Position numbers and translations under genes: made by a program
Notes under the pieces: generated by a model
Databases searched by the model: none
What the model was told of the DNA's origin: nothing
Seen by the model: only the letters and a program-made list of their open reading frames with translations
Part shown: one piece after another, positions 1-64,000 of the stretch
Position numbering within the stretch: the stretch's first letter is position 1
Layout: each line of letters begins with the position of its first letter
Assembly: GCA_945957605.1 (NCBI GenBank)
Contig: CAMFLR010000006.1
Location: forward strand, 372,001-436,000
Source of the DNA: an uncultured Isosphaeraceae bacterium
GTDB lineage: Bacteria > Planctomycetota > Planctomycetia > Isosphaerales > Isosphaeraceae
DNA: 64,000 nucleotides
Direction: 5' to 3'

Positions 1-463
1 TCGCGAGAATCGCATGATCGAGATTTCCATCACGCCAGGCGCGTTCCCAGTTGAGGCGATACATCACCGCTTTTTTCAGCACTGTATCACCCAGCCAGGT
101 GCCGAATTCGTCGTCCCACGTTAGCCCCGTCGGGTGCAAAATCAGCGGCTTGCCGTCCTTGGTCAGCCGAACTTCGCGACCGGTGAATTCGAGGTCGAGC
201 GTGTATTCACGAATCACGCCGACACGCGGATTTGCAAACACAACATCGCCGTAGGCGTAAACCTTGCCATCACGCACAACCACGCCTTGAATCGCCCCTA
301 ATCCAAGGTCGGTGATCGACTTGATCGGCGTAAAAGTCGCGTCAGCGGTCCAGGTCGAATCAGGCGGCGGAACGTGCTCGACTTTGGGAGCGGGGGCCTG
401 CGAAAAAGCCGACGCCGCGAACAAGAGCAACAACACCAACACGCGAGTTCCACAACCCATCAT
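1..463 (-). CDS. Secreted protein of unknown function, N-terminal part
   Basis: The reading frame is open from an ATG at 463 to the left window edge, giving the first 154 residues of a protein whose C-terminus lies outside. It begins with a signal peptide (MMGCGTRVLVLLLLFAASAF, then SQA). The mature part reads as short beta-rich stretches (GAIQGVVVRDGKVYAYGD, then a segment with DGKPLILHPTGLTWDDEFGTW), which would suit a beta-propeller-like extracellular protein, but no family is recognised. GGGAG lies about 10 bases before the start. The upstream ATG at 470 runs into a stop after three codons, so 463 is the first usable start. Confidence 0.65.
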   Translation of the reverse strand, partial: MMGCGTRVLVLLLLFAASAFSQAPAPKVEHVPPPDSTWTADATFTPIKSITDLGLGAIQGVVVRDGKVYAYGDVVFANPRVGVIREYTLDLEFTGREVRLTKDGKPLILHPTGLTWDDEFGTWLGDTVLKKAVMYRLNWERAWRDGNLDHAILA

Positions 464-629
464 CGCCGCATCTCCCGGCTCGTGCATTCGCGTCGAGCAC
501 AGAATTGCTCACACCCAAACGCATCACGGTGCATTGAACCAGCGTTTTATGTGCGTACGATGAATTTCGAGTGCGATTTCCAAGTTCGCCGAACGACTCC
601 CTCTCCGCCAAAAATCCACACCCTGCAAA

Positions 630-763
630 GGGTAGCCCAGGTTCTCGAACCTGGGCGGCGGAGCCGCAAGAGGCAGCAGTTAGAGCTTTCGATCAATAGA
701 AACTTGTCAACCCTACTGTTCTCTTGCCACTCCGCGGCCCGGGATCAAGATCCCGGGCTACCC
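630..763. repeat. Palindromic intergenic repeat, member of a dispersed family
   Basis: The element opens with GGGTAGCCCAGGTTCTCG, whose arms pair locally (CCCAGGTT/AACCTGGG), and closes with a second hairpin (GCCCGGGATC/GATCCCGGGC) ending in CTACCC, the complement of the opening GGGTAG. Inner parts carry AGCCGCAAGAGGCAG and, in opposite sense, CTCTTGCCACTCCGCGG. The same two-hairpin plan with an AAGAGG/CCTCTTG middle is seen near 9.8, 13.9 and 24.1 kb. The rest of the space between the two flanking genes shows nothing coding. Confidence 0.7.
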
Positions 764-789
764 ATCAATACTTCAACAATCAATTCAAG

Positions 790-3480
790 TCACTGCGATT
801 TCACATCACTCCGCCAAATGTCCCGAATCGCCACCTCATCATTCAACCCTTCCGGCACGGCCTTGCTCGAAGCATTTGCAAAATACCATCGCTTGCCATC
901 ATTCCGCGAGCTTAGCGTTCGACTCCCCGGCATCTCAAAATGCCCGTTGGGATCGGTCTCCCGCACCCAATTCCAGGCGTAACGCAGCCACTTCGCGCGA
1001 TACGCCTCCGGCTGATGCGCAAACCACGTGATCTCATCCCAACCCCAAACCCAAATACTCCCCTGCTTCGCTTCACCCGGCTTGCGGCTCGATCCCCAGT
1101 TGTCGATCTCCACCAAGAACGGCAAATGCTCGCAACTCCAACCGCTGTAAGTCATCCCACCTTTACTACGGCCGTAAATCCCATCCGAGAAGCCAACCTT
1201 CAGGATCGCCTCCTTGGGCTTATCCGGTGTTTCCATGATCCGTAGCGGAAACGAGTGAAAATCCATCAACAGTGTCCCCTCTCGCACCAATCCGCCGCTG
1301 GGAACGTGCGAGTCACACACAATCATGTGCCGGCGCGCCTTCTTGACGGCATGTTCACGAATCAAGCTGAGGACCTGCGAGTAATGCTTCAAATCGCGAT
1401 CATTGCCATTCATCAACTCGGTCTGGCCGAAGTGAATCGCCTCGATCCCCACGTCGATGTACGACGCGCCGAGGAAGTAGAACCAAAGCTTCGTTTCAGG
1501 CCGGCTGACGTCCGGCACCGAGTTGCCCGCACGCCAGTGATCCTTTCGCTTGCCATCGGGATAAAGCATGTCGGCATAGCGAAATTTCCGCTTCTCGACC
1601 GGCATTCCTAATGAAACAAACGCCCAATCGGGAACCGGCACCTGATCGACCTGCGTCGTCACGATCTCGAAAATGCAGGCCTGAAGAATCATTTCAGGAT
1701 CGGCCGCGTGCAACTGCGGAACCTGCTGACGCGCACGCTCCAGGTTTTTGATAAGGTTCGCCTCCTGGCCCCAAAGGCAAAGCGCCCGACCGATGAACTT
1801 CGCCTCCGTCGTCTTGAGCATGCGAATATTATCATTCAGGTCCCCCCGACCATTAAGCAAACCTTCCATCGAAATCGAGCGGTCGAGATAGTTCTCCAGC
1901 ACCTCGCGCGACATCACCTTGTCGAACTTGTAATCCTTCGACTTAGCTGCATCACCCACCTTAGCGGCTGGTGTTTTCGCCTGCGCATCCAAAATCGCGG
2001 CAACCACCGGCTTCGCGTCGCGTGGTGAAGTCGGATAGTGGCCGCGTCCCTCATCGACGAACACCGTGAAACTACTGCCCAGCTCCTTGATCTTCTTCTC
2101 AACCGCGCGCGTCTCACTCTCAAGCCAGGGATCTTTGCTGCCGCTGCTGTGAATCAGCGGAATCCCCGCCTTCGCCAGCACGTCGAGCCCTTCCATCGGC
2201 TGCTTCTTGGACATCAGGCTACGAATCGCCGCATTCTCGACATAAATGCATGAAACCTTGTCAGGATTCGCAATCGCCCACGCGTAGCACTCGCCGCCTG
2301 AGGTGCCAATGCCCTCAAGCACCGGACGCGGCGACAGACCGTTATCGACCATCAGTTTGTAGGTCGCGTCCCACTCTGCTTTCACCGGCCCGGCCTGAGC
2401 CGTCATCGGCGTCACAACAATGTGGAACCCCTTCGCCAGCAACTCCTGATCGACGCTGGCATCACGCGTAATTGTATCGGCCCGCATCACCCACGGTTTG
2501 CCTGGCGCGGGATTGTTCGGCACAACCACCGACGTGCTAATCAAACCCCAGCGGCTATCGGCCCGAGAATCGTATCGCACGTACGAAGGCACAAAACCGG
2601 GCCCGCGGCACGTGACGAACGTTTTCTCTTCCTTGAGCGGCAGATACGAATTCTCATCGCTGTAATAGTAACCCTTCGTCCAGCGATCGTTGGCAAACGA
2701 CGGCCGAGGCGCGGCAGGCTTGGTGTGCTCGACGATGAAGTCGGCAATCGGTTTGGGATTGCGCAGGCTGTGCGGGTGATGCGCAGGTCCATCCTTGATC
2801 ATCACCGTGATCTGCCCGTTCAATTCATGATAGCGCCGCTCGATCGCCAGCGTGTGCCGCTGCAGCAAGAAGTCCTGCGTGCCGCAAACGTTCAAGAGCG
2901 CGATATCAGCTTTCGCGAGCAAATTCAACTTGGCGAAATCTTCGGGGCGAATCGCCGGATTGTCGGCATAAATGCACGCGACTCGGTCAGGATGTTCGCC
3001 AGCGAACCAGTACGCATTGATGCCGCCGCGGCTCATGCCGTCGAACGCGCACTTCTTCGCCAGGCCGTGTTTTTCTGTTAAGAAATCGTACCACGCGTCC
3101 CACTGCTTACCGGGGTCGGGCGTGATGAACGCGATGTGAAAACCTCGGCGAAGTAGTTCGACTTCCGCCTGCGGCTCGTGATCCCAGTAACATCCCTGCC
3201 ACGACCACGGATTCCCAGCCGCAGCCTGCTTGGGAACGACGACGATGCAGCGTCGCTTTCCCTTCTCGGGATTCTTCACGCCGAAGCGTTCGTTGGCGTC
3301 GCGCTTGAATGGGGTAATGGCTAGCGTGGCTTCATCCATCTCGTAGTCGAAGCGGTCGAAACCGTCGTGCCAGGTGGTTTTTTCACCTTCGAAGGGGACG
3401 TAGGAATCGGCCCCCTGCGTTGCGGCTGCCGGCAAAAGGAGCGCGGCGATCACCCAAGCGAATCGCGTCGAGCACTTCAT
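790..3480 (-). CDS. Secreted double alpha/beta hydrolase with large C-terminal domain
   Basis: A protein of 896 residues. MKCSTRFAWVIAALLLPAAA is a signal peptide. This start is preferred over the upstream in-frame extension, which lacks coding character. Two successive alpha/beta-hydrolase modules follow. The first has nucleophile motif GMSRGG, an acid in CGTQDF and a His in GPAHHPHS. The second has GTSGGE, GSKDPW and EGRGHYPTS. The last ~350 residues form a different domain rich in Trp and Tyr (for example GSIWVWGWDEITWF), with features of a glycoside-hydrolase-like fold, but I cannot name the family. It is divergently transcribed from the M28 peptidase. The likely role is extracytoplasmic ester or carbohydrate degradation, by inference from fold motifs only. 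Confidence 0.7.
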   Translation of the reverse strand: MKCSTRFAWVIAALLLPAAATQGADSYVPFEGEKTTWHDGFDRFDYEMDEATLAITPFKRDANERFGVKNPEKGKRRCIVVVPKQAAAGNPWSWQGCYWDHEPQAEVELLRRGFHIAFITPDPGKQWDAWYDFLTEKHGLAKKCAFDGMSRGGINAYWFAGEHPDRVACIYADNPAIRPEDFAKLNLLAKADIALLNVCGTQDFLLQRHTLAIERRYHELNGQITVMIKDGPAHHPHSLRNPKPIADFIVEHTKPAAPRPSFANDRWTKGYYYSDENSYLPLKEEKTFVTCRGPGFVPSYVRYDSRADSRWGLISTSVVVPNNPAPGKPWVMRADTITRDASVDQELLAKGFHIVVTPMTAQAGPVKAEWDATYKLMVDNGLSPRPVLEGIGTSGGECYAWAIANPDKVSCIYVENAAIRSLMSKKQPMEGLDVLAKAGIPLIHSSGSKDPWLESETRAVEKKIKELGSSFTVFVDEGRGHYPTSPRDAKPVVAAILDAQAKTPAAKVGDAAKSKDYKFDKVMSREVLENYLDRSISMEGLLNGRGDLNDNIRMLKTTEAKFIGRALCLWGQEANLIKNLERARQQVPQLHAADPEMILQACIFEIVTTQVDQVPVPDWAFVSLGMPVEKRKFRYADMLYPDGKRKDHWRAGNSVPDVSRPETKLWFYFLGASYIDVGIEAIHFGQTELMNGNDRDLKHYSQVLSLIREHAVKKARRHMIVCDSHVPSGGLVREGTLLMDFHSFPLRIMETPDKPKEAILKVGFSDGIYGRSKGGMTYSGWSCEHLPFLVEIDNWGSSRKPGEAKQGSIWVWGWDEITWFAHQPEAYRAKWLRYAWNWVRETDPNGHFEMPGSRTLSSRNDGKRWYFANASSKAVPEGLNDEVAIRDIWRSDVKSQ

Positions 3481-3753
3481 AGAATGTGTCGTTCCCAGGA
3501 AACCCGGTGATTTAATCGACAAGAGGGACCAACATGGCTGGCCGTTCTCGCACGGCCCCCTCATTGGACAATCACACAAACTTCCGGTCAAGAAGCCAGC
3601 CAAGATCGTCTAATATCACCCATGTGTTTCAGTGAATGGTTGAAAACCGCGCGGCATTCGGCTTTGATGGTGAGACAACCTCCGGACCGCCGAACTCTCC
3701 GGGCGCTCCACTTTGGCTCACCTGGCTCATCCCCAATCCGTTCGGAACCACAC

Positions 3754-5337
3754 GTGAACGTTTTCAAATCCCTTGGCGTTGCAATTCTCCTCTCCTCACT
3801 CGCCTTCATCGCCCGCGCCGCCGACGGCGACCGCTGGCTCGCGCACGTCGCCACTCTGGCCGACGACAAGCTGGAAGGCCGCGAAACCGGCAGCCCCGGC
3901 CATCGCAAGGCGGCAGAATACGTCGCCGCCGAGTTCGCGAAAGCCGGTTTGAAGCCCGCAGGAACCGACGGCTTCCTCCAGCCCGTTTCGTTCAAATCGA
4001 AAACAATCGACGAAGCCCACTCGAGCCTGACGCTCATCGAAAACGGCCACGAGCATTCGCTCAAACTCGGCGACGACGCCGTCATCTCGCTGCGAGTCGA
4101 TCCCGCTCCCGAAGTCGAGGCTGACCTCGTTTTCGCCGGCTATGGCCTCGCGCACCCCGAAGCCAATCACGATGATTTCAAAGGTCTCGACGTCCGCGGC
4201 AAACTCGTTGTCGTTCTCTCCGGAGCACCAACGTCGATCCCCGGCCCCCTGGCCGCGCACATGCAGTCGTCCGGCGAACGTGGCGAATTGTTTCGCAAAC
4301 TCGGTGCGGCTGGCGTGGTAACAATTCAGAATCCCAAGAACATGGACATCCCCTGGGCCCGTTCAAGCCTCGCCCGCTTGATGCCGTCGATGACGCTTTC
4401 CGATCCCACCATGGACGACATGCGCGGCCTAAAACTTGCGGTGGGAATCAATCCCGCGAAGGCCGAAATTCTGTTCACGGGCACCGGTCACACGTTCGCC
4501 GAAATCCTTGCCCTCGCCGACGCCAACAAGCCCCTGCCGCACTTCGCCATCCCCAAAAAGATCAAGGCAATTGCCTCGGTGAAGCGAGTGAACGTTGAGT
4601 CGCAAAACGTCGCAGCCGTGCTGCCGGGAAACGATCCGCAACTCAAGAACGAGTACGTCGTCTTCAGTGCCCATCTCGATCACCTCGGCGTCGGCAAGCC
4701 CATCAACGGCGACGCGATTTTCAATGGTGCGATGGACAACGCCTCAGGCGTGGCAACGCTCATCGAAGTCGCCAGCCAGCTCAAAGATTCCGGCTTGAAA
4801 CTCAAGCGATCGGTCCTGTTCGTCGCGGTCACCGGCGAGGAAAAAGGCCTGCTCGGTTCGCGCTACTTCGCAAACATGCCGACGGTTGATGCCAAGTCGA
4901 TCGTCGCGAATATCAACACCGACATGTATCTGCCGATCTTCCCCATGAAGCGGCTAACGATCTACGGACTCGATGAATCCGACCTCGGCCGCGACGCCGC
5001 CACCGTCGCCGAATCACTCGGCATCGCAGCCGACGCCGATCCCGAACCGAAGCGAAACCTGTTCATTCGCAGCGATCAATACAGCTTCATTCGCCGCGGA
5101 ATTCCCGCCCTCGCGCTCAAGATCGGTTTCGTCAAGGATTCGCCCGAAGAGAAGCTAGCAAAGGCCTGGCTGACCGAACGCTATCACGCTCCTTCCGACG
5201 ACATGAGCCAACCGATCGACAAGCAGGCGGCGGCTGATTTCAATCGGCTGGTTGCGAAGCTATTGGAACGCGTGGCCAATCGCGATACCAAGCCGCGCTG
5301 GAATAATTCGTCGTTCTTCAAGCGGTTTGCGCAATGA
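3754..5337 (+). CDS. Secreted M28-family zinc aminopeptidase
   Basis: 527 residues from a GTG start that gives a clean signal peptide (MNVFKSLGVAILLSSLAFIA, cut near RAADG). The frame stays open further upstream but without a better start. The two-zinc M28 ligand set is complete: His307 in AHLDHLG, Asp328 in MDNASG, Glu362-Glu363 in TGEEKG, Asp390 in NTDM and His478 in YHAPSDD. A PA-like insert lies between the N-terminal part and the catalytic domain (around VEADLVFAGYGLAHPE to VVTIQNP). Members of this family remove N-terminal amino acids from peptides outside the cytoplasm. Nothing essential looks missing. Confidence 0.88.
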   Translation: MNVFKSLGVAILLSSLAFIARAADGDRWLAHVATLADDKLEGRETGSPGHRKAAEYVAAEFAKAGLKPAGTDGFLQPVSFKSKTIDEAHSSLTLIENGHEHSLKLGDDAVISLRVDPAPEVEADLVFAGYGLAHPEANHDDFKGLDVRGKLVVVLSGAPTSIPGPLAAHMQSSGERGELFRKLGAAGVVTIQNPKNMDIPWARSSLARLMPSMTLSDPTMDDMRGLKLAVGINPAKAEILFTGTGHTFAEILALADANKPLPHFAIPKKIKAIASVKRVNVESQNVAAVLPGNDPQLKNEYVVFSAHLDHLGVGKPINGDAIFNGAMDNASGVATLIEVASQLKDSGLKLKRSVLFVAVTGEEKGLLGSRYFANMPTVDAKSIVANINTDMYLPIFPMKRLTIYGLDESDLGRDAATVAESLGIAADADPEPKRNLFIRSDQYSFIRRGIPALALKIGFVKDSPEEKLAKAWLTERYHAPSDDMSQPIDKQAAADFNRLVAKLLERVANRDTKPRWNNSSFFKRFAQ

Positions 5338-5539
5338 TTTGATTAGCTAGTGATTCTCTTTCACTCGACGATGGCGCCGGTTTCGGTTTTTGCCGAGACC
5401 GGTGTCATCGTCGTTCTCAATTCTAGCCGCAACGAGTGTCTGAGGATTGTTAAAAGGCTCGACGCTATTTTGATGGGAAACGACTTTGGATGGCTATACG
5501 ATGAGTTCTTGAAATCATTCATCATCAGTGGAAATCATC

Positions 5540-6295
5540 GTGTTCCCATCCCGACGAGCCACAAACGCGTTTCGAGCGATCAAGAAGCAGTCGCATCGGA
5601 AAGTATTCCGGCTCGGGCTTGATTCAATTCTCATTCTTATCGTTGGTGCTGCCCTGGTATTTAGCGGCATATTACAATTCCGGAAGGCCTTTAGCCCAGA
5701 CTATGTTTGCGACCTTTACGCACTCGATGGCGACGTGGAAGCCCTGGCGCGAGACATTGTGTCCGACAAGGTAATTGATGCCGCTCTCGATCATCCCTAT
5801 CCAACTTTGAATTTATTGCCCAAGCGACCGGAGAAAGATGGAAATTCACTCGCTTATGAAATCGAGAATCCGTCGCCGTCGAAATCGCTAAGACCAGCAT
5901 TGCGCATGTCCGCTCGTTACGCGGGCGTCAATGACGCACGCTCCGAAGTCCGAGATCATCTGCGAATAAAGATTAACTACGACACTCGTATTGTGAGGCT
6001 TAGCCACGACGTAGATGAAAGTCTATTGAGACCAAAGACGTCCAATGTTCTGGCAGCGATTGTCAAAGCAGCGGAGGTTGAAATCGGCTCACAGCGCACT
6101 TCCATTGCTAGCCCTATTATGTTGCACAGGTCCCACCCGCAGTTCTGGCTATTCTTTGGCGGATTATGGTTAACGACGACCCTCTTTATGCTGGTTTCGC
6201 TTCGGTCGCCTAAGGAATCAGCAAATCCACCGAAAGTAGCAGGCCCTCTTGATGACACAACTTCACCGTCTGTCGCTCTGCTCGATCATCATTAA
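5540..6295 (+). CDS. Two-TM protein, paralog 1 of 4, Wzz-like
   Basis: 251 residues. The GTG start at 5540 is chosen because it puts the motif RLGLDSILILIVG at exactly the same distance from the start (Gly26) as in the three following paralogs. A GGAA lies upstream. One N-terminal TM segment (about residues 30-48) and one near the C-terminus (LFFGGLWLTTTLFMLVSL) flank a soluble part. That part contains LDGDVEALARDIVSDKVIDAALDHP, a RSEVRDHLRIKIN segment with DTRIVRL, and VLAAIVKAAEVEIGSQR. This order resembles the Wzz/chain-length-determinant domain of planctomycete polysaccharide co-polymerases, but with no kinase domain. The relationship is inferred, not proven. Confidence 0.72.
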   Translation: MFPSRRATNAFRAIKKQSHRKVFRLGLDSILILIVGAALVFSGILQFRKAFSPDYVCDLYALDGDVEALARDIVSDKVIDAALDHPYPTLNLLPKRPEKDGNSLAYEIENPSPSKSLRPALRMSARYAGVNDARSEVRDHLRIKINYDTRIVRLSHDVDESLLRPKTSNVLAAIVKAAEVEIGSQRTSIASPIMLHRSHPQFWLFFGGLWLTTTLFMLVSLRSPKESANPPKVAGPLDDTTSPSVALLDHH

Positions 6296-6426
6296 GTCAT
6301 GATACATGCCCCTGCTGTTGCCAGTCCTACGTCTAGCACATAACCAACGACAAACTAGGGAAACCAATGTCGCCTTGCTATCATCAAATACACACCTAAA
6401 ACCGCTCATAAAAATTGGGAAGTGCT

Positions 6427-7110
6427 ATGCTCTTCTTTGGAAAAGTTCGAACCGAAAGTAACCTCGCAACTATTCGGCCACCGCGACGACAGTTCCGAAT
6501 CGGCCTCGACTCGATACTGATTTTGATCGTGAGCGTTGCCTTTTTTCTCGCGTATTTCAATCAAGAACGAAACCCATTCAAAACCCATTACGCATGCGAC
6601 ATCTGCGTGATCGACGGCGACGTTGAAAGCCTGGCAAGAGACCTCCTTTCCAATCGCGTGATCGACGCCGCGCTCGATCGACCTGTCCCCGCACTGAATT
6701 TCTTCCTCGCCCGTCAACAGGGGAATGCAGGCTCGGACATCGAAATTCTTCCGTCTCGGGGATCGAGTCCTGTCGTACCCCCGCCTCTGCGGAGCACGGG
6801 GCCTTTCGCCAGTTCGAGCGACCCGCGTGCCGAGCTCCGCGACCAGTTCCAAATCGAGGCGAATCCTGATACGCAGCGAATCAGCGTGAAAATCAAATTC
6901 GAAGTTCGTGTCTCACCACCCCACCTGTTTGAGATCCTTGCAGCCATCGTCAAAGCAGCCGAAGAAGAGTTCGGACCAAAGCGCGTCATCATCGCCACTC
7001 CGATCACGTTCCACACAGCTCCAATTCCGAACGTACCTTACCTCGTTGCGGCTGAGCTATCGTTCTTTCTTTTCATTGCGGTGTCGATGCGTCGCTGCAA
7101 GACTTTGTAG
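6427..7110 (+). CDS. Two-TM protein, paralog 2 of 4, Wzz-like
   Basis: 227 residues. ATG is preceded by GGGAAG, and an upstream in-frame TTG adds only four residues. Layout matches its neighbours: basic N-terminus, FRIGLDSILILIV membrane segment, then IDGDVESLARDLLSNRVIDAALDRP, a RAELRDQFQIEANPDT segment, and ILAAIVKAAEEEFGPKRVIIATPI, then a C-terminal TM. The middle linker is Pro-rich and differs most between copies. Function unknown. A role linked to envelope polysaccharide is suggested only by the resemblance to Wzz-type domains. Confidence 0.75.
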   Translation: MLFFGKVRTESNLATIRPPRRQFRIGLDSILILIVSVAFFLAYFNQERNPFKTHYACDICVIDGDVESLARDLLSNRVIDAALDRPVPALNFFLARQQGNAGSDIEILPSRGSSPVVPPPLRSTGPFASSSDPRAELRDQFQIEANPDTQRISVKIKFEVRVSPPHLFEILAAIVKAAEEEFGPKRVIIATPITFHTAPIPNVPYLVAAELSFFLFIAVSMRRCKTL

Positions 7111-7223
7111 CGTAAAACCTTTGAGTTTTGCTCCAAACCACTGCGAGGCGATGCCTTGTTCGCGCACCGTAGCTTTGATGCCGACGATGCGATGATCGGC
7201 GATGTCTTCCACGGAGAAAGGCT

Positions 7224-7979
7224 ATGCTCTTCTTCCGAGACAAAAAACGCGACCTCGAACTTATCAACAATTCTCCGCAGCGACGCAAAATCCGGATCGG
7301 TCTTGATTCGATTTTCATATTGATCGTAGGTGTCGCAATTTTGATGGCAATGATCATCGAGCGACAAAAGTCATTCCGGTCGTTTCATGTTTGCTTTGTT
7401 CGCGCAGTTGATGGTGACACCGAGACTCTCGCGAAAGACTTGCTTTCCGATCAGGTGCTTGACGCCGCGCTCGATCGCCCCACTCCGGCACTAACTCCGC
7501 GCAAAATCAGCGATAAAGAGGGCAACAACTGGTCGGTCCTCGCGCTCGATCGGCGCTCCCATAATCCTGTACCATACCGATTCCACGGCCGATTCGCCGG
7601 TGTGACAGACCTGCATGCGGAGTTTCGAGATCGATTGACAATCAAAGTCAATCCGGAAACTCATCTTGTCGCGCTGGGAGTTGAGCATTTTCCATTGCGC
7701 GTTGGTGGCGGCAACGACTCCATTTTGTTGACAGCACTTGTCAAAGCAGCCGAGGAGAAACTCGGGCCTCGTCGCGTCGCCATTGTGACCCCAATCGTGC
7801 TCTACAAGAATCCACCCGTTCATCGGCTTTACTTCGTTGGGCTCGGATCCTCGGTGATCCTCTTCCTATTCGTTTCGATGCGACCGCGCAAGAAGTCGAC
7901 AAAACAGTCAGGGATACCAAATCCGCCGGTAACAGATGTGGCAGCGACATCCTCTCCTGCCCCTGTCCATCCCGACTGA
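7224..7979 (+). CDS. Two-TM protein, paralog 3 of 4, Wzz-like
   Basis: 251 residues, ATG with GGAGAAAGG just upstream. It shares the common core: IRIGLDSIFILIVGVAIL membrane segment, VDGDTETLAKDLLSDQVLDAALDRP, then HAEFRDRLTIKVNPETHLV, ALVKAAEEKLGPRRVAIVTPI and a second TM (FVGLGSSVILFLFVSM). The cytoplasmic tail is longer than in copies 2 and 4. It lies on the same strand as the other copies with gaps of about 110-150 bases, too long for tight coupling, so each copy may have its own promoter. Confidence 0.75.
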   Translation: MLFFRDKKRDLELINNSPQRRKIRIGLDSIFILIVGVAILMAMIIERQKSFRSFHVCFVRAVDGDTETLAKDLLSDQVLDAALDRPTPALTPRKISDKEGNNWSVLALDRRSHNPVPYRFHGRFAGVTDLHAEFRDRLTIKVNPETHLVALGVEHFPLRVGGGNDSILLTALVKAAEEKLGPRRVAIVTPIVLYKNPPVHRLYFVGLGSSVILFLFVSMRPRKKSTKQSGIPNPPVTDVAATSSPAPVHPD

Positions 7980-8128
7980 TCTGCAACGGCGTTTCTGTAT
8001 AGAAATACAAGTCGACCTAAAGTTTCTCGCCAGACCTCTCGATGGAAACAAGGATATCTTCTTGGCAACCATCTCAGATCAACTTATCATGAATTTGTGA
8101 AACCGCTTTCGCTAATCGGGGTAAAGCA

Positions 8129-8812
8129 ATGTTTCTCATTTCAAGAATCTCTGAAGCTGATAGCCTCATCGGCATTCGGCCGCCGCGACGTAAATTCCGG
8201 GTTGGGCTCGATTCGATTTTGATATTGATCGTCGGCTCTGCATTCTTGTTCGCGTTCATCACGCAACAACAAAGCGCGGCGAAGTCGTATGAGATTTGCG
8301 AACTCCGCGCGGTTGATGGCGACGCCGAGCACTTAGCAAGGGACTTACTTTCCGATAAGGTGCTCGACGTCGCGCTCGATCACCCGACGCCAATTTTTAA
8401 CAAGAGTCAATTCATCGATTCTCTCGGAAAGAAGCGCGTTGTCAGCGAAATCGTTCCAAGATCCGAATCGAGATATCCACCAACACCCTACCGAATGGAC
8501 CGCCGATTTACGGGCCTGGAAGACCCTCGCTCCGAATTCCGCGACAAGCTACGGATCAAGGTCAACCCTGATACTCACATGCTGACGTTACGCATTGAAT
8601 TCTGCGATAGTCCTTGCGGCTGCTTCTCAGTTCAAACCCTGGCAGCGGTTGCCCAGGCGGCAGAGGAAGAACTGGGAAGCCAACGAGTCGCCATCGGGAC
8701 TTCGATTACAACTCACTTCGAACCGCCAGCGAACCCGCTTTACTGCGTTGCTTTTGGTTCGTCGCTCATCCTGTTTACAGCCGTATCATTGCGATGGCCC
8801 AAGAACTCCTGA
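8129..8812 (+). CDS. Two-TM protein, paralog 4 of 4, Wzz-like
   Basis: 227 residues, ATG with GGGGTAAAG upstream. The core is the same as in the three preceding genes: FRVGLDSILILIVGSAFL, VDGDAEHLARDLLSDKVLDVALDHP, RSEFRDKLRIKVNPDTHML, VAQAAEEELGSQRVAIGTSI, and a terminal TM. It carries three extra cysteines (FCDSPCGC) in the segment before the last helix, absent in its siblings. It ends the array and runs convergently towards the acetyltransferase gene. Confidence 0.75.
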   Translation: MFLISRISEADSLIGIRPPRRKFRVGLDSILILIVGSAFLFAFITQQQSAAKSYEICELRAVDGDAEHLARDLLSDKVLDVALDHPTPIFNKSQFIDSLGKKRVVSEIVPRSESRYPPTPYRMDRRFTGLEDPRSEFRDKLRIKVNPDTHMLTLRIEFCDSPCGCFSVQTLAAVAQAAEEELGSQRVAIGTSITTHFEPPANPLYCVAFGSSLILFTAVSLRWPKNS

Positions 8813-8859
8813 AACGAAACTTATTTTTGCTTACATGACCAACCATTCAGACACCAAGC

Positions 8860-9417
8860 TCAATCCGTAATCTCCCTCAGCACGCGGCAAGGATTGCCAA
8901 CCGCAACCACGCCTTCAGGAATATCCCGCGTCACCACGCTTCCCGCGCCAATCACCGAGCGCGCCCCAATTTTCACGCCGGGACAAATAATCGCGCCGCC
9001 GCCGACCCAAACATCGCGACCAATCTCGACCGGCTTGGCGAACTCCTGCTTGCGTCGAAGCTCCGCATTCATCGGATGCGTACCGGTGTAAATTTGCACG
9101 GCCGGACCGAAAAGGGTGAAGTCGCCGATGCGGACGTCGCATACATCAAGCACGATGCAATTGAAGTTGAAGAACACGCGCTCGCCGAGATGAATGTTCG
9201 AGCCGTAGTCACAAAAGAACGGCGGCTGCATCCAAACGCTGTCACCGCCAGTGCCCATCAGTTTACGCAAGATCCGCCGACGTTCATCGGTCTGCGAGTC
9301 GTGCGTGGCGTTGAGCATCTGGCAAAGGTCGTGTGCACGTCCGCGGGCCGCGACGAGCTCGGGGTCCAGCGAGTCATAGAGTTCCCCCGCCAGCATTTTC
9401 TCGCGTTCGCTACGCAT
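8860..9417 (-). CDS. Maltose/galactoside O-acetyltransferase family protein
   Basis: 185 residues, the usual size for Maa/LacA-type enzymes that move an acetyl group from acetyl-CoA to a sugar hydroxyl. The N-terminal family signature is present (EREKMLAGELYDSLDPEL). Left-handed beta-helix hexapeptide repeats fill the second half (VGGGAIICPGVKIGARSVIG), with the active-site His in TGTHPM. The end GNPCRVLREI is typical. It follows the DUF1289 gene after 45 bases on the same strand and may be co-transcribed with it. The exact sugar acceptor cannot be read from sequence. Confidence 0.9.
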   Translation of the reverse strand: MRSEREKMLAGELYDSLDPELVAARGRAHDLCQMLNATHDSQTDERRRILRKLMGTGGDSVWMQPPFFCDYGSNIHLGERVFFNFNCIVLDVCDVRIGDFTLFGPAVQIYTGTHPMNAELRRKQEFAKPVEIGRDVWVGGGAIICPGVKIGARSVIGAGSVVTRDIPEGVVAVGNPCRVLREITD

Positions 9418-9462
9418 CGCACACCCCCGCCCTGGTGTTGATAAGCTGATCCCGTCGCTCGA

Positions 9463-9690
9463 TCATAACTGTGCGGAGGAGTCGTCGGTAGCAGGCGAAT
9501 CGTCGTTGGTTTCGCGATTGATAAGCAAGCGGCGCGACGCGAGATCCGACCAGATGCGCGCTCGCACAGCCGGGCTCGCGTCTCGCCAGACCATGATCTC
9601 CCCAATCGTCCGCGCGCAGCCGATGCAATGGCCCGATATCTGATCGATCCGGCAAGTACCATTGCAAGGGCTGTGCGAGTTTTCAGTCAT
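9463..9690 (-). CDS. DUF1289-family small protein
   Basis: 75 residues. The DUF1289 pattern is clear: CNGTCRIDQISGHCIGCART with four cysteines, followed by GEIMVWRDASPAVRARIWSDL. The spacing suggests a small metal- or Fe-S-binding fold, and the molecular role of the family is not established. The C-terminus is an acidic, Ser-rich tail. It sits directly upstream of the sugar acetyltransferase. Confidence 0.8.
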   Translation of the reverse strand: MTENSHSPCNGTCRIDQISGHCIGCARTIGEIMVWRDASPAVRARIWSDLASRRLLINRETNDDSPATDDSSAQL

Positions 9691-9740
9691 GATAACACTG
9701 ATAGAGAGTTATGGGGTTGAAGCAGCGCAATAGACCGAAC

Positions 9741-9860
9741 GGGGTGGCCTGGACAACTTGCTCGTCCAGGTGGCGCAGCCACAGGAGGGTAATGCGAAAG
9801 TGCTTTTGAGAACCTCTTGTCGCTTCGCGACCGGGACAAGCAAGCTGTCCCGGCCGGCCG
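9741..9860. repeat. Palindromic intergenic repeat, dispersed family
   Basis: The left arm GGTGGCCTGGACAACTTG with CTCGTCCAGG forms one hairpin. The right arm ACCGGGACAAGCAAGCTGTC with CCGG forms the second. The outer GGGGTGGCC and GGCCGGCC ends pair imperfectly. Between them lie CAGCCACAGGAGG and CCTCTTGTCGCTTCGCGA, also nearly complementary. Compare the copies near 13.9 and 24.1 kb, which share TGGACAACTTG/CAAGTTGTCC arms. Confidence 0.8.
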
Positions 9861-9898
9861 ATTTCACTTTGTCTCCAATGGCGAATGCGTAACTTCCG

Positions 9899-10867
9899 TC
9901 AAAGTTGATCGGCACTGATGATCTCATTGCCGCGCTTGGACAGAAGCCCCGCAAGCACCTTGTTATCGATGCTCTCCTTGAGAAATCGCGCAGAGCCGTC
10001 GGCGAATCCGAAATACGCCCCACCGACGTGATAGCTCGCGAATTCCTGCGTCAAATCGCACCCAATCTTGCCGAGACTTTTCGACGTCTTCGCAACCTGG
10101 CACGATGCCCAAACCGAAGCCGTGCCGTTGCGTGCATTAATCGGTGCGCTTTGATCGAGGAAATTCTTGTGACTCACCCAGTAGCCGAACATCGCCTCGT
10201 GCGCCTCGCCCACGAGAATTGTGTATGTGCTGCCGTCGACAATGTTCGTCAACGAAGCATTTTGCTGTGTTGACGTGAGCATCGTCCCACGCGGCACGCC
10301 CGATGTATCTCCCTGGTCGGAATAATTGTTCTGGCAATTGCCCGGCGGATAGCACCGCAGGGCTCGCTCGCCGTAGTTGCCGGAATAATCGTTGCGAGCA
10401 TATTCACCGGGTGCCGTCTGGTTATCACCATTGGGACGCGTGAGCGATGGATAAGGATTCGTCGGGCAGAGATACACCGACAGCGATGTTGCCGCCGCTG
10501 TGGTGTTTTGCGGTTCGATGTACCAGAAGCTCTGGTTGATGCTGTTATAAAGCGCGGCTTGCTCGGCGTAGGGCAGAATCGCCGTACCCCAGCTCAGAAT
10601 TCGTTTCGCCTTGGCCGCAACGGTATTTGCGACGGTAAGATTCGCGACACTCAGTCCGTAACCCCCGCCGGGGAAAACGTTGTGTGTGTCGTGATAACCG
10701 TGAAAACCGAGGCCGATTTGCTTGAGATTGTTCGAGCACTGGGCGCGCCGCGCGGCTTCGCGCGCAGCCTGAACGGCTGGGAGCAAGAGTGCGATCAAAA
10801 TGGCGATGATCGCAATGACGACGAGCAACTCGATGAGCGTGAATCCGCGAGAATGGCGACGACGCAT
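9899..10867 (-). CDS. DUF1559 pilin-like protein under a cobalamin riboswitch
   Basis: 322 residues. The protein starts [15 protein letters not shown], a class III prepilin leader followed by the hydrophobic helix of type II pseudopilins and [20 protein letters not shown], the DUF1559 hallmark. It ends in the family's usual ...NEIISADQ-L form. Members are abundant in planctomycetes and are thought to form surface or secretion pseudopili. The frame is open upstream of 10867, but that extension lies in the untranslated leader that carries a cobalamin riboswitch, so the ATG before the prepilin leader is the start. It is the only gene behind the riboswitch on this strand before the repeat element. 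Control by a B12 sensor is unusual for this family. Confidence 0.88.
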
Positions 10868-11002
10868 GAGCCCCACAAACCTTTCCGCCGGGACGGGCGT
10901 GAAGGTTCCGGCTTCGGGGCTCCGGCGCGTGGTGCATCGGCAGACGTTCTGCGAAGCGGCCCGCCCGGATGCTTGTGACCGAAGCATCGGAACAGAACCT
11001 CG

Positions 11003-11190
11003 ACGGGCAGGTCTTCTGGCTTTCGGCTCATAGCGGACCCCGGGGTCGCCTTCCCGCCAATAACGGCAGTGGCTTGATTGTGCCCGGGGGCCTCACCGAT
11101 CACAGCGGCGGCCCCGCGACGGATTCGCACCGTCTTCCCTATTCTCCCCCGCACCACGTTCGGGGCGGAGGCACCTGTCGAGAGTGACGA
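11003..11190 (-). promoter_or_regulatory. Cobalamin (B12) riboswitch
   Basis: Read on the minus strand, the leader holds the conserved cobalamin-aptamer blocks in order: an upstream GACAGGTGCCTCCGCC, AATAGGGAAGACGGTGCGAA followed by TCCGTCGCGGGGCC (the GGGAA..GGTG..AATCC..GC core), GCCGCTGTGAT, AGCCACTGCC, GGGAAGGCG and finally GAGCCGAAAGCCAGAAGACC with TGCC. It ends about 135 bases before the ATG of the DUF1559 gene. An expression platform is not resolved. These aptamers normally lower expression of B12 synthesis or uptake genes when adenosyl- or methylcobalamin is plentiful. Confidence 0.93.
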
Positions 11191-11479
11191 TTAGACCGCC
11201 CAAGACGACACGATGTCAAGCCGACCATTCTTGGCGCGTCAGGTGGTGCGTTCAATTCACCGCCAATTCCAACTCATTGACCCGCAGCCAGAAAGCCTGC
11301 GACAAAAAGGGCACGTCTGGCCTGTGCGCAATTCGCGCATTCTGATATGGTCCCCGAACTTACACAGCCGCGCATCCACATACGTCACGTCAAAAGAAGC
11401 TGCGATTGAGTGCAGCTCAAAAGAAGCCGAGACCGCTCATTTGTCTCGGTCGCCATGCGAATTGAGGAGATCGCGCAGC

Positions 11480-12679
11480 ATGTCGGACCAGACTTCGTTG
11501 GATATTAACGCGGTCTCACGCGCATCCGCGAATGATGTGGTCCTTGCGCGTCAACCTGGTCGACGCGTGGGTGAAAAGTCGGTCTACTTCGATAAACCCG
11601 AAGGAACCGAGAGCGTCGGCGAACAGCGTGTCGCCGAGCTCGACTCATTTCGCGGACTCGCGGCGCTCGTCATCGTGATGTACCACGCGCGCAGCACACT
11701 GATCCCCTGGGGATGGGCGTCGGTCGACCTCTTCTTCGTACTCTCCGGCTATCTCATCACCACAATCATCATCAAGCACGGCACCACCAAGGGTTTCGTA
11801 CTCCGCTTCTATACAAGACGCGCCCTTCGCGTTTGGCCCATCTATTACCTGTTGATTGGCTTGATCGCCGCCTTCGCGACCGTGCTCTATTCCGGATGCA
11901 CCTGGCGCGGGCTGCCCTATGTACTGACATTCACGCAAAACGTCTCATACTATTGGTCCAACAAATCGACTCTCTTCAGCCTCTATCTCGGCCACACGTG
12001 GACGCTCGCCATCGAGGAGCAATTCTATCTCATCTGGCCGGCGCTCATTCTGCTGCTAGGCCGAAAGTATGTCATTCCACTGTCACTCGTTTGCCTTGTA
12101 GGAACCGTGTTCGTCAGGGCTCGCTTCAATATCATCTGCAGCCTTCTGGGATCACGAGGCGACGGCCTCGCGCTAGGCGGTTTGCTCGCCGGTCTATTTG
12201 CCGTCGTGAAGCCGAATGGTCTGCACCGCCGCAAATTGCTCGCGATATTCGCCGCAATCGCCGCTGTTTCCGCGATCGTGCTCCATCGCACCGGCGCGTT
12301 TGTTCATCCCGACGTCTGGAAACTCATCGCCGCGCAGCCTGTTGTACCCATTCTCGCATTCAATTGCCTATGGTTCGCAGTCGTAGGAATCATCGTTTGC
12401 CAGAGCGGCCGCCGGTCGATGGCGTTTCTGCGACTGAAGACTCTGCGCAACCTCGGCATGATCAGCTACGGCCTCTATCTGTTCCACCATCCTCTCATCC
12501 TGATGACGAACGAAGCCGCAGCCCAAACCATGCATATCTGGCCGCATCAGTTCCCGCTCTGGTTCGATCTGATGCGGATCGTCGTGTGTTTGAACCTGGG
12601 ATTTCTCTCCTGGAATCTCCTCGAACGGCCGATCCTGCAGCTCAAAGAGTATTTTGCATACAAACCGAGCGTAGCATGA
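11480..12679 (+). CDS. Acyltransferase family 3 (OafA/YrhL-like) membrane protein
   Basis: 399 residues from an ATG with GAGGAG ten bases upstream. The open frame extends much further 5' but without signal or codon pattern. After a ~50-residue hydrophilic N-terminus comes the family's first helix ELDSFRGLAALVIVMYHA with the invariant His69, then FFVLSGYLI, FYTRRALRVWPIYYLL and HTWTLAIEEQFYLIWP, all standard for membrane O-acyltransferases of polysaccharides, lipids or antibiotics. About ten TM helices are visible, and no SGNH domain is attached. The donor is usually acyl-CoA. The acceptor is unknown here. Confidence 0.9.
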   Translation: MSDQTSLDINAVSRASANDVVLARQPGRRVGEKSVYFDKPEGTESVGEQRVAELDSFRGLAALVIVMYHARSTLIPWGWASVDLFFVLSGYLITTIIIKHGTTKGFVLRFYTRRALRVWPIYYLLIGLIAAFATVLYSGCTWRGLPYVLTFTQNVSYYWSNKSTLFSLYLGHTWTLAIEEQFYLIWPALILLLGRKYVIPLSLVCLVGTVFVRARFNIICSLLGSRGDGLALGGLLAGLFAVVKPNGLHRRKLLAIFAAIAAVSAIVLHRTGAFVHPDVWKLIAAQPVVPILAFNCLWFAVVGIIVCQSGRRSMAFLRLKTLRNLGMISYGLYLFHHPLILMTNEAAAQTMHIWPHQFPLWFDLMRIVVCLNLGFLSWNLLERPILQLKEYFAYKPSVA

Positions 12680-12992
12680 GAACGGTGCACAACTCATAAT
12701 GCATTCGATGCTGATATGAGTTTGGCACTGTTGCTCAATATTGAGCTCACAAATCCTAAGACCGATTGCCAATAGCGGGTCTCGGCACACTGGGGGCGCG
12801 CCTCTTAGGTGAGACCTCAGGGAGACTAACCTATTAAGGTTTCCAAGGGTATATTTCGCATTAGAGTTTGCGAAATCCGTGGAGTCTGGAGTCGGTAACT
12901 GAGTTCGCCGATACTTGGAGCCCAAACGTCTTCATTCACGAAGAAGTGCAAGATAAGAAACGGAATCGCCAACGCTATGAGGGGACCCGAGT

Positions 12993-13391
12993 ATGAGGAG
13001 TGTATTTTCATTTTTCGTAACTTGGGCTGCACCTTTGCCGATACGTTGGTCTGTTGTATTTGCGCTTTTATTCTCCTTCACATTGACGATTTTTATGTAT
13101 GTCAAAAACAATGCTATCGGTTTGGGACGGATGCCTTTCACTTACGAACTCGCCTGTTTTTCCGCGTGCATGTCCGCATGGGTTATTGGAAGGGTCTTGT
13201 TTAAAAACGAACTTATCATATTGACTTCGCTTTTAATCGTGCAAGCAGGGGAAAAGCCACAGAGGATAGAAGCACCGTTCCTCCTCGTTTCGTTTGCCGC
13301 ATCTCTCGCGTTCGTATCGTCGATTTGCTTTGCTATCTTAAAAAAGGCTCTGTTCGCTTCAGAACGAAAGAACGATAGAAAGCGAGATTGA
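12993..13391 (+). CDS. Small multi-pass membrane protein, unknown
   Basis: 132 residues with four hydrophobic stretches (around residues 18-36, 46-66, 70-83 and 93-115) and a very basic tail (SERKNDRKRD). GGGGACCCGAG precedes the ATG. Base composition is clearly lower in GC than in the flanking genes, as is the whole stretch from about 12.7 to 14.4 kb, which suggests acquired DNA. No family recognised. An overlapping ORF starting at 12977 lacks this coherent membrane pattern. Confidence 0.5.
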   Translation: MRSVFSFFVTWAAPLPIRWSVVFALLFSFTLTIFMYVKNNAIGLGRMPFTYELACFSACMSAWVIGRVLFKNELIILTSLLIVQAGEKPQRIEAPFLLVSFAASLAFVSSICFAILKKALFASERKNDRKRD

Positions 13392-14499
13392 ATAGACTGT
13401 AGTGCGGCGATTTGTTGGCGAGTGATGTCGAGCAGCCTGTTGAAATATTCGATTTTGGGCCGCTATCGCTCTCAAAATGTCAACGACTTCATCAATGCGT
13501 CAAATGTCGCGAAACGCCGTGCTTCTTGCGATATGAGCGGGCTATCGAACGCTTTTCTTGCCAATCGACCTGACCAAAATCGAGATTGACTAGCCACGAA
13601 GTGTCGACCTTGGCGTTGCGGCTGGGGGACGTATTGCCTGACGACGTACGCGTCAGTATCTGCCGTTTGAAGCACAATTCAACACCACTCCCCTATCGGC
13701 GAAGTAGCCACCAGTGTGTTCGATGTTACCTAGGTCGCATTGGTGGGGTACCACCAGTGGCACCCGATGGTCTGATTTCGGGCACCGCGCCGAAACCCAT
13801 CACGAGCCTTTGTTAAAAGCCACACACCCAGCGTTAGACGAAATTGGGACAACTCGTTGCCTCGGTTGCGAAGCGGCGAGAGGGCATCGTAATTTGTTGT
13901 ACTTCGCCCTCTTATGGCTGCGCCACCTGGACAACAAGTTGTCCAGGCCACCCAACCGGATCTGTCGCCATATCCCAACTGCGTAGTTCCTCTTCTTCTG
14001 TCGGGCGGATGGCCCAAACGATCTGCGTCTCCAAGCAGCCGCTTCGTGATGGAACAAAGGTACGTTTCGGCAATGAATATCGGGCAACAGAATCTCTCGC
14101 TCGAATCGCACAATCACATAATAATTCCAAGCCAGCCAGAAACACGCGCACAAGAAACAGTCAATCGCGCAACCGGCAGAACTCGATTGATCCTCGCATG
14201 CGGCGCATCTGGAATGTTCGAATCATTTTACATAACTTCAGATCTTTCAAAGATTCTCCGGCATCCTCCATTTCATGTGCTAAGCTTCGCGTGCCCTCAA
14301 TACGTCTTCGCGCAATCGTGATTTGGCGTGGTCTGCAGCTCATGCCGGATATGACGGAAGCGCCAGGCGTCGAGGTGCGAACTCATCAGATCTTGAGCAC
14401 GCCTGTTAATTGGTCCGCGTAGTTACTCTCAATTCGCATCACTCGATCGACACCCGGAGTTTAAGGACAGCATTCGCCATAGGGAAGGGGCGTTGAACG
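13392..14499. other. Gene-poor stretch with repeats
   Basis: No convincing coding sequence is seen over roughly 1.1 kb. Short ORFs on both strands change frame, and several cross the palindromic repeat centred near 13.9 kb. A fragment near 13.73 kb (GGTGGGGTACCACCAGTGGC) resembles part of another dispersed repeat. Composition is more AT-rich than surrounding genes. The stretch could be decayed mobile or accessory DNA, but no transposase remnant could be established. Confidence 0.5.
13845..13953. repeat. Palindromic intergenic repeat, dispersed family
   Basis: It contains CGGTTGCGAAGCGGCGAGAG on the left and, on the right, ATGGCTGCGCCACCTGGAC followed by AACAAGTTGTCCAGGCCACC. The right arm is a near-perfect hairpin and is almost identical to the right arm of the copy near 24.2 kb. 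The left arm is degenerate (GGGACAACTCGTTGCCTCGG). Confidence 0.75.
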
Positions 14500-17169
14500 A
14501 TGCGCACTTCGGGGAAGCGGAACGCGAAGCCGGATACCAAGCGCCGGGTCACTCCGCTCGAAATGCTCGAGCAGCGCGAACTGCTCACAGCCACGACCGA
14601 GACCTTCGTTGGTCCCAACCTGAACCCGCTACTCAAGCGGTCTAATCCAGGTCCGGCCATCATCAACAAGATGACCGTCGCCCTGCAGACCCAAATCACC
14701 AACGGCCCCCTCGCCGACCTCAAAGCCGGCAAAGTCGATTCCACCGGCTTCGTCACCGAGGTCCAGAGCCTCGCCGCGAGCTATGTCAATTATTCCGACT
14801 CCAAGCTGGCGAAGCTCCCCAGCGTCAAGGAAGTCGTGAATCTCCAAAGCGCCCGCGCTGTCGCCGATCAAATTGCGATCGAGCAGTCAAACAGCGTCGG
14901 ACTCGTCAGCGATGCCACTTACATCTCCGTGGCAACCACGGCGGTGAACTCGCTTACGAAAGGCCCGATCCTCCCCAATAACACGCCGGTCTCCAACCTG
15001 CTGAAGCGGACGAATCAGTTCATCAAGCAGGTGGATACGATCGTCGCAGCGTTCGGCAATGGCGCTCTCAAGCTTTCCGACGCAGCCAACTCGATCATCG
15101 CCGACGCTGAAGCCTATCGCACCGACATGCACTCGGCGATCCTCGTCGGCCATCCGATTCAGTCGAACGACATCGACGGCGACGTCATTCGCCTCGAAAA
15201 CGCCGCGGCCAACATTGTTGCGACCAACAACGCCAAGCTCTCCGCGGGCCAGCTCATCGGCTCGGTGAACACTTTCTACAACGGCGTGATCGATATCTTC
15301 GGCACATTCGGCCCGCGTGGACCAGTCGCCAAGGCGCTCCGCGAACACGGCTGGCCGCAAACGCCGACCATCCTCGCCGATGACACCACGCTCACCGACG
15401 TATCCGCGACCGGCTCGGCCGGCGGGCTGCTCGTGCTGAGCGCCACGCTCACCGAAAACACGAGCACCAACCCCGCCCCCAACCAACTGGTCGTCTTCAC
15501 GGTCAACGGCGATTTCGCCGGCACCGCGATCACCGACAACGACGGCCTCGCGACGATCGCAATCGCCAACACGCTCGCCTCGGGTAGCACCACGGGCGGC
15601 GTGGTCGCCAGCTTCGCGGGTGATGCCTATCATCGTCCGACCGCAGCCTCGGGCGACGTTAGCGTCACGAAGGCGACTTCGGCCCTCAGCGCTGTCTCCG
15701 GAAGCGCACAGTTCGGCGGCACGGCCACACTCACGGCCACACTCGCCAACACCACAACGAACACCCCCCTCTCCGGCCAGACCATCAACTTCACGCTCGA
15801 CGGCACTGCAGTCGGTTCGGCCGTCACCAATGCCAGCGGCGTCGCCACGCTCTCGGGTGTTGCTTCGTCGAAGCCGGTTGGCACCGATACGGGCGGCGTC
15901 GTCGCCAGCTACGCGGGCAGCTCAGCGCAGCTTCCGGCCACGAACGTTTCGGGTAACCTCGTCACCACGACGGCCTCCACAACGTTCGGCACGATCAACG
16001 GCACGGCGGTCTTCGGCGGCCTGGCGACGTTGCACGCCACTCTGATCTCGGCAGTGACGAACCAGCCGATTCCGAATGCGACGGTCTCGTTCACGCTCGA
16101 CGGTATCGCCGTGGGAACGGGTGTCACTGACGCGAACGGCATCGCAACCGCAACCGCGACCACGACCGCAAACGCCGGCACCGACGCGGGCGGCATCGTC
16201 GTCAGCTTCGCGGGCAACTCGAACTTCGCGGCTTCGGGTAGTGCGACCGGCTCGCTCGTCGTGTCGCAGGCCGGCACCAGCCTCGGATCAGTGAGCGGCA
16301 CCGGCAACTTCGGCGGCCCCGCAACCCTCACCGCAACGCTGACCTCGGCCGCCACGAATTCCGGCGTCTCGGGCCAGGTGCTCAACTTCACGCTCAACGG
16401 CGTGGCCGTCGGCAGCGCGACGACGAACTCAAGTGGCGTGGCCACGTTCACCGGCGTGTCGAACACGCTCCCCGCTGGCACAACGACCGGAATCGTGGGT
16501 GTCACGTTCCCCGGCACAACGAACTTCCTTGCAGCGCCAGCAGCGACGGGCAACATCACGATTTCGCAGGCCGCCACCACGCTTGGCTCGGTGGGAGGCA
16601 CCGCTGACTTCGGCGGAACGGCCACGCTCCACGCGACGCTCACCTCGCTGGTGACGAACCTGCCAGTCGCCGGTGAAACGGTGGTCTTCTCGCTGAACGG
16701 CGTGCAAGTTGGCACAGCCGTGACGAACGCGAGCGGCGTGGCGACGCTTAGCGGCGTGGCCAACGCGAACAACGCAGGCACCGATACCGGCGGGGTTACC
16801 GCGAACTACACCGGCACCTCGAACTACACCGCCGCAACGAAGGCGCTTGGCGACCTTGTCGTGAACAAGGCGGGCACATCCTTCACAGCCGTCTCGGGCA
16901 CCGCGCCTCTGGGCGGTCCCGCCACGCTGCTCGCCACGTTGCTCTCGTCGGTCACCGGTTTGGGCATCTCGGGCGAAACGGTGAACTTCCTGCTCGATGG
17001 AGTCGCCGTCGGCTCGGCCGTCACCGACACGAACGGTGTGGCAACACTCGACAACGTGCCCACAAGCGATGGCACGGGCACGCACCAGGGCGCAGTGGTG
17101 TCGACCTACAACGGGTCGAGCAACTACCTCGACGCGACCAACGGTAGCGGCGACCTGGTTGTGAGCTAA
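14500..17169 (+). CDS. Ig-like repeat surface protein with planctomycete N-terminal motif
   Basis: 889 residues. The N-terminus is basic and carries TPLEMLEQRELLTATTETF, a version of the LE.R.LL(S/T)A motif that heads many large planctomycete surface or exported proteins in place of a plain signal peptide. Residues ~40-285 form an Ala-rich helical region. From ~290 to the end come six bacterial Ig-like repeats of about 95 residues, each with a G(G/P).ATL.ATL block, a V.F.L(D/N)G..VG.A.T...G.AT block and a Y.G..N/F...S.G...V closing strand. AAGGGG precedes the ATG. A strong terminator follows directly, so it is a single-gene unit. Adhesion or cell-surface structure is the likely role. Confidence 0.85.
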   Translation: MRTSGKRNAKPDTKRRVTPLEMLEQRELLTATTETFVGPNLNPLLKRSNPGPAIINKMTVALQTQITNGPLADLKAGKVDSTGFVTEVQSLAASYVNYSDSKLAKLPSVKEVVNLQSARAVADQIAIEQSNSVGLVSDATYISVATTAVNSLTKGPILPNNTPVSNLLKRTNQFIKQVDTIVAAFGNGALKLSDAANSIIADAEAYRTDMHSAILVGHPIQSNDIDGDVIRLENAAANIVATNNAKLSAGQLIGSVNTFYNGVIDIFGTFGPRGPVAKALREHGWPQTPTILADDTTLTDVSATGSAGGLLVLSATLTENTSTNPAPNQLVVFTVNGDFAGTAITDNDGLATIAIANTLASGSTTGGVVASFAGDAYHRPTAASGDVSVTKATSALSAVSGSAQFGGTATLTATLANTTTNTPLSGQTINFTLDGTAVGSAVTNASGVATLSGVASSKPVGTDTGGVVASYAGSSAQLPATNVSGNLVTTTASTTFGTINGTAVFGGLATLHATLISAVTNQPIPNATVSFTLDGIAVGTGVTDANGIATATATTTANAGTDAGGIVVSFAGNSNFAASGSATGSLVVSQAGTSLGSVSGTGNFGGPATLTATLTSAATNSGVSGQVLNFTLNGVAVGSATTNSSGVATFTGVSNTLPAGTTTGIVGVTFPGTTNFLAAPAATGNITISQAATTLGSVGGTADFGGTATLHATLTSLVTNLPVAGETVVFSLNGVQVGTAVTNASGVATLSGVANANNAGTDTGGVTANYTGTSNYTAATKALGDLVVNKAGTSFTAVSGTAPLGGPATLLATLLSSVTGLGISGETVNFLLDGVAVGSAVTDTNGVATLDNVPTSDGTGTHQGAVVSTYNGSSNYLDATNGSGDLVVS

Positions 17170-17190
17170 GCCCGCTTGATTCTTACGAAC

Positions 17191-17240
17191 AAAACCGCCG
17201 GATCGACGAAGCCACACGCTTCGCTCGATCCGGCGGTTTT
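17191..17240 (+). terminator. Intrinsic-type terminator hairpin
   Basis: AAAACCGCCGGATCG pairs perfectly with CGATCCGGCGGTTTT, and an inner CGAAG/CTTCG stem closes the loop. The 3' arm runs into TTTTGTCGTTTG. It lies about 20 bases after the stop of the Ig-repeat gene and before the Hxs operon. With A's on the 5' side it may work in both directions. Confidence 0.85.
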
Positions 17241-17384
17241 GTCGTTTGCGATCGACCCGTTGCGTGGCAATTGCGCGCGGGATAGACTCCAACATGATGA
17301 TTCGTCTCACACGTGCTGTTGAGACGATTCAACCTCTCGAATAATCACCTGTGCCGATTAGACATAGTCTGGTGTGAGGCGATC

Positions 17385-18191
17385 ATGGAAGGCGACGAAC
17401 AACGACGATCGTTGTTGCAAAAGCTCGTGCGCAAGGTGGGAACTGTAGCGGGCGCCGCGGCGGCACTGCTCGCGTCGAACGCGGGTACGGTCGATGCGAA
17501 CCAACCGCATTCTTCGCCTGCGCAGCCAAGAGCTGTGACACTTTCCAACCTGCACGACGGAACCGGACGCAGGCGCGACTTGCCACCGCCCCTGGTTCTC
17601 AAGTCGAGCATGGCCAACGCGAAAGCAATGTTCGCGGCGGGGCATCGATCGCATTCATCGCATAGCTCGCACAGTTCGCACCGGTCACACGTCTCGGGCG
17701 CAAGCCATTCGTCTCACTTTTCCAGCTCCATTGCACCAAGCACGCCATCGGCGGATTCGACCGCACCAGCGCCTTCGGCTCGTACGCGATCGAGGTCATT
17801 GACGCGCACTCCGAAAGCAACGCCATCGCTGCCGCAAGCCGAGGACGCGACTCCCGTCACCGATTCCAAGGTGCCTCCGACCACTCCCGGCCTTCCGAAT
17901 GCGCCTCGGACATCGGTGAAGCCAGCACCAAAGCTGCCAAATTTCTCGGCAGGCGCGACAGCAAATGGCGAAGAATCGGTCGATCCCTCGACTCGCTATC
18001 GCATCATCACGATGCAGGCCGATAAGGGCTTTCCCGTCGTCTTCATCAAGGATTTGCTTACCAATGAATCAAAGCAAATCCGCGTGGGTGAAACCATTGG
18101 CGACGCCACGCTGATGAGTATCTCGCTGCCAACTCGTACGATTCGACTCAAGCCCAAGGGTGGCGAAGAATTCGCGCTGCGTCAGCAATAA
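17385..18191 (+). CDS. hxsA: His-Xaa-Ser repeat precursor protein HxsA
   Basis: 268 residues from an ATG with GAGG six bases upstream. A hydrophobic N-terminal stretch (VGTVAGAAAALLASNAGTVD) suggests export. Residues 87-113 are built from exact triplets HRS HSS HSS HSS HRS HVS GAS HSS HFS, eight of nine beginning with His and ending in Ser. This is the defining repeat of HxsA, proposed target of the paired radical SAM enzymes HxsB and HxsC. A Pro/Thr/Ser-rich linker follows. The last ~70 residues (from YRIITMQADKGFPVVFIKDL to the end, with IRVGETIGDATLMSI) resemble the GspC periplasmic homology domain; that comparison is inference. A possible promoter (TTGAGA, 16 bases, ATAATC) lies 40-65 bases upstream. 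Confidence 0.88.
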   Translation: MEGDEQRRSLLQKLVRKVGTVAGAAAALLASNAGTVDANQPHSSPAQPRAVTLSNLHDGTGRRRDLPPPLVLKSSMANAKAMFAAGHRSHSSHSSHSSHRSHVSGASHSSHFSSSIAPSTPSADSTAPAPSARTRSRSLTRTPKATPSLPQAEDATPVTDSKVPPTTPGLPNAPRTSVKPAPKLPNFSAGATANGEESVDPSTRYRIITMQADKGFPVVFIKDLLTNESKQIRVGETIGDATLMSISLPTRTIRLKPKGGEEFALRQQ

Positions 18192-18254
18192 TTTGAGTCC
18201 TGGTAGCGAGTTCGTCGCCGTTTTGACGAGCAATGGCCCACGAACGGGAAAAGC

Positions 18255-18548
18255 ATGATCGAGGTAATGCTCACACTCAGCACGACGATCTATCGTCTCG
18301 CTGCCATCAAAAAGGCGGCGTATCGCCTGGGCAATCGTTGTGCGGCGCTGATCGAACTCACCACCGACGGCAATGTCGCGTTGAAGCTCATTTCCAAACG
18401 CATCGGCGATTCGACTCAGAGTCTCGAAGCCGATTTTCTCACCGAGTTGCTCGACCAGGAGCTGCGCGAAACGATTGCCGAGGAAACCGCGCCGATCAGG
18501 AACTTGCTGCTGGCACAGGCGTTTTCGGGACTCGCCGCAAACGAGTGA
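18255..18548 (+). CDS. hxsD: His-Xaa-Ser system protein HxsD
   Basis: 97 residues, GGGAAAAGC before the ATG. Size, position between the repeat protein and the two radical SAM genes, and the segment LLDQELRETIAEETAPIR match HxsD, whose family is known for an LLNDYxLRE-type motif. The first 60 residues read as a small alpha/beta domain (TIYRLAAIKKAAYRLGNRCA, ALIELTTDGNVALKLIS), reminiscent of small peptide-recognition domains in RiPP pathways. Its biochemical role is unknown; leader or substrate binding is a plausible inference. The operon gap to hxsB is 27 bases. Confidence 0.85.
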   Translation: MIEVMLTLSTTIYRLAAIKKAAYRLGNRCAALIELTTDGNVALKLISKRIGDSTQSLEADFLTELLDQELRETIAEETAPIRNLLLAQAFSGLAANE

Positions 18549-18575
18549 CGTATTCTCACTTCAATTGGCCGCGCC

Positions 18576-20054
18576 ATGTCTTCATTACCCATCATCAAGG
18601 GCCAGCGTTTTCATAACCTCGATTATTTTCGTCGGAGAAGCGGCGAGAATTATCGGCTCTTGCCGATGCGATTCATCGCACTTGACGACACACGCTACGT
18701 CGTCACGAACTTCGCCGGCGAACTGATCGTGCTGCTTCGCGAAACGATGCAACAGCTCGTTCGGCACGAACTCGATACGGCGTCACCAATCTATGAAGAA
18801 CTGCTCGCGCGGCACTTCGTGCTCGACGATGACTCTGACGTAGCACTTGGCCTACTCGCGATAAAATATCGCACGAAGCAATCATTGCTGGCGAACTTCA
18901 CGGCGCTGTTCATGTTCGTTGTGAGTTTGCGTTGCGATCACAGTTGCCCTTATTGCCAGGTCTCGCGGCAATCGGCCGATCGCCACGCTTACGACATGAA
19001 ACCCGAAGTCGTCGCCCGTGCCATCGACTTCATGTTCCGCAGCCCTTCGCCGACGATCAAGGTCGAGTTCCAGGGCGGCGAATCCCTGCTGAATTTCGGG
19101 CTCATCGAGCAAATCGTCGCCGAAGTCAACGCGCGCAATGTCGTCGAAAATCGTGAGATTCAATTTGTCATCGCGACCAATCTGGCGCCTTTGACCGATG
19201 AGATTCTCACCTTCTGCCGCGAGCATCACATCTTTCTATCCACCAGCCTCGACGGTCCGAAATCGCTCCACAACGCGAACCGACCGAGACCTGGCGGAGA
19301 CAGCCACGAACTGGTCGAGCACGGCATTCAACGTGCCCGCGAAGTGCTCGGCCATGACCAGATCTCCGCGCTGATGACAACAACGGCCGAAAGCCTGTCT
19401 CAGCCGCGAGCGATCGTCGACGAATATGTAAGACTCGGTTTCACCAGCATTTTTCTCCGCCCGCTTAGCCCTTACGGCTTTGCGGTAAAAACCGGCGCAG
19501 TGGGGCGATACACGGTCGACCAGTGGCTCGACTTCTACCGAGAAACGCTCGGCTACATCATCGAGCTCAACACGCAGGGCGTGCCAATTCGCGAGGAATA
19601 CACAGCGCTGCTATTGCGCAAGATGCTAACGCCCTACCCTACTGGCTACGTCGATCTCCAATCGCCGGCCGGAATTGGAATCGCCGGAATCGTCTTCAAT
19701 TATGATGGCGACATCTACGCCTCGGACGAGGCTCGCATGCTGGCCGAAACGGGCGATCGACGGTTCCGGCTGGGCAATCTCATCAACGACTCATACGAAG
19801 ATGTGATTCTTTCCGACACCCTGCTCGACACGCTTTCGCAAACGATGACCGAAGGCGTGCCGATGTGTGTCGATTGCGGCTTTCAGCCGTATTGCGGCAG
19901 CGATCCGGTCTATCATCATGCAACGCAAAACGACGCCGTCGGCTTCAAACCACTGAGCGATTTCTGTCGTCGCAACATGGAAGTGATGCGTCAGATCATT
20001 CGCTTGCTCGAAGACGACCCGCAATCCGCCGAAATCCTTAACACCTGGCTCTGA
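18576..20054 (+). CDS. hxsB: Radical SAM maturase HxsB
   Basis: 492 residues. The radical SAM cluster motif is CDHSCPYC, with Cys120, Cys124 and Cys127 in a CX3CX2C arrangement, preceded by an N-terminal ~110-residue domain (MRFIALDDTRYVVTNFAGE...) typical of HxsB. The usual later motifs are visible: EFQGGESLLNF (GGE), IATNLAPL and STSLDGP. A Cys-rich C-terminal region (MCVDCGFQPYCGSDP, then a later DFC) looks like a SPASM or twitch auxiliary-cluster domain, common in enzymes acting on peptides. With HxsC it forms the paired radical SAM set of the Hxs system. The reaction product is not known. Confidence 0.92.
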   Translation: MSSLPIIKGQRFHNLDYFRRRSGENYRLLPMRFIALDDTRYVVTNFAGELIVLLRETMQQLVRHELDTASPIYEELLARHFVLDDDSDVALGLLAIKYRTKQSLLANFTALFMFVVSLRCDHSCPYCQVSRQSADRHAYDMKPEVVARAIDFMFRSPSPTIKVEFQGGESLLNFGLIEQIVAEVNARNVVENREIQFVIATNLAPLTDEILTFCREHHIFLSTSLDGPKSLHNANRPRPGGDSHELVEHGIQRAREVLGHDQISALMTTTAESLSQPRAIVDEYVRLGFTSIFLRPLSPYGFAVKTGAVGRYTVDQWLDFYRETLGYIIELNTQGVPIREEYTALLLRKMLTPYPTGYVDLQSPAGIGIAGIVFNYDGDIYASDEARMLAETGDRRFRLGNLINDSYEDVILSDTLLDTLSQTMTEGVPMCVDCGFQPYCGSDPVYHHATQNDAVGFKPLSDFCRRNMEVMRQIIRLLEDDPQSAEILNTWL

Positions 20055-20071
20055 AATCGGGAGAGCGATTC

Positions 20072-21229
20072 GTGATCAAGCTGCACGCGCGACTCTCCCA
20101 TCGCACCGACGCCGAGCCGTTCGTCGCGCGGATCGTGCGTAACCTGCAGAACACGGTTGATCGCAATCGCGAGATTCTTCTGACCAATCAAACCGAAACG
20201 ATGGTCCCCGGATTTCGCGGCTACTTGATGGTGTCGCATACAGATGATTCCTCGACCAGCGACTCACCAATTTGGCCGCTTCCTGCAGAACTTGACCATC
20301 TTGCCGAAGGCGACGTGGTGCGCATCAGCCCGCGATCGGGCGAAATCTGGGTGATGTATCGCAGGGCGTCCACGTTCAATTCAATGCTCGTCACCGAGCG
20401 CTGCAATAGCTATTGCGTGATGTGTTCACAGCCGCCCAAGGTAGCCAACGACGACTTCCTGCGTGCCGCTTATCTCGAAGCAATTCCGCTCATGTCGCCC
20501 GAAACACGCGAGTTGGGAATCACAGGCGGCGAACCCGCGCTTCTTGGCAACGGCCTGGTCGAATTATTGAACGCCTGCAAAACTCATCTGCCTCAAACGG
20601 CGATTCATATCCTCACGAACGGTCGATTGTTTCGCGACATCGAGTTTTGTCGCGCACTCTCGAGCATCGAGCATCCCGACCTCATGCTCGGAATTCCGCT
20701 TTACTCCGACATTTCCTACCGGCATGACCACGTTGTTCAGGCCGATGGCGCGTTCGACGAGACGATTCGCGGCCTGTTGAATCTCGCGCGGTTTCAAGTA
20801 CCCATCGAGATTCGCGTCGTGCTCCATCGCGATACAGTCGACCGCCTGCCGCAACTTGCTCGCTTCATCACGCGAAACTTGCCCTTCGCGTCGCACGTCG
20901 CACTCATGGGCCTGGAAATGATGGGATTTGCACGCGCCAATCTCCCTGCGCTCTGGATCGATCCTGCCGACTATCAGCCACAACTTCGTGCAGCCGTCGA
21001 GCACTTCGATCGCCATGGAATGAGCGTTTCGATCTATAACCATCAGCTTTGCGTGCTCGATCACGACCTCTGGCCCTTCGCCCGCAAAAGCATTTCCGAC
21101 TGGAAGAACGAGTATCTTCCCGAGTGCGATCGCTGTGCCGTGCGCGCGGATTGCGGTGGATTCTTCGCATCGTCATCGCTGCGCCGTTCTGACCACATTC
21201 AGGCCATAGAGGCAGCGGCCTCAATCTGA
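20072..21229 (+). CDS. hxsC: Radical SAM maturase HxsC
   Basis: 385 residues from a GTG with GGGAGAG upstream, 17 bases after hxsB. The cluster motif is CNSYCVMC (Cys111, Cys115, Cys118), followed by GITGGEPALLG and ILTNGRLF. The N-terminal 100 residues are a separate domain. The C-terminal CDRCAVRADCGGFFAS carries three more cysteines, which may bind an auxiliary cluster. The Hxs system pairs two dissimilar radical SAM proteins, and this gene fits the HxsC half. Inference: the two enzymes act on the HxS triplets of the upstream hxsA product. Confidence 0.92.
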   Translation: MIKLHARLSHRTDAEPFVARIVRNLQNTVDRNREILLTNQTETMVPGFRGYLMVSHTDDSSTSDSPIWPLPAELDHLAEGDVVRISPRSGEIWVMYRRASTFNSMLVTERCNSYCVMCSQPPKVANDDFLRAAYLEAIPLMSPETRELGITGGEPALLGNGLVELLNACKTHLPQTAIHILTNGRLFRDIEFCRALSSIEHPDLMLGIPLYSDISYRHDHVVQADGAFDETIRGLLNLARFQVPIEIRVVLHRDTVDRLPQLARFITRNLPFASHVALMGLEMMGFARANLPALWIDPADYQPQLRAAVEHFDRHGMSVSIYNHQLCVLDHDLWPFARKSISDWKNEYLPECDRCAVRADCGGFFASSSLRRSDHIQAIEAAASI

Positions 21230-21273
21230 GTAATGTTCTCCTGTTCTGATGTTCATTTTTTTCGTGAGGAGAA

Positions 21274-21483
21274 ATGTCGATGTGGAATTCCCTGCTCATC
21301 TCGGCGCTTTACGGCACGCTCGGCGTCTTGCTCTCCGCGCTCGGGTACAAGCTGTTCGACCTGATCGAAACCAAGGTCGATTTCGCCGAAGAACTGAAAA
21401 AAGGAAATATGGCCGTCGCCATCGTCGTCGCTGGCTTCCTGCTTGGCATTTGCTTCATCATCGGCCGGACGGTTGGCGGTTGA
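21274..21483 (+). CDS. DUF350-type small membrane protein at the end of the Hxs operon
   Basis: 69 residues, strong GAGGAG directly before the ATG. Two TM helices flank a charged loop (FDLIETKVDFAEELKKGNMA), then AIVVAGFLLGICFIIGRTV. The L.D..(E)...F..EL..GN.A.A pattern is characteristic of DUF350 membrane proteins. The gene begins 44 bases after hxsC on the same strand, so it is probably part of the same transcript. A role as membrane partner of the modified HxsA protein is a guess from position only. Confidence 0.8.
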   Translation: MSMWNSLLISALYGTLGVLLSALGYKLFDLIETKVDFAEELKKGNMAVAIVVAGFLLGICFIIGRTVGG

Positions 21484-21582
21484 ACTTCGTGCCAATGCAA
21501 CCGACCCGACACTTGCCTGCACCCGGTGCATTCTGTACACTATTCGGTGGTGTTGAACTGGCGGATGTACCGGGAGCCGCCG

Positions 21583-21945
21583 ATGTCGGATGCGTCGGAA
21601 AATGATCGCAATTCCATCGCCCGCCTGCGCGGCCTTGCGCTCGTTGGCGTGGCCGCGATCGTCGCGTTCGGCCTCTGGGTTGGATCAGATCGGCCAACCC
21701 TGTCCGGCACACCCGAGCCCTACGCCTTGAGGGTCGATCCCACGACCGCGCCAATCGGTGTGCTCGAAGCCTTGCCGCGGATTGGTCCCACGATGGCGAG
21801 TCGCATTGTCGACGCACGCGACCAGGGGCGGTTTCGCGACCTTGATGATTTCGATGCGCGTGTGAAGGGCGTTGGGCCGGCGACGCGAACCGGACTGACC
21901 CCTTACCTTGTCTTTCCTGAAGTGCCGAACGAACCCGCACGGTAA
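21583..21945 (+). CDS. Helix-hairpin-helix (ComEA-like) DNA-binding protein
   Basis: 120 residues, GGGAG seven bases before the ATG. One N-terminal TM helix (LRGLALVGVAAIVAFGLWVG) is followed by a ComEA-type double HhH: LRVDPTTAPIGVLEALPRIGPTMASRIVDAR, then FRDLDDFDARVKGVGPATRTGL. Such proteins hold double-stranded DNA at the membrane during uptake, and short versions with unknown roles are common. It ends 9 bases before uvrB and may share its transcript. Confidence 0.85.
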   Translation: MSDASENDRNSIARLRGLALVGVAAIVAFGLWVGSDRPTLSGTPEPYALRVDPTTAPIGVLEALPRIGPTMASRIVDARDQGRFRDLDDFDARVKGVGPATRTGLTPYLVFPEVPNEPAR

Positions 21946-21954
21946 CTGCACGAT

Positions 21955-24012
21955 ATGGCTGATTTTCAACTGGTTTCCGCTTACGAACCCTCCGGCGATC
22001 AGCCCGGCGCCATTGCCGAGCTGGTCAAAGGCATTCGCGACGGTCGCGCGAACCAAACTCTTCTCGGCGTCACCGGTTCGGGCAAAACCTTCACGATGGC
22101 CAACGTCATCGCGCAAATCGGTCGCCCTGCCCTTGTGATGTCGCACAACAAAACGCTCGCCGCCCAGCTTTACGGCGAATTCAAGGAATTCTTCCCGCAC
22201 AACGCCGTCCGGTATTTCGTCAGCTATTACGACTACTACCAGCCCGAAGCCTACATCCCCCAGCGCGATATTTACATCGAAAAAGACGCCTCGATCAACG
22301 ACGAAATCGAACGTCTCCGCCTCGCCTGTACCTCGGCCCTTGTCAGCCGAAACGACGTGATCGTCGTCGCCAGCGTGTCGTGCATTTACGGCTTGGGCTC
22401 GCCCGAAGACTACCGCAAAATGATGGTCCCACTCAAGCTGGGGCAGATCATTGATCGCGACGAAATGCTGCTCAAGTTCGTCGACATTCAGTACGATCGC
22501 AACGACGTTTCCTTCGAACGCGGCAAGTTCCGCGTGCGAGGCGATGTGGTCGAACTCTGGCCCGCGTACGAAGAAATTGGCGTTCGTATCGAGCTATTCG
22601 GCGACGAGGTCGAGACGCTTTCGTATATCGATCCACTCACGGGGACGGTGCTCGAACGCAAGGAAGAGCTATCGGTCTATCCGGCCAAACACTTCGTGCT
22701 GCCCGAGGAAAGAATCAAGGAGTCGGTCGAGTCGATTCAAACCGAACTCGACGAGCGGCTGGCGCGTCTGCGCGAACAGGGAAAACTGCTCGAAGCGCAA
22801 CGGCTGGCAGCTCGCACGCGGTATGACATGGAGATGTTGCTCGAAGTGGGATATTGCTCGGGCATCGAGAATTACAGCCGTCACCTGACCGGCCGCAAGC
22901 CCGGCGAAACGCCGAACACGCTGCTCGACTTCTTCCCGCCCGGCTCGTTGCTGTTCATGGATGAATCGCACGTGACCGTTCCGCAGGTGCGCGGGATGTT
23001 CGCGGGCGACTTCAGCCGTAAAAGTACGCTCGTGGAGCACGGATTCCGCCTGCCGAGCGCGCTCGACAATCGTCCGCTTCGCTTCGACGAGTGGGAAACC
23101 AAGCTCGGCCAGCGCGTGTTCGTCTCGGCAACGCCCAGCGACTACGAACTGCAAATGTCGGGCGGGGAGGTGGTCGAACAGGTCATTCGGCCAACCGGAC
23201 TGATCGACCCCGTCGTGCGTGTCGAGCCTGCACGCGGCCAGGTTCCCGCGCTTTTGAATGAGACCAAGAAACGCGCGGCGGTGGGTGAGCGTGTTTTGAT
23301 CACGACCCTCACGAAACGTCTGGCCGAAGATTTGTCGCGTTACTTGAAGGAACAAGGAGTGCGTTGCAAGTGGCTGCACTCCGAGCTCGATGCGTTTGAA
23401 CGCGTGACGATTCTCCGCGAGTTGCGTGAAGGTGCATTCGACGCGCTCGTGGGCGTGAACCTGTTGCGTGAAGGTCTCGACTTGCCGGAAGTGTCGATGG
23501 TTTGCATTCTCGACGCCGACAAGGAAGGGTTCCTCCGCAGCGAAACATCGCTGATTCAAACGATCGGCCGCTCGGCCCGCCACGTGAACGCCGAGGTCGT
23601 GCTTTATGCCGACAACGTGACGCAATCGATGCAACGCGCGATCGACGAAACGAATCGCCGCCGCAAACTTCAGCTCGAATACAACGAGGCGAACGGCATC
23701 ACGCCCGAGTCAATCGTCAAGGCGATTCGCCGCGGCATTGAAGAAGAAGTTCAAGCCAAGAACGAGGCTCGCAAGGCCGTCGGCCGCGACGAAGCAACCG
23801 ACACGACTGAGGAGTACCTCAACGAGCTCGAGGCCGAGATGCTCAAGGCGGCCGAAAACCTCGAATTCGAACGAGCCGCCGCGCTTCGCGATCGAATCAT
23901 GCAGCTTCGTTCCGGCAAGCCAGGCGTCGCCGCCTCGCCGCAGGCGACCAGTGCGAAAGCCAAGGCGAAAGCAACGAAATCGTCACGCAGCCGAAAGCCG
24001 AAATCGGGGTAG
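21955..24012 (+). CDS. uvrB: Excinuclease ABC subunit B
   Basis: 685 residues, full length for UvrB, the helicase-like damage-verification subunit of nucleotide excision repair that works with UvrA and recruits UvrC. Visible features: Walker A GVTGSGKT (38-45), the beta-hairpin region starting [16 protein letters not shown], the DESH box at 336-339, C-terminal helicase motifs ([27 protein letters not shown]) and a UVR domain near the end ([20 protein letters not shown]). A Lys/Ala/Ser-rich tail follows. Confidence 0.98.
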
Positions 24013-24084
24013 GCGTTTTTCGGAACATGCTGATTTGAAATTCATGTAGGAGTCACTCGCTGGGTAATGGAGGCGAGGAGGAAT

Positions 24085-24202
24085 GGGGTGGCCGGGACAA
24101 CTTGTTGTCCCGGTCGCGAAGCGACAAGAGGCTAACGCAACAGTTCTCGCTGTTTCCTCTTGTGGCTGCGCCACCTGGACAACAAGTTGTCCAGGTCACC
24201 CC
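24085..24202. repeat. Palindromic intergenic repeat, best-preserved family copy
   Basis: Left arm: GGGGTGGCCGGGACAACTTG plus TTGTCCCGG, a hairpin around the self-complementary ACAACTTGTTGT. Right arm: GCGCCACCTGGACAACAAG with TTGTCCAGGTCACCCC. Between the arms, GCGAAGCGACAAGAGG and CCTCTTGTGGCTGCGCC pair with each other. The whole element can fold into a cruciform of about 118 bases. It fills most of the space between uvrB and nadC. Confidence 0.85.
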
Positions 24203-24318
24203 AGACGACCCACCACGTGTCCGAATCGCGCGACCTCTATTCCGATTCAACTTATTTACACATTCCAAGTAAACACTACCCCGGTCGTCTCACTGCCCCC
24301 GACAATTGAGAACCAATC

Positions 24319-25197
24319 GTGATCCCATTTTCCGACGCCGCCAAAGCCTCCGCTCTGCAACTGATCGACCTGGCCTTTACTGAAGATCTCGGCACCAATG
24401 GCGATCTCACCGCCAACGCCGTTATTCCGGCCGAGGCACATGGTTCCGCGACGATCGCCGCGCGCAAGCCCGGTGCACTCGCGGGTTTGCCGGTTGTGGC
24501 ACTCATCGCCGAACGAATGAACCTCAGCTTCGATCCCCTGCGCGAAGATGGCATGCCACTCACCTCCGGTATGGCTGTCGCGCGCGTTTCCGGTTCGATG
24601 CGGTCACTTCTTATCTTCGAACGCACTGCACTCAATTTCCTGCAACACCTCAGCGGCATCGCCTCGCTCACTGCGAAATATGTTCACGAAGTGAGCGGAA
24701 CTCCCTCGCAGATTTACGACACGCGCAAAACTCTTCCCGGCTGGCGTCTGCTCGAAAAATACGCGGTGGTCTGCGGCGGCGGGCGAAACCACCGAATTGG
24801 CCTGTTCGACGCCGTGCTGATCAAGGACAACCACCTCGCCTGGCTCGAACACGAAGGTGATCCCATCGGCACCGCCGTTTCCCGTGCTCGTGCGACTTCA
24901 CCAAGCGGCACCGTTGTCGAGGTTGAGGTCGACACCTGGGAGCAGTTCGAACGCGCTCTCACATGCGGGCCCGACATCATTCTTGTCGACAACTTTGACG
25001 TCAAACTCCTGCACGAAGCCGTCGCCCGTCGCAACGCGGTGGCACCAAAAATCGAGCTCGAATCATCGGGCGGAATCACGCTCGACACACTACGCGCGCG
25101 GGCGGAAACCGGCGTCGATCGCATCAGCGTCGGATCGCTCACGCACTCGGCCCCCGCGCTCGATATCGGGCTCGATTTCGAGCAGGTCATGCCGTGA
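24319..25197 (+). CDS. nadC: Nicotinate-nucleotide diphosphorylase (quinolinate phosphoribosyltransferase)
   Basis: 292 residues. The enzyme converts quinolinate and PRPP to nicotinate mononucleotide in de novo NAD synthesis. Family motifs are intact: EDLGTNGDLT near the N-terminus, the DTRKTLPGWRLLEKYAV block, GGGRNHRIGLFDAVLIKDNH, VEVEVDTWEQFERAL, and ELESSGGITLDTLRARAETG with DRISVGSLTHSAPALDIGLD. The stop codon overlaps the GTG start of birA, so the two are translationally coupled. Confidence 0.97.
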   Translation: MIPFSDAAKASALQLIDLAFTEDLGTNGDLTANAVIPAEAHGSATIAARKPGALAGLPVVALIAERMNLSFDPLREDGMPLTSGMAVARVSGSMRSLLIFERTALNFLQHLSGIASLTAKYVHEVSGTPSQIYDTRKTLPGWRLLEKYAVVCGGGRNHRIGLFDAVLIKDNHLAWLEHEGDPIGTAVSRARATSPSGTVVEVEVDTWEQFERALTCGPDIILVDNFDVKLLHEAVARRNAVAPKIELESSGGITLDTLRARAETGVDRISVGSLTHSAPALDIGLDFEQVMP

Positions 25198-26141
25198 ACA
25201 TCGCGCTTCTGCAAACCCTCCGCGAAGCCGAGGGACAATTCGTTTCGTGGCCCGCGCTTCTTGAGCATTGGCCAAACGCGGGCAACGATATCGACGCCCT
25301 CATTGCGTTTGGCTACTCGGTCGAAATCCAGCCGATCCTCGGTGTCGCTTATCGCGGCCCATGCGAACGGCTCTGTCCCGATCAGATCGAGTGGAATCTC
25401 AACACACGGCGAATCGGCCGGAATATCGCAGTTTGGAATCAGCTAGGCAGTACGAACGACCTCGCCGCGCGGGCGGCCAGCAGTCGCGCCAACGATGGCC
25501 TCGCCATCTTCGCCGAGTCGCAAACAGCCGGACGCGGTAGTCGCGGCCGTGTCTGGGTCGCGCCCGCACGCTCGTCGATTCTGCTTTCCGTTCTCATCTT
25601 CCCGCCCGATTCGCTCGATAACCCGCACTGGCTTACCGCCCTCGGTGCCGTGGCCGTGGCCGAGGTCGTGAGCGAATTCTGCGACGTCGACGCCCGCATC
25701 AAATGGCCTAACGACGTTCGCGTGAACGGTCGCAAAATCGCCGGAATTCTCGTCGAACGCACGCAAGGCTCAGTCATTGGCATCGGCTTGAATGTGAATA
25801 CGGCCGAGGATGATTTTCCGGCCGATCTTCGTGAAATCGCCAGTTCGATGCGCAGACTCACCGGATCGCCGCACGATCGCTCCGACGTTGCCCACGCCCT
25901 GCTCCGCCGACTCGATCACTGGTACAACGCCGGCATTTCCGATGGCCCCGCGTCGCTCGACGTCCCCCTGCATGCGCGCAGCGAGCACCTTAACACCGAC
26001 GTGATCGTTGAAACGCCCCTCGGTGATCGCACTGGTCGACTCGAAGCAATTCAGACCGGCCGCGGTGTCACCTTGCTCGCGGCCGACGGCTCGCGCGTTC
26101 ATCTCGAAAGCAGCGATGTCCGCTCTCTTCGCACAATCTAA
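25194..26141 (+). CDS. birA: Biotin-[acetyl-CoA-carboxylase] ligase
   Basis: 315 residues from a GTG inside the nadC stop overlap. An N-terminal ~75-residue winged-helix-like region (FVSWPALLEHWPNAGNDIDA) suggests a bifunctional ligase/repressor of the BirA type. The catalytic domain shows GRGSRGR (113-119) for biotinyl-AMP formation, KWPND with Lys170, and GKIAGILVERTQGSVIGIGLNVN. The C-terminal SH3-like domain is visible as TPLGDRTGRLEAIQTGRGVTLL. The recognition helix of the HTH is not obvious, so repressor activity is uncertain. Confidence 0.94.
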   Translation: MNIALLQTLREAEGQFVSWPALLEHWPNAGNDIDALIAFGYSVEIQPILGVAYRGPCERLCPDQIEWNLNTRRIGRNIAVWNQLGSTNDLAARAASSRANDGLAIFAESQTAGRGSRGRVWVAPARSSILLSVLIFPPDSLDNPHWLTALGAVAVAEVVSEFCDVDARIKWPNDVRVNGRKIAGILVERTQGSVIGIGLNVNTAEDDFPADLREIASSMRRLTGSPHDRSDVAHALLRRLDHWYNAGISDGPASLDVPLHARSEHLNTDVIVETPLGDRTGRLEAIQTGRGVTLLAADGSRVHLESSDVRSLRTI

Positions 26142-26257
26142 ACATTTAATAAACTGAATCCATGGCATTGCACCGATCGAAAAGCGAACCTTTAAGCACA
26201 TTACACAGTGTTTCGAACAGATTAGGCCGAATTTAAGCAACATGTCGATTCACTGAC

Positions 26258-26287
26258 TTGACGTCACCCAATTTGTGGGCGTAAATC
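26258..26287 (+). promoter_or_regulatory. Possible sigma70-type promoter
   Basis: TTGACG, 18 bases, TAAATC lie about 140 bases before the PEP-CTERM gene. A short palindrome (GTGAAACG, six bases, CGTTTCAC, at 26328-26349) lies between it and the start and could be an operator or leader hairpin. The match is by eye only. Confidence 0.35.
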
Positions 26288-26424
26288 AGTCGTCAGCGAT
26301 CAAGATAAGTTACGAACATAGAAGCGGGTGAAACGATGATCCGTTTCACTGCATTCGTTCACGCGAAACCGCCGTTGTCTCGTTTCGTCAGGCATCGTCG
26401 CTCCATCCGCCGGAGATTCCACCA

Positions 26425-28152
26425 ATGCCGCGTCGATCGACTGTATTGCGGTCCCTTGCCTATTCGCTCGTTTCCCTCGCACTTACAGCCGGATTCGCCC
26501 ACGCCGGCGCTGTGACGTCAGCGATTTTGGTGTCGCAGGCTCCCCCGCCCGACCCATTTCACGACGCGGTTTCGGGCGTCGGTCTCCTGCCGTCGATCAA
26601 CAACTCGGGCGTTGTGGCGTACACGGTTTCGTACTACAACTCGCACGGCGGTCAGGGCAGCATTGGCGAAATCGCCACAACCAGCGGCCAGCAGATTTTT
26701 CGCGACGAATACCCCAATCAGTTCATTCGTCTCAGCTCGAATCCGGTCATCAACGATAACGGAACGCTGGCTTTCCAGGCCGATATCAGCAACAGCATTC
26801 GCGGCCTTTTTACCGCCCCAGCCAACGGCACCCCTGCACTCGTCGCGCAGTCGGGCACAGCAACTGGCGACGTCGGTAACTTCGGCACGTCGGGCGGACT
26901 CGCGCCGGCGCTCAATAACAGCGACACGATCACGATGATGGGCCTGCGCAACGGCCTTAGCTCGGCGCAGGGTTCCTACGCAATTGTCGTCGGCCACGCA
27001 ACCTCGCCGCTCAGCGCCACTTATGCACTTACGAGCGGCAATCCGGGCCAGTTCTTCAGCATGGGCGACTCGGTGATCAGCAATTCGGGCACAATCGCCT
27101 TCACCGGTCAAACGAACGCCGGCGTGCAGGGCGTCTATACGCTCGCTCCGAACGCAACGACGGCCACCGCATTGGTCACGAACCAGGGCCAGAATTCCTT
27201 CCTCGGCCTCGGCAACGCTCTGGCCATCAACAATAGCGGTTCGATTGCTTTTACCGGGTTTAGCTCGAAAGACAATAGCCGAGGCGTTTTCGTCACCGAT
27301 AGCACGGGACACACATCGACGATCGTCGACTTCGGTGTGTCGAACAACATCTATCCCGTGCAGGTCGCTCCGCACGTCGCGCTCAGCAATGCGGGCGAAG
27401 TTGCGTTCCAGGCTGCGATTGGAAACGGCGTTGGCACTGGCGTTTTCGTGAGCAACGGCAGCGGTGGGATCACGAAAATCGCTCAAACCGGCGACACGCT
27501 CGCGGGAATGACCGTTCAATCCGTGAGCCTGTCAAACTACAGCGTGAACGACATCGGCCAGGTGGCGTTCGCAGCCACGCTCAACGCCGGCAACAATCAA
27601 ACTCGTACTGGCATCTTCATTTATAATCCCGACGGCGCGACGGCGTCGAACGCGATCCAGCCCGTTTCAACCTCCGGCTCCACCTTCAACTTCGCTCCGA
27701 TCGTCCTCCCCACCGGGCCGATTGGCCTGGGTCGCTCAGCACCGATCTACATCGACCCCATCGTTGCGACGGGCTACGACTTCATGGTGACCGGCGGCGA
27801 GTTGTTCAATAGCGTACTGCTTCCCACCGGCCTGGGGACAACGAAGTACGAACTCGACCTCTGGAACGGCAGTGCCTACGTCTTCTCGCAATACATCAAC
27901 GCCGGCACAACATTTACCTTCAACTCGCCCGTCGATCGCTTTCAGATCGAGGGAATCCCCATCGGTGCGGGGCTCGACCCGAACGATCCCAACGCATTCG
28001 TAACCGGGCTAACCTTCAGTGGCACCGGCGCAGCCGACGTAACGATGACATCCATCGCTTTCAACACATCGACTCCCGAACCTGCGTCAATCGTGGCGTG
28101 TCTGGTAGGAGTTGGGACGGCGATTGGCGTGCGAATGCGGCGAAAATCCTGA
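26425..28152 (+). CDS. PEP-CTERM exoprotein with beta-propeller-like repeats
   Basis: 575 residues. It has an N-terminal signal peptide (SLAYSLVSLALTAGFAHAGA) and a C-terminal PEP-CTERM sorting tag (TPEPASIVACLVGVGTAIGV followed by RMRRKS), which directs exosortase-dependent processing at the outer surface. Between them are repeats of the form (I/L)N(N/D)(S/N)G.(I/V)AF.(G/A), e.g. INNSGVVAYT, INDNGTLAFQAD, ISNSGTIAFTGQT, INNSGSIAFTGF, LSNAGEVAFQAA and VNDIGQVAFAAT, as in choice-of-anchor and propeller-like exoproteins. GGAG lies nine bases before the ATG. Confidence 0.9.
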   Translation: MPRRSTVLRSLAYSLVSLALTAGFAHAGAVTSAILVSQAPPPDPFHDAVSGVGLLPSINNSGVVAYTVSYYNSHGGQGSIGEIATTSGQQIFRDEYPNQFIRLSSNPVINDNGTLAFQADISNSIRGLFTAPANGTPALVAQSGTATGDVGNFGTSGGLAPALNNSDTITMMGLRNGLSSAQGSYAIVVGHATSPLSATYALTSGNPGQFFSMGDSVISNSGTIAFTGQTNAGVQGVYTLAPNATTATALVTNQGQNSFLGLGNALAINNSGSIAFTGFSSKDNSRGVFVTDSTGHTSTIVDFGVSNNIYPVQVAPHVALSNAGEVAFQAAIGNGVGTGVFVSNGSGGITKIAQTGDTLAGMTVQSVSLSNYSVNDIGQVAFAATLNAGNNQTRTGIFIYNPDGATASNAIQPVSTSGSTFNFAPIVLPTGPIGLGRSAPIYIDPIVATGYDFMVTGGELFNSVLLPTGLGTTKYELDLWNGSAYVFSQYINAGTTFTFNSPVDRFQIEGIPIGAGLDPNDPNAFVTGLTFSGTGAADVTMTSIAFNTSTPEPASIVACLVGVGTAIGVRMRRKS

Positions 28153-28175
28153 TCGGACTTCGCGGAGATCCCGGC

Positions 28176-28622
28176 GTGTCGAGCTGGCGTCGCAAGATTC
28201 TCACGCTCTTTCCGACGCTCAGATTCGACGCGCAACAGCCGAATTACACGATTTACACCGCGTTCTTCGACTTGCTGCCGATGAGTCGCAAGGCTCACAA
28301 AGCGGGCGACGACGAAACCCTGCGCAGGATTTACGGCTTCGCCGAGTGGTGTTTCGAACAGCCCGCCAAGGATCTCTGGAACGCGGCAGGCGTTTCCTTT
28401 TATGAGCACCTGTTCGACGAATATCCCTCGCTCTGGCCAGAAATCGTCCAGTGGCTCTCGCCGCGCGTGGTGAAAGAAGTTTGGCCGCTGCTCGAGTGGC
28501 GGCTGAAAGTCGATGAGCTTGCTAGGGTGCAGGATCTCATCGCGCGCCGCCGGCGAATTCGCTACCCCGAAGCACGTTTCAATCCGCGTGAATTCAATTC
28601 ATCAGCACACAAACTGACGTAA
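28176..28622 (+). CDS. Conserved hypothetical protein, DUF7674-like
   Basis: 148 residues from a GTG with GGAG eight bases upstream. The ORF extends upstream into the PEP-CTERM gene, but that part is out-of-frame shadow. All-helical composition: FFDLLPMSRKAHKAGDDETL, RRIYGFAEWCFEQPAKDLWN and VSFYEHLFDEYPSLWPEIV. The order resembles the small DUF7674-type family, but this is a tentative resemblance. It is followed after 5 bases by another hypothetical, so they are probably co-transcribed. Confidence 0.7.
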   Translation: MSSWRRKILTLFPTLRFDAQQPNYTIYTAFFDLLPMSRKAHKAGDDETLRRIYGFAEWCFEQPAKDLWNAAGVSFYEHLFDEYPSLWPEIVQWLSPRVVKEVWPLLEWRLKVDELARVQDLIARRRRIRYPEARFNPREFNSSAHKLT

Positions 28623-28627
28623 CTGCC

Positions 28628-29008
28628 ATGTTCGTTCGCTTCGTGGTCGGCACAGACGCTGAGAACTTCGCGTGGCTGAATGGAATCTTCACCGAGGCGA
28701 AGTTCCTGTCACGTCGAGAAGAATTGTTCAAGTACGAACTCGATCAATTGAATTCCACTTTCGACTGGTTCAACGACCATCTCCCCTGCCCGCCGTTCTT
28801 GTCGAAGCTGGAAACCGGCGAATGGACGCGTGAAGCGGTCGCCTGGTATCGCGCCGAGGCGACGCACCACATTCGAAGGATGTGGGACATTGCCGCGATT
28901 CTTCGCGAGAACGGCATTAACGTTCGGCTTGTCACGAGCGAAAAGCCGGGGAAACTCGTCTATGAGGATGAATTCCAGATCGTTGCGGAAACGCCCCAAT
29001 GGTCTTAA
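28628..29008 (+). CDS. Conserved hypothetical protein
   Basis: 126 residues. It opens with MFVRFVVGTDAENFAWLNGI and contains the stretch DWFNDHLPCPPF, which I know only from uncharacterised planctomycete proteins. No catalytic motif, signal peptide or TM segment. It lies five bases after the preceding gene and overlaps by four bases, tail to tail, with the next gene on the other strand. Confidence 0.72.
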   Translation: MFVRFVVGTDAENFAWLNGIFTEAKFLSRREELFKYELDQLNSTFDWFNDHLPCPPFLSKLETGEWTREAVAWYRAEATHHIRRMWDIAAILRENGINVRLVTSEKPGKLVYEDEFQIVAETPQWS

Positions 29009-29322
29009 CGCCGGAGATTCCGTTCATTTTTTCGGCTGAGAATCCCCCAGTTGGTCTTTGCCTTCTCTGCTTCTTCCGGCCTACCCATTTTAATCGCACA
29101 TTCACTCAATAATCGCCAAGGTGATGCCCGCCAAGTCGGAGCTCTCCAAACAAGTTCTCTGAGAATGTCATAGGCGATTTCCCATTCGTTGTGGTCGATC
29201 TCTTCTTTTGCACTTTCCAAGAAATGGAGGCATTGGTCGAGATGGCACATATCGGCCAAAATGTTGTCGTTCCATCGGAAACCACCATCACCAAAAGCAT
29301 CCAGATCGAGTCTTTTCTTCAT
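29005..29322 (-). CDS. Small helical hypothetical protein
   Basis: 105 residues. The body reads as a TPR-like helical pair (CLHFLESAKEEIDHNEWEIAYDILRELVW and WRLLSECAIKMGRPEEAEKAK). GAGATGAG lies just before the ATG. No family assigned. It lies 15 bases downstream of the GNAT gene on the same strand, so co-transcription is possible. Confidence 0.6.
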   Translation of the reverse strand: MKKRLDLDAFGDGGFRWNDNILADMCHLDQCLHFLESAKEEIDHNEWEIAYDILRELVWRAPTWRASPWRLLSECAIKMGRPEEAEKAKTNWGILSRKNERNLRR

Positions 29323-29337
29323 TTTCTCATCTCAAAC

Positions 29338-29907
29338 TTATACTTTCGGATCATTCGCCGGATTCTTGATGCGATACAACACCTGCCGCCGAAGCGGATG
29401 TCCTTCGGCGACGCTTGGGTGATCGAAATCGTCGAGTGGATTGCGAGTCATTCCAATGCGTTGCATGACGGCCTGTGAGCGAGTATTCGCGGGCGCAGTG
29501 AATGCGACGATTTCGTCCAGACCGAGCGTATTGAAAGCAAAATCGAGCGACGCCTTCGCCGCTTCAACGGCGTAACCCTGCCCCCAGTAGCGACTCGCCA
29601 ACCGCCAGCCGATCTCAACCGCCGGCGCAAAGTGAGCCTGAAATGGAATGTTCGACAGACCGATCGAGCCGACCAATTCCGAAACACCAGGCGCCTCGAC
29701 GGCCCAGAATCCGTAGCCGTGCTCTGCGAAATGAGCACGAATGCGTTCGATGACGGCGTCGCTCTCTGCCCGGTTGGCGAGCGCTGGCCGTGAGAGAAAC
29801 TCGACCACCCGCGGGTCGGAGTGAATCTCGGCGAGCAGCGGAAAATCGCTGTCCCGCCAGGGGCGAAGGATCAGTCGCTCGGTTCGCAACGTGTAAGGTT
29901 CGGGCAT
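29338..29907 (-). CDS. GNAT-family N-acetyltransferase, RimJ/RimL type
   Basis: 189 residues. The start LRTERLILRPWRDSDFPLLAE is the classic RimJ/RimL-like opening. The acetyl-CoA-binding region is EIGWRLASRYWGQGYAVEAA, followed by FTAPANTRSQAVMQRIGM. Such enzymes acetylate N-termini of ribosomal proteins, amino acids or small amines, and the substrate cannot be deduced here. Confidence 0.93.
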   Translation of the reverse strand: MPEPYTLRTERLILRPWRDSDFPLLAEIHSDPRVVEFLSRPALANRAESDAVIERIRAHFAEHGYGFWAVEAPGVSELVGSIGLSNIPFQAHFAPAVEIGWRLASRYWGQGYAVEAAKASLDFAFNTLGLDEIVAFTAPANTRSQAVMQRIGMTRNPLDDFDHPSVAEGHPLRRQVLYRIKNPANDPKV

Positions 29908-30003
29908 CGGCTTTGCTCCTCTCAGAACGACACAAAGCGGGCGATATGGCTCGGCCCGCCTTGCGTTTATTGTTTTCAGAGCAGTCGAAAGGCAAACGCG
30001 TTC

Positions 30004-30636
30004 TCATTCGCTCGCGCGAACAACCGTCAGCGACGTCTTGTATTTACCCAGCACGCTCATGTGCAGTCGAGCGGCGTTGTCGTCTTCTTTTTCGCCGGTG
30101 AGATAAACCGGTGTTTTCTCGCTAGAATCACTCGACTCGGCCGCTTCGAGTTTGGGCGTGAGAATCGGCTTCTTGTCGGCACCAAAGACAACGAGTTCGA
30201 CTTTGCCGTCAACCTTGCGAGCACCGACGAGATACCACGTCACCTTCACATCGTCGTCGCCGACCTTGAGCTTGGCCGCACGCAGTTTATCGGTGGCGAT
30301 CGCCTTTCCTTCGCTGCTGGGCAGCAATTCCTTGAGCCAGAGCGTGCCGACCGGCACGGGTTCAGCGCCGACAGCCTCAAAGGCGGCGAGTGTCAGCTTG
30401 CGATCGGGCAAAAACATCGCGCCGAGGTTTTCGTGCCGGATGCCATCACCCTTGTCGACGTCGGAATCGACCTTGATCTGCGCATCTGCCGGCTTGCCCG
30501 CGGCGTCGAGCAGCTTCGATCCGATCGACTTGACATGTTCACTGGTTAGTCGTTCTTGCGCATGCGTCGCGGATGCAAAGCCAAGCACGACGGCAAAAGC
30601 GGCGAGTGACTTCAGGCTTGAAACGCTCAAAGACAT
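30004..30636 (-). CDS. Secreted hypothetical protein
   Basis: 210 residues with a signal peptide (SSLKSLAAFAVVLGFASATH, cut near AQE). The mature part alternates basic and acidic beta-type stretches (VTWYLVGARKVDGKVELVVF) and ends TSLTVVRASE. No cysteine pairs or catalytic motif seen. Family unknown; a periplasmic or surface protein. Confidence 0.7.
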   Translation of the reverse strand: MSLSVSSLKSLAAFAVVLGFASATHAQERLTSEHVKSIGSKLLDAAGKPADAQIKVDSDVDKGDGIRHENLGAMFLPDRKLTLAAFEAVGAEPVPVGTLWLKELLPSSEGKAIATDKLRAAKLKVGDDDVKVTWYLVGARKVDGKVELVVFGADKKPILTPKLEAAESSDSSEKTPVYLTGEKEDDNAARLHMSVLGKYKTSLTVVRASE

Positions 30637-30742
30637 AACAAGGCTCCTCGAATTGTGGGGCGCGACATCGGCGCCGGATTGAGAATCAGTCGCAGATTCA
30701 CATCAAGTCACGAATCAAACTGAATCAATCGAAGTTTACGAA

Positions 30743-31056
30743 TTCTTCGTTTCCTTCGTTGCCTTCTGTTCAAAATCGAATTGTCTTAAATTCAGAAGAA
30801 TTGAACAGAAGGTAGCAAAGGAAGCGAAGGAAATTTCGATAGAAATCGTCTGCTATTCTTCGCTTCCTTCGCTGCCTTCTGTTCAAAATCAAATTGCCAG
30901 GAACTCGGAAGAATTGAACAGAAGGTAGCAAAGGCAGCGAAGGAAATCTCAAAAAGATTCGCCTGTGTTTCTTCGCTTCCTTCGCTGCCTTCTGTTCAAA
31001 ACCGAATGATCTGTAGCAGAAGAGGATTGAACATAAGCTAGCGAAGGAAACGAAGT
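30743..31056. repeat. Three consecutive long palindromic repeats
   Basis: Three units of about 90 bases (near 30743-30834, 30855-30945 and 30970-31056). Each begins TTCTTCGCTTCCTTCGCTGC with CTTCTGTTCAAAA and ends with the complement TTGAACAGAAGGTAGCAAAG followed by G(A/C)AGCGAAGGAAA. Arms of ~30 bases pair nearly perfectly, while the central ~25 bases vary. The third unit is more decayed. They lie between the secreted hypothetical and the esterase gene, and short ORFs inside them are artefacts. Confidence 0.9.
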
Positions 31057-31104
31057 GGAATTCCGCAGATCATTTTGTTGCGGTGAACTCGTAAGATCTA
31101 CGAC

Positions 31105-31959
31105 TTACTTCTTCAACCATTGGTCGAAAAAGCCGATCACCAGCGGACGCAGGTCGCGCTGCTTGGGTTGAAGGTGGAATGTGTGAGGCGCATCGGGAAT
31201 CACTTCGAGTTTGTGTTCGACACCCGCCTTCTTCAGCGCCTCGGCCATCAATTCCGACTGACGCAGCGCCACAACCTTGTCGGCAGTCCCGTGCAAAATA
31301 AGCACAGGCGGATCGAATTTATCGGCATAGTTAACGGGCGACGCCTTTTTATAGAGCTCCGGATCCGTCGCTTTCGCTTTGCCGAGCATGGGCAAGATGA
31401 CATAACTCGTCAGGTCAGCCGGGCCGTAGAGATCGACCGCACAGCGCACCTTGCACGAGAATTCGCCATAGGGACCTTTCGGGTCGAGACCATCGTCCGC
31501 TCCCGTCAGTGCGACCATCGCCGCCAGGTGTCCACCGGCCGAGCCCCCGATGACACCAATTCGCTCGGGGTCGATACCAAGACGGTCCGCATTCTTCCTG
31601 AGCCAGCGGACGGCCGTTTTGCAGTCGTGCAAGTTCTGCGGCCAGGTCGCCTTGCCGGCGTTCGCGAGCACGTAATTGATGCTCATGCCAACGTAGCCGT
31701 TCTTCACCAAGGTCGTGCCAATATTGATCTCTCGGGCCGCCCCTTTGTCGCCGGTGGTCCAGCCGCCGCCATGGATGATCAACACGGCTGGGCGCTTCTT
31801 GCCATCGGGCTTGGCAGGCAGATAGAGGTCGGCCTTCTCAGCCCGGCCGTCTTCGAGGTAAGCGACGTCGCGCTCAACCTTTACGTCGTCGGGAATGTCG
31901 GCCGCCGTCGCGAGCGATGCGACGAAGAGGAACGCGAACGTGGTCGCAAGTTGTTTCAT
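31105..31959 (-). CDS. Secreted alpha/beta hydrolase, esterase/lipase (HSL/BD-FAE-like)
   Basis: 284 residues. MKQLATTFAFLFVASLATAA is a signal peptide, so the start at 31959 is taken and the longer upstream frame is discarded. The oxyanion-hole motif HGGGWTTGD, nucleophile GGSAGGHLA, acid in GTADKVVALRQSE and His in PDAPHTFHLQ give a complete esterase triad. Close relatives act as carboxylesterases on acetylated or feruloylated polysaccharides. The substrate here is not known. Confidence 0.9.
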   Translation of the reverse strand: MKQLATTFAFLFVASLATAADIPDDVKVERDVAYLEDGRAEKADLYLPAKPDGKKRPAVLIIHGGGWTTGDKGAAREINIGTTLVKNGYVGMSINYVLANAGKATWPQNLHDCKTAVRWLRKNADRLGIDPERIGVIGGSAGGHLAAMVALTGADDGLDPKGPYGEFSCKVRCAVDLYGPADLTSYVILPMLGKAKATDPELYKKASPVNYADKFDPPVLILHGTADKVVALRQSELMAEALKKAGVEHKLEVIPDAPHTFHLQPKQRDLRPLVIGFFDQWLKK

Positions 31960-32039
31960 CGTGAGGTGTCCAGTCGGGCGCTGATTCGGCAATCGTTCCT
32001 CAACGACATGCCAGTATCCCGCCCCTGCCGTGCCATTCA

Positions 32040-32433
32040 AGTGGCCAGTGGCCAGATGATTCTCGACGGACTGTTGCTCGCGGTCTTGTCCGTAAGATCC
32101 AGCTCCCATTTGATTTACAACAACCACAAACCCGGTTGTCCAGGTGTCCAGATGATTTTCCAATTGTTCTTCTTATTTCTCTCTTTCCTCTTTCTCTTAT
32201 TCCTTTTCTTCTTTCACTTTTCTGAAAAAGAGAGAATCATAAGGACAGAAAGGATATGAGAGGGCTTAAGTCCTCTCATATCCTCCACTTCTGTCTGGCC
32301 AGATGATTGAGAAATGATCTGGCCGCCGAATTCGATTCATACGGACAACAGGCGCAAATCACTGGCCTGCCAGACCTTGTGACTGCCCACGTGATTCTTG
32401 TCAATCATCGGGACAATCGCGATCATCGGGCCA
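32040..32433. repeat. Palindrome cluster with long pyrimidine tract
   Basis: GGCCAGATGATT or a close variant occurs at 32050, 32148 and 32298. The last forms a perfect hairpin GGCCAGATGATTGAG...ATGATCTGGCC. Between them lies a 55-base almost pure C/T tract (32166-32220) and a long palindrome, GGACAGAAAGGATATGAGAG pairing with CTCTCATATCCT..CTTCTGTC (32243-32297). No coding potential. This looks like a compound or nested set of intergenic repeats upstream of the esterase and downstream of glcF. Confidence 0.75.
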
Positions 32434-32446
32434 AAACGGTAGCTAA

Positions 32447-33772
32447 TCAGTTGCTGGCCTGCTCGGGAACGTCGCCATACGCGCGGTCGAGCAGGTCGAT
32501 CGGGTGCTCGACCTTGATCTCAAGTCCGCGTTCCTTCACCTTGCGCGCGATTTGAAGGATGCAACCGACGTTTCCCGTCGCGACAATGGACGCCCCGGTC
32601 TGCTCGATCCGGTCCATTTTGCGACGCCCAAGCCGTTCCGACATTTCGGGTTGCGTCAGGTTATACGTACCGGCCGCACCGCAGCAGATTTCTGATTCTT
32701 CGAGCGGAGCCAGCTTCAGGCCGGGGATCATGCCCAGAAGTTGGCGGGGTTGGTTGCGAATCTGCTGGCCGTGGCAAAGGTGGCAGGCGTCGTGATAGAC
32801 GACCGTGCGGTCGAGTTCGTTCGTCGGCTTGATCGGGCCGAGGCTCATCAGGAACTCGGAAATGTCCTTCACCTTTGACACGAACTTCGCAGCGAGTTCG
32901 TGATCGGCGTGCGGAAGCAGGTGGGTGTAGTCTTTGAACATCGCGCCGCAACCTGCAGCGTTGATGATAATTGCGTCGAAATCGTCGGGGTTGAACATCT
33001 CCATGTTGGCCCGGGCCAACTGGATCGCGGGCTCTTCATAGCCCGAGTGATAATGGATTGCCCCGCAGCAGTTTTGATTCTCGGGAATTACCACCTCGCA
33101 GCCGTTGTGTTGCAGCACCCGAGCCGTGGCGGCGTTGGTTTCGGGATACATCGCGTCAGCCACGCAGCCCAGAAAGAGCGCCACGCGGGCCCGCTTGGGG
33201 CCGACGGGGGGTAGCACTTCCGGCAGCGGCGGCGGTTGTACGGGCGCCAGAGGCGGCAGCATCGCTTGCAGGCGACGCAGTGTTGGCGGGAGGAGATTTG
33301 TCAGGCCCTTCTTCTCGAACCAGTCGAGCACGCCGTACTTCTGCAAGATGCGCGCGGGCTGGAGTGCGAGCTTCACTCGCCGCGCATAGGGGAAAAGCTG
33401 CGTAAGAATCAGGCGTTGCAGCAGGCTGGGACGTTGGCCGGCCGGTGCCGAATCCTGAAGTGCGACCTTGAACGGCTCGATCAGCTTGCCGTATTGCACA
33501 CCTGAAGGGCATGCCGACTCACACGCGCGGCAATCGAGGCAAAGGTTGAGGTGCTCGCGGACGGGGTCGGACAGTCCCAAGCGGCCGTCACGGACCGACC
33601 GCATAAGATAGATGCGCCCGCGCGGGCTGTCGTTCTCATCGCCGGTTTCGACGTAAGTCGGGCAGCTCGCAGTACATAGGCCGCAGTGGATGCACTCCTG
33701 GAATCGTCGGTAGTCGATTTTCGAGGCCAGGGAGTCGAGGTCGAAACCACCGCCGTCGGTCGCGGTCGCCAT
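32447..33772 (-). CDS. glcF: Glycolate oxidase iron-sulfur subunit
   Basis: 441 residues. Two [4Fe-4S] motifs lie near the N-terminus (CIHCGLCTASCPTY and CLDCRACESACPSG), followed by two CCG domains (CCGAIHYHSG and CCGAAGTYN) that bind further Fe-S. GlcF passes electrons from the GlcD/GlcE flavoproteins to the respiratory chain. The ATG at 33772 is preferred to a GTG four codons earlier. It is the last gene of the operon. Confidence 0.95.
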   Translation of the reverse strand: MATATDGGGFDLDSLASKIDYRRFQECIHCGLCTASCPTYVETGDENDSPRGRIYLMRSVRDGRLGLSDPVREHLNLCLDCRACESACPSGVQYGKLIEPFKVALQDSAPAGQRPSLLQRLILTQLFPYARRVKLALQPARILQKYGVLDWFEKKGLTNLLPPTLRRLQAMLPPLAPVQPPPLPEVLPPVGPKRARVALFLGCVADAMYPETNAATARVLQHNGCEVVIPENQNCCGAIHYHSGYEEPAIQLARANMEMFNPDDFDAIIINAAGCGAMFKDYTHLLPHADHELAAKFVSKVKDISEFLMSLGPIKPTNELDRTVVYHDACHLCHGQQIRNQPRQLLGMIPGLKLAPLEESEICCGAAGTYNLTQPEMSERLGRRKMDRIEQTGASIVATGNVGCILQIARKVKERGLEIKVEHPIDLLDRAYGDVPEQASN

Positions 33773-33850
33773 GAGCCGATGCACCTTCTGACTTGCTGGG
33801 TCGTTGAGAGTTCGGACCGCGTGATTACGCAGCGATCGGCCCCGATTTGA

Positions 33851-35092
33851 TCAAATGTTACCCACAAACCGCCCGGGATTCATCAACGCCGCCGGGTCGA
33901 GTGCGGCCTTCACCTTCTCCGACCACGCCCAATCGCCGCGCGGGTTGCCCCACACCTTGAGACTCGCCTTACGGTCGGTCGGGCAGAGGCTGAGGATCAT
34001 GTTCCCGCCGACCGACTCCGTAAGGTCGCGCAACTTCACGACGTCGGCCTCAAGTCGAGCCAGGTCATCGACAAGAGCATGCGCTCGCACAACACCGTTG
34101 CCGGCATGGCTCTGAATTGCCCAAACCGCCGAATCAACCGACATTGCGAGCGTGGCCACGAACGAGTAGGGAACGTTGGCGACGAATGAGATCGGCCCGA
34201 TCCGTTCGGCAGTGAACTCGCGAAGCGCACCTTGAAGCGGAGCCGATGCCTGATCACGCTCGTCGCGAACGACCTTCCCTGCCAGCTCGCTCCGAATCGC
34301 CTGCATTTGCCAGGCGACGGACGCCTCGTTGTCATCGAAGATGAGAGCGATAGCCCACGCTGAGTGAGGCAGACCCAGCCGCGTCAGCGCCGGCCCATTG
34401 ATAAGCTCGATCGCCACGGGACGCGTGACTGATGTGTTCAAAATGGCAAGATCGCTGGCGACCACGTTCAGGTCATCATAAGCGAAGACCATTAGGGCCG
34501 ATGCTTCGGGCTTGGGGCGAACTTTCACGGTGACGTGGCTGATGACGCCCAGCGTTCCCATCGAACCGGTGATGAGTTTGGGGAAGTCATAGCCCGCGAC
34601 GTTTTTCACCACCCGGCCACCGCCCTTCACCACGTTGCCGTCACTGGTGACGAAGCCAACGCCGATGATCTGGTCGCGCGGACGGCCCGATCCGTAACGT
34701 CTGGGGCCGGTCGAATTCGTGGCGTAGACGCCGCCAATTGTCGCCCTGTCGGCCTGAGGTGCGTCGATTTCGAGCCGCTGATTTTCGGCGTCGAGCACCT
34801 TGGCGATCGCAGCCAGCGTCATGCCGGTTTCGACGGTAATCGTCATGTCGGCCGCGGGATATTCGATCACCCGATTGAGCTTGCGCGTGTCGATAATCGC
34901 ACCGGCGCAACGAGGAATCCCGCCGTAGTCGAGCGAAGTGCGTCCGCCTTGCGCGAACATCGCCTGTCCACTGGCGGAGCGGGCACGCACGGCGTCCTGA
35001 AGCGCACCGATCGAGTCGGGCCGGTCGATTCCCACAGCCTTCAGGCCGTCGCCCAGGTCATTTTCTGAAAGTTCCGAATCAAGCCGATCCAC
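33851..35092 (-). CDS. glcE: Glycolate oxidase FAD-binding subunit
   Basis: 413 residues from a GTG with GGAG eight bases upstream. PCMH-type FAD-binding motifs: MFAQGGRTSLDYGG, the DAPQADRATIGGVYATNSTG region, and GGRVVKNVAGYDFPKLITGS with MGTLGVI. It is shorter than GlcD and lacks the full C-terminal oxidase domain, as GlcE should. It partners GlcD and GlcF in oxidising glycolate to glyoxylate. Confidence 0.94.
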   Translation of the reverse strand: MDRLDSELSENDLGDGLKAVGIDRPDSIGALQDAVRARSASGQAMFAQGGRTSLDYGGIPRCAGAIIDTRKLNRVIEYPAADMTITVETGMTLAAIAKVLDAENQRLEIDAPQADRATIGGVYATNSTGPRRYGSGRPRDQIIGVGFVTSDGNVVKGGGRVVKNVAGYDFPKLITGSMGTLGVISHVTVKVRPKPEASALMVFAYDDLNVVASDLAILNTSVTRPVAIELINGPALTRLGLPHSAWAIALIFDDNEASVAWQMQAIRSELAGKVVRDERDQASAPLQGALREFTAERIGPISFVANVPYSFVATLAMSVDSAVWAIQSHAGNGVVRAHALVDDLARLEADVVKLRDLTESVGGNMILSLCPTDRKASLKVWGNPRGDWAWSEKVKAALDPAALMNPGRFVGNI

Positions 35093-35130
35093 GAACAGGC
35101 TCCGGGAGAATAAGTCGCATTCGGAGAGAA

Positions 35131-35922
35131 TTATGCGGTCGCATCATCACTGATGCTATACGAAAGCAGGCGGTCGACCGCCCCCTGAATCGCGCGAATC
35201 GCATCGACGGTCCAGGCGTCAAACGCATTGGGCCAGGCGTCGGTATGCAACACCTGAGACTCAAACGCCAATCGATGGAGCGCGTGGGCCAGAGGACGAT
35301 TGATCGCTTCATCCGACGCCAGCGATTGATCGAGATCGACCAACGCCTGCGCCAGCTCCTCGAAATCGCCCACGCTCGGCGTTTCACCGCGTCTCAGCGT
35401 CGGCAAAAACCCTGATTGATCGGCAGCCACGAACCCCGCATGACGAAATACCGTCATCGCCGCCGGCGACAACGCTGATTCATCGGGCGCGGGCAGGCTT
35501 ACGATGGGCACGGTCACAAACTCAACGTCGTGCGTCACCCCCTCCTCTTCGGGCGGGGTGTATTTCATCTTGCCGGGGTTCTTTGTTGCGCTCAGCTCAG
35601 CGAGAAAATCGGGGTCGTCCGCAATCTCGCGCAAGCCTTCGAGCGTACCGTGACGTGCCTCGGCATCTTCAATCTGGTGGCGGGATTTCTCGTTCAGAAG
35701 TGCCGTGGAGAGCAGCCGTTCGCAGTATTTCTGAATCGACTCGACTCGTTCGCGCACGGTGAGTTTTTCGGCGAGATCGAAGAGGTTGCCGTCGAGGTAG
35801 AGCGTCACGCGCTGGATTTCAGTCGAAGAGTCGGGGCGCGACGCTTCGCCGGTCAGGAACGACGAGTATCGCCGCTTCCAGAGACGTCGACGCGGAAGTG
35901 AACCCACGACATGGCCTCCCAT
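35131..35922 (-). CDS. Unknown protein encoded inside the glycolate oxidase operon
   Basis: 263 residues. The ATG at 35922 is chosen because the open frame before it lies inside glcD. It is soluble, with no signal peptide or TM. Features: basic N-terminus (LPRRRLWKRRYSSFLTGEAS), a helical stretch (LDGNLFDLAEKLTVRERVES, KYCERLLSTALLNEKSRHQI), PPEEEG, and a C-terminal helical part (LVDLDQSLASDEAINRPLAH). I recognise no family. It sits 28 bases after glcD and 38 bases before glcE, which suggests a role in glycolate metabolism or in assembly of the complex. Confidence 0.75.
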   Translation of the reverse strand: MGGHVVGSLPRRRLWKRRYSSFLTGEASRPDSSTEIQRVTLYLDGNLFDLAEKLTVRERVESIQKYCERLLSTALLNEKSRHQIEDAEARHGTLEGLREIADDPDFLAELSATKNPGKMKYTPPEEEGVTHDVEFVTVPIVSLPAPDESALSPAAMTVFRHAGFVAADQSGFLPTLRRGETPSVGDFEELAQALVDLDQSLASDEAINRPLAHALHRLAFESQVLHTDAWPNAFDAWTVDAIRAIQGAVDRLLSYSISDDATA

Positions 35923-35950
35923 CAAAAACTCGCCCGAAACGCCCACCAAC

Positions 35951-37441
35951 TCAAGCCGACGCGTGGTGCCCCGGCGACTTCTTCTCGATGCACCCGCCGC
36001 CCATCGGCAACATCTTGCTGGGGCTGCAATTGCCTTCGGGGTTGAAGGTATTGCGAATCGTTTCCATCGCAGACAGGTCTTCGGGCGTGAACAGCTTGGG
36101 CATGAACTCCATCTTCTCGACGCCGATCCCATGCTCGCCGGTCACGCTTCCGCCGACGTTGACGCACTCTTCGAGAATCTCATGGCTCGCGAGCAGCACC
36201 TGCTTCACCTGGTCGGGGTCGCGCTCGTCAAACAGCAAAATCGGGTGGATGTTGCCGTCGCCCGCGTGGAAGACGTTGGCGATTCGCAGGCCGTACTTTT
36301 CGCCGGTCGCGGTGATGAATCGCAAAATGTGCGGCAGCTTGGTGCGAGGCACGACGCCGTCTTGCGTACAGAACGTCGGGCTGAGGCGACCGATCGCGCC
36401 GAAGGCCGACTTGCGGCTCTTCCAGATAGCGACGTATTCCGGCTCTTTCCGCGTGCGCCAGGCGATCGACTTCTGCACCTCACCGCCGTTCTGGCGAACG
36501 ATCTCGGCAACAGCGTGCGATTCGCGTTCGAGACCGGCTTCCAGGCCGTCGATCTCAATAATGAGCACCGCACCCGCTTCGGTAGGGAATCCGAACCCAA
36601 ACGCCTGCTCGACCGCCCGAATCATGAGATTATCGAGCATTTCGAGCGCTGCTGGCACGATTCCCGCCGCAATAATGCCGCTGACGGTTTCCGTGGCGGC
36701 GTCGACCGAGTCGAATACGCCCAGGAACGTCCGCCCCGCCTCGGGATCGCGTGCGAGATTCACAATCACGCGGCTGACGATGCCGAACGTCCCTTCGTGG
36801 CCGACGATCAGCCCCGTCAGGTCATACCCAGGCGCGTCTTCCACGACTCCACCGGTGACCAACGTCGAGCCGTCGGGAAGAACCAACTCAACGCCCTTCA
36901 CATGGTTCACCGTTACGCCGTATTTCAGCGTATGAGGCCCACCGGAATTCGTCGCGACGTTCCCGCCGAGCGTACAGGCCCCCTGACTCGACGGATCGGG
37001 AGCGTAATGGAAGCCCGATCCCGCCAAAGCCCGTGTCAACCAAACGTTGACGACGCCCGGTTCAACCACGGCGTAACGATCCCGCAAATTGATTTCGAGG
37101 ATCGACTTCATGCGGGTAAGAGTGATCATCACCCCTCCGCCGACCGAAAGGGCACCGCCTGCCAGACTGGTACCGGCTCCTCGGGGGACGAACGGCACGC
37201 CGGCTTCGTGGCAGATTTTGATGGTCGCGACGAGTTGATCGCGCGTCGTGGGAAAGATCACCACGTCGGGCGAGTTCTTGGCGATCACATAACCGTCGCA
37301 CTCGTAAACGACGAGTTCATCCCTGCGCCAAAGGACATTTTCTTCGCCCACGGCTTCAATGAACTTGGCGAGCAGGCCGTCATTCAAAAGCTGGACGAAA
37401 TCGGGCTCAGCGGCGGCTGGGGTGGTAGCAGGGGCGGACAT
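35951..37441 (-). CDS. glcD: Glycolate oxidase subunit GlcD (FAD-linked oxidase)
   Basis: 496 residues, the usual GlcD length. FAD-binding PCMH domain: VPRGAGTSLAGGALSVGGGV, YAPDPSSQGACTLGGNVATN and SGGPHTLKYGVTVNHVKGVE. The C-terminal FAD-oxidase domain contains VFHAGDGNIHPILLFDERD and GSVTGEHGIGVEKMEFMP, with the conserved His/Glu residues. First gene of the glcD-unknown-glcE-glcF operon. A lactate-type substrate cannot be excluded from sequence alone, but the E and F partners support glycolate. Confidence 0.95.
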   Translation of the reverse strand: MSAPATTPAAAEPDFVQLLNDGLLAKFIEAVGEENVLWRRDELVVYECDGYVIAKNSPDVVIFPTTRDQLVATIKICHEAGVPFVPRGAGTSLAGGALSVGGGVMITLTRMKSILEINLRDRYAVVEPGVVNVWLTRALAGSGFHYAPDPSSQGACTLGGNVATNSGGPHTLKYGVTVNHVKGVELVLPDGSTLVTGGVVEDAPGYDLTGLIVGHEGTFGIVSRVIVNLARDPEAGRTFLGVFDSVDAATETVSGIIAAGIVPAALEMLDNLMIRAVEQAFGFGFPTEAGAVLIIEIDGLEAGLERESHAVAEIVRQNGGEVQKSIAWRTRKEPEYVAIWKSRKSAFGAIGRLSPTFCTQDGVVPRTKLPHILRFITATGEKYGLRIANVFHAGDGNIHPILLFDERDPDQVKQVLLASHEILEECVNVGGSVTGEHGIGVEKMEFMPKLFTPEDLSAMETIRNTFNPEGNCSPSKMLPMGGGCIEKKSPGHHASA

Positions 37442-37681
37442 GATTGACCAACAAACCTCGCGGGAGTGTGTGGAGTGGGCTTCAGCCGCCCACGCAAGAG
37501 TTTAACACTCCTGGGAAGCCGATGCCACGCCGGTATGGTTGGGGACGTGGCTGGCCATAAGTCGATGGGATGAATTATAGTGGCGATGCCGGGACGAAGG
37601 CGGATTGGCCGGCCAAAGCGTTTGGCGGGGCGCCGCAAGCTTCGATCTCGTGCGCGGTGGACCAGGTTGTCCATCTCGTGA

Positions 37682-39049
37682 ATGTGGTATGAACCGCTTT
37701 GGGTTGAACGAAGAAAAGCCAAAGAACGACGATCTCAAAGAATCTCAGACAGCTATCGAACTACTTGCGAACTGACAGCGCCCGTCTCTGACGAGCCCAG
37801 AGATGAGTCGCACGAGCATGTCTCGCGGCTTATCAATTACGCGATGCAATATCGGCGCGATGGACCAGCGCGTCTGGCCCTCATCGCCGACGAAAAGGTC
37901 CTGCGCTCGCTGGCGTTTTGCTGCCTGAGGCGAACTCGTTTGCTGGAAAAGTCGGCCCAGTGGTCCGAAGCACTCATCGCAATCGCCGCCCACTGGCGCG
38001 ACTGGCTTCGACCGCTGGAAGAGTGGACTCCCACCGGCGAAACCGAAGTGGAACAGTTCCGTTCGCTGATCACTCACCTCTTCGCGCTTTACCCGGTGCC
38101 CCCGTTCTTGGAAAGCGCCTGGCGATTGGGATTAAGCGGCGACGGGCTGAAATATCAAACCTGGTACAAGCAACTCGCACGCGGTGAAAGCGTTCACGAC
38201 CTTGCGGGCATGCCGATCTCTCTCAGCCACGCGGTCGCACATCAGTTTCGAAACGCGCCTGATGATCTCGACATCCCTTCAGCCATTCGCTGGGCGCAGA
38301 TCATGGGACGCGGCGGCAATGATTGCCTGGCCCGTCTCGTTATCAACAGCCGAATTGGGATCGATCAGAGCCGGGATGAATTCTGGCTCACGGTGATCGA
38401 CTGGTTCATCGCAAATCCCGAATTGCCGCCGGCGCAGTTCGAGCAAATTGTCGACTACATTCACGACCAGAAGTTCCGGGCTTGCGTCCCCAATCCCAAC
38501 GCACGCCGAGCCGGACAAGCACGGCAACCGGGAATGGTTCCGCCGCAGCCAGATTATTCGATCAAGGGGCGAACTCCGGCGTCACTGCTTCGGGCTGCCG
38601 AAGCCTGGCGCGAGCAAATGAGGACATTGCCGGCAAACAGGAGTCTGGAATGGACGCCTTCGCCGCTTCCGGCGTACCGCGGCTTTTTCGGAATGGGATC
38701 CGATCGCCGCGTGTACGCGATCACCGAGTTGATCTCGTTCCAGGAACTCTGGGAAGAGGGCACTGCGATGCATCATTGCGTCGCGCAATACTGGCGCAAT
38801 TGCTGGTCGGGACGCTCATCGATCTGGTCGATGACCACCGAGAACAGCACGGGCGAGAGTCAGCGATTGTTGACGCTCAACATCTTGTCCGACAGTCCCC
38901 ACATTTCCGAACTTGGCGGCCATTGCAATCGCCTGCCGACGCCGAGCGAGATCGCCGTTCTTTTGCGTTGGCGTGAATGCGGCGGACCTGGATTGCCAGA
39001 GCGATACAGGCCATGCATGTTCCAGCAATGGCATGAAGATTCTGTGTAA
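37682..39049 (+). CDS. PcfJ-domain-like protein
   Basis: 455 residues; the true start may be further in, since no strong RBS is seen before the first ATG. The first 300 residues are helical and Trp-rich (SAQWSEALIAIAAHWRDWLR). The C-terminal part (VYAITELISFQELWEEGTAM then HHCVAQYWRNCWSGRSSIWS) has the EG..MHHCV..Y pattern of PcfJ-like proteins, first known from conjugative plasmids and widespread on chromosomes with unknown role. No flanking transfer genes are present. Confidence 0.72.
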   Translation: MWYEPLWVERRKAKERRSQRISDSYRTTCELTAPVSDEPRDESHEHVSRLINYAMQYRRDGPARLALIADEKVLRSLAFCCLRRTRLLEKSAQWSEALIAIAAHWRDWLRPLEEWTPTGETEVEQFRSLITHLFALYPVPPFLESAWRLGLSGDGLKYQTWYKQLARGESVHDLAGMPISLSHAVAHQFRNAPDDLDIPSAIRWAQIMGRGGNDCLARLVINSRIGIDQSRDEFWLTVIDWFIANPELPPAQFEQIVDYIHDQKFRACVPNPNARRAGQARQPGMVPPQPDYSIKGRTPASLLRAAEAWREQMRTLPANRSLEWTPSPLPAYRGFFGMGSDRRVYAITELISFQELWEEGTAMHHCVAQYWRNCWSGRSSIWSMTTENSTGESQRLLTLNILSDSPHISELGGHCNRLPTPSEIAVLLRWRECGGPGLPERYRPCMFQQWHEDSV

Positions 39050-39232
39050 ACAGGTTTTTTGCCCCTTGCTTCGCGGTTCACGGAGCGAGGGGCATTCAAT
39101 CATTTTCAGGTTTGATTCCGCCAAATCCTCCCCCGCGCATTGGGGCAACCGTTCGGTTATGATCGTGCCACTCTCCGACGTTTGATGCCCGGCACTTCGT
39201 TTCATCGTCCCAGAGCCGAGACACATCGCCTG

Positions 39233-39862
39233 ATGTCACTCACTCAGAGCAGCCACCCGATCGTCCGCGAAAAAATTGCGCGCCTGCGGTCGGTCGAGAC
39301 GCCACCGTCCGAATTCCGTCGCCTCGTGCGCTCGCTAGCCTACCTGCTTGCGTTCGAGGCCCTGGCCGATGTGCCGCTGAAGGAAACGTCAGTCACAACT
39401 CCGATGGGCACGGCACCTGGCGTCGACTTCGCCGGGCCAATCGTCATCGTGCCGATTTTGCGAGCCGGCCTTGGCATGGCCGACGGCGTGCTCGACCTTC
39501 TGCCCGACGCCGAAGTTTGGCACCTGGGACTGCGTCGCAACGAGACGACACTCGAGCCCGAAGAGTATTATCGCCGCCTGCCGCAGCAGGAACGCGAGTC
39601 GACGGTGGTGATCGTCGACCCGATGCTCGCCACCGGCGGCTCAGCCGCGCACGCCTGCCGGCTCGTCCGCAAGTTCCATCCCGGTACGATTCGCTTCATA
39701 GCGATCATCTCCGCGCCCGAAGGGATCAAACACCTTCAGGACGAAGCTCCCGGCGTGGCAATTCACGTCGGCGTCATCGACGAGAAGCTGAACAGCATCG
39801 GCTACATCTACCCCGGCCTGGGCGATGCGGGCGATCGGCAGTTCGCCACGTTCGAGGTGTAG
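39233..39862 (+). CDS. upp: Uracil phosphoribosyltransferase
   Basis: 209 residues from the ATG that aligns with the known family start (SSHPIVREKIARLRS). The PRPP-binding loop is VIVDPMLATGGSA, the uracil-binding region GYIYPGLGDAGDRQFAT, and VPILRAGLGMADGVLDLLP is the conserved N-terminal motif. It makes UMP from uracil and PRPP. It heads a nucleoside-salvage run on this strand. Confidence 0.96.
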   Translation: MSLTQSSHPIVREKIARLRSVETPPSEFRRLVRSLAYLLAFEALADVPLKETSVTTPMGTAPGVDFAGPIVIVPILRAGLGMADGVLDLLPDAEVWHLGLRRNETTLEPEEYYRRLPQQERESTVVIVDPMLATGGSAAHACRLVRKFHPGTIRFIAIISAPEGIKHLQDEAPGVAIHVGVIDEKLNSIGYIYPGLGDAGDRQFATFEV

Positions 39863-39870
39863 TACTCGCT

Positions 39871-39942
39871 GGGTGCCACTGGCGATGCCAGTGCTCTTAT
39901 TTCGTATTGTGATGAGAAGCACTGGCATCGCCAGTGGCACCC
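39871..39942. repeat. Perfect long palindrome of a second repeat type
   Basis: GGGTGCCACTGGCGATGCCA followed by GTGCT pairs perfectly with AGCACTGGCATCGCCAGTGG then CACCC, around a loop of about 22 bases. The half-site TTGGGTGCCACTGGCTTCGC followed by CAGTGCTG near 56650 and ACCAGTGGCACCCGA near 13757 belong to the same type. It lies between upp and the phosphorylase gene and could act as a terminator or processing signal. Confidence 0.85.
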
Positions 39943-39990
39943 GAATCTAAGCCGTAGTTAGGCATCAGTTGCATCGAGGAACGTTTCATC

Positions 39991-41292
39991 ATGCGCGCTG
40001 TTGACTTGATTCGCGCAAAGCGGCTGGGGCAAGAACTGAGTGACGCCGAAATCCGCTTCCTCATCGCCGGCCTGGGGGACGACACGATCCCCGAATATCA
40101 GTGGTCGGCGCTCTTGATGGCGATTCTCTGGCAAGGGATGTCCGACCGCGAAACCGCCACGCTGACCGACGCCATGATGCGGTCGGGAATCGTCGTTGAT
40201 TTCTCACATATTCCCGGTTTAAAGATCGACAAGCATTCAACCGGCGGTGTCGGCGACAAAACCTCGCTCATCCTCGCCCCAATCGCTGCCGCATGCGGCG
40301 TACCGGTGCCGATGGTTTCGGGTCGCGGGTTGGGTCACACGGGCGGCACGCTCGACAAGCTCGAAGCGATCCCCGGCTTCAACGTCAATCTCGACCTCGA
40401 TCGTTACAAGGCCGTGCTCGAAGAATGCGGCATGGTGCTAATTGGCCAGACGAAGGAAATCGCCCCGGCTGATAAAACGCTTTACGCCCTGCGCGACGCC
40501 ACGGCGACAGTCGAGTCAATCCCACTGATTTCGGCGTCGATCATGTCGAAAAAGTTGGCCGAAGGAATCGACGGGCTGGTGCTCGACGTGAAAACGGGCA
40601 ATGGCGCGTTCATGGAGAAATATGAGGATTCACGCTACCTCGCCGAAACGATGGTGGCGATTGGCCGCGGGCTCGGCAAACGGATGCGAGCATTGATTAC
40701 CCGCATGGATCAACCCCTCGGCGACATGGTGGGTAACTCGCTCGAGGTCGCCGAGTGCATTGGCTGCCTGCGCGGCGAAGGCCCGGCCGATTTGATCGAG
40801 CTATCGGTTGAACTCGCCGCCGAAATGGTCCTTATGGGTGGTCGCGCCGAGAATCTTGACGAAGCGCGAATGAAATGCCTCGCGACGATTGATGACGGCT
40901 CGGCGCTCGAAGCGTTTCGCAAGGTGATTGCGGCTCAGGGGGGCGATTCGCGGGTGGTTGATGATCTTTCGGTACTGCCCGCGGCCAAGAAGGAAGTGCC
41001 GTTGATTGCGGATCACGCGGGATTTGTCGCCGGCCTGTTGGCGAGGCCCGTGGGAGTGGCGTCGATGCTTCTAGGAGCCGGTCGAGCTCGCACGGATTCG
41101 GTGATTGACCATGCCGTGGGCGTGGTGTTGCACAAGCGCTTAGGGGATCGCGTCGAGGCCGGCGAGCCGCTTTGTACGTTGCTCGTGAATGACGAATCGA
41201 ACGTGCCGAAGGCGTTGAAGATGATTCGCGAGGCGTATCAGTTTGCGGAGAGTCCGCCACCGGCGCAGGAGTTGATTGTTGAGCGATTTTGA
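39991..41292 (+). CDS. Pyrimidine-nucleoside (thymidine) phosphorylase
   Basis: 433 residues, GAGGAAC before the ATG. The family signature is intact: KHSTGGVGDKTSLILAP, then MVSGRGLGHTGGTLDKLEAI. KLAEGIDGLVLDVKTGNGAF with FMEKYEDSRYLA marks the alpha/beta domain. The enzyme releases the base from thymidine, uridine or deoxyuridine by phosphorolysis. DeoA versus Pdp specificity cannot be settled by reading. Confidence 0.95.
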   Translation: MRAVDLIRAKRLGQELSDAEIRFLIAGLGDDTIPEYQWSALLMAILWQGMSDRETATLTDAMMRSGIVVDFSHIPGLKIDKHSTGGVGDKTSLILAPIAAACGVPVPMVSGRGLGHTGGTLDKLEAIPGFNVNLDLDRYKAVLEECGMVLIGQTKEIAPADKTLYALRDATATVESIPLISASIMSKKLAEGIDGLVLDVKTGNGAFMEKYEDSRYLAETMVAIGRGLGKRMRALITRMDQPLGDMVGNSLEVAECIGCLRGEGPADLIELSVELAAEMVLMGGRAENLDEARMKCLATIDDGSALEAFRKVIAAQGGDSRVVDDLSVLPAAKKEVPLIADHAGFVAGLLARPVGVASMLLGAGRARTDSVIDHAVGVVLHKRLGDRVEAGEPLCTLLVNDESNVPKALKMIREAYQFAESPPPAQELIVERF

Positions 41293-41332
41293 GATGAGTA
41301 CGATCCTTTTAGGAAGGTGATACATCACTACG

Positions 41333-41367
41333 GGGGTGGCCGAGACAACTTGTTGTCCGGGCCACCC
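41333..41367. repeat. Short hairpin, dispersed ACAACTTGTTGT family
   Basis: GGGGTGGCCGAGACAACTTG with TTGTCCGGGCCACCC forms a single imperfect hairpin around the palindrome ACAACTTGTTGT. This is one arm of the larger two-hairpin element, here standing alone between the phosphorylase and nupC genes. Confidence 0.75.
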
Positions 41368-41457
41368 GTCTCAGAAGATTGATCGAGAAGAAGGCGAACC
41401 GAATCCCCTCTCCATCACACTTTCACTTGAGCAGATCATCCATCCGACGAGGGACTG

Positions 41458-42741
41458 ATGACCGAACTCTGGGCTGCGACTGATTCCTCCGCACTGACCG
41501 ACAAGCTGCGTGGCGGCCTCGGCATGATACTTATTCTCACACTGGTTTACCTTCTCTCCGAACACAAAAAACGCATTCAGTGGAAGGGCGTCGTCTTCTG
41601 GGGGCTTGTGCTCCAGTGGGGCTTCGCGTTCCTCGTGCTTTATGTTCCAGCCGGAGTGAAAGTGCTCACGGCGGCGGGAAAGTTTATTGAAGGTGCGCTG
41701 GGCTCGGCCATTGAAGGAGCGAAGTTCCTCTTTGGCGAAAAGCTTGTCGATCCCGGTGGTCCTGCAGGATTCGTCTTCGCGTTCCGCGTGCTGCCGACGG
41801 TGATTTTCGTCGCAGCGTTTTTTGCAGTGCTTTATCACCTTGGCATCATGCAATTAATTGTTCGCGCGTTTGCGATCGTCATGAAAAAACTCATGGGCGT
41901 GAGCGGGGCCGAGTCGCTCAACGTCGCCGCGTCGTTGTTTCTAGGGCAGACCGAAGCGCCGCTTACAATCCGGCCCTACCTGCCAAAGCTCACGCGTTCC
42001 GAACTGCTCACTGTCATGACTTCGGGCATGGCGCATGTTTCTGGCGGAGTGATGGCGGCGTATTTTCAGGTCGTCGACGCTCGGCATATTCTCACGGCTG
42101 TGATCATGACTGCCCCGGGAACCATCCTCATCGCCAAGATGTTGATCCCCGAAACCGAGGTGCCGGAAACCGCAGGCAACGTCACGCCTGACAAGGAAAG
42201 ACCCGACACGAACATTCTCGCGGCGGCTTCGCGAGGCACGCGCGATGGACTGGAACTCGCCCTCAACATCGGCGCAATGCTCATCGCGTTCATCGGCCTC
42301 ATCGCCCTGATCAACGCGGGGCTTGGTCTGGCCGGTGGGTTTATCGAAACGCAGCTTGGCGTCGATTACGGGCTGAAAACGCTTTCACTTCAGCGGATTT
42401 TGGGGACCGTTCTCGCGCCGGTCGCGTGGATTCTTGGCATCCCCTGGTCCGACTGTGTGCAGGTTGGCGGGTTGCTGGGCACTCGGACGATCCTCAACGA
42501 GTTGATTGCGTTCAACGATCTCGGCAAACTCAAGGAAATGATTTCTCCGCGGTCCTATCACATTGCGACGTTCGCACTCTGTGGTTTCGCCAATCTCAGC
42601 TCGATTGGCATTCAGCTTGGCGGTATCGGCTCGCTCGCGCCGAATTTGCGACCTGAGCTGGCACGGCTGGGCTTCAAGGCTCTACTCGCGGGCACACTGG
42701 CGAATTTTCTCTCGGCCTGCATCGCGGGAATTCTCCTATGA
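41458..42741 (+). CDS. Concentrative nucleoside transporter, NupC family
   Basis: 427 residues with about 9-10 TM segments. CNT motifs are visible: LRGGLGMILILTLVYLLSEH at the start, ESLNVAASLFLGQTEAPLTI in the middle (the EAP motif in the substrate site), MTSGMAHVSGGVMAAY, and FALCGFANLSSIGIQLGGIG near the end. It imports nucleosides with Na+ or H+. Its stop overlaps the start of the purine nucleoside phosphorylase gene by four bases, which links uptake to phosphorolysis. Confidence 0.96.
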   Translation: MTELWAATDSSALTDKLRGGLGMILILTLVYLLSEHKKRIQWKGVVFWGLVLQWGFAFLVLYVPAGVKVLTAAGKFIEGALGSAIEGAKFLFGEKLVDPGGPAGFVFAFRVLPTVIFVAAFFAVLYHLGIMQLIVRAFAIVMKKLMGVSGAESLNVAASLFLGQTEAPLTIRPYLPKLTRSELLTVMTSGMAHVSGGVMAAYFQVVDARHILTAVIMTAPGTILIAKMLIPETEVPETAGNVTPDKERPDTNILAAASRGTRDGLELALNIGAMLIAFIGLIALINAGLGLAGGFIETQLGVDYGLKTLSLQRILGTVLAPVAWILGIPWSDCVQVGGLLGTRTILNELIAFNDLGKLKEMISPRSYHIATFALCGFANLSSIGIQLGGIGSLAPNLRPELARLGFKALLAGTLANFLSACIAGILL

Positions 42742-43565
42742 ACGACGACGACCTCTTCGACCAGATTGAACAGGCGAGCGCGTCGGTGCGCAAGGCAGTT
42801 GGCACATTTCCCAAGATTGCCGTTACACTCGGCTCGGGGCTGGGACATCTCGTCGACGAATTGCGCGACGCCCGCGTCCTCGATTACTCCGAAATCCCCT
42901 TCTTCCCGGTGCCAACCATCGCCGGACACGCCGGCAAGCTTTGCACCGGCCTGCTCGGTGGCGTACCCGTCGCGATGCTTCAAGGGCGCGTTCATTACTA
43001 CGAAGGGAACGGCCTCGACCGCGTGACGTTCCCCACGCGCGTACTTCAACGATTGGGCGTGAAGTCGATCATCCTCACCGCGGCCACGGGAGGCGTCGCG
43101 CTCAACCTGCACAAGGGGGATCTCGTCTGCCTGACCGACCACATCAACGGCCTCGGCTTCAACCCGCTCCGAGGCCCGAATGACGACCGCTTCGGCACAC
43201 GTTTCCCCGACATGAGCGAGGTGTACTCAGTCCACCTGCGGAGTGTCGCGCACGAGGAGGCGATGAAGCTCGGTATCACGCTCAAGTCGGGCGTCTATTA
43301 CGCAATGCCCGGCCCGAGCTATGAAACGCCGGCCGAAATTCGTATGCTACGCACGCTCGGGGCCGACGTGGTGGGGATGTCGACGGTTCCCGAAGCAATC
43401 GTCGCGCGGCACGGCGGGATAAACGTGCTCGGCTTCGCAATGGTGACGAACGCCGCCGCCGGAGTGACGGGCGAGACGATTCATCACGCGGAAGTGCTGG
43501 ATGTTGCCGAGGAGGCGGGGAAGCGGTTGGGTAAGATCATCGCGGCTGTGGTGCCGAAGATTTGA
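42738..43565 (+). CDS. Purine nucleoside phosphorylase (trimeric class)
   Basis: 275 residues, start in ATGA overlap with the transporter. Motifs: GSGLGHLVDELRDARVLDY, MLQGRVHYYEG, AATGGVALNLHKGDLVCLTD with HINGLGFNPLRGPND, AMPGPSYETPAEIRMLRTLG, and FAMVTNAAAG. The Asn in VTNAAAG and Glu in PSYETPAE are the base-contacting positions of low-molecular-mass PNPs that split inosine and guanosine. Last gene of the salvage operon. Confidence 0.95.
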   Translation: MNDDDLFDQIEQASASVRKAVGTFPKIAVTLGSGLGHLVDELRDARVLDYSEIPFFPVPTIAGHAGKLCTGLLGGVPVAMLQGRVHYYEGNGLDRVTFPTRVLQRLGVKSIILTAATGGVALNLHKGDLVCLTDHINGLGFNPLRGPNDDRFGTRFPDMSEVYSVHLRSVAHEEAMKLGITLKSGVYYAMPGPSYETPAEIRMLRTLGADVVGMSTVPEAIVARHGGINVLGFAMVTNAAAGVTGETIHHAEVLDVAEEAGKRLGKIIAAVVPKI

Positions 43566-43606
43566 GGGCAAGGGGTTCGCGCACTCAAGTTTGGATATAA
43601 GGACAT

Positions 43607-43703
43607 GTGGCTGGGGCAGAATGCCCCAGCCACCCGGAAATCACTCATATTTGCGCAGAAGAATAGTTGGGTAGCCGAGACAACTTGGTTGTCTCGGCTA
43701 CCC
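43607..43703. repeat. Two adjacent perfect hairpins of the dispersed repeat family
   Basis: GTGGCTGGGGCAGAATGCCC followed by CAGCCAC (43608-43634) and GGGTAGCCGAGACAACTTGG with TTGTCTCGGCTACCC (43669-43703). The second carries the ACAACTTG.TTGT core with an extra G in the loop. They lie between convergent genes and may terminate transcription from both sides. Confidence 0.8.
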
Positions 43704-43728
43704 AATTCATTTCATCAGGCCAACCCTG

Positions 43729-43787
43729 TGCGCAAAACAAAACGCGGGAGAACTGGCCCTCAACGAGCGGCCAGCCACATCCCGCGT
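43729..43787 (-). terminator. Terminator of the Gly/Asn-rich protein gene
   Basis: Read on the minus strand: ACGCGGGATGTGGCTGGCC, a loop, GGCCAGTTCTCCCGCGT, then TTTGTTTTGCGC. The stem and T-rich tail follow the stop within about 20 bases. An almost identical hairpin ends the paralog near 47.2 kb. Confidence 0.85.
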
Positions 43788-43805
43788 TCTGCCGATCGGG
43801 GGCGA

Positions 43806-45623
43806 TCAACGAGCGAACTTCAACCCGGGATCGTCCGTCGGTGCACCCACGGCTCGGAAGGTGAAGTGCGTGTCGTCTTGCCAGGCAATCTGTCCAGCAA
43901 GTGCCCCCAATTGTGAATCCTTATCATTGAGCGTGAGCACGTCACCGTTGACCGCCGAACTGCCGCTAATCGTCTTGGCGGGTTGTCCCGACGCTGCGAC
44001 TGCCCATGAAAACGCGCCGCCGTCTTGTAGCGTCAGCGTTACCTTGGCACCGGGCGCCGGTGTTGCGGTCCAGGTTCCTACGAGCTTCGTACCGTCAATT
44101 GGTGCGGCGTCGGCCGGAGGAGCGGCTGGGGCGGCTGAATTGCTGGGTTGCAGCTTGGCCAGAAGTTGGGCCGAGAGACCGTCGTTCGGTTGAAGCTCGA
44201 CGACCGCTTTGAGCTCGCGCGCTGCCGGCTCGGTGTGTCCCTGGCAGATGTATTCATACGCCAGAACGAAACGCGCCTGCGCCGACTTGGGGTTCGCTCG
44301 TACGTACGCTTCAAGCGCACGAACCTGCGTAGTGTAGAGATTCGCGTCGTCGTAATTGCCGATCAACGTGGTCCAGTCCCAACCGGGGCCGACCGATAAC
44401 ACCGCATAAAGCGGCGCGGCAGCCTGGTCGTATTTACCCTGGGCAAAGTACACCAGGCCGATGAATTCGTGCATCGTGGCGTCGTTGGGCATTTGCGCGA
44501 GCGCCTGCTTCGCCAGCGTTAGAGCGTTGTCGTAGTCGTTGGCGGCGAACGCCTGGCGTGCCTGGTCGAATGCAGAAGCCCCCTGCTCGGCGACGGCCTG
44601 TTCCGGCGGCGCGGCAGCGGTATTGATCGGCTGCGAGTAGTTGTACGCCGCTTGCGGTTGAGCTGCGCCAGTGCCTCCGCCCATGCCCATCGCATAGGGA
44701 TTCGCATAGCTGGAATAACCGTAGCCATAAAGCGGCGATCCCACGCCCCAGGCACCAATGCCGCCCGCGGCGAGCGCTCCGTAGTTGTTACCCCAGTAAC
44801 CGTTGGTCATGCCAGGGTGATACTGGTTATACACGTTGCGATTCGCGTAACCCGCACCCAACGCGGCTGCGCCCGCCGGACTGATATTCGGGTCGTTGCG
44901 ATTCGCATAACCCGCTCCCAACGCCGCTGCACCCGCGTTGCTGATGTTCGGGTTGTTGCGGTTCGCGTAGCCAGCGCCCACTGCCGCCGCGCCAGCGTTG
45001 CTCATGTTCGGGTTGTTACGATTCGCGTAGCCAGCACCCGCTGCCGCCGCACCCGCGTTGCTGATGTTCGGGTTGTTGCGATTCGCGTAACCGGCTCCCG
45101 CTGCGGCCGCGCCGGCGTTGTTCGGTTGATTGCGATTCGCATAGCCAGCTCCGGCAGCTGCTGCGCCCGCGTTGCCCGGCTGATTGCGATTCGCGTAACC
45201 GGCTCCCGCTGCCGCCGCGCCCGCATTGTTGGGATTGCCATTGCGATTCGCGAAGCCAGCGCCCGCCGCTGTCGCACCGTTGTTCACCGGCGGACGACTT
45301 CCTTGCGACCCACCGGCGCCCGGCCGATTCCCCGCCGGCATCTGCCCACCGCCTTGCGGGCGATTTCCGGGATATCCACCAGCGCCACCTTGGGGACGAT
45401 ATCCCTCACCACCACCGCCGCCCGGCCTCGGCTGACTGAACGACGGCGAGCGATTCATGCCTGCGCCGCCGCCACCAAAGCCCTCACCGCCGCCTCGCGC
45501 CATTCCACCGCCGCCGCCGCCGCCCCCACGAGGACCGCCGCCGCGGCCCGCTTCACACTCGGCCGCGTTCATCAAGAGTGCAAGCGACGCACCCACCGCA
45601 AGTTTGCCCAGGATCCGTTTCAT
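43806..45623 (-). CDS. Secreted Gly/Asn-rich repeat protein with TPR region
   Basis: 605 residues. Signal peptide MKRILGKLAVGASLALLMNA is followed by Gly-rich sequence and a tandem repeat: eight copies of AGAG(Y/F)ANRN with NP-type spacers, encoded by imperfect 48-60 base DNA repeats (about 44835-45260). Next comes an aromatic Gly-rich segment (GYWGNNYGALAAGGIGAWGV), two or three TPRs (FDQARQAFAANDYDNALTLA and AVVELQPNDGLSAQLL), and a C-terminal beta domain (KLVGTWTATPAPGAKVTLTL to the end). The start is set by the signal peptide, with GGGATATC before the ATG. Function unknown; likely surface or periplasmic. Confidence 0.8.
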   Translation of the reverse strand: MKRILGKLAVGASLALLMNAAECEAGRGGGPRGGGGGGGGMARGGGEGFGGGGAGMNRSPSFSQPRPGGGGGEGYRPQGGAGGYPGNRPQGGGQMPAGNRPGAGGSQGSRPPVNNGATAAGAGFANRNGNPNNAGAAAAGAGYANRNQPGNAGAAAAGAGYANRNQPNNAGAAAAGAGYANRNNPNISNAGAAAAGAGYANRNNPNMSNAGAAAVGAGYANRNNPNISNAGAAALGAGYANRNDPNISPAGAAALGAGYANRNVYNQYHPGMTNGYWGNNYGALAAGGIGAWGVGSPLYGYGYSSYANPYAMGMGGGTGAAQPQAAYNYSQPINTAAAPPEQAVAEQGASAFDQARQAFAANDYDNALTLAKQALAQMPNDATMHEFIGLVYFAQGKYDQAAAPLYAVLSVGPGWDWTTLIGNYDDANLYTTQVRALEAYVRANPKSAQARFVLAYEYICQGHTEPAARELKAVVELQPNDGLSAQLLAKLQPSNSAAPAAPPADAAPIDGTKLVGTWTATPAPGAKVTLTLQDGGAFSWAVAASGQPAKTISGSSAVNGDVLTLNDKDSQLGALAGQIAWQDDTHFTFRAVGAPTDDPGLKFAR

Positions 45624-45669
45624 GATGATATCCCGAAAGTTGAAATTGTTTGAAATGATCACACCTGGG

Positions 45670-46596
45670 TTATTTGGTGGGTTCGGGCGGCTTGCGAACC
45701 ACAACGAACTCGTCGACGCCCGGGATTGCTGTGCCACCCACGGTGCGATCGCTCGATTGCCAGCCCAGCCGGTCTTTGCTGAACCGGGTGATTGTGTTTG
45801 TCGCGGTGATTGGCTTGCCGAGTTGGTTGACGCCCTGCACCTTCACGACCCACTGGTTGCTCGCCTGGCTGAAATAGCCTTCGCCGTGGCCGCCTTCAGA
45901 GTCGAAGATCCAGGTCTTGAACTGGCGTTTGAGGGGATCCCAACCGATGCGCTGGGTTCCTGAGAGAACGGGTCGACCGGCAGTTTTCACCGTGAAGTCG
46001 CGGACGAGGAAGTTGCCGCCCTTGTCCCATGCGCAGGTAGTGTTCACGAGCGCGTCTTCGCTTTCGTTCACCCAGTGGCCGACCAGCCATTCCAGCTCAA
46101 CAAGGTGTTCGTGAGGAGTAAGCTCGCTGATCGATTCGTCGCGCACGAGCGACTGAAGCCACTGGTCGCCTTGCTTGACGTAGACCGCCATGAACTTCGT
46201 CACTTCGGGAGCACCCTTGGTCGGCGTGATGGTCGCCTTGCCGACTTCGATCGCCGTCCGATCGTCGACGAACCGTAGTGAGTCGCTCTGAATTGCGATC
46301 TTGCTGCCGGGATTGGCGGCGAACGAGGCGGCAAACTGGTCCTTCAGCGCAGCGCGGCCCTGGAGGACTTCGCCGTCCTCATCAACGAGCACGGCATTCT
46401 CGCAATAGGTCGCCACGGCGGCCGTTGCGTCGCCGGCATTGAACGCCTTGACCAACGATTCGACCAGCGATTTGATCGCCTTTTCATCCCCCGATCGATC
46501 GATCGCCGCGGGCTTCGCGGGATCTTGAGCCTGGGCGTGCAGCCCCGCGCTCATCGCGCCGGCGGCGACGATGCAGACGGCAAGTACGTTTCTCAT
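45670..46596 (-). CDS. Secreted SnoaL-like/DUF4440 protein (SgcJ/EcaC family)
   Basis: 308 residues with signal peptide MRNVLAVCIVAAGAMSAGLH. Residues ~35-150 form a SnoaL/NTF2-like fold: IKSLVESLVKAFNAGDATAA with VATYCENAVLVDEDGEV and GRAALKDQFAASFAANPG. The second half (LVELEWLVGHWVNESEDALV to the end) is a DUF1579-like barrel with GTQRIGWDPLKRQFKTWIFD and GYFSQASNQWVVK. No enzymatic function proven for such exported versions. It sits between the two duplicated Gly-rich genes, 46 bases upstream of one. Confidence 0.85.
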   Translation of the reverse strand: MRNVLAVCIVAAGAMSAGLHAQAQDPAKPAAIDRSGDEKAIKSLVESLVKAFNAGDATAAVATYCENAVLVDEDGEVLQGRAALKDQFAASFAANPGSKIAIQSDSLRFVDDRTAIEVGKATITPTKGAPEVTKFMAVYVKQGDQWLQSLVRDESISELTPHEHLVELEWLVGHWVNESEDALVNTTCAWDKGGNFLVRDFTVKTAGRPVLSGTQRIGWDPLKRQFKTWIFDSEGGHGEGYFSQASNQWVVKVQGVNQLGKPITATNTITRFSKDRLGWQSSDRTVGGTAIPGVDEFVVVRKPPEPTK

Positions 46597-47137
46597 GGGA
46601 AAGAATCTCGATGTGTGATTGTCGAGTAACGAAGTGACGTCAATCATTGGATCTGAAAAACAACGAGCGCGCAGTCAGTGGAACAGCGCCCGCAGCGTGA
46701 TGCTAGCGCAAAAAGCCACCAGAACCACAGATTGACCGAAATTCATTTGCTGTCAAACAAGGAGGACGCGATTGAGACTGGGCTCAGAAATGCAGCGAAG
46801 CGCCGGGGTTTAGGATCCAGGCAACTTGTAGCGTCCAAGGCCTGGATTCAGGTGGCCTGAACAACTTGTTGTCCCAACCGTTCCATTCGCCGGTTTGCCA
46901 GATGCGAATTGCGTAATTCCAAAAATGTTCAACATAAGCCATTTTCTTGCTGACTGATTTCGCGGTTTTGACAACCTCTCCCGCAACTCAGCAAGCCTAG
47001 TGCGCCCTCGGGGACAAATGGGATTCGCAGGATGAAATTCATCGTTCGCAAAAGAAACACCGGGGCTTCCTTTGCTGCGTTCAGTCCAGCCACCGGCCAC
47101 CCAATTCCTCGTTCATTTCGTCGTCTGAACGGTGTGC
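46597..47137. other. Intergenic region with degenerate repeat
   Basis: About 540 bases without a credible gene. A degenerate copy of the dispersed element is seen around 46815-46876 (GGTGGCCTGAACAACTTGTT then GTCCC), and GGCCACCC at 47095 may be its distant right end. The upstream promoter of the SnoaL-like gene must lie at the left side. Nothing else recognised. Confidence 0.5.
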
Positions 47138-47195
47138 GCAAAACAAAACGCGGGAGAACTGGCCTCTGGGGGGAGAGGCCAATCACATCCCGCGT
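47138..47195 (-). terminator. Terminator, duplicate of the one near 43.76 kb
   Basis: On the minus strand ACGCGGGATGTGATTGGCC, a short inner hairpin, GGCCAGTTCTCCCGCGT, then TTTGTTTTGCGC. Stem and tail are almost base-identical to the terminator of the paralogous gene, while the loop differs. The conserved block extends from the end of each gene through the terminator. Confidence 0.85.
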
Positions 47196-47213
47196 CCTGT
47201 CGATCGGGGGCGA

Positions 47214-48647
47214 TCAACGAGCAAACTTCAACCCAGGATCGTCCGCCGGTGCACCGACGGCTCGAAAAGTGAAGTGCGTGTCGTCTTGCCACGCAACTTG
47301 TCCCGCAAGCGCCCCCAATCGTGAGTCCTTATCATTTAATGTGAGCACGCCATCGTTGAGTGACGAGGTTCCGCTAATCGTCTTCGCCGGCTGCCCGGGC
47401 GCTGCGACTGCCCAGGAGAATGCACCGCCGTTCTGCATCGTGAACGTCACCTTCGCACCTTGTGCGGGAGTGGCCGTCCACGTGCCGTTCAGCTTGTTCG
47501 CGTCGAACGAGGCGACCGCGGCCGGCTCGGCAGGCGCGGGCGGGTTGGCTTCCTTCGACGGCTGCAGCTTCGCCAGTAGTTGTGCCGAGAGCGTGTCCTT
47601 GGGTTGAAGTTCGGTGACGACTTTCAACTCGCTGGCTGCTGCATCGGTGTTGTTCTGGCAAATGTAATGATAGGCCAGCACGAACCGACTCTGCGCCGAT
47701 TTCGCGTTTGCCTGCGTGAATGACTCAAGCGAGCGAAGTTGATTGGTGTAGGCGTTCGGGTCGTCGTAGTGATTGATCAGGTGCGACCAATCCCAGCCAG
47801 GACCAACGGAGAGAATCGCATACAGCGGCGCGGCGGCCTGGTCGTACTTGCCCTGTGCGAAGTAGACGAGCGCGAGGAACTCGTGGACGTCTGCATCGTT
47901 GGGGGATTGCGTCAGGGCATCGCGAGTGAGCGCGAGCGACTTGTCGTAATCACCTGCGCGGAAGGCTTGCTGGGCCTGGTCGAATACTGGCGCAACGTTT
48001 TCGGCCTGCGGGCGATCGGGCTGCGCTGTCGCGAGGTTGACAGGCTGGCTGTAGTTGAAGGCTGAACCGCCGGTGTTGTAGCCGATGGCGTAGGGGTTCG
48101 AATAAGGCATGTAGCCGTAGGCATATGCGGGCGAACCGATGCCCCAGGCGCCAATGCCTCCGTAGCCGAACCCGCCGTAACCCAGGCCGAGTCCGCCCAG
48201 CGCGCCGAGCCCCCAGTAGCCGGCGTTGGCCGGACGATAGACGTTATATCGGTTGCGATTCACGTTCGCGATGTTCGCATTTGCATTCGCGGCGACGTTA
48301 TTCGGCGTCACGTTGCGGTTCAAATTCGCGGCGCCCGGTTTGCCGTTCCGAGGCGTCGGAGGCGGGATGTTGCGATTCACGGTCGCGGCGGCACCGTTGG
48401 GCTTTTCGGCTCGAGCCGCTGGTGCAACAGCGCCTGCTCGCGGTGTAACACTGCCCTGTCCCGCGGCCGGTCCACGGCCTGCCGGCAGTCCTTCCTGCGG
48501 ACGTGCACCACCGCGGTTCCCCGCGCCGGCACCTGCAGCGCCTCCACCGCGCCGACCTTCGCCGCCACGTCCGGGCTGGGCATCGGCGGTGCTCACGAGC
48601 ATCAAGAGGGCGGCCGCGCTGGCCAGCCTGATCGATAGACGAATCAT
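47214..48647 (-). CDS. Secreted Gly-rich protein with TPR region, paralog
   Basis: 477 residues. Signal peptide MIRLSIRLASAAALLMLVST, then Gly/Arg/Pro-rich sequence, a short series of (V/A)NRN motifs (ATVNRN, NLNRNVTPNN, NVNRNRYNVY), the aromatic segment GYWGLGALGGLGLGYGGFGY with GGIGAWGIGSPAYAYGY, TPRs (FDQAQQAFRAGDYDKSLALT) and the same C-terminal beta domain (LNGTWTATPAQGAKVTFTMQ). The last ~200 residues are highly similar to the 605-residue paralog, whereas the repeat block here has not expanded. Function unknown. Confidence 0.82.
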   Translation of the reverse strand: MIRLSIRLASAAALLMLVSTADAQPGRGGEGRRGGGAAGAGAGNRGGARPQEGLPAGRGPAAGQGSVTPRAGAVAPAARAEKPNGAAATVNRNIPPPTPRNGKPGAANLNRNVTPNNVAANANANIANVNRNRYNVYRPANAGYWGLGALGGLGLGYGGFGYGGIGAWGIGSPAYAYGYMPYSNPYAIGYNTGGSAFNYSQPVNLATAQPDRPQAENVAPVFDQAQQAFRAGDYDKSLALTRDALTQSPNDADVHEFLALVYFAQGKYDQAAAPLYAILSVGPGWDWSHLINHYDDPNAYTNQLRSLESFTQANAKSAQSRFVLAYHYICQNNTDAAASELKVVTELQPKDTLSAQLLAKLQPSKEANPPAPAEPAAVASFDANKLNGTWTATPAQGAKVTFTMQNGGAFSWAVAAPGQPAKTISGTSSLNDGVLTLNDKDSRLGALAGQVAWQDDTHFTFRAVGAPADDPGLKFAR

Positions 48648-48666
48648 GAATCGGGCCCTGTCGAGT

Positions 48667-48861
48667 TTACCGCGACTGACGTTGCTCATCCGACCGCGAC
48701 GACGCCTGAACCAGCACAACAGTTGGCCGATTGTTAGCTTTCGTAGCGCTTTGCCAGGTTCGCATCGCCTTGTTCGACTTCGCAGGTGCATGCTTAGGAA
48801 CGCTCGCACCCATCACAATCGCACTGCCAGCCAGTGCGCACGCCAGCCACGGACTTTTCAT
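48667..48861 (-). CDS. Small secreted hypothetical protein
   Basis: 64 residues with a short signal peptide-like N-terminus (MKSPWLACALAGSAIVMGAS) and a basic, Ser/Gln-rich tail. AGG lies eight bases before the ATG. It ends 19 bases before the start of the Gly-rich paralog on the same strand and could be a leader gene of that unit. No homology recognised; the call rests on start quality and position. Confidence 0.45.
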   Translation of the reverse strand: MKSPWLACALAGSAIVMGASVPKHAPAKSNKAMRTWQSATKANNRPTVVLVQASSRSDEQRQSR

Positions 48862-49111
48862 AGAAAGCCTAGCTCTCAGCACAACTTCGCCCAAGAATCC
48901 GCAAACTCCGTGCCTGCGGATCGACCCGCGCTCCTCCATCGACGAAGGGCGCCACTGTCCCAGACTAGTACATCTTTGGCGCATCGCTCGGAAATTCGAT
49001 AATTCAATACATTTGGATCATGCACCCAAGCAGCCGACGGGTCTCGACACCGTCGCCACGATTTCCCACAATCGCACAGGTCACCCCTGCCCATTCGTTG
49101 AGATTCGCACC

Positions 49112-50095
49112 ATGACTCGCCTTCTAATCGTCGCAACGCTTGTTCTGGCCCACGTTTCGATCGCAACGGCGGCAGCGCCCGATGATGCTCGCAAGGAAGT
49201 GCTTTCCTACCTGAAATCGATCGCCGGCAAGCAGACAATCGCCGGCATTCACAACCGCGAGCCCAATCGCGAACCGGCGAAACAGACCGAGCGAATCACG
49301 GCGATTACCGGCAAAGTCCCCGCGCTCTGGAGCGGTGATTTTCTCTTCAGCAAGGACGACGTTGCCCAGCGATCAACGATGATTCGCGAGTGCCTCAAGC
49401 AGTGGGAAAACGGCGCGATCGTGCAGATCATGGCGCACGTCGCCCCACCGAACCTGCCCGAGGTTTGCTCATGGAAGGGCGGCGTGCAAAGCCGGCTCAC
49501 AGATGCGCAATGGCAAGACCTGATCACCGACGGCGGAACGCTCAACAAAATCTGGAAAACGCGGCTCGATGGTTATGCGGTCTACCTCAACGATCTCAAG
49601 TCGCACAATGTCCCTGTGTTGTTTCGTCCCCTGCACGAGATGAACCAGAAGGCGTTTTGGTGGGGCGGACGCAAGGGACCGGAGGGAACCGCGAAGCTTT
49701 ATCGCATCACGCATGATTATTTGACGCAAACCAAGGGGCTGACAAACCTGATCTGGGTTTGGGACATGCAAGACCTGAGCCGCGACTTCGCCGACTACAA
49801 CCCGGGCGACGCGTACTGGGATGTTTTTGCGTTCGACATTTATGATAAGGGATACGATAAGAGTTGGTATGACATGATCGTGCCGCTTGTGGGTGATAAG
49901 CCGATGGCGATTGGCGAGTGCGAGCGGCTGCCGACGCCTGCGTTGCTCGAATCACAACCGCGCTGGTGCTTCTTTATGAGCTGGGCCGAGCTGACGTTTC
50001 AGCATAACTCGAATCAAAAAATCGTCGAGCTTTACAACTCGCCTCGCGTCATCACGCGCGATGAGTTGCCGCGATGGAATGTCGCGAAGCCTTGA
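49112..50095 (+). CDS. Secreted glycoside hydrolase family 26 (beta-mannanase-like)
   Basis: 327 residues. Signal peptide MTRLLIVATLVLAHVSIATA fixes the start. GH26 features: KQTIAGIHNREPN and PALWSGDFLFSKDD near the N-terminus, acid/base Glu176 in FRPLHEMNQKAFWWG, and nucleophile candidate Glu269 in MAIGECERLP. LIWVWDMQDLSRDFADYNPG fits the family's aromatic sugar-binding region. These enzymes cut beta-1,4-mannan or mixed glucans. Exact substrate not deducible. Confidence 0.92.
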   Translation: MTRLLIVATLVLAHVSIATAAAPDDARKEVLSYLKSIAGKQTIAGIHNREPNREPAKQTERITAITGKVPALWSGDFLFSKDDVAQRSTMIRECLKQWENGAIVQIMAHVAPPNLPEVCSWKGGVQSRLTDAQWQDLITDGGTLNKIWKTRLDGYAVYLNDLKSHNVPVLFRPLHEMNQKAFWWGGRKGPEGTAKLYRITHDYLTQTKGLTNLIWVWDMQDLSRDFADYNPGDAYWDVFAFDIYDKGYDKSWYDMIVPLVGDKPMAIGECERLPTPALLESQPRWCFFMSWAELTFQHNSNQKIVELYNSPRVITRDELPRWNVAKP

Positions 50096-50188
50096 ATCGG
50101 GCGAGCAATGGGACTGGCATGCTGAACGTCGGACAGGTAGTCTGGGAAATATTCAACAATGGTTCGCAGGATGGGGGCTAGGCTTGCT

Positions 50189-50977
50189 ATGAAGACGCAC
50201 GGAATGAGCACGGATTGTCCGGCCGGCCTCGTGAGATTTGTTCTGGCTGCGCTTGTGTTTTGTGTGTGGGCGGAGCCCTGCCGTGCCGCCGATTCCTCTT
50301 CAGGAATCAAGGGAGGCAAGACGACCGTGGACCCGCTTCCCGCTGCGCTCATTGTTGACCATTACGACAAGCTGCTCAAAACCCGCGACGTCGCCGAGTT
50401 TCAGGCGAGCATTTCCTCCCGTTACACCGAGGCGACGCTCGTTCGTCTCACCAGCGCGAGCGATGTTCGCGCCCGGCGTGCGGCGGTTGTTGCGCTTGGT
50501 CTCACCGGCACGTATGCGTCGAACGCAGCGGTCGGCAAGATGCTCAAGGATCCCGACCAGATCGTTCGCGGCCAGGCGGTCGCCGCACTCTGGTCAATCT
50601 GGTATCGCGCTGACACGCCCGAGAATAACACCGAGCTCGACGAGATTCGCAAACTGATCGGCGAAGACAAGCTTGATATCGCGATCGGCCGCCTCACGGC
50701 GTTGACCAATCGTGCCAAGGGGTTTGCCGAGGCCTACAACCAGCGAGCGATTGCCCGCTTTTTGAAAGGTGATTACGCCGGGAGCATCGAGGATTGCCGC
50801 AAGGTGATCGAGTTGAACCCGTATCACTTCGGCGCGTTTTCGGGCATGGGGCAGTGCCAGATTCATCTGCGGCAATTCAAAGACGCCGCCGAAACCTTCC
50901 GCCGCGCCTCGAAGATTCAGCCGTTCGACGAGAATCTCAAAGACATGGCCGAGGAACTCGACCGGATTCAAGACTAA
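50189..50977 (+). CDS. Exported HEAT/TPR-repeat protein
   Basis: 262 residues; several in-frame starts exist, and this ATG has AGG seven bases upstream. A hydrophobic stretch (LVRFVLAALVFCVWAEPCRA) acts as signal peptide. Residues ~85-140 form HEAT-like helices (DVRARRAAVVALGLTGTYAS, VRGQAVAALWSIWY), and the C-terminal half has TPRs (AEAYNQRAIARFLKGDYAGS, IELNPYHFGAFSGMGQCQIH, FKDAAETFRRASKIQPFDEN). A protein-protein interaction scaffold in the periplasm is likely; partner unknown. Confidence 0.82.
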   Translation: MKTHGMSTDCPAGLVRFVLAALVFCVWAEPCRAADSSSGIKGGKTTVDPLPAALIVDHYDKLLKTRDVAEFQASISSRYTEATLVRLTSASDVRARRAAVVALGLTGTYASNAAVGKMLKDPDQIVRGQAVAALWSIWYRADTPENNTELDEIRKLIGEDKLDIAIGRLTALTNRAKGFAEAYNQRAIARFLKGDYAGSIEDCRKVIELNPYHFGAFSGMGQCQIHLRQFKDAAETFRRASKIQPFDENLKDMAEELDRIQD

Positions 50978-51073
50978 ATCCGCGCGAACTTGGGACGATC
51001 AAAGACTGTCAATTGTTCACTCGTGCAATTTGACAGCGAGACTTCGGGTAGGCTATAGAGTGGCCGTTCACCT

Positions 51074-51124
51074 CGCTCCCATGCTCCAGCGTGGGAGTGC
51101 TCTGCGACCGCTCCGCGGTCATTC
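51074..51124. repeat. Pair of small hairpins
   Basis: CGCTCCCATGCTCCAGCGTG followed by GGAG, and GACCGCTCCGCGGTC, two adjacent hairpins with the CCACGCT.CAGCGTGG-type and GCTCCGC loops seen in dispersed intergenic elements of many bacteria. Located after the HEAT/TPR gene. Confidence 0.6.
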
Positions 51125-51274
51125 TTTTCTCCGGCAACAAGTGTCCGAAATCGGAAATGGCCGCTGACGGGCCAAAGATGCGTGACGACGCGGAGCATCG
51201 CCACGAGGATTTGAATCTCCCGATGCAAGCAAATCGAAATCGGCTCCGCCAAGTCGCTCCCGAGTTTTCAAGCC

Positions 51275-51622
51275 ATGAAAAATTCGACAAGCAATTGGAA
51301 CTGGATCTGTTTCGACTGCCGGATCACCGTGCGCAGGTCGTGGACGTACAAGAACGACGTCCCCTGCCCTCGATGCCAGAAAAACTGCGTCCATTTCGGG
51401 ACCGAAATTGCGCTTCCGCCCGCAGCCGACTTAAGAGCCTGGCGCAAAATCAGGCGCACTTTTCAGGAAAGCCGCGCTGATTCAGTCGAGCACGCGAAAT
51501 GGCAGCGCGTCCGCAGGCAGCATCGCCTGGAGTGGGAACTTGTTGAACTTGAAAAGAGTCCGGCGAGCGGAAAACGCGATCGGCGTATCGCTCATGTTCG
51601 AGTCAGTCTCGGAGTGGCCTGA
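51275..51622 (+). CDS. Zinc-ribbon hypothetical protein
   Basis: 115 residues. A compact two-knuckle zinc ribbon (WICFDCRIT and PCPRCQKNCVHFG) is followed by a basic helical tail (DLRAWRKIRRTFQESRADSV). This frame is chosen over an overlapping +frame ORF because it carries the paired cysteines. No close family named. Confidence 0.68.
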   Translation: MKNSTSNWNWICFDCRITVRRSWTYKNDVPCPRCQKNCVHFGTEIALPPAADLRAWRKIRRTFQESRADSVEHAKWQRVRRQHRLEWELVELEKSPASGKRDRRIAHVRVSLGVA

Positions 51623-51644
51623 CCAAGAGCTCACCGAAAAAAGA

Positions 51645-51734
51645 CACAGTCCGGAGGTCCCAGCCCGACATACGACACCATGTCTTCCCCCCCGGGGACA
51701 TGAGGCCATACTGGGCTGGGACCTTCGGACTGTG
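51645..51734. ncRNA. Long structured hairpin, element 1 of a pair
   Basis: Outer stem CACAGTCCGGAGGTCCCAGC with C pairs with GGGCTGGGACCTTCGGACTG then TG. An inner stem CATGTC/GACATG encloses TTCCCCCCCGGG. Total 90 bases. The neighbouring element has the same plan and an identical 18-base apex (GTCTTCCCCCCCGGGGAC), with several paired changes in the stems. Such conservation of fold suggests a structured RNA or a mobile hairpin; transcription and strand are unknown. Confidence 0.6.
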
Positions 51735-51831
51735 CGACGCTCTTCAGTCTGCGATACAACGCGTTAGCACGCGTTGTATTCTAGCCTACGAAAACGGTCA
51801 GCAGATACGCGCGCTTGGTTTTTGAAAAAAA

Positions 51832-51919
51832 CAGCCTGGAGGTCCCGGCCTGTGTGGAGATACCGCGTCTTCCCCCCCGGGGACGCGACACCAAGACCCA
51901 GACCGGGACCTCCAGACTG
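51832..51919. ncRNA. Long structured hairpin, element 2 of a pair
   Basis: Outer stem CAGCCTGGAGGTCCCGGCCT pairs with GACCGGGACCTCCAGACTG. The inner stem CGCGTC/GACGCG carries the same TTCCCCCCCGGG apex as element 1. Compared with element 1, the inner stem changes from CATGTC/GACATG to CGCGTC/GACGCG and the outer stem from GGTCCCAGCC/GGCTGGGACC to GGTCCCGG/CCGGGACC, both preserving pairing. It ends where the small minus-strand ORF stops and could also serve as its terminator. Confidence 0.6.
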
Positions 51920-52147
51920 CTAATCGCGTAAAGCAATTGGCGATCCTGGTAATAGGATATAGCCTTTCAAACCGAATTCAAGCGGCTCGTCGGGCGATTT
52001 CTCCAGGCAACGCTTTGCAAAGTTAGCGCTGTTATCCAATTCTTCGTGCCGAAGGACAAAAAGGCCAGCCCGATTATTAATTTTCGCATAAAAACGAGGC
52101 ATTTTCGCACCAATGGTGCTTTTTATTGACATAACTTTCCTTTTCAA
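51920..52147 (-). CDS. Small hypothetical protein, doubtful
   Basis: 75 residues (begins MKRKVMSIKSTIGAKM). Mixed basic composition with a plausible soluble fold (FYAKINNRAGLFVLRHEELD) but no recognised motif. It begins ten bases after the end of the first membrane paralog on the same strand and ends exactly at the second long hairpin, which could act as its terminator. Confidence 0.4.
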   Translation of the reverse strand: MKRKVMSIKSTIGAKMPRFYAKINNRAGLFVLRHEELDNSANFAKRCLEKSPDEPLEFGLKGYILLPGSPIALRD

Positions 52148-52156
52148 GCGATCGAG

Positions 52157-52786
52157 CTACGCAAGAAATCTGATCGATTCCAAGACTAAAGGCAGCAACC
52201 AAACAACCGCGAAAATCCGTCCAAGTCGGTCAACCCAATCACACCTGGATCGCCAACGCCCCGAAACCGCCAAAACAACCCATGCTGCCAAAACGCTGGA
52301 CGCACTCGTCAGGTTCATGGTTCGCGCCACGGTTGGAAGATACCTCAAAACATCGATGCCTGGTTCTGCTAACACATATTGCCGCAAGATCGCGCGAACA
52401 ATTGCGGGAAGGAAAACCAACGCTCCGCAAGCGATCGCCGCCGTTGCGACGAATCCTGGTTCACGCGCGATCCGTCGAAGTGGCGGCCGTGGAGGCAGTA
52501 AACGGCACAGCAGCAGAGCGATGCTGAACGCGATCAGGAATGGCACAAAGTGGATATAGACTTCCGTGCAAAGCCTCGCAAGGTTTGAAACGCGTCTAAA
52601 CGACGGCCCCTCCGCTCCCAATTCAGCGAGCGACACTGCGAAGGCTTCACCGAGACCAGCTTTGGTTTGAAGCCGAACGAGGCGGATCGACGATGCCAAG
52701 CCAACAGCAAACCCAGCAATCAGGATCAGCCCATCTCTTAACTTGATTCCTGCGACATCGTTGTTCGGCACAATTGCTTTCGTCAT
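52157..52786 (-). CDS. Membrane protein, LRDGLILIVG-type paralog A
   Basis: 209 residues. Shares with its two upstream neighbours the opening (I/F)(K/R)LRDGLILI(A/V)G, which forms the first TM helix, then a variable loop, a second TM (VYIHFVPFLIAFSIALLLCR), the conserved LLPPRPPLRRIAREPGFVAT motif leading into a third TM, and a fourth TM before a short GRWRSRCDWVDRLGRIFAVV segment. Four to five TM helices. Function unknown. Third gene of a three-gene tandem array transcribed leftward. Confidence 0.78.
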   Translation of the reverse strand: MTKAIVPNNDVAGIKLRDGLILIAGFAVGLASSIRLVRLQTKAGLGEAFAVSLAELGAEGPSFRRVSNLARLCTEVYIHFVPFLIAFSIALLLCRLLPPRPPLRRIAREPGFVATAAIACGALVFLPAIVRAILRQYVLAEPGIDVLRYLPTVARTMNLTSASSVLAAWVVLAVSGRWRSRCDWVDRLGRIFAVVWLLPLVLESIRFLA

Positions 52787-52832
52787 GGTGATCTCAAAGT
52801 TTTTGTCTAACTCCTTTCCGTTTTGCCCACAA

Positions 52833-53450
52833 TCACCTCAATTGCTCGAGCGGAGCAAGAATCGCGGGCAGAATCCACACCGCTCCCAGTAGACGCCCGA
52901 CTCGGTCAGCCCAATTGCGTTTCGCTCTCCAGCGATTTGAAATCGCCAGGAGAACCCAACTCACCGCAACCGCATAGGCGCAGTAGCATGTGATCGTTCG
53001 TGCGATAAATTCCACCGAGTAGCACGAATGCAGTGTCCGCGGCTCCGGCTGCCACCAACTCACGATGGCGATGGCAACGACTGGCAGCCAGGCCATCAGA
53101 ATGAACGTCACCGCCACCATGGCGAAAAAACCTGGTTCACGCGAGAGTCGCTGGCGGCTCGGACGAAGTTGCGTTAAGCGACATATGAGAACAGCCACAC
53201 TTATCGGCGCAATCACGGGCAACACGAAGCGAAAATAGAAATTGAGCGCTTCCCCGCTGTTGATGGCCACGCTTCGAAGGAGCGTGATTAACTCCGACGT
53301 GCGTGAAATTGGGGTGATAGATCCAAACCCCATGCCAAATGATGATCGCCACCGCGTGAGGTTGATCACCATCGCGAGCCCGATCGCAATCCCTACGATA
53401 AGGATCAACCCATCTCTCAACTTAAATCGCACCGGTCGTTCGTTAACCAC
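52833..53450 (-). CDS. Membrane protein, LRDGLILIVG-type paralog B
   Basis: 205 residues from a GTG with GGGGAG nine bases upstream; the longer frame runs into the preceding gene. Layout equals the sister genes: FKLRDGLILIVGIAIGLAMV TM helix, a periplasmic loop, a TM ending VLICRLTQLRP, RLSREPGFFAMVAVTFILMA, another TM, and the closing RWRAKRNWADRVGRLLGAVW. Middle gene of the array, 35 bases after C and 46 bases before A, so one transcript is likely. Confidence 0.78.
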   Translation of the reverse strand: MVNERPVRFKLRDGLILIVGIAIGLAMVINLTRWRSSFGMGFGSITPISRTSELITLLRSVAINSGEALNFYFRFVLPVIAPISVAVLICRLTQLRPSRQRLSREPGFFAMVAVTFILMAWLPVVAIAIVSWWQPEPRTLHSCYSVEFIARTITCYCAYAVAVSWVLLAISNRWRAKRNWADRVGRLLGAVWILPAILAPLEQLR

Positions 53451-53485
53451 GGCGGTCTCCCCTTCGCTTTCGCGACAAACCGAAC

Positions 53486-54106
53486 TCAGGGCAGCCAACA
53501 CAAAGGCCATGCAATCGCCGGAACGATCCAAAACACTCCGAGTAGCCGCCCAAGCCGGTCGGTCCAATCACGATTCGCCCGCCATCGGCCGGAAAAGTAG
53601 AGAGCAACCCAACTCGCCATGACGGCGCAGGCAATGCCGTTGGCAATGTTTTGCGTGATGAATTCGAGGGCCAACCCCGCGGCCGACGGATTCACCCCTT
53701 GCCGAAATTTTTTCACCAAGTTAAATGCGAAAGGGGGGAGCCAAGCGAGCAAAACTAATGTCGCCGCGAGCAACGCGACAAAACCAGGCTCGCGCATGAA
53801 CCGGCGAAACCGTGGTCGAGGCGGCAATAACCGACAAACGAGCACAGCAATACCGATCGGCCCGACTGCGGGCATGATGTAAATAGAGTGGTAGTAAATC
53901 GTTATCGCAGAGAAGGTTTTGATTTCAAACACGAATGCTTCAAACGAATCCTTTGGACTTGGAAGGAAGCCGACAGCCATTGCGGGAGTCATAAACATTG
54001 ATTCCCCTCGCCGGAACTCGATGACCATGGCCAACCCGACGCCAAGCCCGACGATAAGGATCAACCCATCTCTCAGCCTGAACCCTTGGCACCGAGCGTT
54101 TGCCAT
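53486..54106 (-). CDS. Membrane protein, LRDGLILIVG-type paralog C
   Basis: 206 residues from an ATG with GAGGAA upstream; a GTG five codons earlier is possible. Opening FRLRDGLILIVGLGVGLAMV, then a loop, a TM followed by CRLLPPRPRFRRFMREPGFV, two more TMs, and RWRANRDWTDRLGRLLGVFW at the end. First gene of the array. The shared (L)C(R)L...RP...(R)EPGF motif lies at the cytoplasmic side and is the best family marker. Confidence 0.8.
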   Translation of the reverse strand: MANARCQGFRLRDGLILIVGLGVGLAMVIEFRRGESMFMTPAMAVGFLPSPKDSFEAFVFEIKTFSAITIYYHSIYIMPAVGPIGIAVLVCRLLPPRPRFRRFMREPGFVALLAATLVLLAWLPPFAFNLVKKFRQGVNPSAAGLALEFITQNIANGIACAVMASWVALYFSGRWRANRDWTDRLGRLLGVFWIVPAIAWPLCWLP

Positions 54107-54145
54107 GGTCGCGTTCCTCACAACATGTTCATTACTGACTCTGCG

Positions 54146-54841
54146 TTAATCTTCCTCAACCACTAATCGCATTCCTGACTCATCGCTCATCAAATAACTT
54201 GCCCGAACGTGCCAGTTACCCAGAACGATCATCCGCACACTCGGCCTTTGCTCGTCGATTAGCTGATGTATATGGCCAAGTATAACCACGTCTGTTTGTT
54301 TTTTTAGACGATCAACTTCACGGCGAAACGTTGCCAAATTGGTGCGATCGGCCGCCTCGCGATGCGCATCGTTGGAGCGATCCAGTCGCCCTTCAAGATG
54401 ATGCGCCAGCTTATTAGGAATGCGTGAAAATGTGTTGAGAAACAACCGGCTCTCCATCCCCGCCTTCCACGCGTTACGCGCTCCCAGGCGATGACCGTGC
54501 GTCACAAATGCATTCGTTCCGAACGAGTTCAGGCTCACGCTATCGCCGGCGAATTCAGCTCCGAGATGCGCTGTGAAGAACTCGCCGAGCCACTGGTCGT
54601 GGTTACCGCCCAGAATGATGAGCTTGCCGCCTCGCGTGCGGAAGTCGCGAAGCGCGTTCAATCCAGCACACGTTTGTGGGTCGTCTTTGCGCTGGCGCGA
54701 CGCGAACCAAAAGTCGCAAAGGTCGCCCACGACGTAGAGCGTGTCGCTCGGTGTGAAGCGATCGACGACTCGTTTGAGCCGTTGCGATCGGTCGGGACGG
54801 TCGAGACGAAGGTGAACGTCGCTAAGGAAGAGGTCGGCCAC
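54146..54841 (-). CDS. UDP-2,3-diacylglucosamine hydrolase-like metallophosphoesterase
   Basis: 231 residues from a GTG. Calcineurin-like metal motifs in order: FLSDVHL, VVGDLCDFW, GGNHDQW, THGHRLG and GHIHQLI. Order, size and the insert between THGH and GHIH resemble LpxH-type enzymes that remove UMP from UDP-diacylglucosamine during lipid A synthesis. The usual HGD block is replaced by HGH here, so a different phosphodiester substrate is possible. Follows the MBL gene after 42 bases on the same strand. Confidence 0.82.
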   Translation of the reverse strand: MADLFLSDVHLRLDRPDRSQRLKRVVDRFTPSDTLYVVGDLCDFWFASRQRKDDPQTCAGLNALRDFRTRGGKLIILGGNHDQWLGEFFTAHLGAEFAGDSVSLNSFGTNAFVTHGHRLGARNAWKAGMESRLFLNTFSRIPNKLAHHLEGRLDRSNDAHREAADRTNLATFRREVDRLKKQTDVVILGHIHQLIDEQRPSVRMIVLGNWHVRASYLMSDESGMRLVVEED

Positions 54842-54883
54842 GGCGTCGGGGTCCAGATGCCAGCGCGAGGTGGGATAGGTGAA

Positions 54884-55765
54884 TCAAAACGGCAGGTCGG
54901 CGGGAGCCTGGCGAGGCTGTGCGGCTCGTTTTCGAGGCGTGACGAGAATATTGGGCGAGGCGACCGCCTGCTCCGCCGCGTGCACGACTACGCGCGCAGA
55001 CGCCGAACGAATCGCATCGACCGCTGTTTGCACCGCCAGCTCGGGCATGTTGCATTCCTGGCTCAGGTGCAAAAGCACCACGTGCCGCAAGCTGCCGCGG
55101 GCCGACCGTTCGAGCACTTCCTTCACCAGGTCGGCCCCCTGGTCGTTCGAAAGATGCCCGCGCTTGCCCAGGTTTCGCTCGACAAGGTGATATGACCGCC
55201 CCGACTGGCGCTGTAGTTCGGCATCGTGATTGAACTCGACCCCAAGCACGTCGACATCCACGAGCGCATCGGCCACGGCGTTGGTCCAGATGCCTGTATC
55301 GGCGATGTAACCAACCGCGACCGTCCGCCCTTTGCGCTCGGGACGCGCCTCAACGCGGAAGCCGTAAGTTGGGCCGCCGTCGTGAGAAAGCTCGATCGGC
55401 TCGACGCGAAATCCGCCGGGGGCGAGAAACGGGCAGCCATCGAAGTCGCGCACCAAACCTTCAGCCAGCAACTCTGGATATCCCGAGAATTGGCCCAGCT
55501 GGCGACGATGGCCCTCATGAACGTACACGGGAATCTTGCGGCTCAGAAAATGGCCAAACGTGTATGAATCAATGTGATCGCCGTGCGTGTGCGTGAGCAA
55601 AACCGCGCGGATATCGTCCCAGCCCGAGCCGACGCTTGCAAGGCGATTGGCGAGCGTGCGCGGACCGAGGCCGAAATCAACGAGCAGGCCCGAGCCTCCC
55701 GCCTTGATCAGGCACGCATTCCCACGAGATCCGCTCGCAAGGATGGCGAACTGCACAGACATCAT
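54884..55765 (-). CDS. MBL-fold metallohydrolase, YycJ/WalJ-like
   Basis: 293 residues; AAGG precedes the double ATG, and the longer upstream frame covers noncoding DNA. Opening FAILASGSRGNACLIKAGGS, metal motif LLTHTHGDHIDS, then ELSHDGGPTYGFRVE, YIADTGIW, GVEFNHDAELQ and GKRGHLSNDQG. This is the YycJ/WalJ pattern, a family of putative 5'-exonuclease or phosphodiesterase involved in replication-linked processes. The C-terminus bears a basic tail (TPRKRAAQPRQAPADLPF). Confidence 0.88.
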   Translation of the reverse strand: MMSVQFAILASGSRGNACLIKAGGSGLLVDFGLGPRTLANRLASVGSGWDDIRAVLLTHTHGDHIDSYTFGHFLSRKIPVYVHEGHRRQLGQFSGYPELLAEGLVRDFDGCPFLAPGGFRVEPIELSHDGGPTYGFRVEARPERKGRTVAVGYIADTGIWTNAVADALVDVDVLGVEFNHDAELQRQSGRSYHLVERNLGKRGHLSNDQGADLVKEVLERSARGSLRHVVLLHLSQECNMPELAVQTAVDAIRSASARVVVHAAEQAVASPNILVTPRKRAAQPRQAPADLPF

Positions 55766-56141
55766 GTCGCCTTCGAAGATTCCTGATGCACATCCGTTCG
55801 TTAGGTGGGAGTTTATCCGGCTCAAGCGTCTGACGGCAAGCCATAAACCCAACGCGCGAGCCGATATGAACAACATTCGCCGGTTTTGAATTTGGCCACA
55901 CACTGGCGGTTTCGGCATGTTATGATGAGTCTTCATCGCGCGAGACTCAATCACTTCGCATCGTTTTCGACCGATTGCAGATCGTTTGCAGTGCGGCAAG
56001 GCCAAGGCCGCGAGCGTGTGCGCGCTCGCACTATCGCGCGAGTTGCCCGCGTTTCCGGGCGAGGAGTTCCGTTCCACCTGACCCGACTTCACACAGGCGT
56101 TCGCTCAACCCTGGTTCCGAATCGTTCGGAGGATCACACCG
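55766..56141. other. Intergenic region between divergent genes
   Basis: About 375 bases between the MBL gene and the zinc-ribbon/DUF4177 gene, which point away from each other. A TATGAT box at 55921 could be a -10 element for the rightward gene, but no good -35 is at the right distance. No coding sequence or repeat recognised. Confidence 0.4.
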
Positions 56142-56636
56142 ATGTCGATCTCGTTCCACTGCACCTGCGGCAAGTCCCTGATGAGCAAGGAAGAGATGGC
56201 GGGCCGAAAGACCAAATGCCCCGCCTGCGGCGCGATCCTGACAATTCCAGGCACACTGGTGAAAGCCGCCGCCGGCGCCGCAACAAAGTCTGGCAGTTCG
56301 CAACCCGTGGTGCCGCACAATCCCGACGCGCTTGTGGTCGAAGGTCTCGAGTGGTCCGGAACCGAGATTCCGACGACTCAGAGCGTGGGGACTGATTCAA
56401 TCCCCCAGCGCGAGTCACGACCATCCGACGCCCCCAAGCCCGCCGACGGCTCGATGCAATACAAGGTGCTCGGCCAGAAAGACCACAGCGCAACAGGGAA
56501 GGTGAACCTGCAAAGCCTGGAACTCTGCCTGAACGACAACGCCCGCCAGGGATGGGTGCTCAAGTCAACCGTGGTGATCAGCGTGCATTCACACGGCAGC
56601 AATCATGATGAATTGGTGCTGATTCTGGAGCGGTAA
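56142..56636 (+). CDS. Zinc-ribbon protein with C-terminal DUF4177
   Basis: 164 residues. N-terminal zinc ribbon (FHCTCGKSLMSKEEMAGRKT then KCPACG), the CGK.L...E..AG...KCP.CG form often found fused to other domains in planctomycetes. A Pro/Ser-rich linker is followed by DUF4177 (MQYKVLGQKDHSATGKVNLQ, then LELCLNDNARQGWVLKS and ELVLILER). Soluble, no signal peptide. Molecular role unknown. Confidence 0.85.
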   Translation: MSISFHCTCGKSLMSKEEMAGRKTKCPACGAILTIPGTLVKAAAGAATKSGSSQPVVPHNPDALVVEGLEWSGTEIPTTQSVGTDSIPQRESRPSDAPKPADGSMQYKVLGQKDHSATGKVNLQSLELCLNDNARQGWVLKSTVVISVHSHGSNHDELVLILER

Positions 56637-56958
56637 CACCAAGCTTTGGCGTTGGGTGCCACTGGCTTCGCCAGTGCTGTTTACAATTTCACTTGCAAAT
56701 TGTTTCACTCGAATAGCTAGTAACACCCAACTCCATACCCATTAGAAAGCACGAGGATCACGCCCCTTTGAGCGGCATACGCCGGCGGAGTGGATTCCCA
56801 GATCCCACGAAGCGGTTGGCTACTAGGTATTGGAACTTCGAAGGGGCGATTTTTTTGCGGGCGTGGATTGTACACTTCCTTACAATCGGGATACCGCGAC
56901 TGCTGTCACGGAACAGACACTTCTCTCCATCGCGATCCCCAAACAAAGTGAGTTTAAC
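56637..56958. other. Intergenic region with a repeat half-site
   Basis: Contains TTGGGTGCCACTGGCTTCGC then CAGTGCTG, half of the palindrome found whole near 39.9 kb. Short ORFs on both strands here overlap each other and have no coding character. Confidence 0.5.
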
Positions 56959-57381
56959 ATGCTCTTCGCTGTCCTAACCCTCGCGGCGCTGCAAGCGAGC
57001 TTCCCCGCCGTCGAAACCGACGATGTGCAAACCTGCAAAATTGAGTTGGTTGCGCCCACGGCTGACAAAAACAATAAGTTATCGGTCCTGGTCAATGCAG
57101 AATTCGTGGTGTCGATTCGTATCAGCAACTTACCGAAGAATTCTTGCCCCGACGTGGTCTTTGCCAGATTTCTCCGAGGCAATTCCCAGGCCGGCGATTT
57201 CATCGCGCGGCCGACCTGGATCAGTGCCACCCAAGTTGAATACAAAACCAAAGTCCGTTCGCCAAAAACGCCTGGTTCATACGACCTCGTTGTCGTGCCA
57301 AGTCCTATTACTGCATCTCTTCCGGGTGCCCCCTCAAAGGATAAGTACCCCAAGGCCATCAAGGTTTCGGTGCGAGAATAG
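56959..57381 (+). CDS. Small secreted hypothetical protein
   Basis: 140 residues with a short hydrophobic signal-like start (MLFAVLTLAALQASFPA). The rest is beta-rich (EFVVSIRISNLPKNSCPDVV, YKTKVRSPKTPGSYDLVVVP), with two cysteines that could pair. The longer upstream frame is not supported by an RBS. Family unknown. Confidence 0.6.
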   Translation: MLFAVLTLAALQASFPAVETDDVQTCKIELVAPTADKNNKLSVLVNAEFVVSIRISNLPKNSCPDVVFARFLRGNSQAGDFIARPTWISATQVEYKTKVRSPKTPGSYDLVVVPSPITASLPGAPSKDKYPKAIKVSVRE

Positions 57382-57546
57382 GGCGAATGATGCTTTGAAT
57401 CCAAGTAGGGAGTTCTGACGAGACCTGAGTCTTGATACGGCTTTTGGCTACCGTCGCCCAGGCACCCATGATTACGCCAGGGAATCGACAGAGAGGGACC
57501 CGGACCTCATATCAAACCGGTTTTGTCAGAGCTTCTGTAGAGAAAA

Positions 57547-57569
57547 GACCACTGTCATAACCAGTGGTC
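57547..57569 (-). terminator. Terminator hairpin after the Rieske-FAD gene
   Basis: On the minus strand GACCACTGG, a short loop, CCAGTGGTC-type stem, followed by TTTTCTC. It lies about 30 bases after the stop of the minus-strand oxidoreductase gene. Confidence 0.75.
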
Positions 57570-57599
57570 CAAGCCTCTCTTTATTACAATTCACCAAAT

Positions 57600-59129
57600 T
57601 CACGCCTCCTTGAGTGGCGTATTGGCCGGTCCGCAGATCACCCGGCCTTCCGGGTCAAACCGCGAGCCATGGCACGGACAATCCCACGTCTTTTCCGCAC
57701 GATTCCAGTGGACGATGCAACCCAGGTGCGGGCAAATCGCCGAGAGTTCGTGTGCGTGGCCTCGACCATCGCGGAAAACAGCGACCTTCGTGAGGCCACG
57801 ACGAACCACTGCCCCCTCGCCCCAGCCAATTTCTTCGACCGACGACACATCACCTGAACCGAGCCAGTCCTTCGCATATTCAAGGGCAACGTTCGCGTTT
57901 TCCGCCAGGAAATTTTTCCAGGCCATCCCCCAAACTGGCTTGCGAAAAGGGTCGTAAATATCGCTCCACGGGTTCTTGCGACCCATGATCAGGTCGGTCA
58001 GCAACATGCCGGCGATGGTGCCGTGCGTCATGCCCATGCCTGAATCACCCGTGGCGATAAACACATTCTCCTTATCGCCCGGGTTGCGGCCGATGAACGC
58101 CAGGCCGTCGGTCGTTTCCATCACCTGACCCGACCAGCGAAAATCAACTGCCCCCATCTTGGGGAATCGCTCTAGCGCCCACGCTTCGAGGCGTCCCCAG
58201 CGCTCGGCCTGATCGGTCGTCTGGCCGACCTTGTGATCCTCGCCGCCAATCATCACATGATCGCCCGACTCCCTATGCTCGAGGCGAATATAGTGATAGG
58301 CGTGCAGCGTATCCCAGTAGAGCGCAGGGTCGATATTTCCATGAGGAATCGGCGCGGCGATCACGTACGTTTGATAGGGCGCCTGCTTGGTGTGAATCGC
58401 CACCAGATCATTCACCGGTGTATTCGTCGCGACGATCACCACGTCGGCATTCACCCTGGAACCGCCATCGGTCTCGACCAGTCCGCCATCGATCTTCGCG
58501 ACGTGGCTTGTCGTTTGAATCAAGCCGCCGAGGCGTTCGAACGCTTCGGCAAGGCCGCGAAGATATTTGAGAGGATGAAACTGGGCCTGACGCGGAAATC
58601 GCAAACAACGTCCTGTATTGAAGTCCGACATCGGTGCGCGGTGGACGAATTCGACGTCGGTGAGCCCTGCCCGATGAGCGGCTTCACGCTCGCGCTCGAG
58701 TAGGTCGAGCGTGTCGCCCTCTCCCAGGAAAAGGTAGCCGCTCAGCCGGTTGAATTCGCAGTCGATCGACTCGTCCTTGACGATCAATTCAATCCGTTCG
58801 ATCGCCGCCGTATGACTCTCGGCCGCCATTCGACTGCCGACTTCGCCATGGATTCTTTCGATCTCAATGTAGCGATCATCAATCGCGTTTGAGAGATGCG
58901 CCGACGTCCGTTCCGTTTGACCACCGCCAACGGGGCCGTCGTCGAGCAAGACGACCTTTTTCCCCTCGCGCGCCAGGTGATAGGCCGCACTCAGGCCGGC
59001 GATTCCCGCTCCCACGACGCAGATTTCGGTCCGCGTATCGTGAGGCAGTGGCTCCTGTCGTCGCACCTCGGCTACATCCATCCAAATCGAGTTGGTCGCT
59101 TCTCGCACGCGTTCGGCTGTGACTTGCAT
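57600..59129 (-). CDS. FAD-dependent oxidoreductase with C-terminal Rieske domain
   Basis: 509 residues. N-terminal Rossmann motif CVVGAGIAGLSAAYHLAREG and glycine/D-amino-acid-oxidase-type fold; TGDSGMGMTHGTIAGMLLTD closes the FAD domain. The C-terminus carries a complete Rieske [2Fe-2S] site: Cys466 and His468 in CPHLGC, Cys484 and His487 in CPCHGSRF. The start is taken at the ATG beginning MQVTAERVREATNSIW. Fusions of this type are thought to oxidise amines or amino acids and to pass electrons through the Rieske centre. Gene order places it beside a membrane protein and an octaheme cytochrome. Confidence 0.93.
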   Translation of the reverse strand: MQVTAERVREATNSIWMDVAEVRRQEPLPHDTRTEICVVGAGIAGLSAAYHLAREGKKVVLLDDGPVGGGQTERTSAHLSNAIDDRYIEIERIHGEVGSRMAAESHTAAIERIELIVKDESIDCEFNRLSGYLFLGEGDTLDLLEREREAAHRAGLTDVEFVHRAPMSDFNTGRCLRFPRQAQFHPLKYLRGLAEAFERLGGLIQTTSHVAKIDGGLVETDGGSRVNADVVIVATNTPVNDLVAIHTKQAPYQTYVIAAPIPHGNIDPALYWDTLHAYHYIRLEHRESGDHVMIGGEDHKVGQTTDQAERWGRLEAWALERFPKMGAVDFRWSGQVMETTDGLAFIGRNPGDKENVFIATGDSGMGMTHGTIAGMLLTDLIMGRKNPWSDIYDPFRKPVWGMAWKNFLAENANVALEYAKDWLGSGDVSSVEEIGWGEGAVVRRGLTKVAVFRDGRGHAHELSAICPHLGCIVHWNRAEKTWDCPCHGSRFDPEGRVICGPANTPLKEA

Positions 59130-59229
59130 GTCTGTCCCTCCGGCCAGGAATACCCAGCCCATCGGGAAACTTCTCGGCTTCATCCGCTAACAAGACCAGA
59201 TGTCAGCAAATGTCAAGCCAGGGACATGA

Positions 59230-60135
59230 CTACACAGTCATTGATGCTGCTGGATGGTTAGGCGTCTCGATCGAGGGAACTTCAACCTGATTTCGCGCCA
59301 GGCCCCAGAGTGCCAGAATCGCGAGCATCGCCAGGTCGGCAAAAAGCAGCGGCGCAAACACGGGTGCACCGTAGAGAATTCGGTCCCAGAGCGAAGCCCC
59401 GCCTTCACCAAGATTGGCTGCAATGTGCAGAAGAAATCCCAACACACCCACGACAATTTGCATCAGCATGACGACGAGCGTCAGCAGAACTAGCGGTCGA
59501 TTGGAGTATACCACCATCACAGCAAGCAGCGTCGACACCGCCCACGCGCTCGCGATGACGCCAATCCATTCGGTCGGCTGAAAGAAGCCATTTTGCGCAT
59601 GATCGGCCAGCGTGAGCACGAAATTGCCCGCGAAACCGCCCAGCGCGAGCAACACAACCCATCGCGCCCATTCGAGCGACCTTGCATCAACCATCCGATC
59701 GAGCAGCAGCAAGAATCCAATCCCGGCGTACGACAGCGGCGCGGCGAAGGGCGCGGTATAAACGAGATTCTTGAGCGTTTGTTCGTCGAAAAATGCACTA
59801 TCGAGATGGAACAGCACGCCCGCAATTCCTACGACAATCGCCCCCCAACCGACGAACAAACCCAGCGCTCGCGCCAGCCTCCGGCGCGGCGATGGATCGC
59901 CCGCCAATGCCGGCCGGATTCCGCTCAGTCCCATCGCCACCACAAGAACGATCGGCGCCAGCAGCGAGAATGCGACCGGCACATACTCGGCAGGGTTCGC
60001 AAACGCGTTCACCGCGTGCGCCAGCCCGATATCGACCGCGAGGAACGCGATGTTCGACATCGCGAACAGTTCGACCCACGTGAGCGGATCGGCCCACCAG
60101 CGATTATTCCGAACGTCGAGAAGCGGGTTTCGCAC
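59230..60135 (-). CDS. Multi-pass membrane protein next to the octaheme cytochrome
   Basis: 301 residues from a GTG that overlaps the cytochrome gene by 32 bases, so translation is coupled. About eight TM helices. Histidines lie within or at helices (GLAHAVNAF, VLFHLDSAFF, TLADHAQNGFF, GFLLHIAANL), which could ligate heme b or contact quinone; this is inference. No named family recognised. The coupling suggests that it anchors or feeds electrons to the cytochrome. Confidence 0.82.
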   Translation of the reverse strand: MRNPLLDVRNNRWWADPLTWVELFAMSNIAFLAVDIGLAHAVNAFANPAEYVPVAFSLLAPIVLVVAMGLSGIRPALAGDPSPRRRLARALGLFVGWGAIVVGIAGVLFHLDSAFFDEQTLKNLVYTAPFAAPLSYAGIGFLLLLDRMVDARSLEWARWVVLLALGGFAGNFVLTLADHAQNGFFQPTEWIGVIASAWAVSTLLAVMVVYSNRPLVLLTLVVMLMQIVVGVLGFLLHIAANLGEGGASLWDRILYGAPVFAPLLFADLAMLAILALWGLARNQVEVPSIETPNHPAASMTV

Positions 60136-61384
60136 GGCCCTCCTCCTTCCCCTTCTCGCGCTTCGCCGTACGAAGTTCTTCCGCCTGCTTCTTCAACTCG
60201 GCAATCTTGACGTTCAGTTCGTAAAAGCCGTGCCACTGCACGAAATCGGCCCCCCCCATGAACGCGCCGTGTTTCGCGGTCCGTCCGAAATAGTGCCAGA
60301 GATCGAAGTGGACGAACTCGATCGGCTCGTCGTACGGGTCGGGCGTGAGCAGCTTTTCATCACGCAGCTTTTGGATGATCTCGTTCGCCTGCTTCACCAG
60401 CGTATTCGTCGAACCGACAACCGACTCCGCCTCCTTGTAGAACTTGTCGATGCGCGGAGTGGTGTGGCACTTGAGGCAGGTCTCCTTCATGTTGATCTGC
60501 CCCTGCTGGTACGTCGGCCGTTTTTCCGACGTCGGCGCGAAGAGCCAGTACGAAAGTCGTTCGGTCACATCATGGCTCAACTTCTGCCCTTCCAGACCGC
60601 TCATGTGGCAGGTTGCACACGTGGGAACCGGCATATCCTTCGTCGTCAACTCCTTGGGGCGAGCGTTCAGGTTCATGTGCACTTTTTGTGCATTGAACAG
60701 CACGCCATGTTTCGACTCGTGATAGATCTCGATCTGCGAATGATCGGGCCCCATATGGCACTGGCCGCACGTTTCAGGCGTTCGCGCCAGCTCGACAGAC
60801 GCGACGTGTCGCGCGTGGCACGACGTGCAATTGCCGATCGAGCCATCCTTGTTCGGCTTGCCGACATCATGACACTTCATGCAGCCCGTGTTGACGGCCA
60901 CTGGCCCTTCGTTCGCAGTGATCGCCATTGGCTTGCGATCGACGGCCCCCTTATGAAATTGCTCGGAAAATGCGATTTGTTCCTTCGAGAAATCGCCCGG
61001 ACCGGCGACCGAAGCCCACGCTGGCGCAGCGTGGCGACTGCGAAGAAATTGTTGATATTCGGTTTCGTGGCACTGCTTGCAATTCGCGGACGTCACCTGT
61101 TTTGTAATGGTGAATCCACGGTGCTCCATCGACTCTTGTCCTTCCGTGTTACGATGGCATTCGAGGCAATTCACGCCGGTCGCATTGTGCCGGCTCATCT
61201 CGAATTCATGCACCACAGCCGAAGTTTCGCGGCGATGGCACTCCGCACATTTGCCCGTCGCCCGAACGAGCGCGGCGGTCGGCTGCATGGTTTCGCGTCG
61301 GGGGCGTTGGGCGTTGATCATGAACGCGCCGACGATGAGCGCGGTGGAGAGCACGACAGAAATGAACACGCCTCGGAACGACAT
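60104..61384 (-). CDS. Octaheme c-type cytochrome, hydroxylamine-oxidoreductase-like
   Basis: 426 residues. An N-terminal hydrophobic segment (VFISVVLSTALIVGAFMINA) serves as signal or anchor. Exactly eight CXXCH heme sites are present, starting at Cys46, 73, 102, 168, 186, 206, 256 and 303. The spacing and the C-terminal part (HYFGRTAKHGAFMGGADFVQ followed by WHGFYELN) fit the HAO family, which in different lineages oxidises hydroxylamine or hydrazine, or reduces nitrite. Whether the heme-crosslinking Tyr of oxidative HAO is present cannot be decided without alignment; Tyr388 is a candidate. The C-terminal tail is Lys/Glu-rich. Confidence 0.9.
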   Translation of the reverse strand: MSFRGVFISVVLSTALIVGAFMINAQRPRRETMQPTAALVRATGKCAECHRRETSAVVHEFEMSRHNATGVNCLECHRNTEGQESMEHRGFTITKQVTSANCKQCHETEYQQFLRSRHAAPAWASVAGPGDFSKEQIAFSEQFHKGAVDRKPMAITANEGPVAVNTGCMKCHDVGKPNKDGSIGNCTSCHARHVASVELARTPETCGQCHMGPDHSQIEIYHESKHGVLFNAQKVHMNLNARPKELTTKDMPVPTCATCHMSGLEGQKLSHDVTERLSYWLFAPTSEKRPTYQQGQINMKETCLKCHTTPRIDKFYKEAESVVGSTNTLVKQANEIIQKLRDEKLLTPDPYDEPIEFVHFDLWHYFGRTAKHGAFMGGADFVQWHGFYELNVKIAELKKQAEELRTAKREKGKEEGRAKPASRRSE

Positions 61385-61692
61385 GCGAATGCTCCGATCG
61401 ATGTCAGGCCACGTCGTGTGGAAATTTCCAGCGCAACGGCGAGCTTCGAGTTCGCTTCGGGCAATTTACTCGCCGATGGTACTCGCTCGCAATGGGTTTC
61501 ATGACTCCGGTCAGAATGATTTCGAGAATCAAAAATCGGTGCAACAATTCGCTGGGCTACACTCCGACACAAGGCTTAAGATTTGCTATGATCTGGATGA
61601 AAGTTTCGCGTACGAAACCACGAGTCTCATCGCATATTGCGCAAGCATTTTCCGGTGTTCTTAACTGTTCCAAACACATTGCGGGCGATTCC

Positions 61693-62853
61693 ATGACTCT
61701 CCATGGCAAGCTCTGTGCGATCGCCGCGTCGCTACTCGTCGTCTCTGCGGGAGCGGCTTACTCGTATCAATCATCGCGTGCCGTGGCTCCCAACCGCGAC
61801 CTGATGAAAACCATTCTCGCGGCTGCGCACGAAAACCGAACGAAGTGCGAACAAAGCAAGGATGAAGACGTCAAACAACAGCTCGATACCGATCTCAGGC
61901 CGATCCTGCTTCGTGCTCGGCTGGGTTTGCAAGAGCTTACAGCTTCGCGCGGCGATCAGATCCATTTCTCGCGCGTCGTGCTTAATACAACGAACACACA
62001 GTTTGATGCCATTCGCTTCCGCACCCCAGGCACCGGTGAGGATTTCGATCTTCGCGTGGAGATCGTCGTCCCAGGCAATGCGGGCAATCAGATCTTGGGA
62101 AGTTGGGGACTTATCGGAGTCGAAGGCCCCTCGCCTGCACTCGAAGACTTCAGCCGCCGCGATAATTTCGAGCTGCCCAGCTCCGGATTTCCCGAAGAGA
62201 ATTTTGCAATCACACCCTACGTTCGCGGCGGCAATCTCCGCTCGAACGGCGAATACATTCTCTGGATGAACTTGCGAAGCGACCAAACATCTCAAGCCTA
62301 TATCAAGATCGGTATCAAGCCGACCGAAGAATCAGCGGCTCGACAATTCGCCGCGACGTCGAAAGCCCGCAACTCATTCCAATCCGCGCAACGCACGCTC
62401 AACCAGAAGTACGACACCGAGCTAAAAAACCTTCGCAAAACCTATACGACCGAACTCGACAAGGTCGCCAAAACACCCGAGGCGAAGGCCGATGCCGTTG
62501 AGGCTTCGCGCATTGTTGCGGAAGGGCACGAGTCGGTGAGGCGAGATCCTGAATTGCCCGATCGTCGCGGCTTTCAGATTCTCAGCGCGAAGTATGGGAT
62601 CGACTCGCGATGGATCGACGTGACGGATGAATTGAAGCCGCTGATGCGAGGAAACTTGCTTCGTTTCGGCCTTGGAACCGACTTTTCGTTCAAGACCGAT
62701 CCTGCATACGGCGTGGTGAAGCGACTCGTGATTGTTTACACGATCGACGGTAATCCGGGCGTGTCGATCACGGCCGACAAGCAGCGTGTGGAACTACCGC
62801 CGACTGCGCCCATTCTCGATCGCATTCCGTTCATGGGCTCGTACAAACACTAA
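61693..62853 (+). CDS. Secreted hypothetical protein, paralog 1
   Basis: 386 residues; signal peptide MTLHGKLCAIAASLLVVSAG sets the start. Domains: a helical N-terminal part, a beta sandwich-like centre (VVLNTTNTQFDAIRFRTPGT, NGEYILWMNLRSD), a coiled-coil segment (AQRTLNQKYDTELKNLRKTY), and a C-terminal module with W.DVTDELKPLMRGNLLRFGL, DPAYGVVKRLVIVYTIDGNP and VELPP. Similar ...DVT..(L/V)...DPA.G..K.L...Y..DG modules end many planctomycete proteins. Function unknown. The next gene, 13 bases downstream, is its paralog. Confidence 0.75.
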   Translation: MTLHGKLCAIAASLLVVSAGAAYSYQSSRAVAPNRDLMKTILAAAHENRTKCEQSKDEDVKQQLDTDLRPILLRARLGLQELTASRGDQIHFSRVVLNTTNTQFDAIRFRTPGTGEDFDLRVEIVVPGNAGNQILGSWGLIGVEGPSPALEDFSRRDNFELPSSGFPEENFAITPYVRGGNLRSNGEYILWMNLRSDQTSQAYIKIGIKPTEESAARQFAATSKARNSFQSAQRTLNQKYDTELKNLRKTYTTELDKVAKTPEAKADAVEASRIVAEGHESVRRDPELPDRRGFQILSAKYGIDSRWIDVTDELKPLMRGNLLRFGLGTDFSFKTDPAYGVVKRLVIVYTIDGNPGVSITADKQRVELPPTAPILDRIPFMGSYKH

Positions 62854-62866
62854 CGTGAGAACACCG

Positions 62867-63982
62867 ATGTCGATTCATCTCAGGACATTTGCGCTTGTGA
62901 TTTCGGCCGGGTTCGTCACGGCGACCATTGGCTTTGCACAAGCTCCGGGCAAGAAATCTGCAACCTCCGCCCGAGGCAACAGCGCGTTCCTCGCCAAGGC
63001 ACACGAGCTACGTGCGGCGTATAGCAAGGCCCAGGAAGATTCGGTACGCGACGCCTCTCAGAAAGAACTTCGCACGCTCGTCGGTGGAGCGCGGCAATCG
63101 CTCGACGAGGTGATCCCCGCGCTTGGCGAACGGGAGAGCTACGTAAGGCTCGTGCTCAACGAACGGGGCCTCGATTTCGACGCCTTCCGCTTCCGCGTCC
63201 CCGCCGCCGGGCAGACCTATCGCATGTACATGGCCCTCGCCGCTCCAGGCAAGATGGACGACCAGCCCCTCGATGCGGTAGGAATCTTCGAAGTCGACGG
63301 GGACGATCTGATGTTCACCTATCCCGCGGGTGAAAGTGATGTGACGCTCACCGGCGCCAATTTGCCGACGCCGAACTGGTGGTCACACTATCGGCTGTAT
63401 GGGCAAAAGCTGCGAGCAGGCAAGGAATACGTCATCTGGTTCAATTTCAAGGCAACCCGGCCGCTGCCGCTTTTCGTCCGCCTGCGCATCGAGCCGATCG
63501 AGCCCGTCGAACCGCCGCATACCCCTGCTCTGCAAACGGCACGCACGACGTTTCAATCAGCGCTCGCCAAGCTGAACGAGAAATACGACGCCGATACGAA
63601 AGCGAATCGCCGCAAATTCTTCGGCGAGGTCGAAAAGGCCGCACGATTTGCTTCAAAGAAAGCGAACTCGCACACGGCCGATTTCATCGCCGAGGAAGAG
63701 CGTGCAAACCTGGGTGATTCCGAAGCGAACGACCCGCGAGGATTTCACATCGTCCGGGCCGAAATCGGCGTCAACGACCAGTGGAATGATGTCACTGCAC
63801 AGGTTCGCGGACTCGTGCGCGACAGCCGTCTCAAGATGACCAAGGCCGACTACGAATTGAAAACCGACCCCGCGTTCGGTGTCCACAAAACGCTGATCAT
63901 CATTTACACGGTCGACGGCAAGCCGGGCATTTACACAGCGCAAGCAGAGCAGGATGTTGATTTGCCGCCGGCGACGAAATGA
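62867..63982 (+). CDS. Secreted hypothetical protein, paralog 2
   Basis: 371 residues with signal peptide (MSIHLRTFALVISAGFVTAT, cut near GFAQA). Same order as the preceding gene: helical N-terminus, beta part (VRLVLNERGLDFDAFRFRVP, GKEYVIWFNFKAT), a coiled-coil (ALAKLNEKYDADTKANRRKF) and the C-terminal module WNDVTAQVRGLVRDSRLKM, DPAFGVHKTLIIIYTVDGKP, VDLPPATK. Co-transcribed with its paralog, by spacing. Confidence 0.75.
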   Translation: MSIHLRTFALVISAGFVTATIGFAQAPGKKSATSARGNSAFLAKAHELRAAYSKAQEDSVRDASQKELRTLVGGARQSLDEVIPALGERESYVRLVLNERGLDFDAFRFRVPAAGQTYRMYMALAAPGKMDDQPLDAVGIFEVDGDDLMFTYPAGESDVTLTGANLPTPNWWSHYRLYGQKLRAGKEYVIWFNFKATRPLPLFVRLRIEPIEPVEPPHTPALQTARTTFQSALAKLNEKYDADTKANRRKFFGEVEKAARFASKKANSHTADFIAEEERANLGDSEANDPRGFHIVRAEIGVNDQWNDVTAQVRGLVRDSRLKMTKADYELKTDPAFGVHKTLIIIYTVDGKPGIYTAQAEQDVDLPPATK

Positions 63983-64000
63983 CGGGGTGTGACACACGGC

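Follow-up and report, generated by a model that had tools for sequence, protein, structure and literature searches.

A planctomycete form of the Hxs radical SAM operon with a predicted HR-type domain in its substrate protein and a proposed fifth gene

We found that positions 17,385 to 21,229 of the window (the whole 64,000-nucleotide stretch of Isosphaeraceae DNA that was analyzed) hold a genuine Hxs operon in a planctomycete form. Its substrate protein, HxsA, is confidently predicted to end in a domain that folds like the HR domain of GspC and PilP, and we propose a DUF350 membrane protein gene as a fifth member of the module in planctomycetes. Hxs is a known family that was proposed from genomes and is chemically uncharacterized. 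The system (HxsA/B/C/D; TIGR03976–TIGR03979) is credited to Haft and Basu by PMC9062424, and the open-licence papers that we searched contained no published Hxs product or function. Although the Hxs system is already known, its planctomycete form with the HR-type domain and DUF350 is undescribed as far as these literature searches reach. The source genome has a size of 8.84 Mb and belongs to the Isosphaeraceae, the family of Paludisphaera soli. The HxsA of G015, a genome of the same family, is identical to that of P. soli.

Family assignment and layout of the operon

Family calls were made with the cut-offs of the NCBIfam/NCBI curated models, applied to whole-protein bit scores. HxsB, HxsC, and HxsD all scored above the cut-offs of their own families (Table 1). 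The preliminary description of this DNA had named a closer match of its two radical SAM proteins to other families as the outcome that would speak against it; we found the opposite, with HxsB at 619 bits versus 102 bits for the next-best family and HxsC at 400.1 versus 42 bits. HxsA, on the other hand, fell below all four curated cut-offs, including those for HxsA (TIGR03979; 28.1 bits versus 121.65), HxsA2 (NF038296; 29.7 versus 48), HxsA3 (NF038309; 26.4 versus 65), and HxsA4 (NF038313; 23.5 versus 55), and the same was true for the five other planctomycete HxsA proteins. Thus, the system is Hxs, with a substrate of a type that the curated models miss. The description of the locus as a complete Hxs operon therefore stands for the system, while the precursor lies outside the curated models.

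The remaining observations made from the sequence at first sight were borne out. The four ORFs are located on the + strand and are separated by gaps of 63, 27, and 17 bases in the order hxsA-hxsD-hxsB-hxsC, the small HxsD-like protein is indeed HxsD, and both radical SAM proteins carry the CX3CX2C motif together with C-terminal cysteine sets at the residue level. The end coordinate given at that time, 21,483, tacitly took in the additional DUF350 gene, which is probably part of the module; both this partner and the C-terminal HR-type domain of HxsA had been overlooked. Promoter and terminator scans of the locus gave results at chance level.

Table 1. Features of the planctomycete hxs locus, in positions of the window, with the basis of each assignment
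Feature	Position	Strand	Basis
HxsA, 268 aa, HxS-tract substrate protein, planctomycete type	17385..18191	+	ORF, GAGG ahead of ATG; weak, below-cut-off matches to HxsA, A2, A3, and A4 models; orthologues immediately 5' of hxsD in 5 other planctomycete loci
Signal-like N-terminal region of HxsA: basic start, Ala-rich hydrophobic stretch	17385..17498	+	Conserved in 6 planctomycete HxsA; hydropathy maxima 1.3–1.8
Leader-like motif LVLK, 17 residues ahead of the first His of the tract	17592..17603	+	Motif count across HxsA
HxS tract, residues 87–113, 8/9 triplets	17643..17723	+	Shuffle test; sole HxS tract locus found in the genome
C-terminal domain of HxsA, predicted fold of GspC/PilP HR domain	17970..18188	+	AlphaFold2 pLDDT 90.3; structural matches
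HxsD, 97 aa, predicted beta-alpha-beta-beta-long alpha	18255..18548	+	TIGR03976, 59.2 bits, cut-off 50; model pLDDT 89.5
HxsB, 492 aa, radical SAM protein with SPASM-like C terminus	18576..20054	+	TIGR03978, 619 bits, cut-off 370; nearest solved structures CteB, AnSME
HxsB Ser383-Asp384, replacing AnSME Cys276 (AuxI ligand) and Asp277	19722..19727	+	Profile alignment to 4k37; Asp384 invariant in 23 HxsB
HxsC, 385 aa, second radical SAM protein, GTG start	20072..21229	+	TIGR03977, 400 bits, cut-off 267.9
DUF350 membrane protein, 67 aa, one unit, two hydrophobic segments	21280..21483	+	PF03994, 48.3 bits, cut-off 26 (Pfam gathering score)

The tract and the C-terminal domain of HxsA

The tract of HxsA (HRS HSS HSS HSS HRS HVS GAS HSS HFS) consists of nine consecutive triplets, eight of the form His-Xaa-Ser, as had been noted from the sequence. 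When the whole protein was shuffled 20,000 times, nine consecutive triplets never held more than four HxS, and no shuffle restricted to the tract reached seven. In all six planctomycete HxsA proteins, a PL[VI]L[KRQ] motif lies between the signal-like start and the tract, and a variable Pro/Ser linker connects the tract to the C-terminal domain. Across several phyla, the broader motif [LF][VI][LMI][KRQTEA] preceded the tract in 17 of 21 HxsA proteins compared to 0.21 expected by shuffling, a contrast that is optimistic because the same 21 proteins served both to define the motif and to count it. This leader-like motif is positioned at −14 to −18 relative to the first His.

The Xaa of the triplets is mostly Ser or Arg. 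We observed a single case of adjacent triplets with Arg as Xaa versus 10.5 expected, and 17 of 23 tracts had Tyr or Val as the Xaa of their last triplet; both contrasts are inflated by kinship among the sequences. The scarcity of adjacent Arg and the preference for Tyr or Val at the end suggest that the triplets are under position-dependent constraint. Cysteine was absent from 19 of the 22 HxsA proteins counted and from every tract. Each planctomycete hxs genome encodes one HxS-tract substrate, and no further one was found in the source genome. Other pattern hits in related genomes corresponded to CATGCCACC-type repeats, which are located away from hxsA and are not readable as His/Ser tracts. 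In HxsA2 proteins, the tract is found at the very C terminus.

The C-terminal domain of HxsA, folded from three sequences with AlphaFold2, was modeled as six strands. The best structural match of the model was the HR domain of GspC (3oss_C; Z 9.1, rmsd 2.3, 63 of 65 residues), and it also matched PilP (3jc8 with Z 8.2 and a further PilP with 7.7). All top 11 rows were GspC, PilP, LspC, PulC, or a Dot/Icm component, while the next, unrelated row had a Z of 3.9. Foldseek placed PilP first, albeit at an E value of 0.03, and the corresponding region of one HxsA orthologue (L032) matched the NCBIfam model GspC_delta (E 0.0055). A sequence-only PDB search with the domain returned no match and a Pfam search nothing meaningful; the HR assignment thus draws on the predicted fold and one weak GspC_delta match. 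The full-length GspC equivalog did not match the HxsA of the window and gave 16.5 bits versus a cut-off of 150 for the L032 orthologue. A leave-one-out test recovered the HR-type domain in five of the six planctomycete HxsA proteins, and the most distant one (G658) scored 6.2 bits as compared to 5.0 for the negative control.

HR domains are composed of six strands in two sheets (PMC3169554) and dock on secretins at the N0 domain (PMC3169554, PMC9239104). Secretins are encoded in all six hxs-bearing planctomycete genomes but are not specific to hxs carriers. Across the planctomycete loci, no type II secretion gene was conserved adjoining hxs. In HxsA from Hymenobacter, Adhaeribacter, Aeromonas, and Klebsiella, a PG_binding_1 domain occupies the slot held by the HR-type domain in planctomycetes. 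This domain content suggests a common theme, in which the tract would be brought to the envelope with anchors that can be swapped. The C terminus of Calothrix HxsA showed a weak TftA match that was under the cut-off (39.9 versus 500).

The DUF350 gene and the distribution of hxs

The orthologues of the DUF350 protein begin with MW, which makes a start at 21,280 more likely than one at 21,274. A DUF350 gene encoding about 67 to 71 residues with two hydrophobic segments was present immediately 3' of hxsC in all six planctomycete loci, the five other proteins being 56 to 82% identical to that of the window. Such a gene was absent within 900 bases 3' of hxsC at every non-planctomycete locus examined, and plasmid records yielded no DUF350 match. 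Among 59 relatives, a close orthologue (at least 77% identity) was found only in the three hxs-bearing genomes, and distant homologues (at most 50%) in four hxs-negative ones; the probability of this co-occurrence by chance would be 1 in 32,509 were the genomes independent, which they are not. These data are indicative of DUF350 being inherited together with hxs. The block A-D-B-C-DUF350 remained intact across three families despite flanks that otherwise differed in every gene; the six loci share no genes beyond the five, and DUF350 was conserved to about the same degree as HxsB. Elsewhere, DUF350 (YjfL) proteins are members of envelope-stress operons (PMC11237479). Among open-licence papers, we found none linking DUF350 or a secretin-docking domain to Hxs.

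Of the 45 genomes in the family, 3 carry HxsB; samples of 397 genomes from the class and 392 from the phylum gave 6 and 2 carriers, respectively. HxsB is also found on 396 plasmid records (316 from Klebsiella), in one Leptospira phage genome, and on 12 IMG/VR contigs. In a quick tree, planctomycete HxsB formed a single clade (SH-aLRT 90), within which HxsB from Schlesneria (Planctomycetaceae) clustered with that of the Isosphaeraceae. This placement, together with the patchy distribution, suggests that hxs has been transferred.

Enzymes, proposed mechanism, and relation to known systems

The radical SAM motif of HxsB is formed by C120/C124/C127 and its C-terminal set by C431/C434/C440/C464, while HxsC carries C111/C115/C118 and one extra set, C327/C352/C355/C361. 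Of the proteins with solved structures, CteB (5wgg; E 2e-26) and AnSME (4k37; E 8e-24) are most closely related to HxsB; AnSME oxidizes Ser or Cys. In the comparison with 4k37, C317, C320, C326, and C348, the AuxII ligands of AnSME, correspond to C431, C434, C440, and C464 of HxsB. Conversely, HxsB has no equivalents of C255, C261, C276, and C330, the AuxI ligands. The catalytic Asp277 of AnSME is matched by the invariant Asp384; SPASM proteins may often have an Asp here, which makes this residue a weak pointer to Ser chemistry. Three-residue cyclophane maturases modify triplets of the form Omega-X-X, which in the case of FxsB is Phe-Xaa-Ser. HxsB scored below the cut-offs of FxsB (45.4 versus 370), GrrM/OscB (53.9 versus 310), and YhhB (68.5 versus 445). 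After its own family, it scored nearest to thioether-forming families; we set thioether chemistry aside, as the tracts are free of Cys.

The predicted topology of HxsD seems to differ from the PqqD-like RRE winged helix with its three strands and three helices, and the model has no clear structural relative. The best of its listed structural matches were ferredoxin/KH-like (Z at most 8), which is a common arrangement, and no RRE was among those listed. A Pfam search of the HxsB N terminus at E values up to 10 also gave no RRE match.

The architecture of HxsB, related to Ser-acting enzymes, together with a tract that repeats Ser at constant spacing to His, points to chemistry at the Ser beta-carbon. 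We propose a five-gene planctomycete Hxs system, in which HxsB, HxsC, and HxsD would modify the HxsA tract starting at this carbon, and HxsA would be exported and held in the envelope; we give this proposal about even credence. We infer the modification and its chemistry, and likewise the sequence of steps, the route of export, and the partner given below. HxsA would be synthesized with its signal-like N terminus, the leader-like phi-V-L-K motif, the HxS tract, the Pro/Ser-rich linker, and the predicted HR-type domain. HxsB and HxsC, together with HxsD, would then place radical-based modifications on the HxS triplets while the protein is still in the cytoplasm. A start at the Ser beta-carbon seems most likely, because the tract is Cys-free, which argues against thioethers, and His and Ser are paired i/i+2 in each triplet. 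Our best guess for the product is either an oxidized Ser or a three-residue cyclophane with a carbon-carbon crosslink between His and Ser; as the scores of HxsB place it outside both reference families, the sequence leaves both products in play. Modified HxsA would subsequently be exported and retained in the envelope via its C-terminal domain, in planctomycetes by docking on a secretin-type partner or the DUF350 membrane protein, and in other lineages by peptidoglycan.

The tract might instead be a metal-binding, His-rich region that is only mildly modified (for example Ser to formylglycine, hydroxylation, or epimerization) and serves as an envelope metal store or sensor, a reading that we consider possible but on balance unlikely. 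It would agree with the spacing of His at three-residue intervals in a protein whose N terminus is signal-like, with the relation of HxsB to CteB and to the Ser/Cys-oxidizing AnSME, whose Asp277 position is kept, and with the lack of conservation beyond the five genes, which gives no hint that a released peptide has its own protease or exporter. However, the strict i/i+2 His-Ser pairs, the alternation of Arg and Ser, and the conserved last Xaa seem more than metal binding needs, and the loci have no metal-transport gene in common. We regard as very improbable that Hxs is a classical RiPP system, whose tract is excised and released as a small bioactive peptide with the C-terminal domains as mere carriers. 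The constrained spacing of the leader-like motif and the HxsA2 tracts, which sit at the extreme C terminus where a core peptide would be, fit such a system, but the long linker and folded domain that follow the tract in planctomycete and peptidoglycan-binding HxsA make a released peptide less likely, and the planctomycete loci share neither a peptidase nor an ABC exporter.

A further alternative concerns the planctomycete additions, which would be incidental if DUF350 were a linked passenger in one clade and the HR-type domain a generic beta-sandwich without secretin binding. The single HxsB clade does mean that the six loci represent one lineage and not six separate gains. Nevertheless, we find this alternative quite unlikely, given the five-gene block kept in three families amid otherwise different flanks, the HxsB-like conservation of DUF350, and top structural matches that are all HR-type or a secretion-system component of the HR fold.

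The five-gene proposal can be extended to an envelope-decoration system, in which the two radical SAM enzymes would crosslink His to Ser in the tract through a new imidazole-carbon bond motif, interchangeable anchors (peptidoglycan or HR/secretin) would fix it permanently to trans-envelope structures, and DUF350 would be a dedicated membrane partner in planctomycetes; in this full form, it is speculative and unlikely. If the tract were crosslinked at His, it would represent a new class of post-translational bond in a system that is widespread on plasmids, mostly of Klebsiella, in a Leptospira phage, and in several phyla. The anchor swapping, the leader-like motif, the Cys-free tract, and the co-inherited membrane protein allow specific tests of chemistry, location, and partner.

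Compared to known systems, the locus resembles Hxs in that HxsB, HxsC, and HxsD exceed the curated cut-offs and are adjacent on one strand with an HxS-tract protein alongside; it differs in an HxsA that lies below the four HxsA models, the predicted HR-type domain, and the DUF350 fifth gene. HxsA proteins of the PG_binding_1 type likewise have a signal-like start, in most cases the leader-like motif, an HxS tract, a linker, and a C-terminal envelope-type domain; there, PG_binding_1 replaces the HR-type domain and DUF350 is not alongside. The predicted domain shares the six-stranded fold of the HR domains of GspC, PilP, and GspB from type II secretion and type IV pili, but in HxsA it is joined to an HxS tract without the remainder of GspC or PilP, and its secretin docking is putative. 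Among the enzymes, HxsB shares the AuxII-type Cys set and the Asp277 position with AnSME and CteB, its nearest solved relatives, whereas it lacks the AuxI ligands, has an HxS-tract substrate, and scores far under the cut-offs of both families. Finally, the cyclophane maturases FxsB, GrrM/OscB, and YhhB are also SPASM radical SAM proteins, and their Omega-X-X geometry recalls HxS; in contrast to these, HxsB lies far below their cut-offs, and Hxs employs two radical SAM enzymes together with HxsD.

Genes and repeats around the hxs module

The gene encoding an 889–amino acid protein with Ig-like domains lies directly 5' of hxsA, and a gene for a short protein with a membrane segment begins 100 bases 3' of the hxs module. 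Comparison of the flanks revealed that the former is not kept at the other hxs loci and that the latter is not kept next to hxs at other loci. Separately, a cobalamin riboswitch was found in the window, as was a dispersed near-perfect palindrome, GGACAACTTGTTGTCC, which gave 11 strand-matches at three or fewer mismatches versus 0.41 expected. Some of its copies are also alike in their neighboring sequence. The palindrome is an intergenic repeat element.

Coordinates of the features in the window and at the compared loci
Feature	Location	Strand	Evidence
889-aa protein bearing LEMLEQRELL as an N-terminal motif, plus six Ig-like domains of the Big_3_5 family	window 14500-17169	+	Pfam
Short protein, membrane segment and helix-hairpin-helix domain	window 21583-21942	+	exceeds Pfam cut-offs of HHH_3 and T2SSK
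Cobalamin riboswitch	window 10989-11193	-	Rfam RF00174, 109.9 bits
Palindrome GGACAACTTGTTGTCC	window 13929-13944, 24095-24110, 24177-24192, 41343-41358, 46859-46874		
Thermonuclease-family gene, Methylobacter	L053 9639-10355		
Thermonuclease-family gene, Nostoc	L052 10042-10578		
HxsA, Calothrix	L051 9827-10555		

Hxs loci in other bacteria

A thermonuclease-family gene is located close 3' of hxsC in Methylobacter, and one is found in the hxs vicinity, on the opposite strand, in Nostoc. The C-terminal region of Calothrix HxsA weakly resembles the hormogonium morphoprotein TftA (39.9 bits, under the cut-off of 500); judged from this resemblance, it is possibly another type of envelope anchor. 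One distant planctomycete genome carries two divergent HxsB genes (L049 and L050; 38 and 35% identity), and no HxS-tract open reading frame was visible on the small contigs bearing them.

Hxs on plasmids and phage-like elements

Hxs is common on Klebsiella plasmids, being present in L060 and 315 further records of such plasmids. In L060, the one such plasmid examined, hxsC is followed by hxsA, whose product contains a peptidoglycan-binding domain. Moreover, all of hxsA-D are present in a Leptospira phage genome (record KF114877), and 12 IMG/VR contigs carry HxsA/HxsB. Thus, Hxs also travels on phage-like elements.
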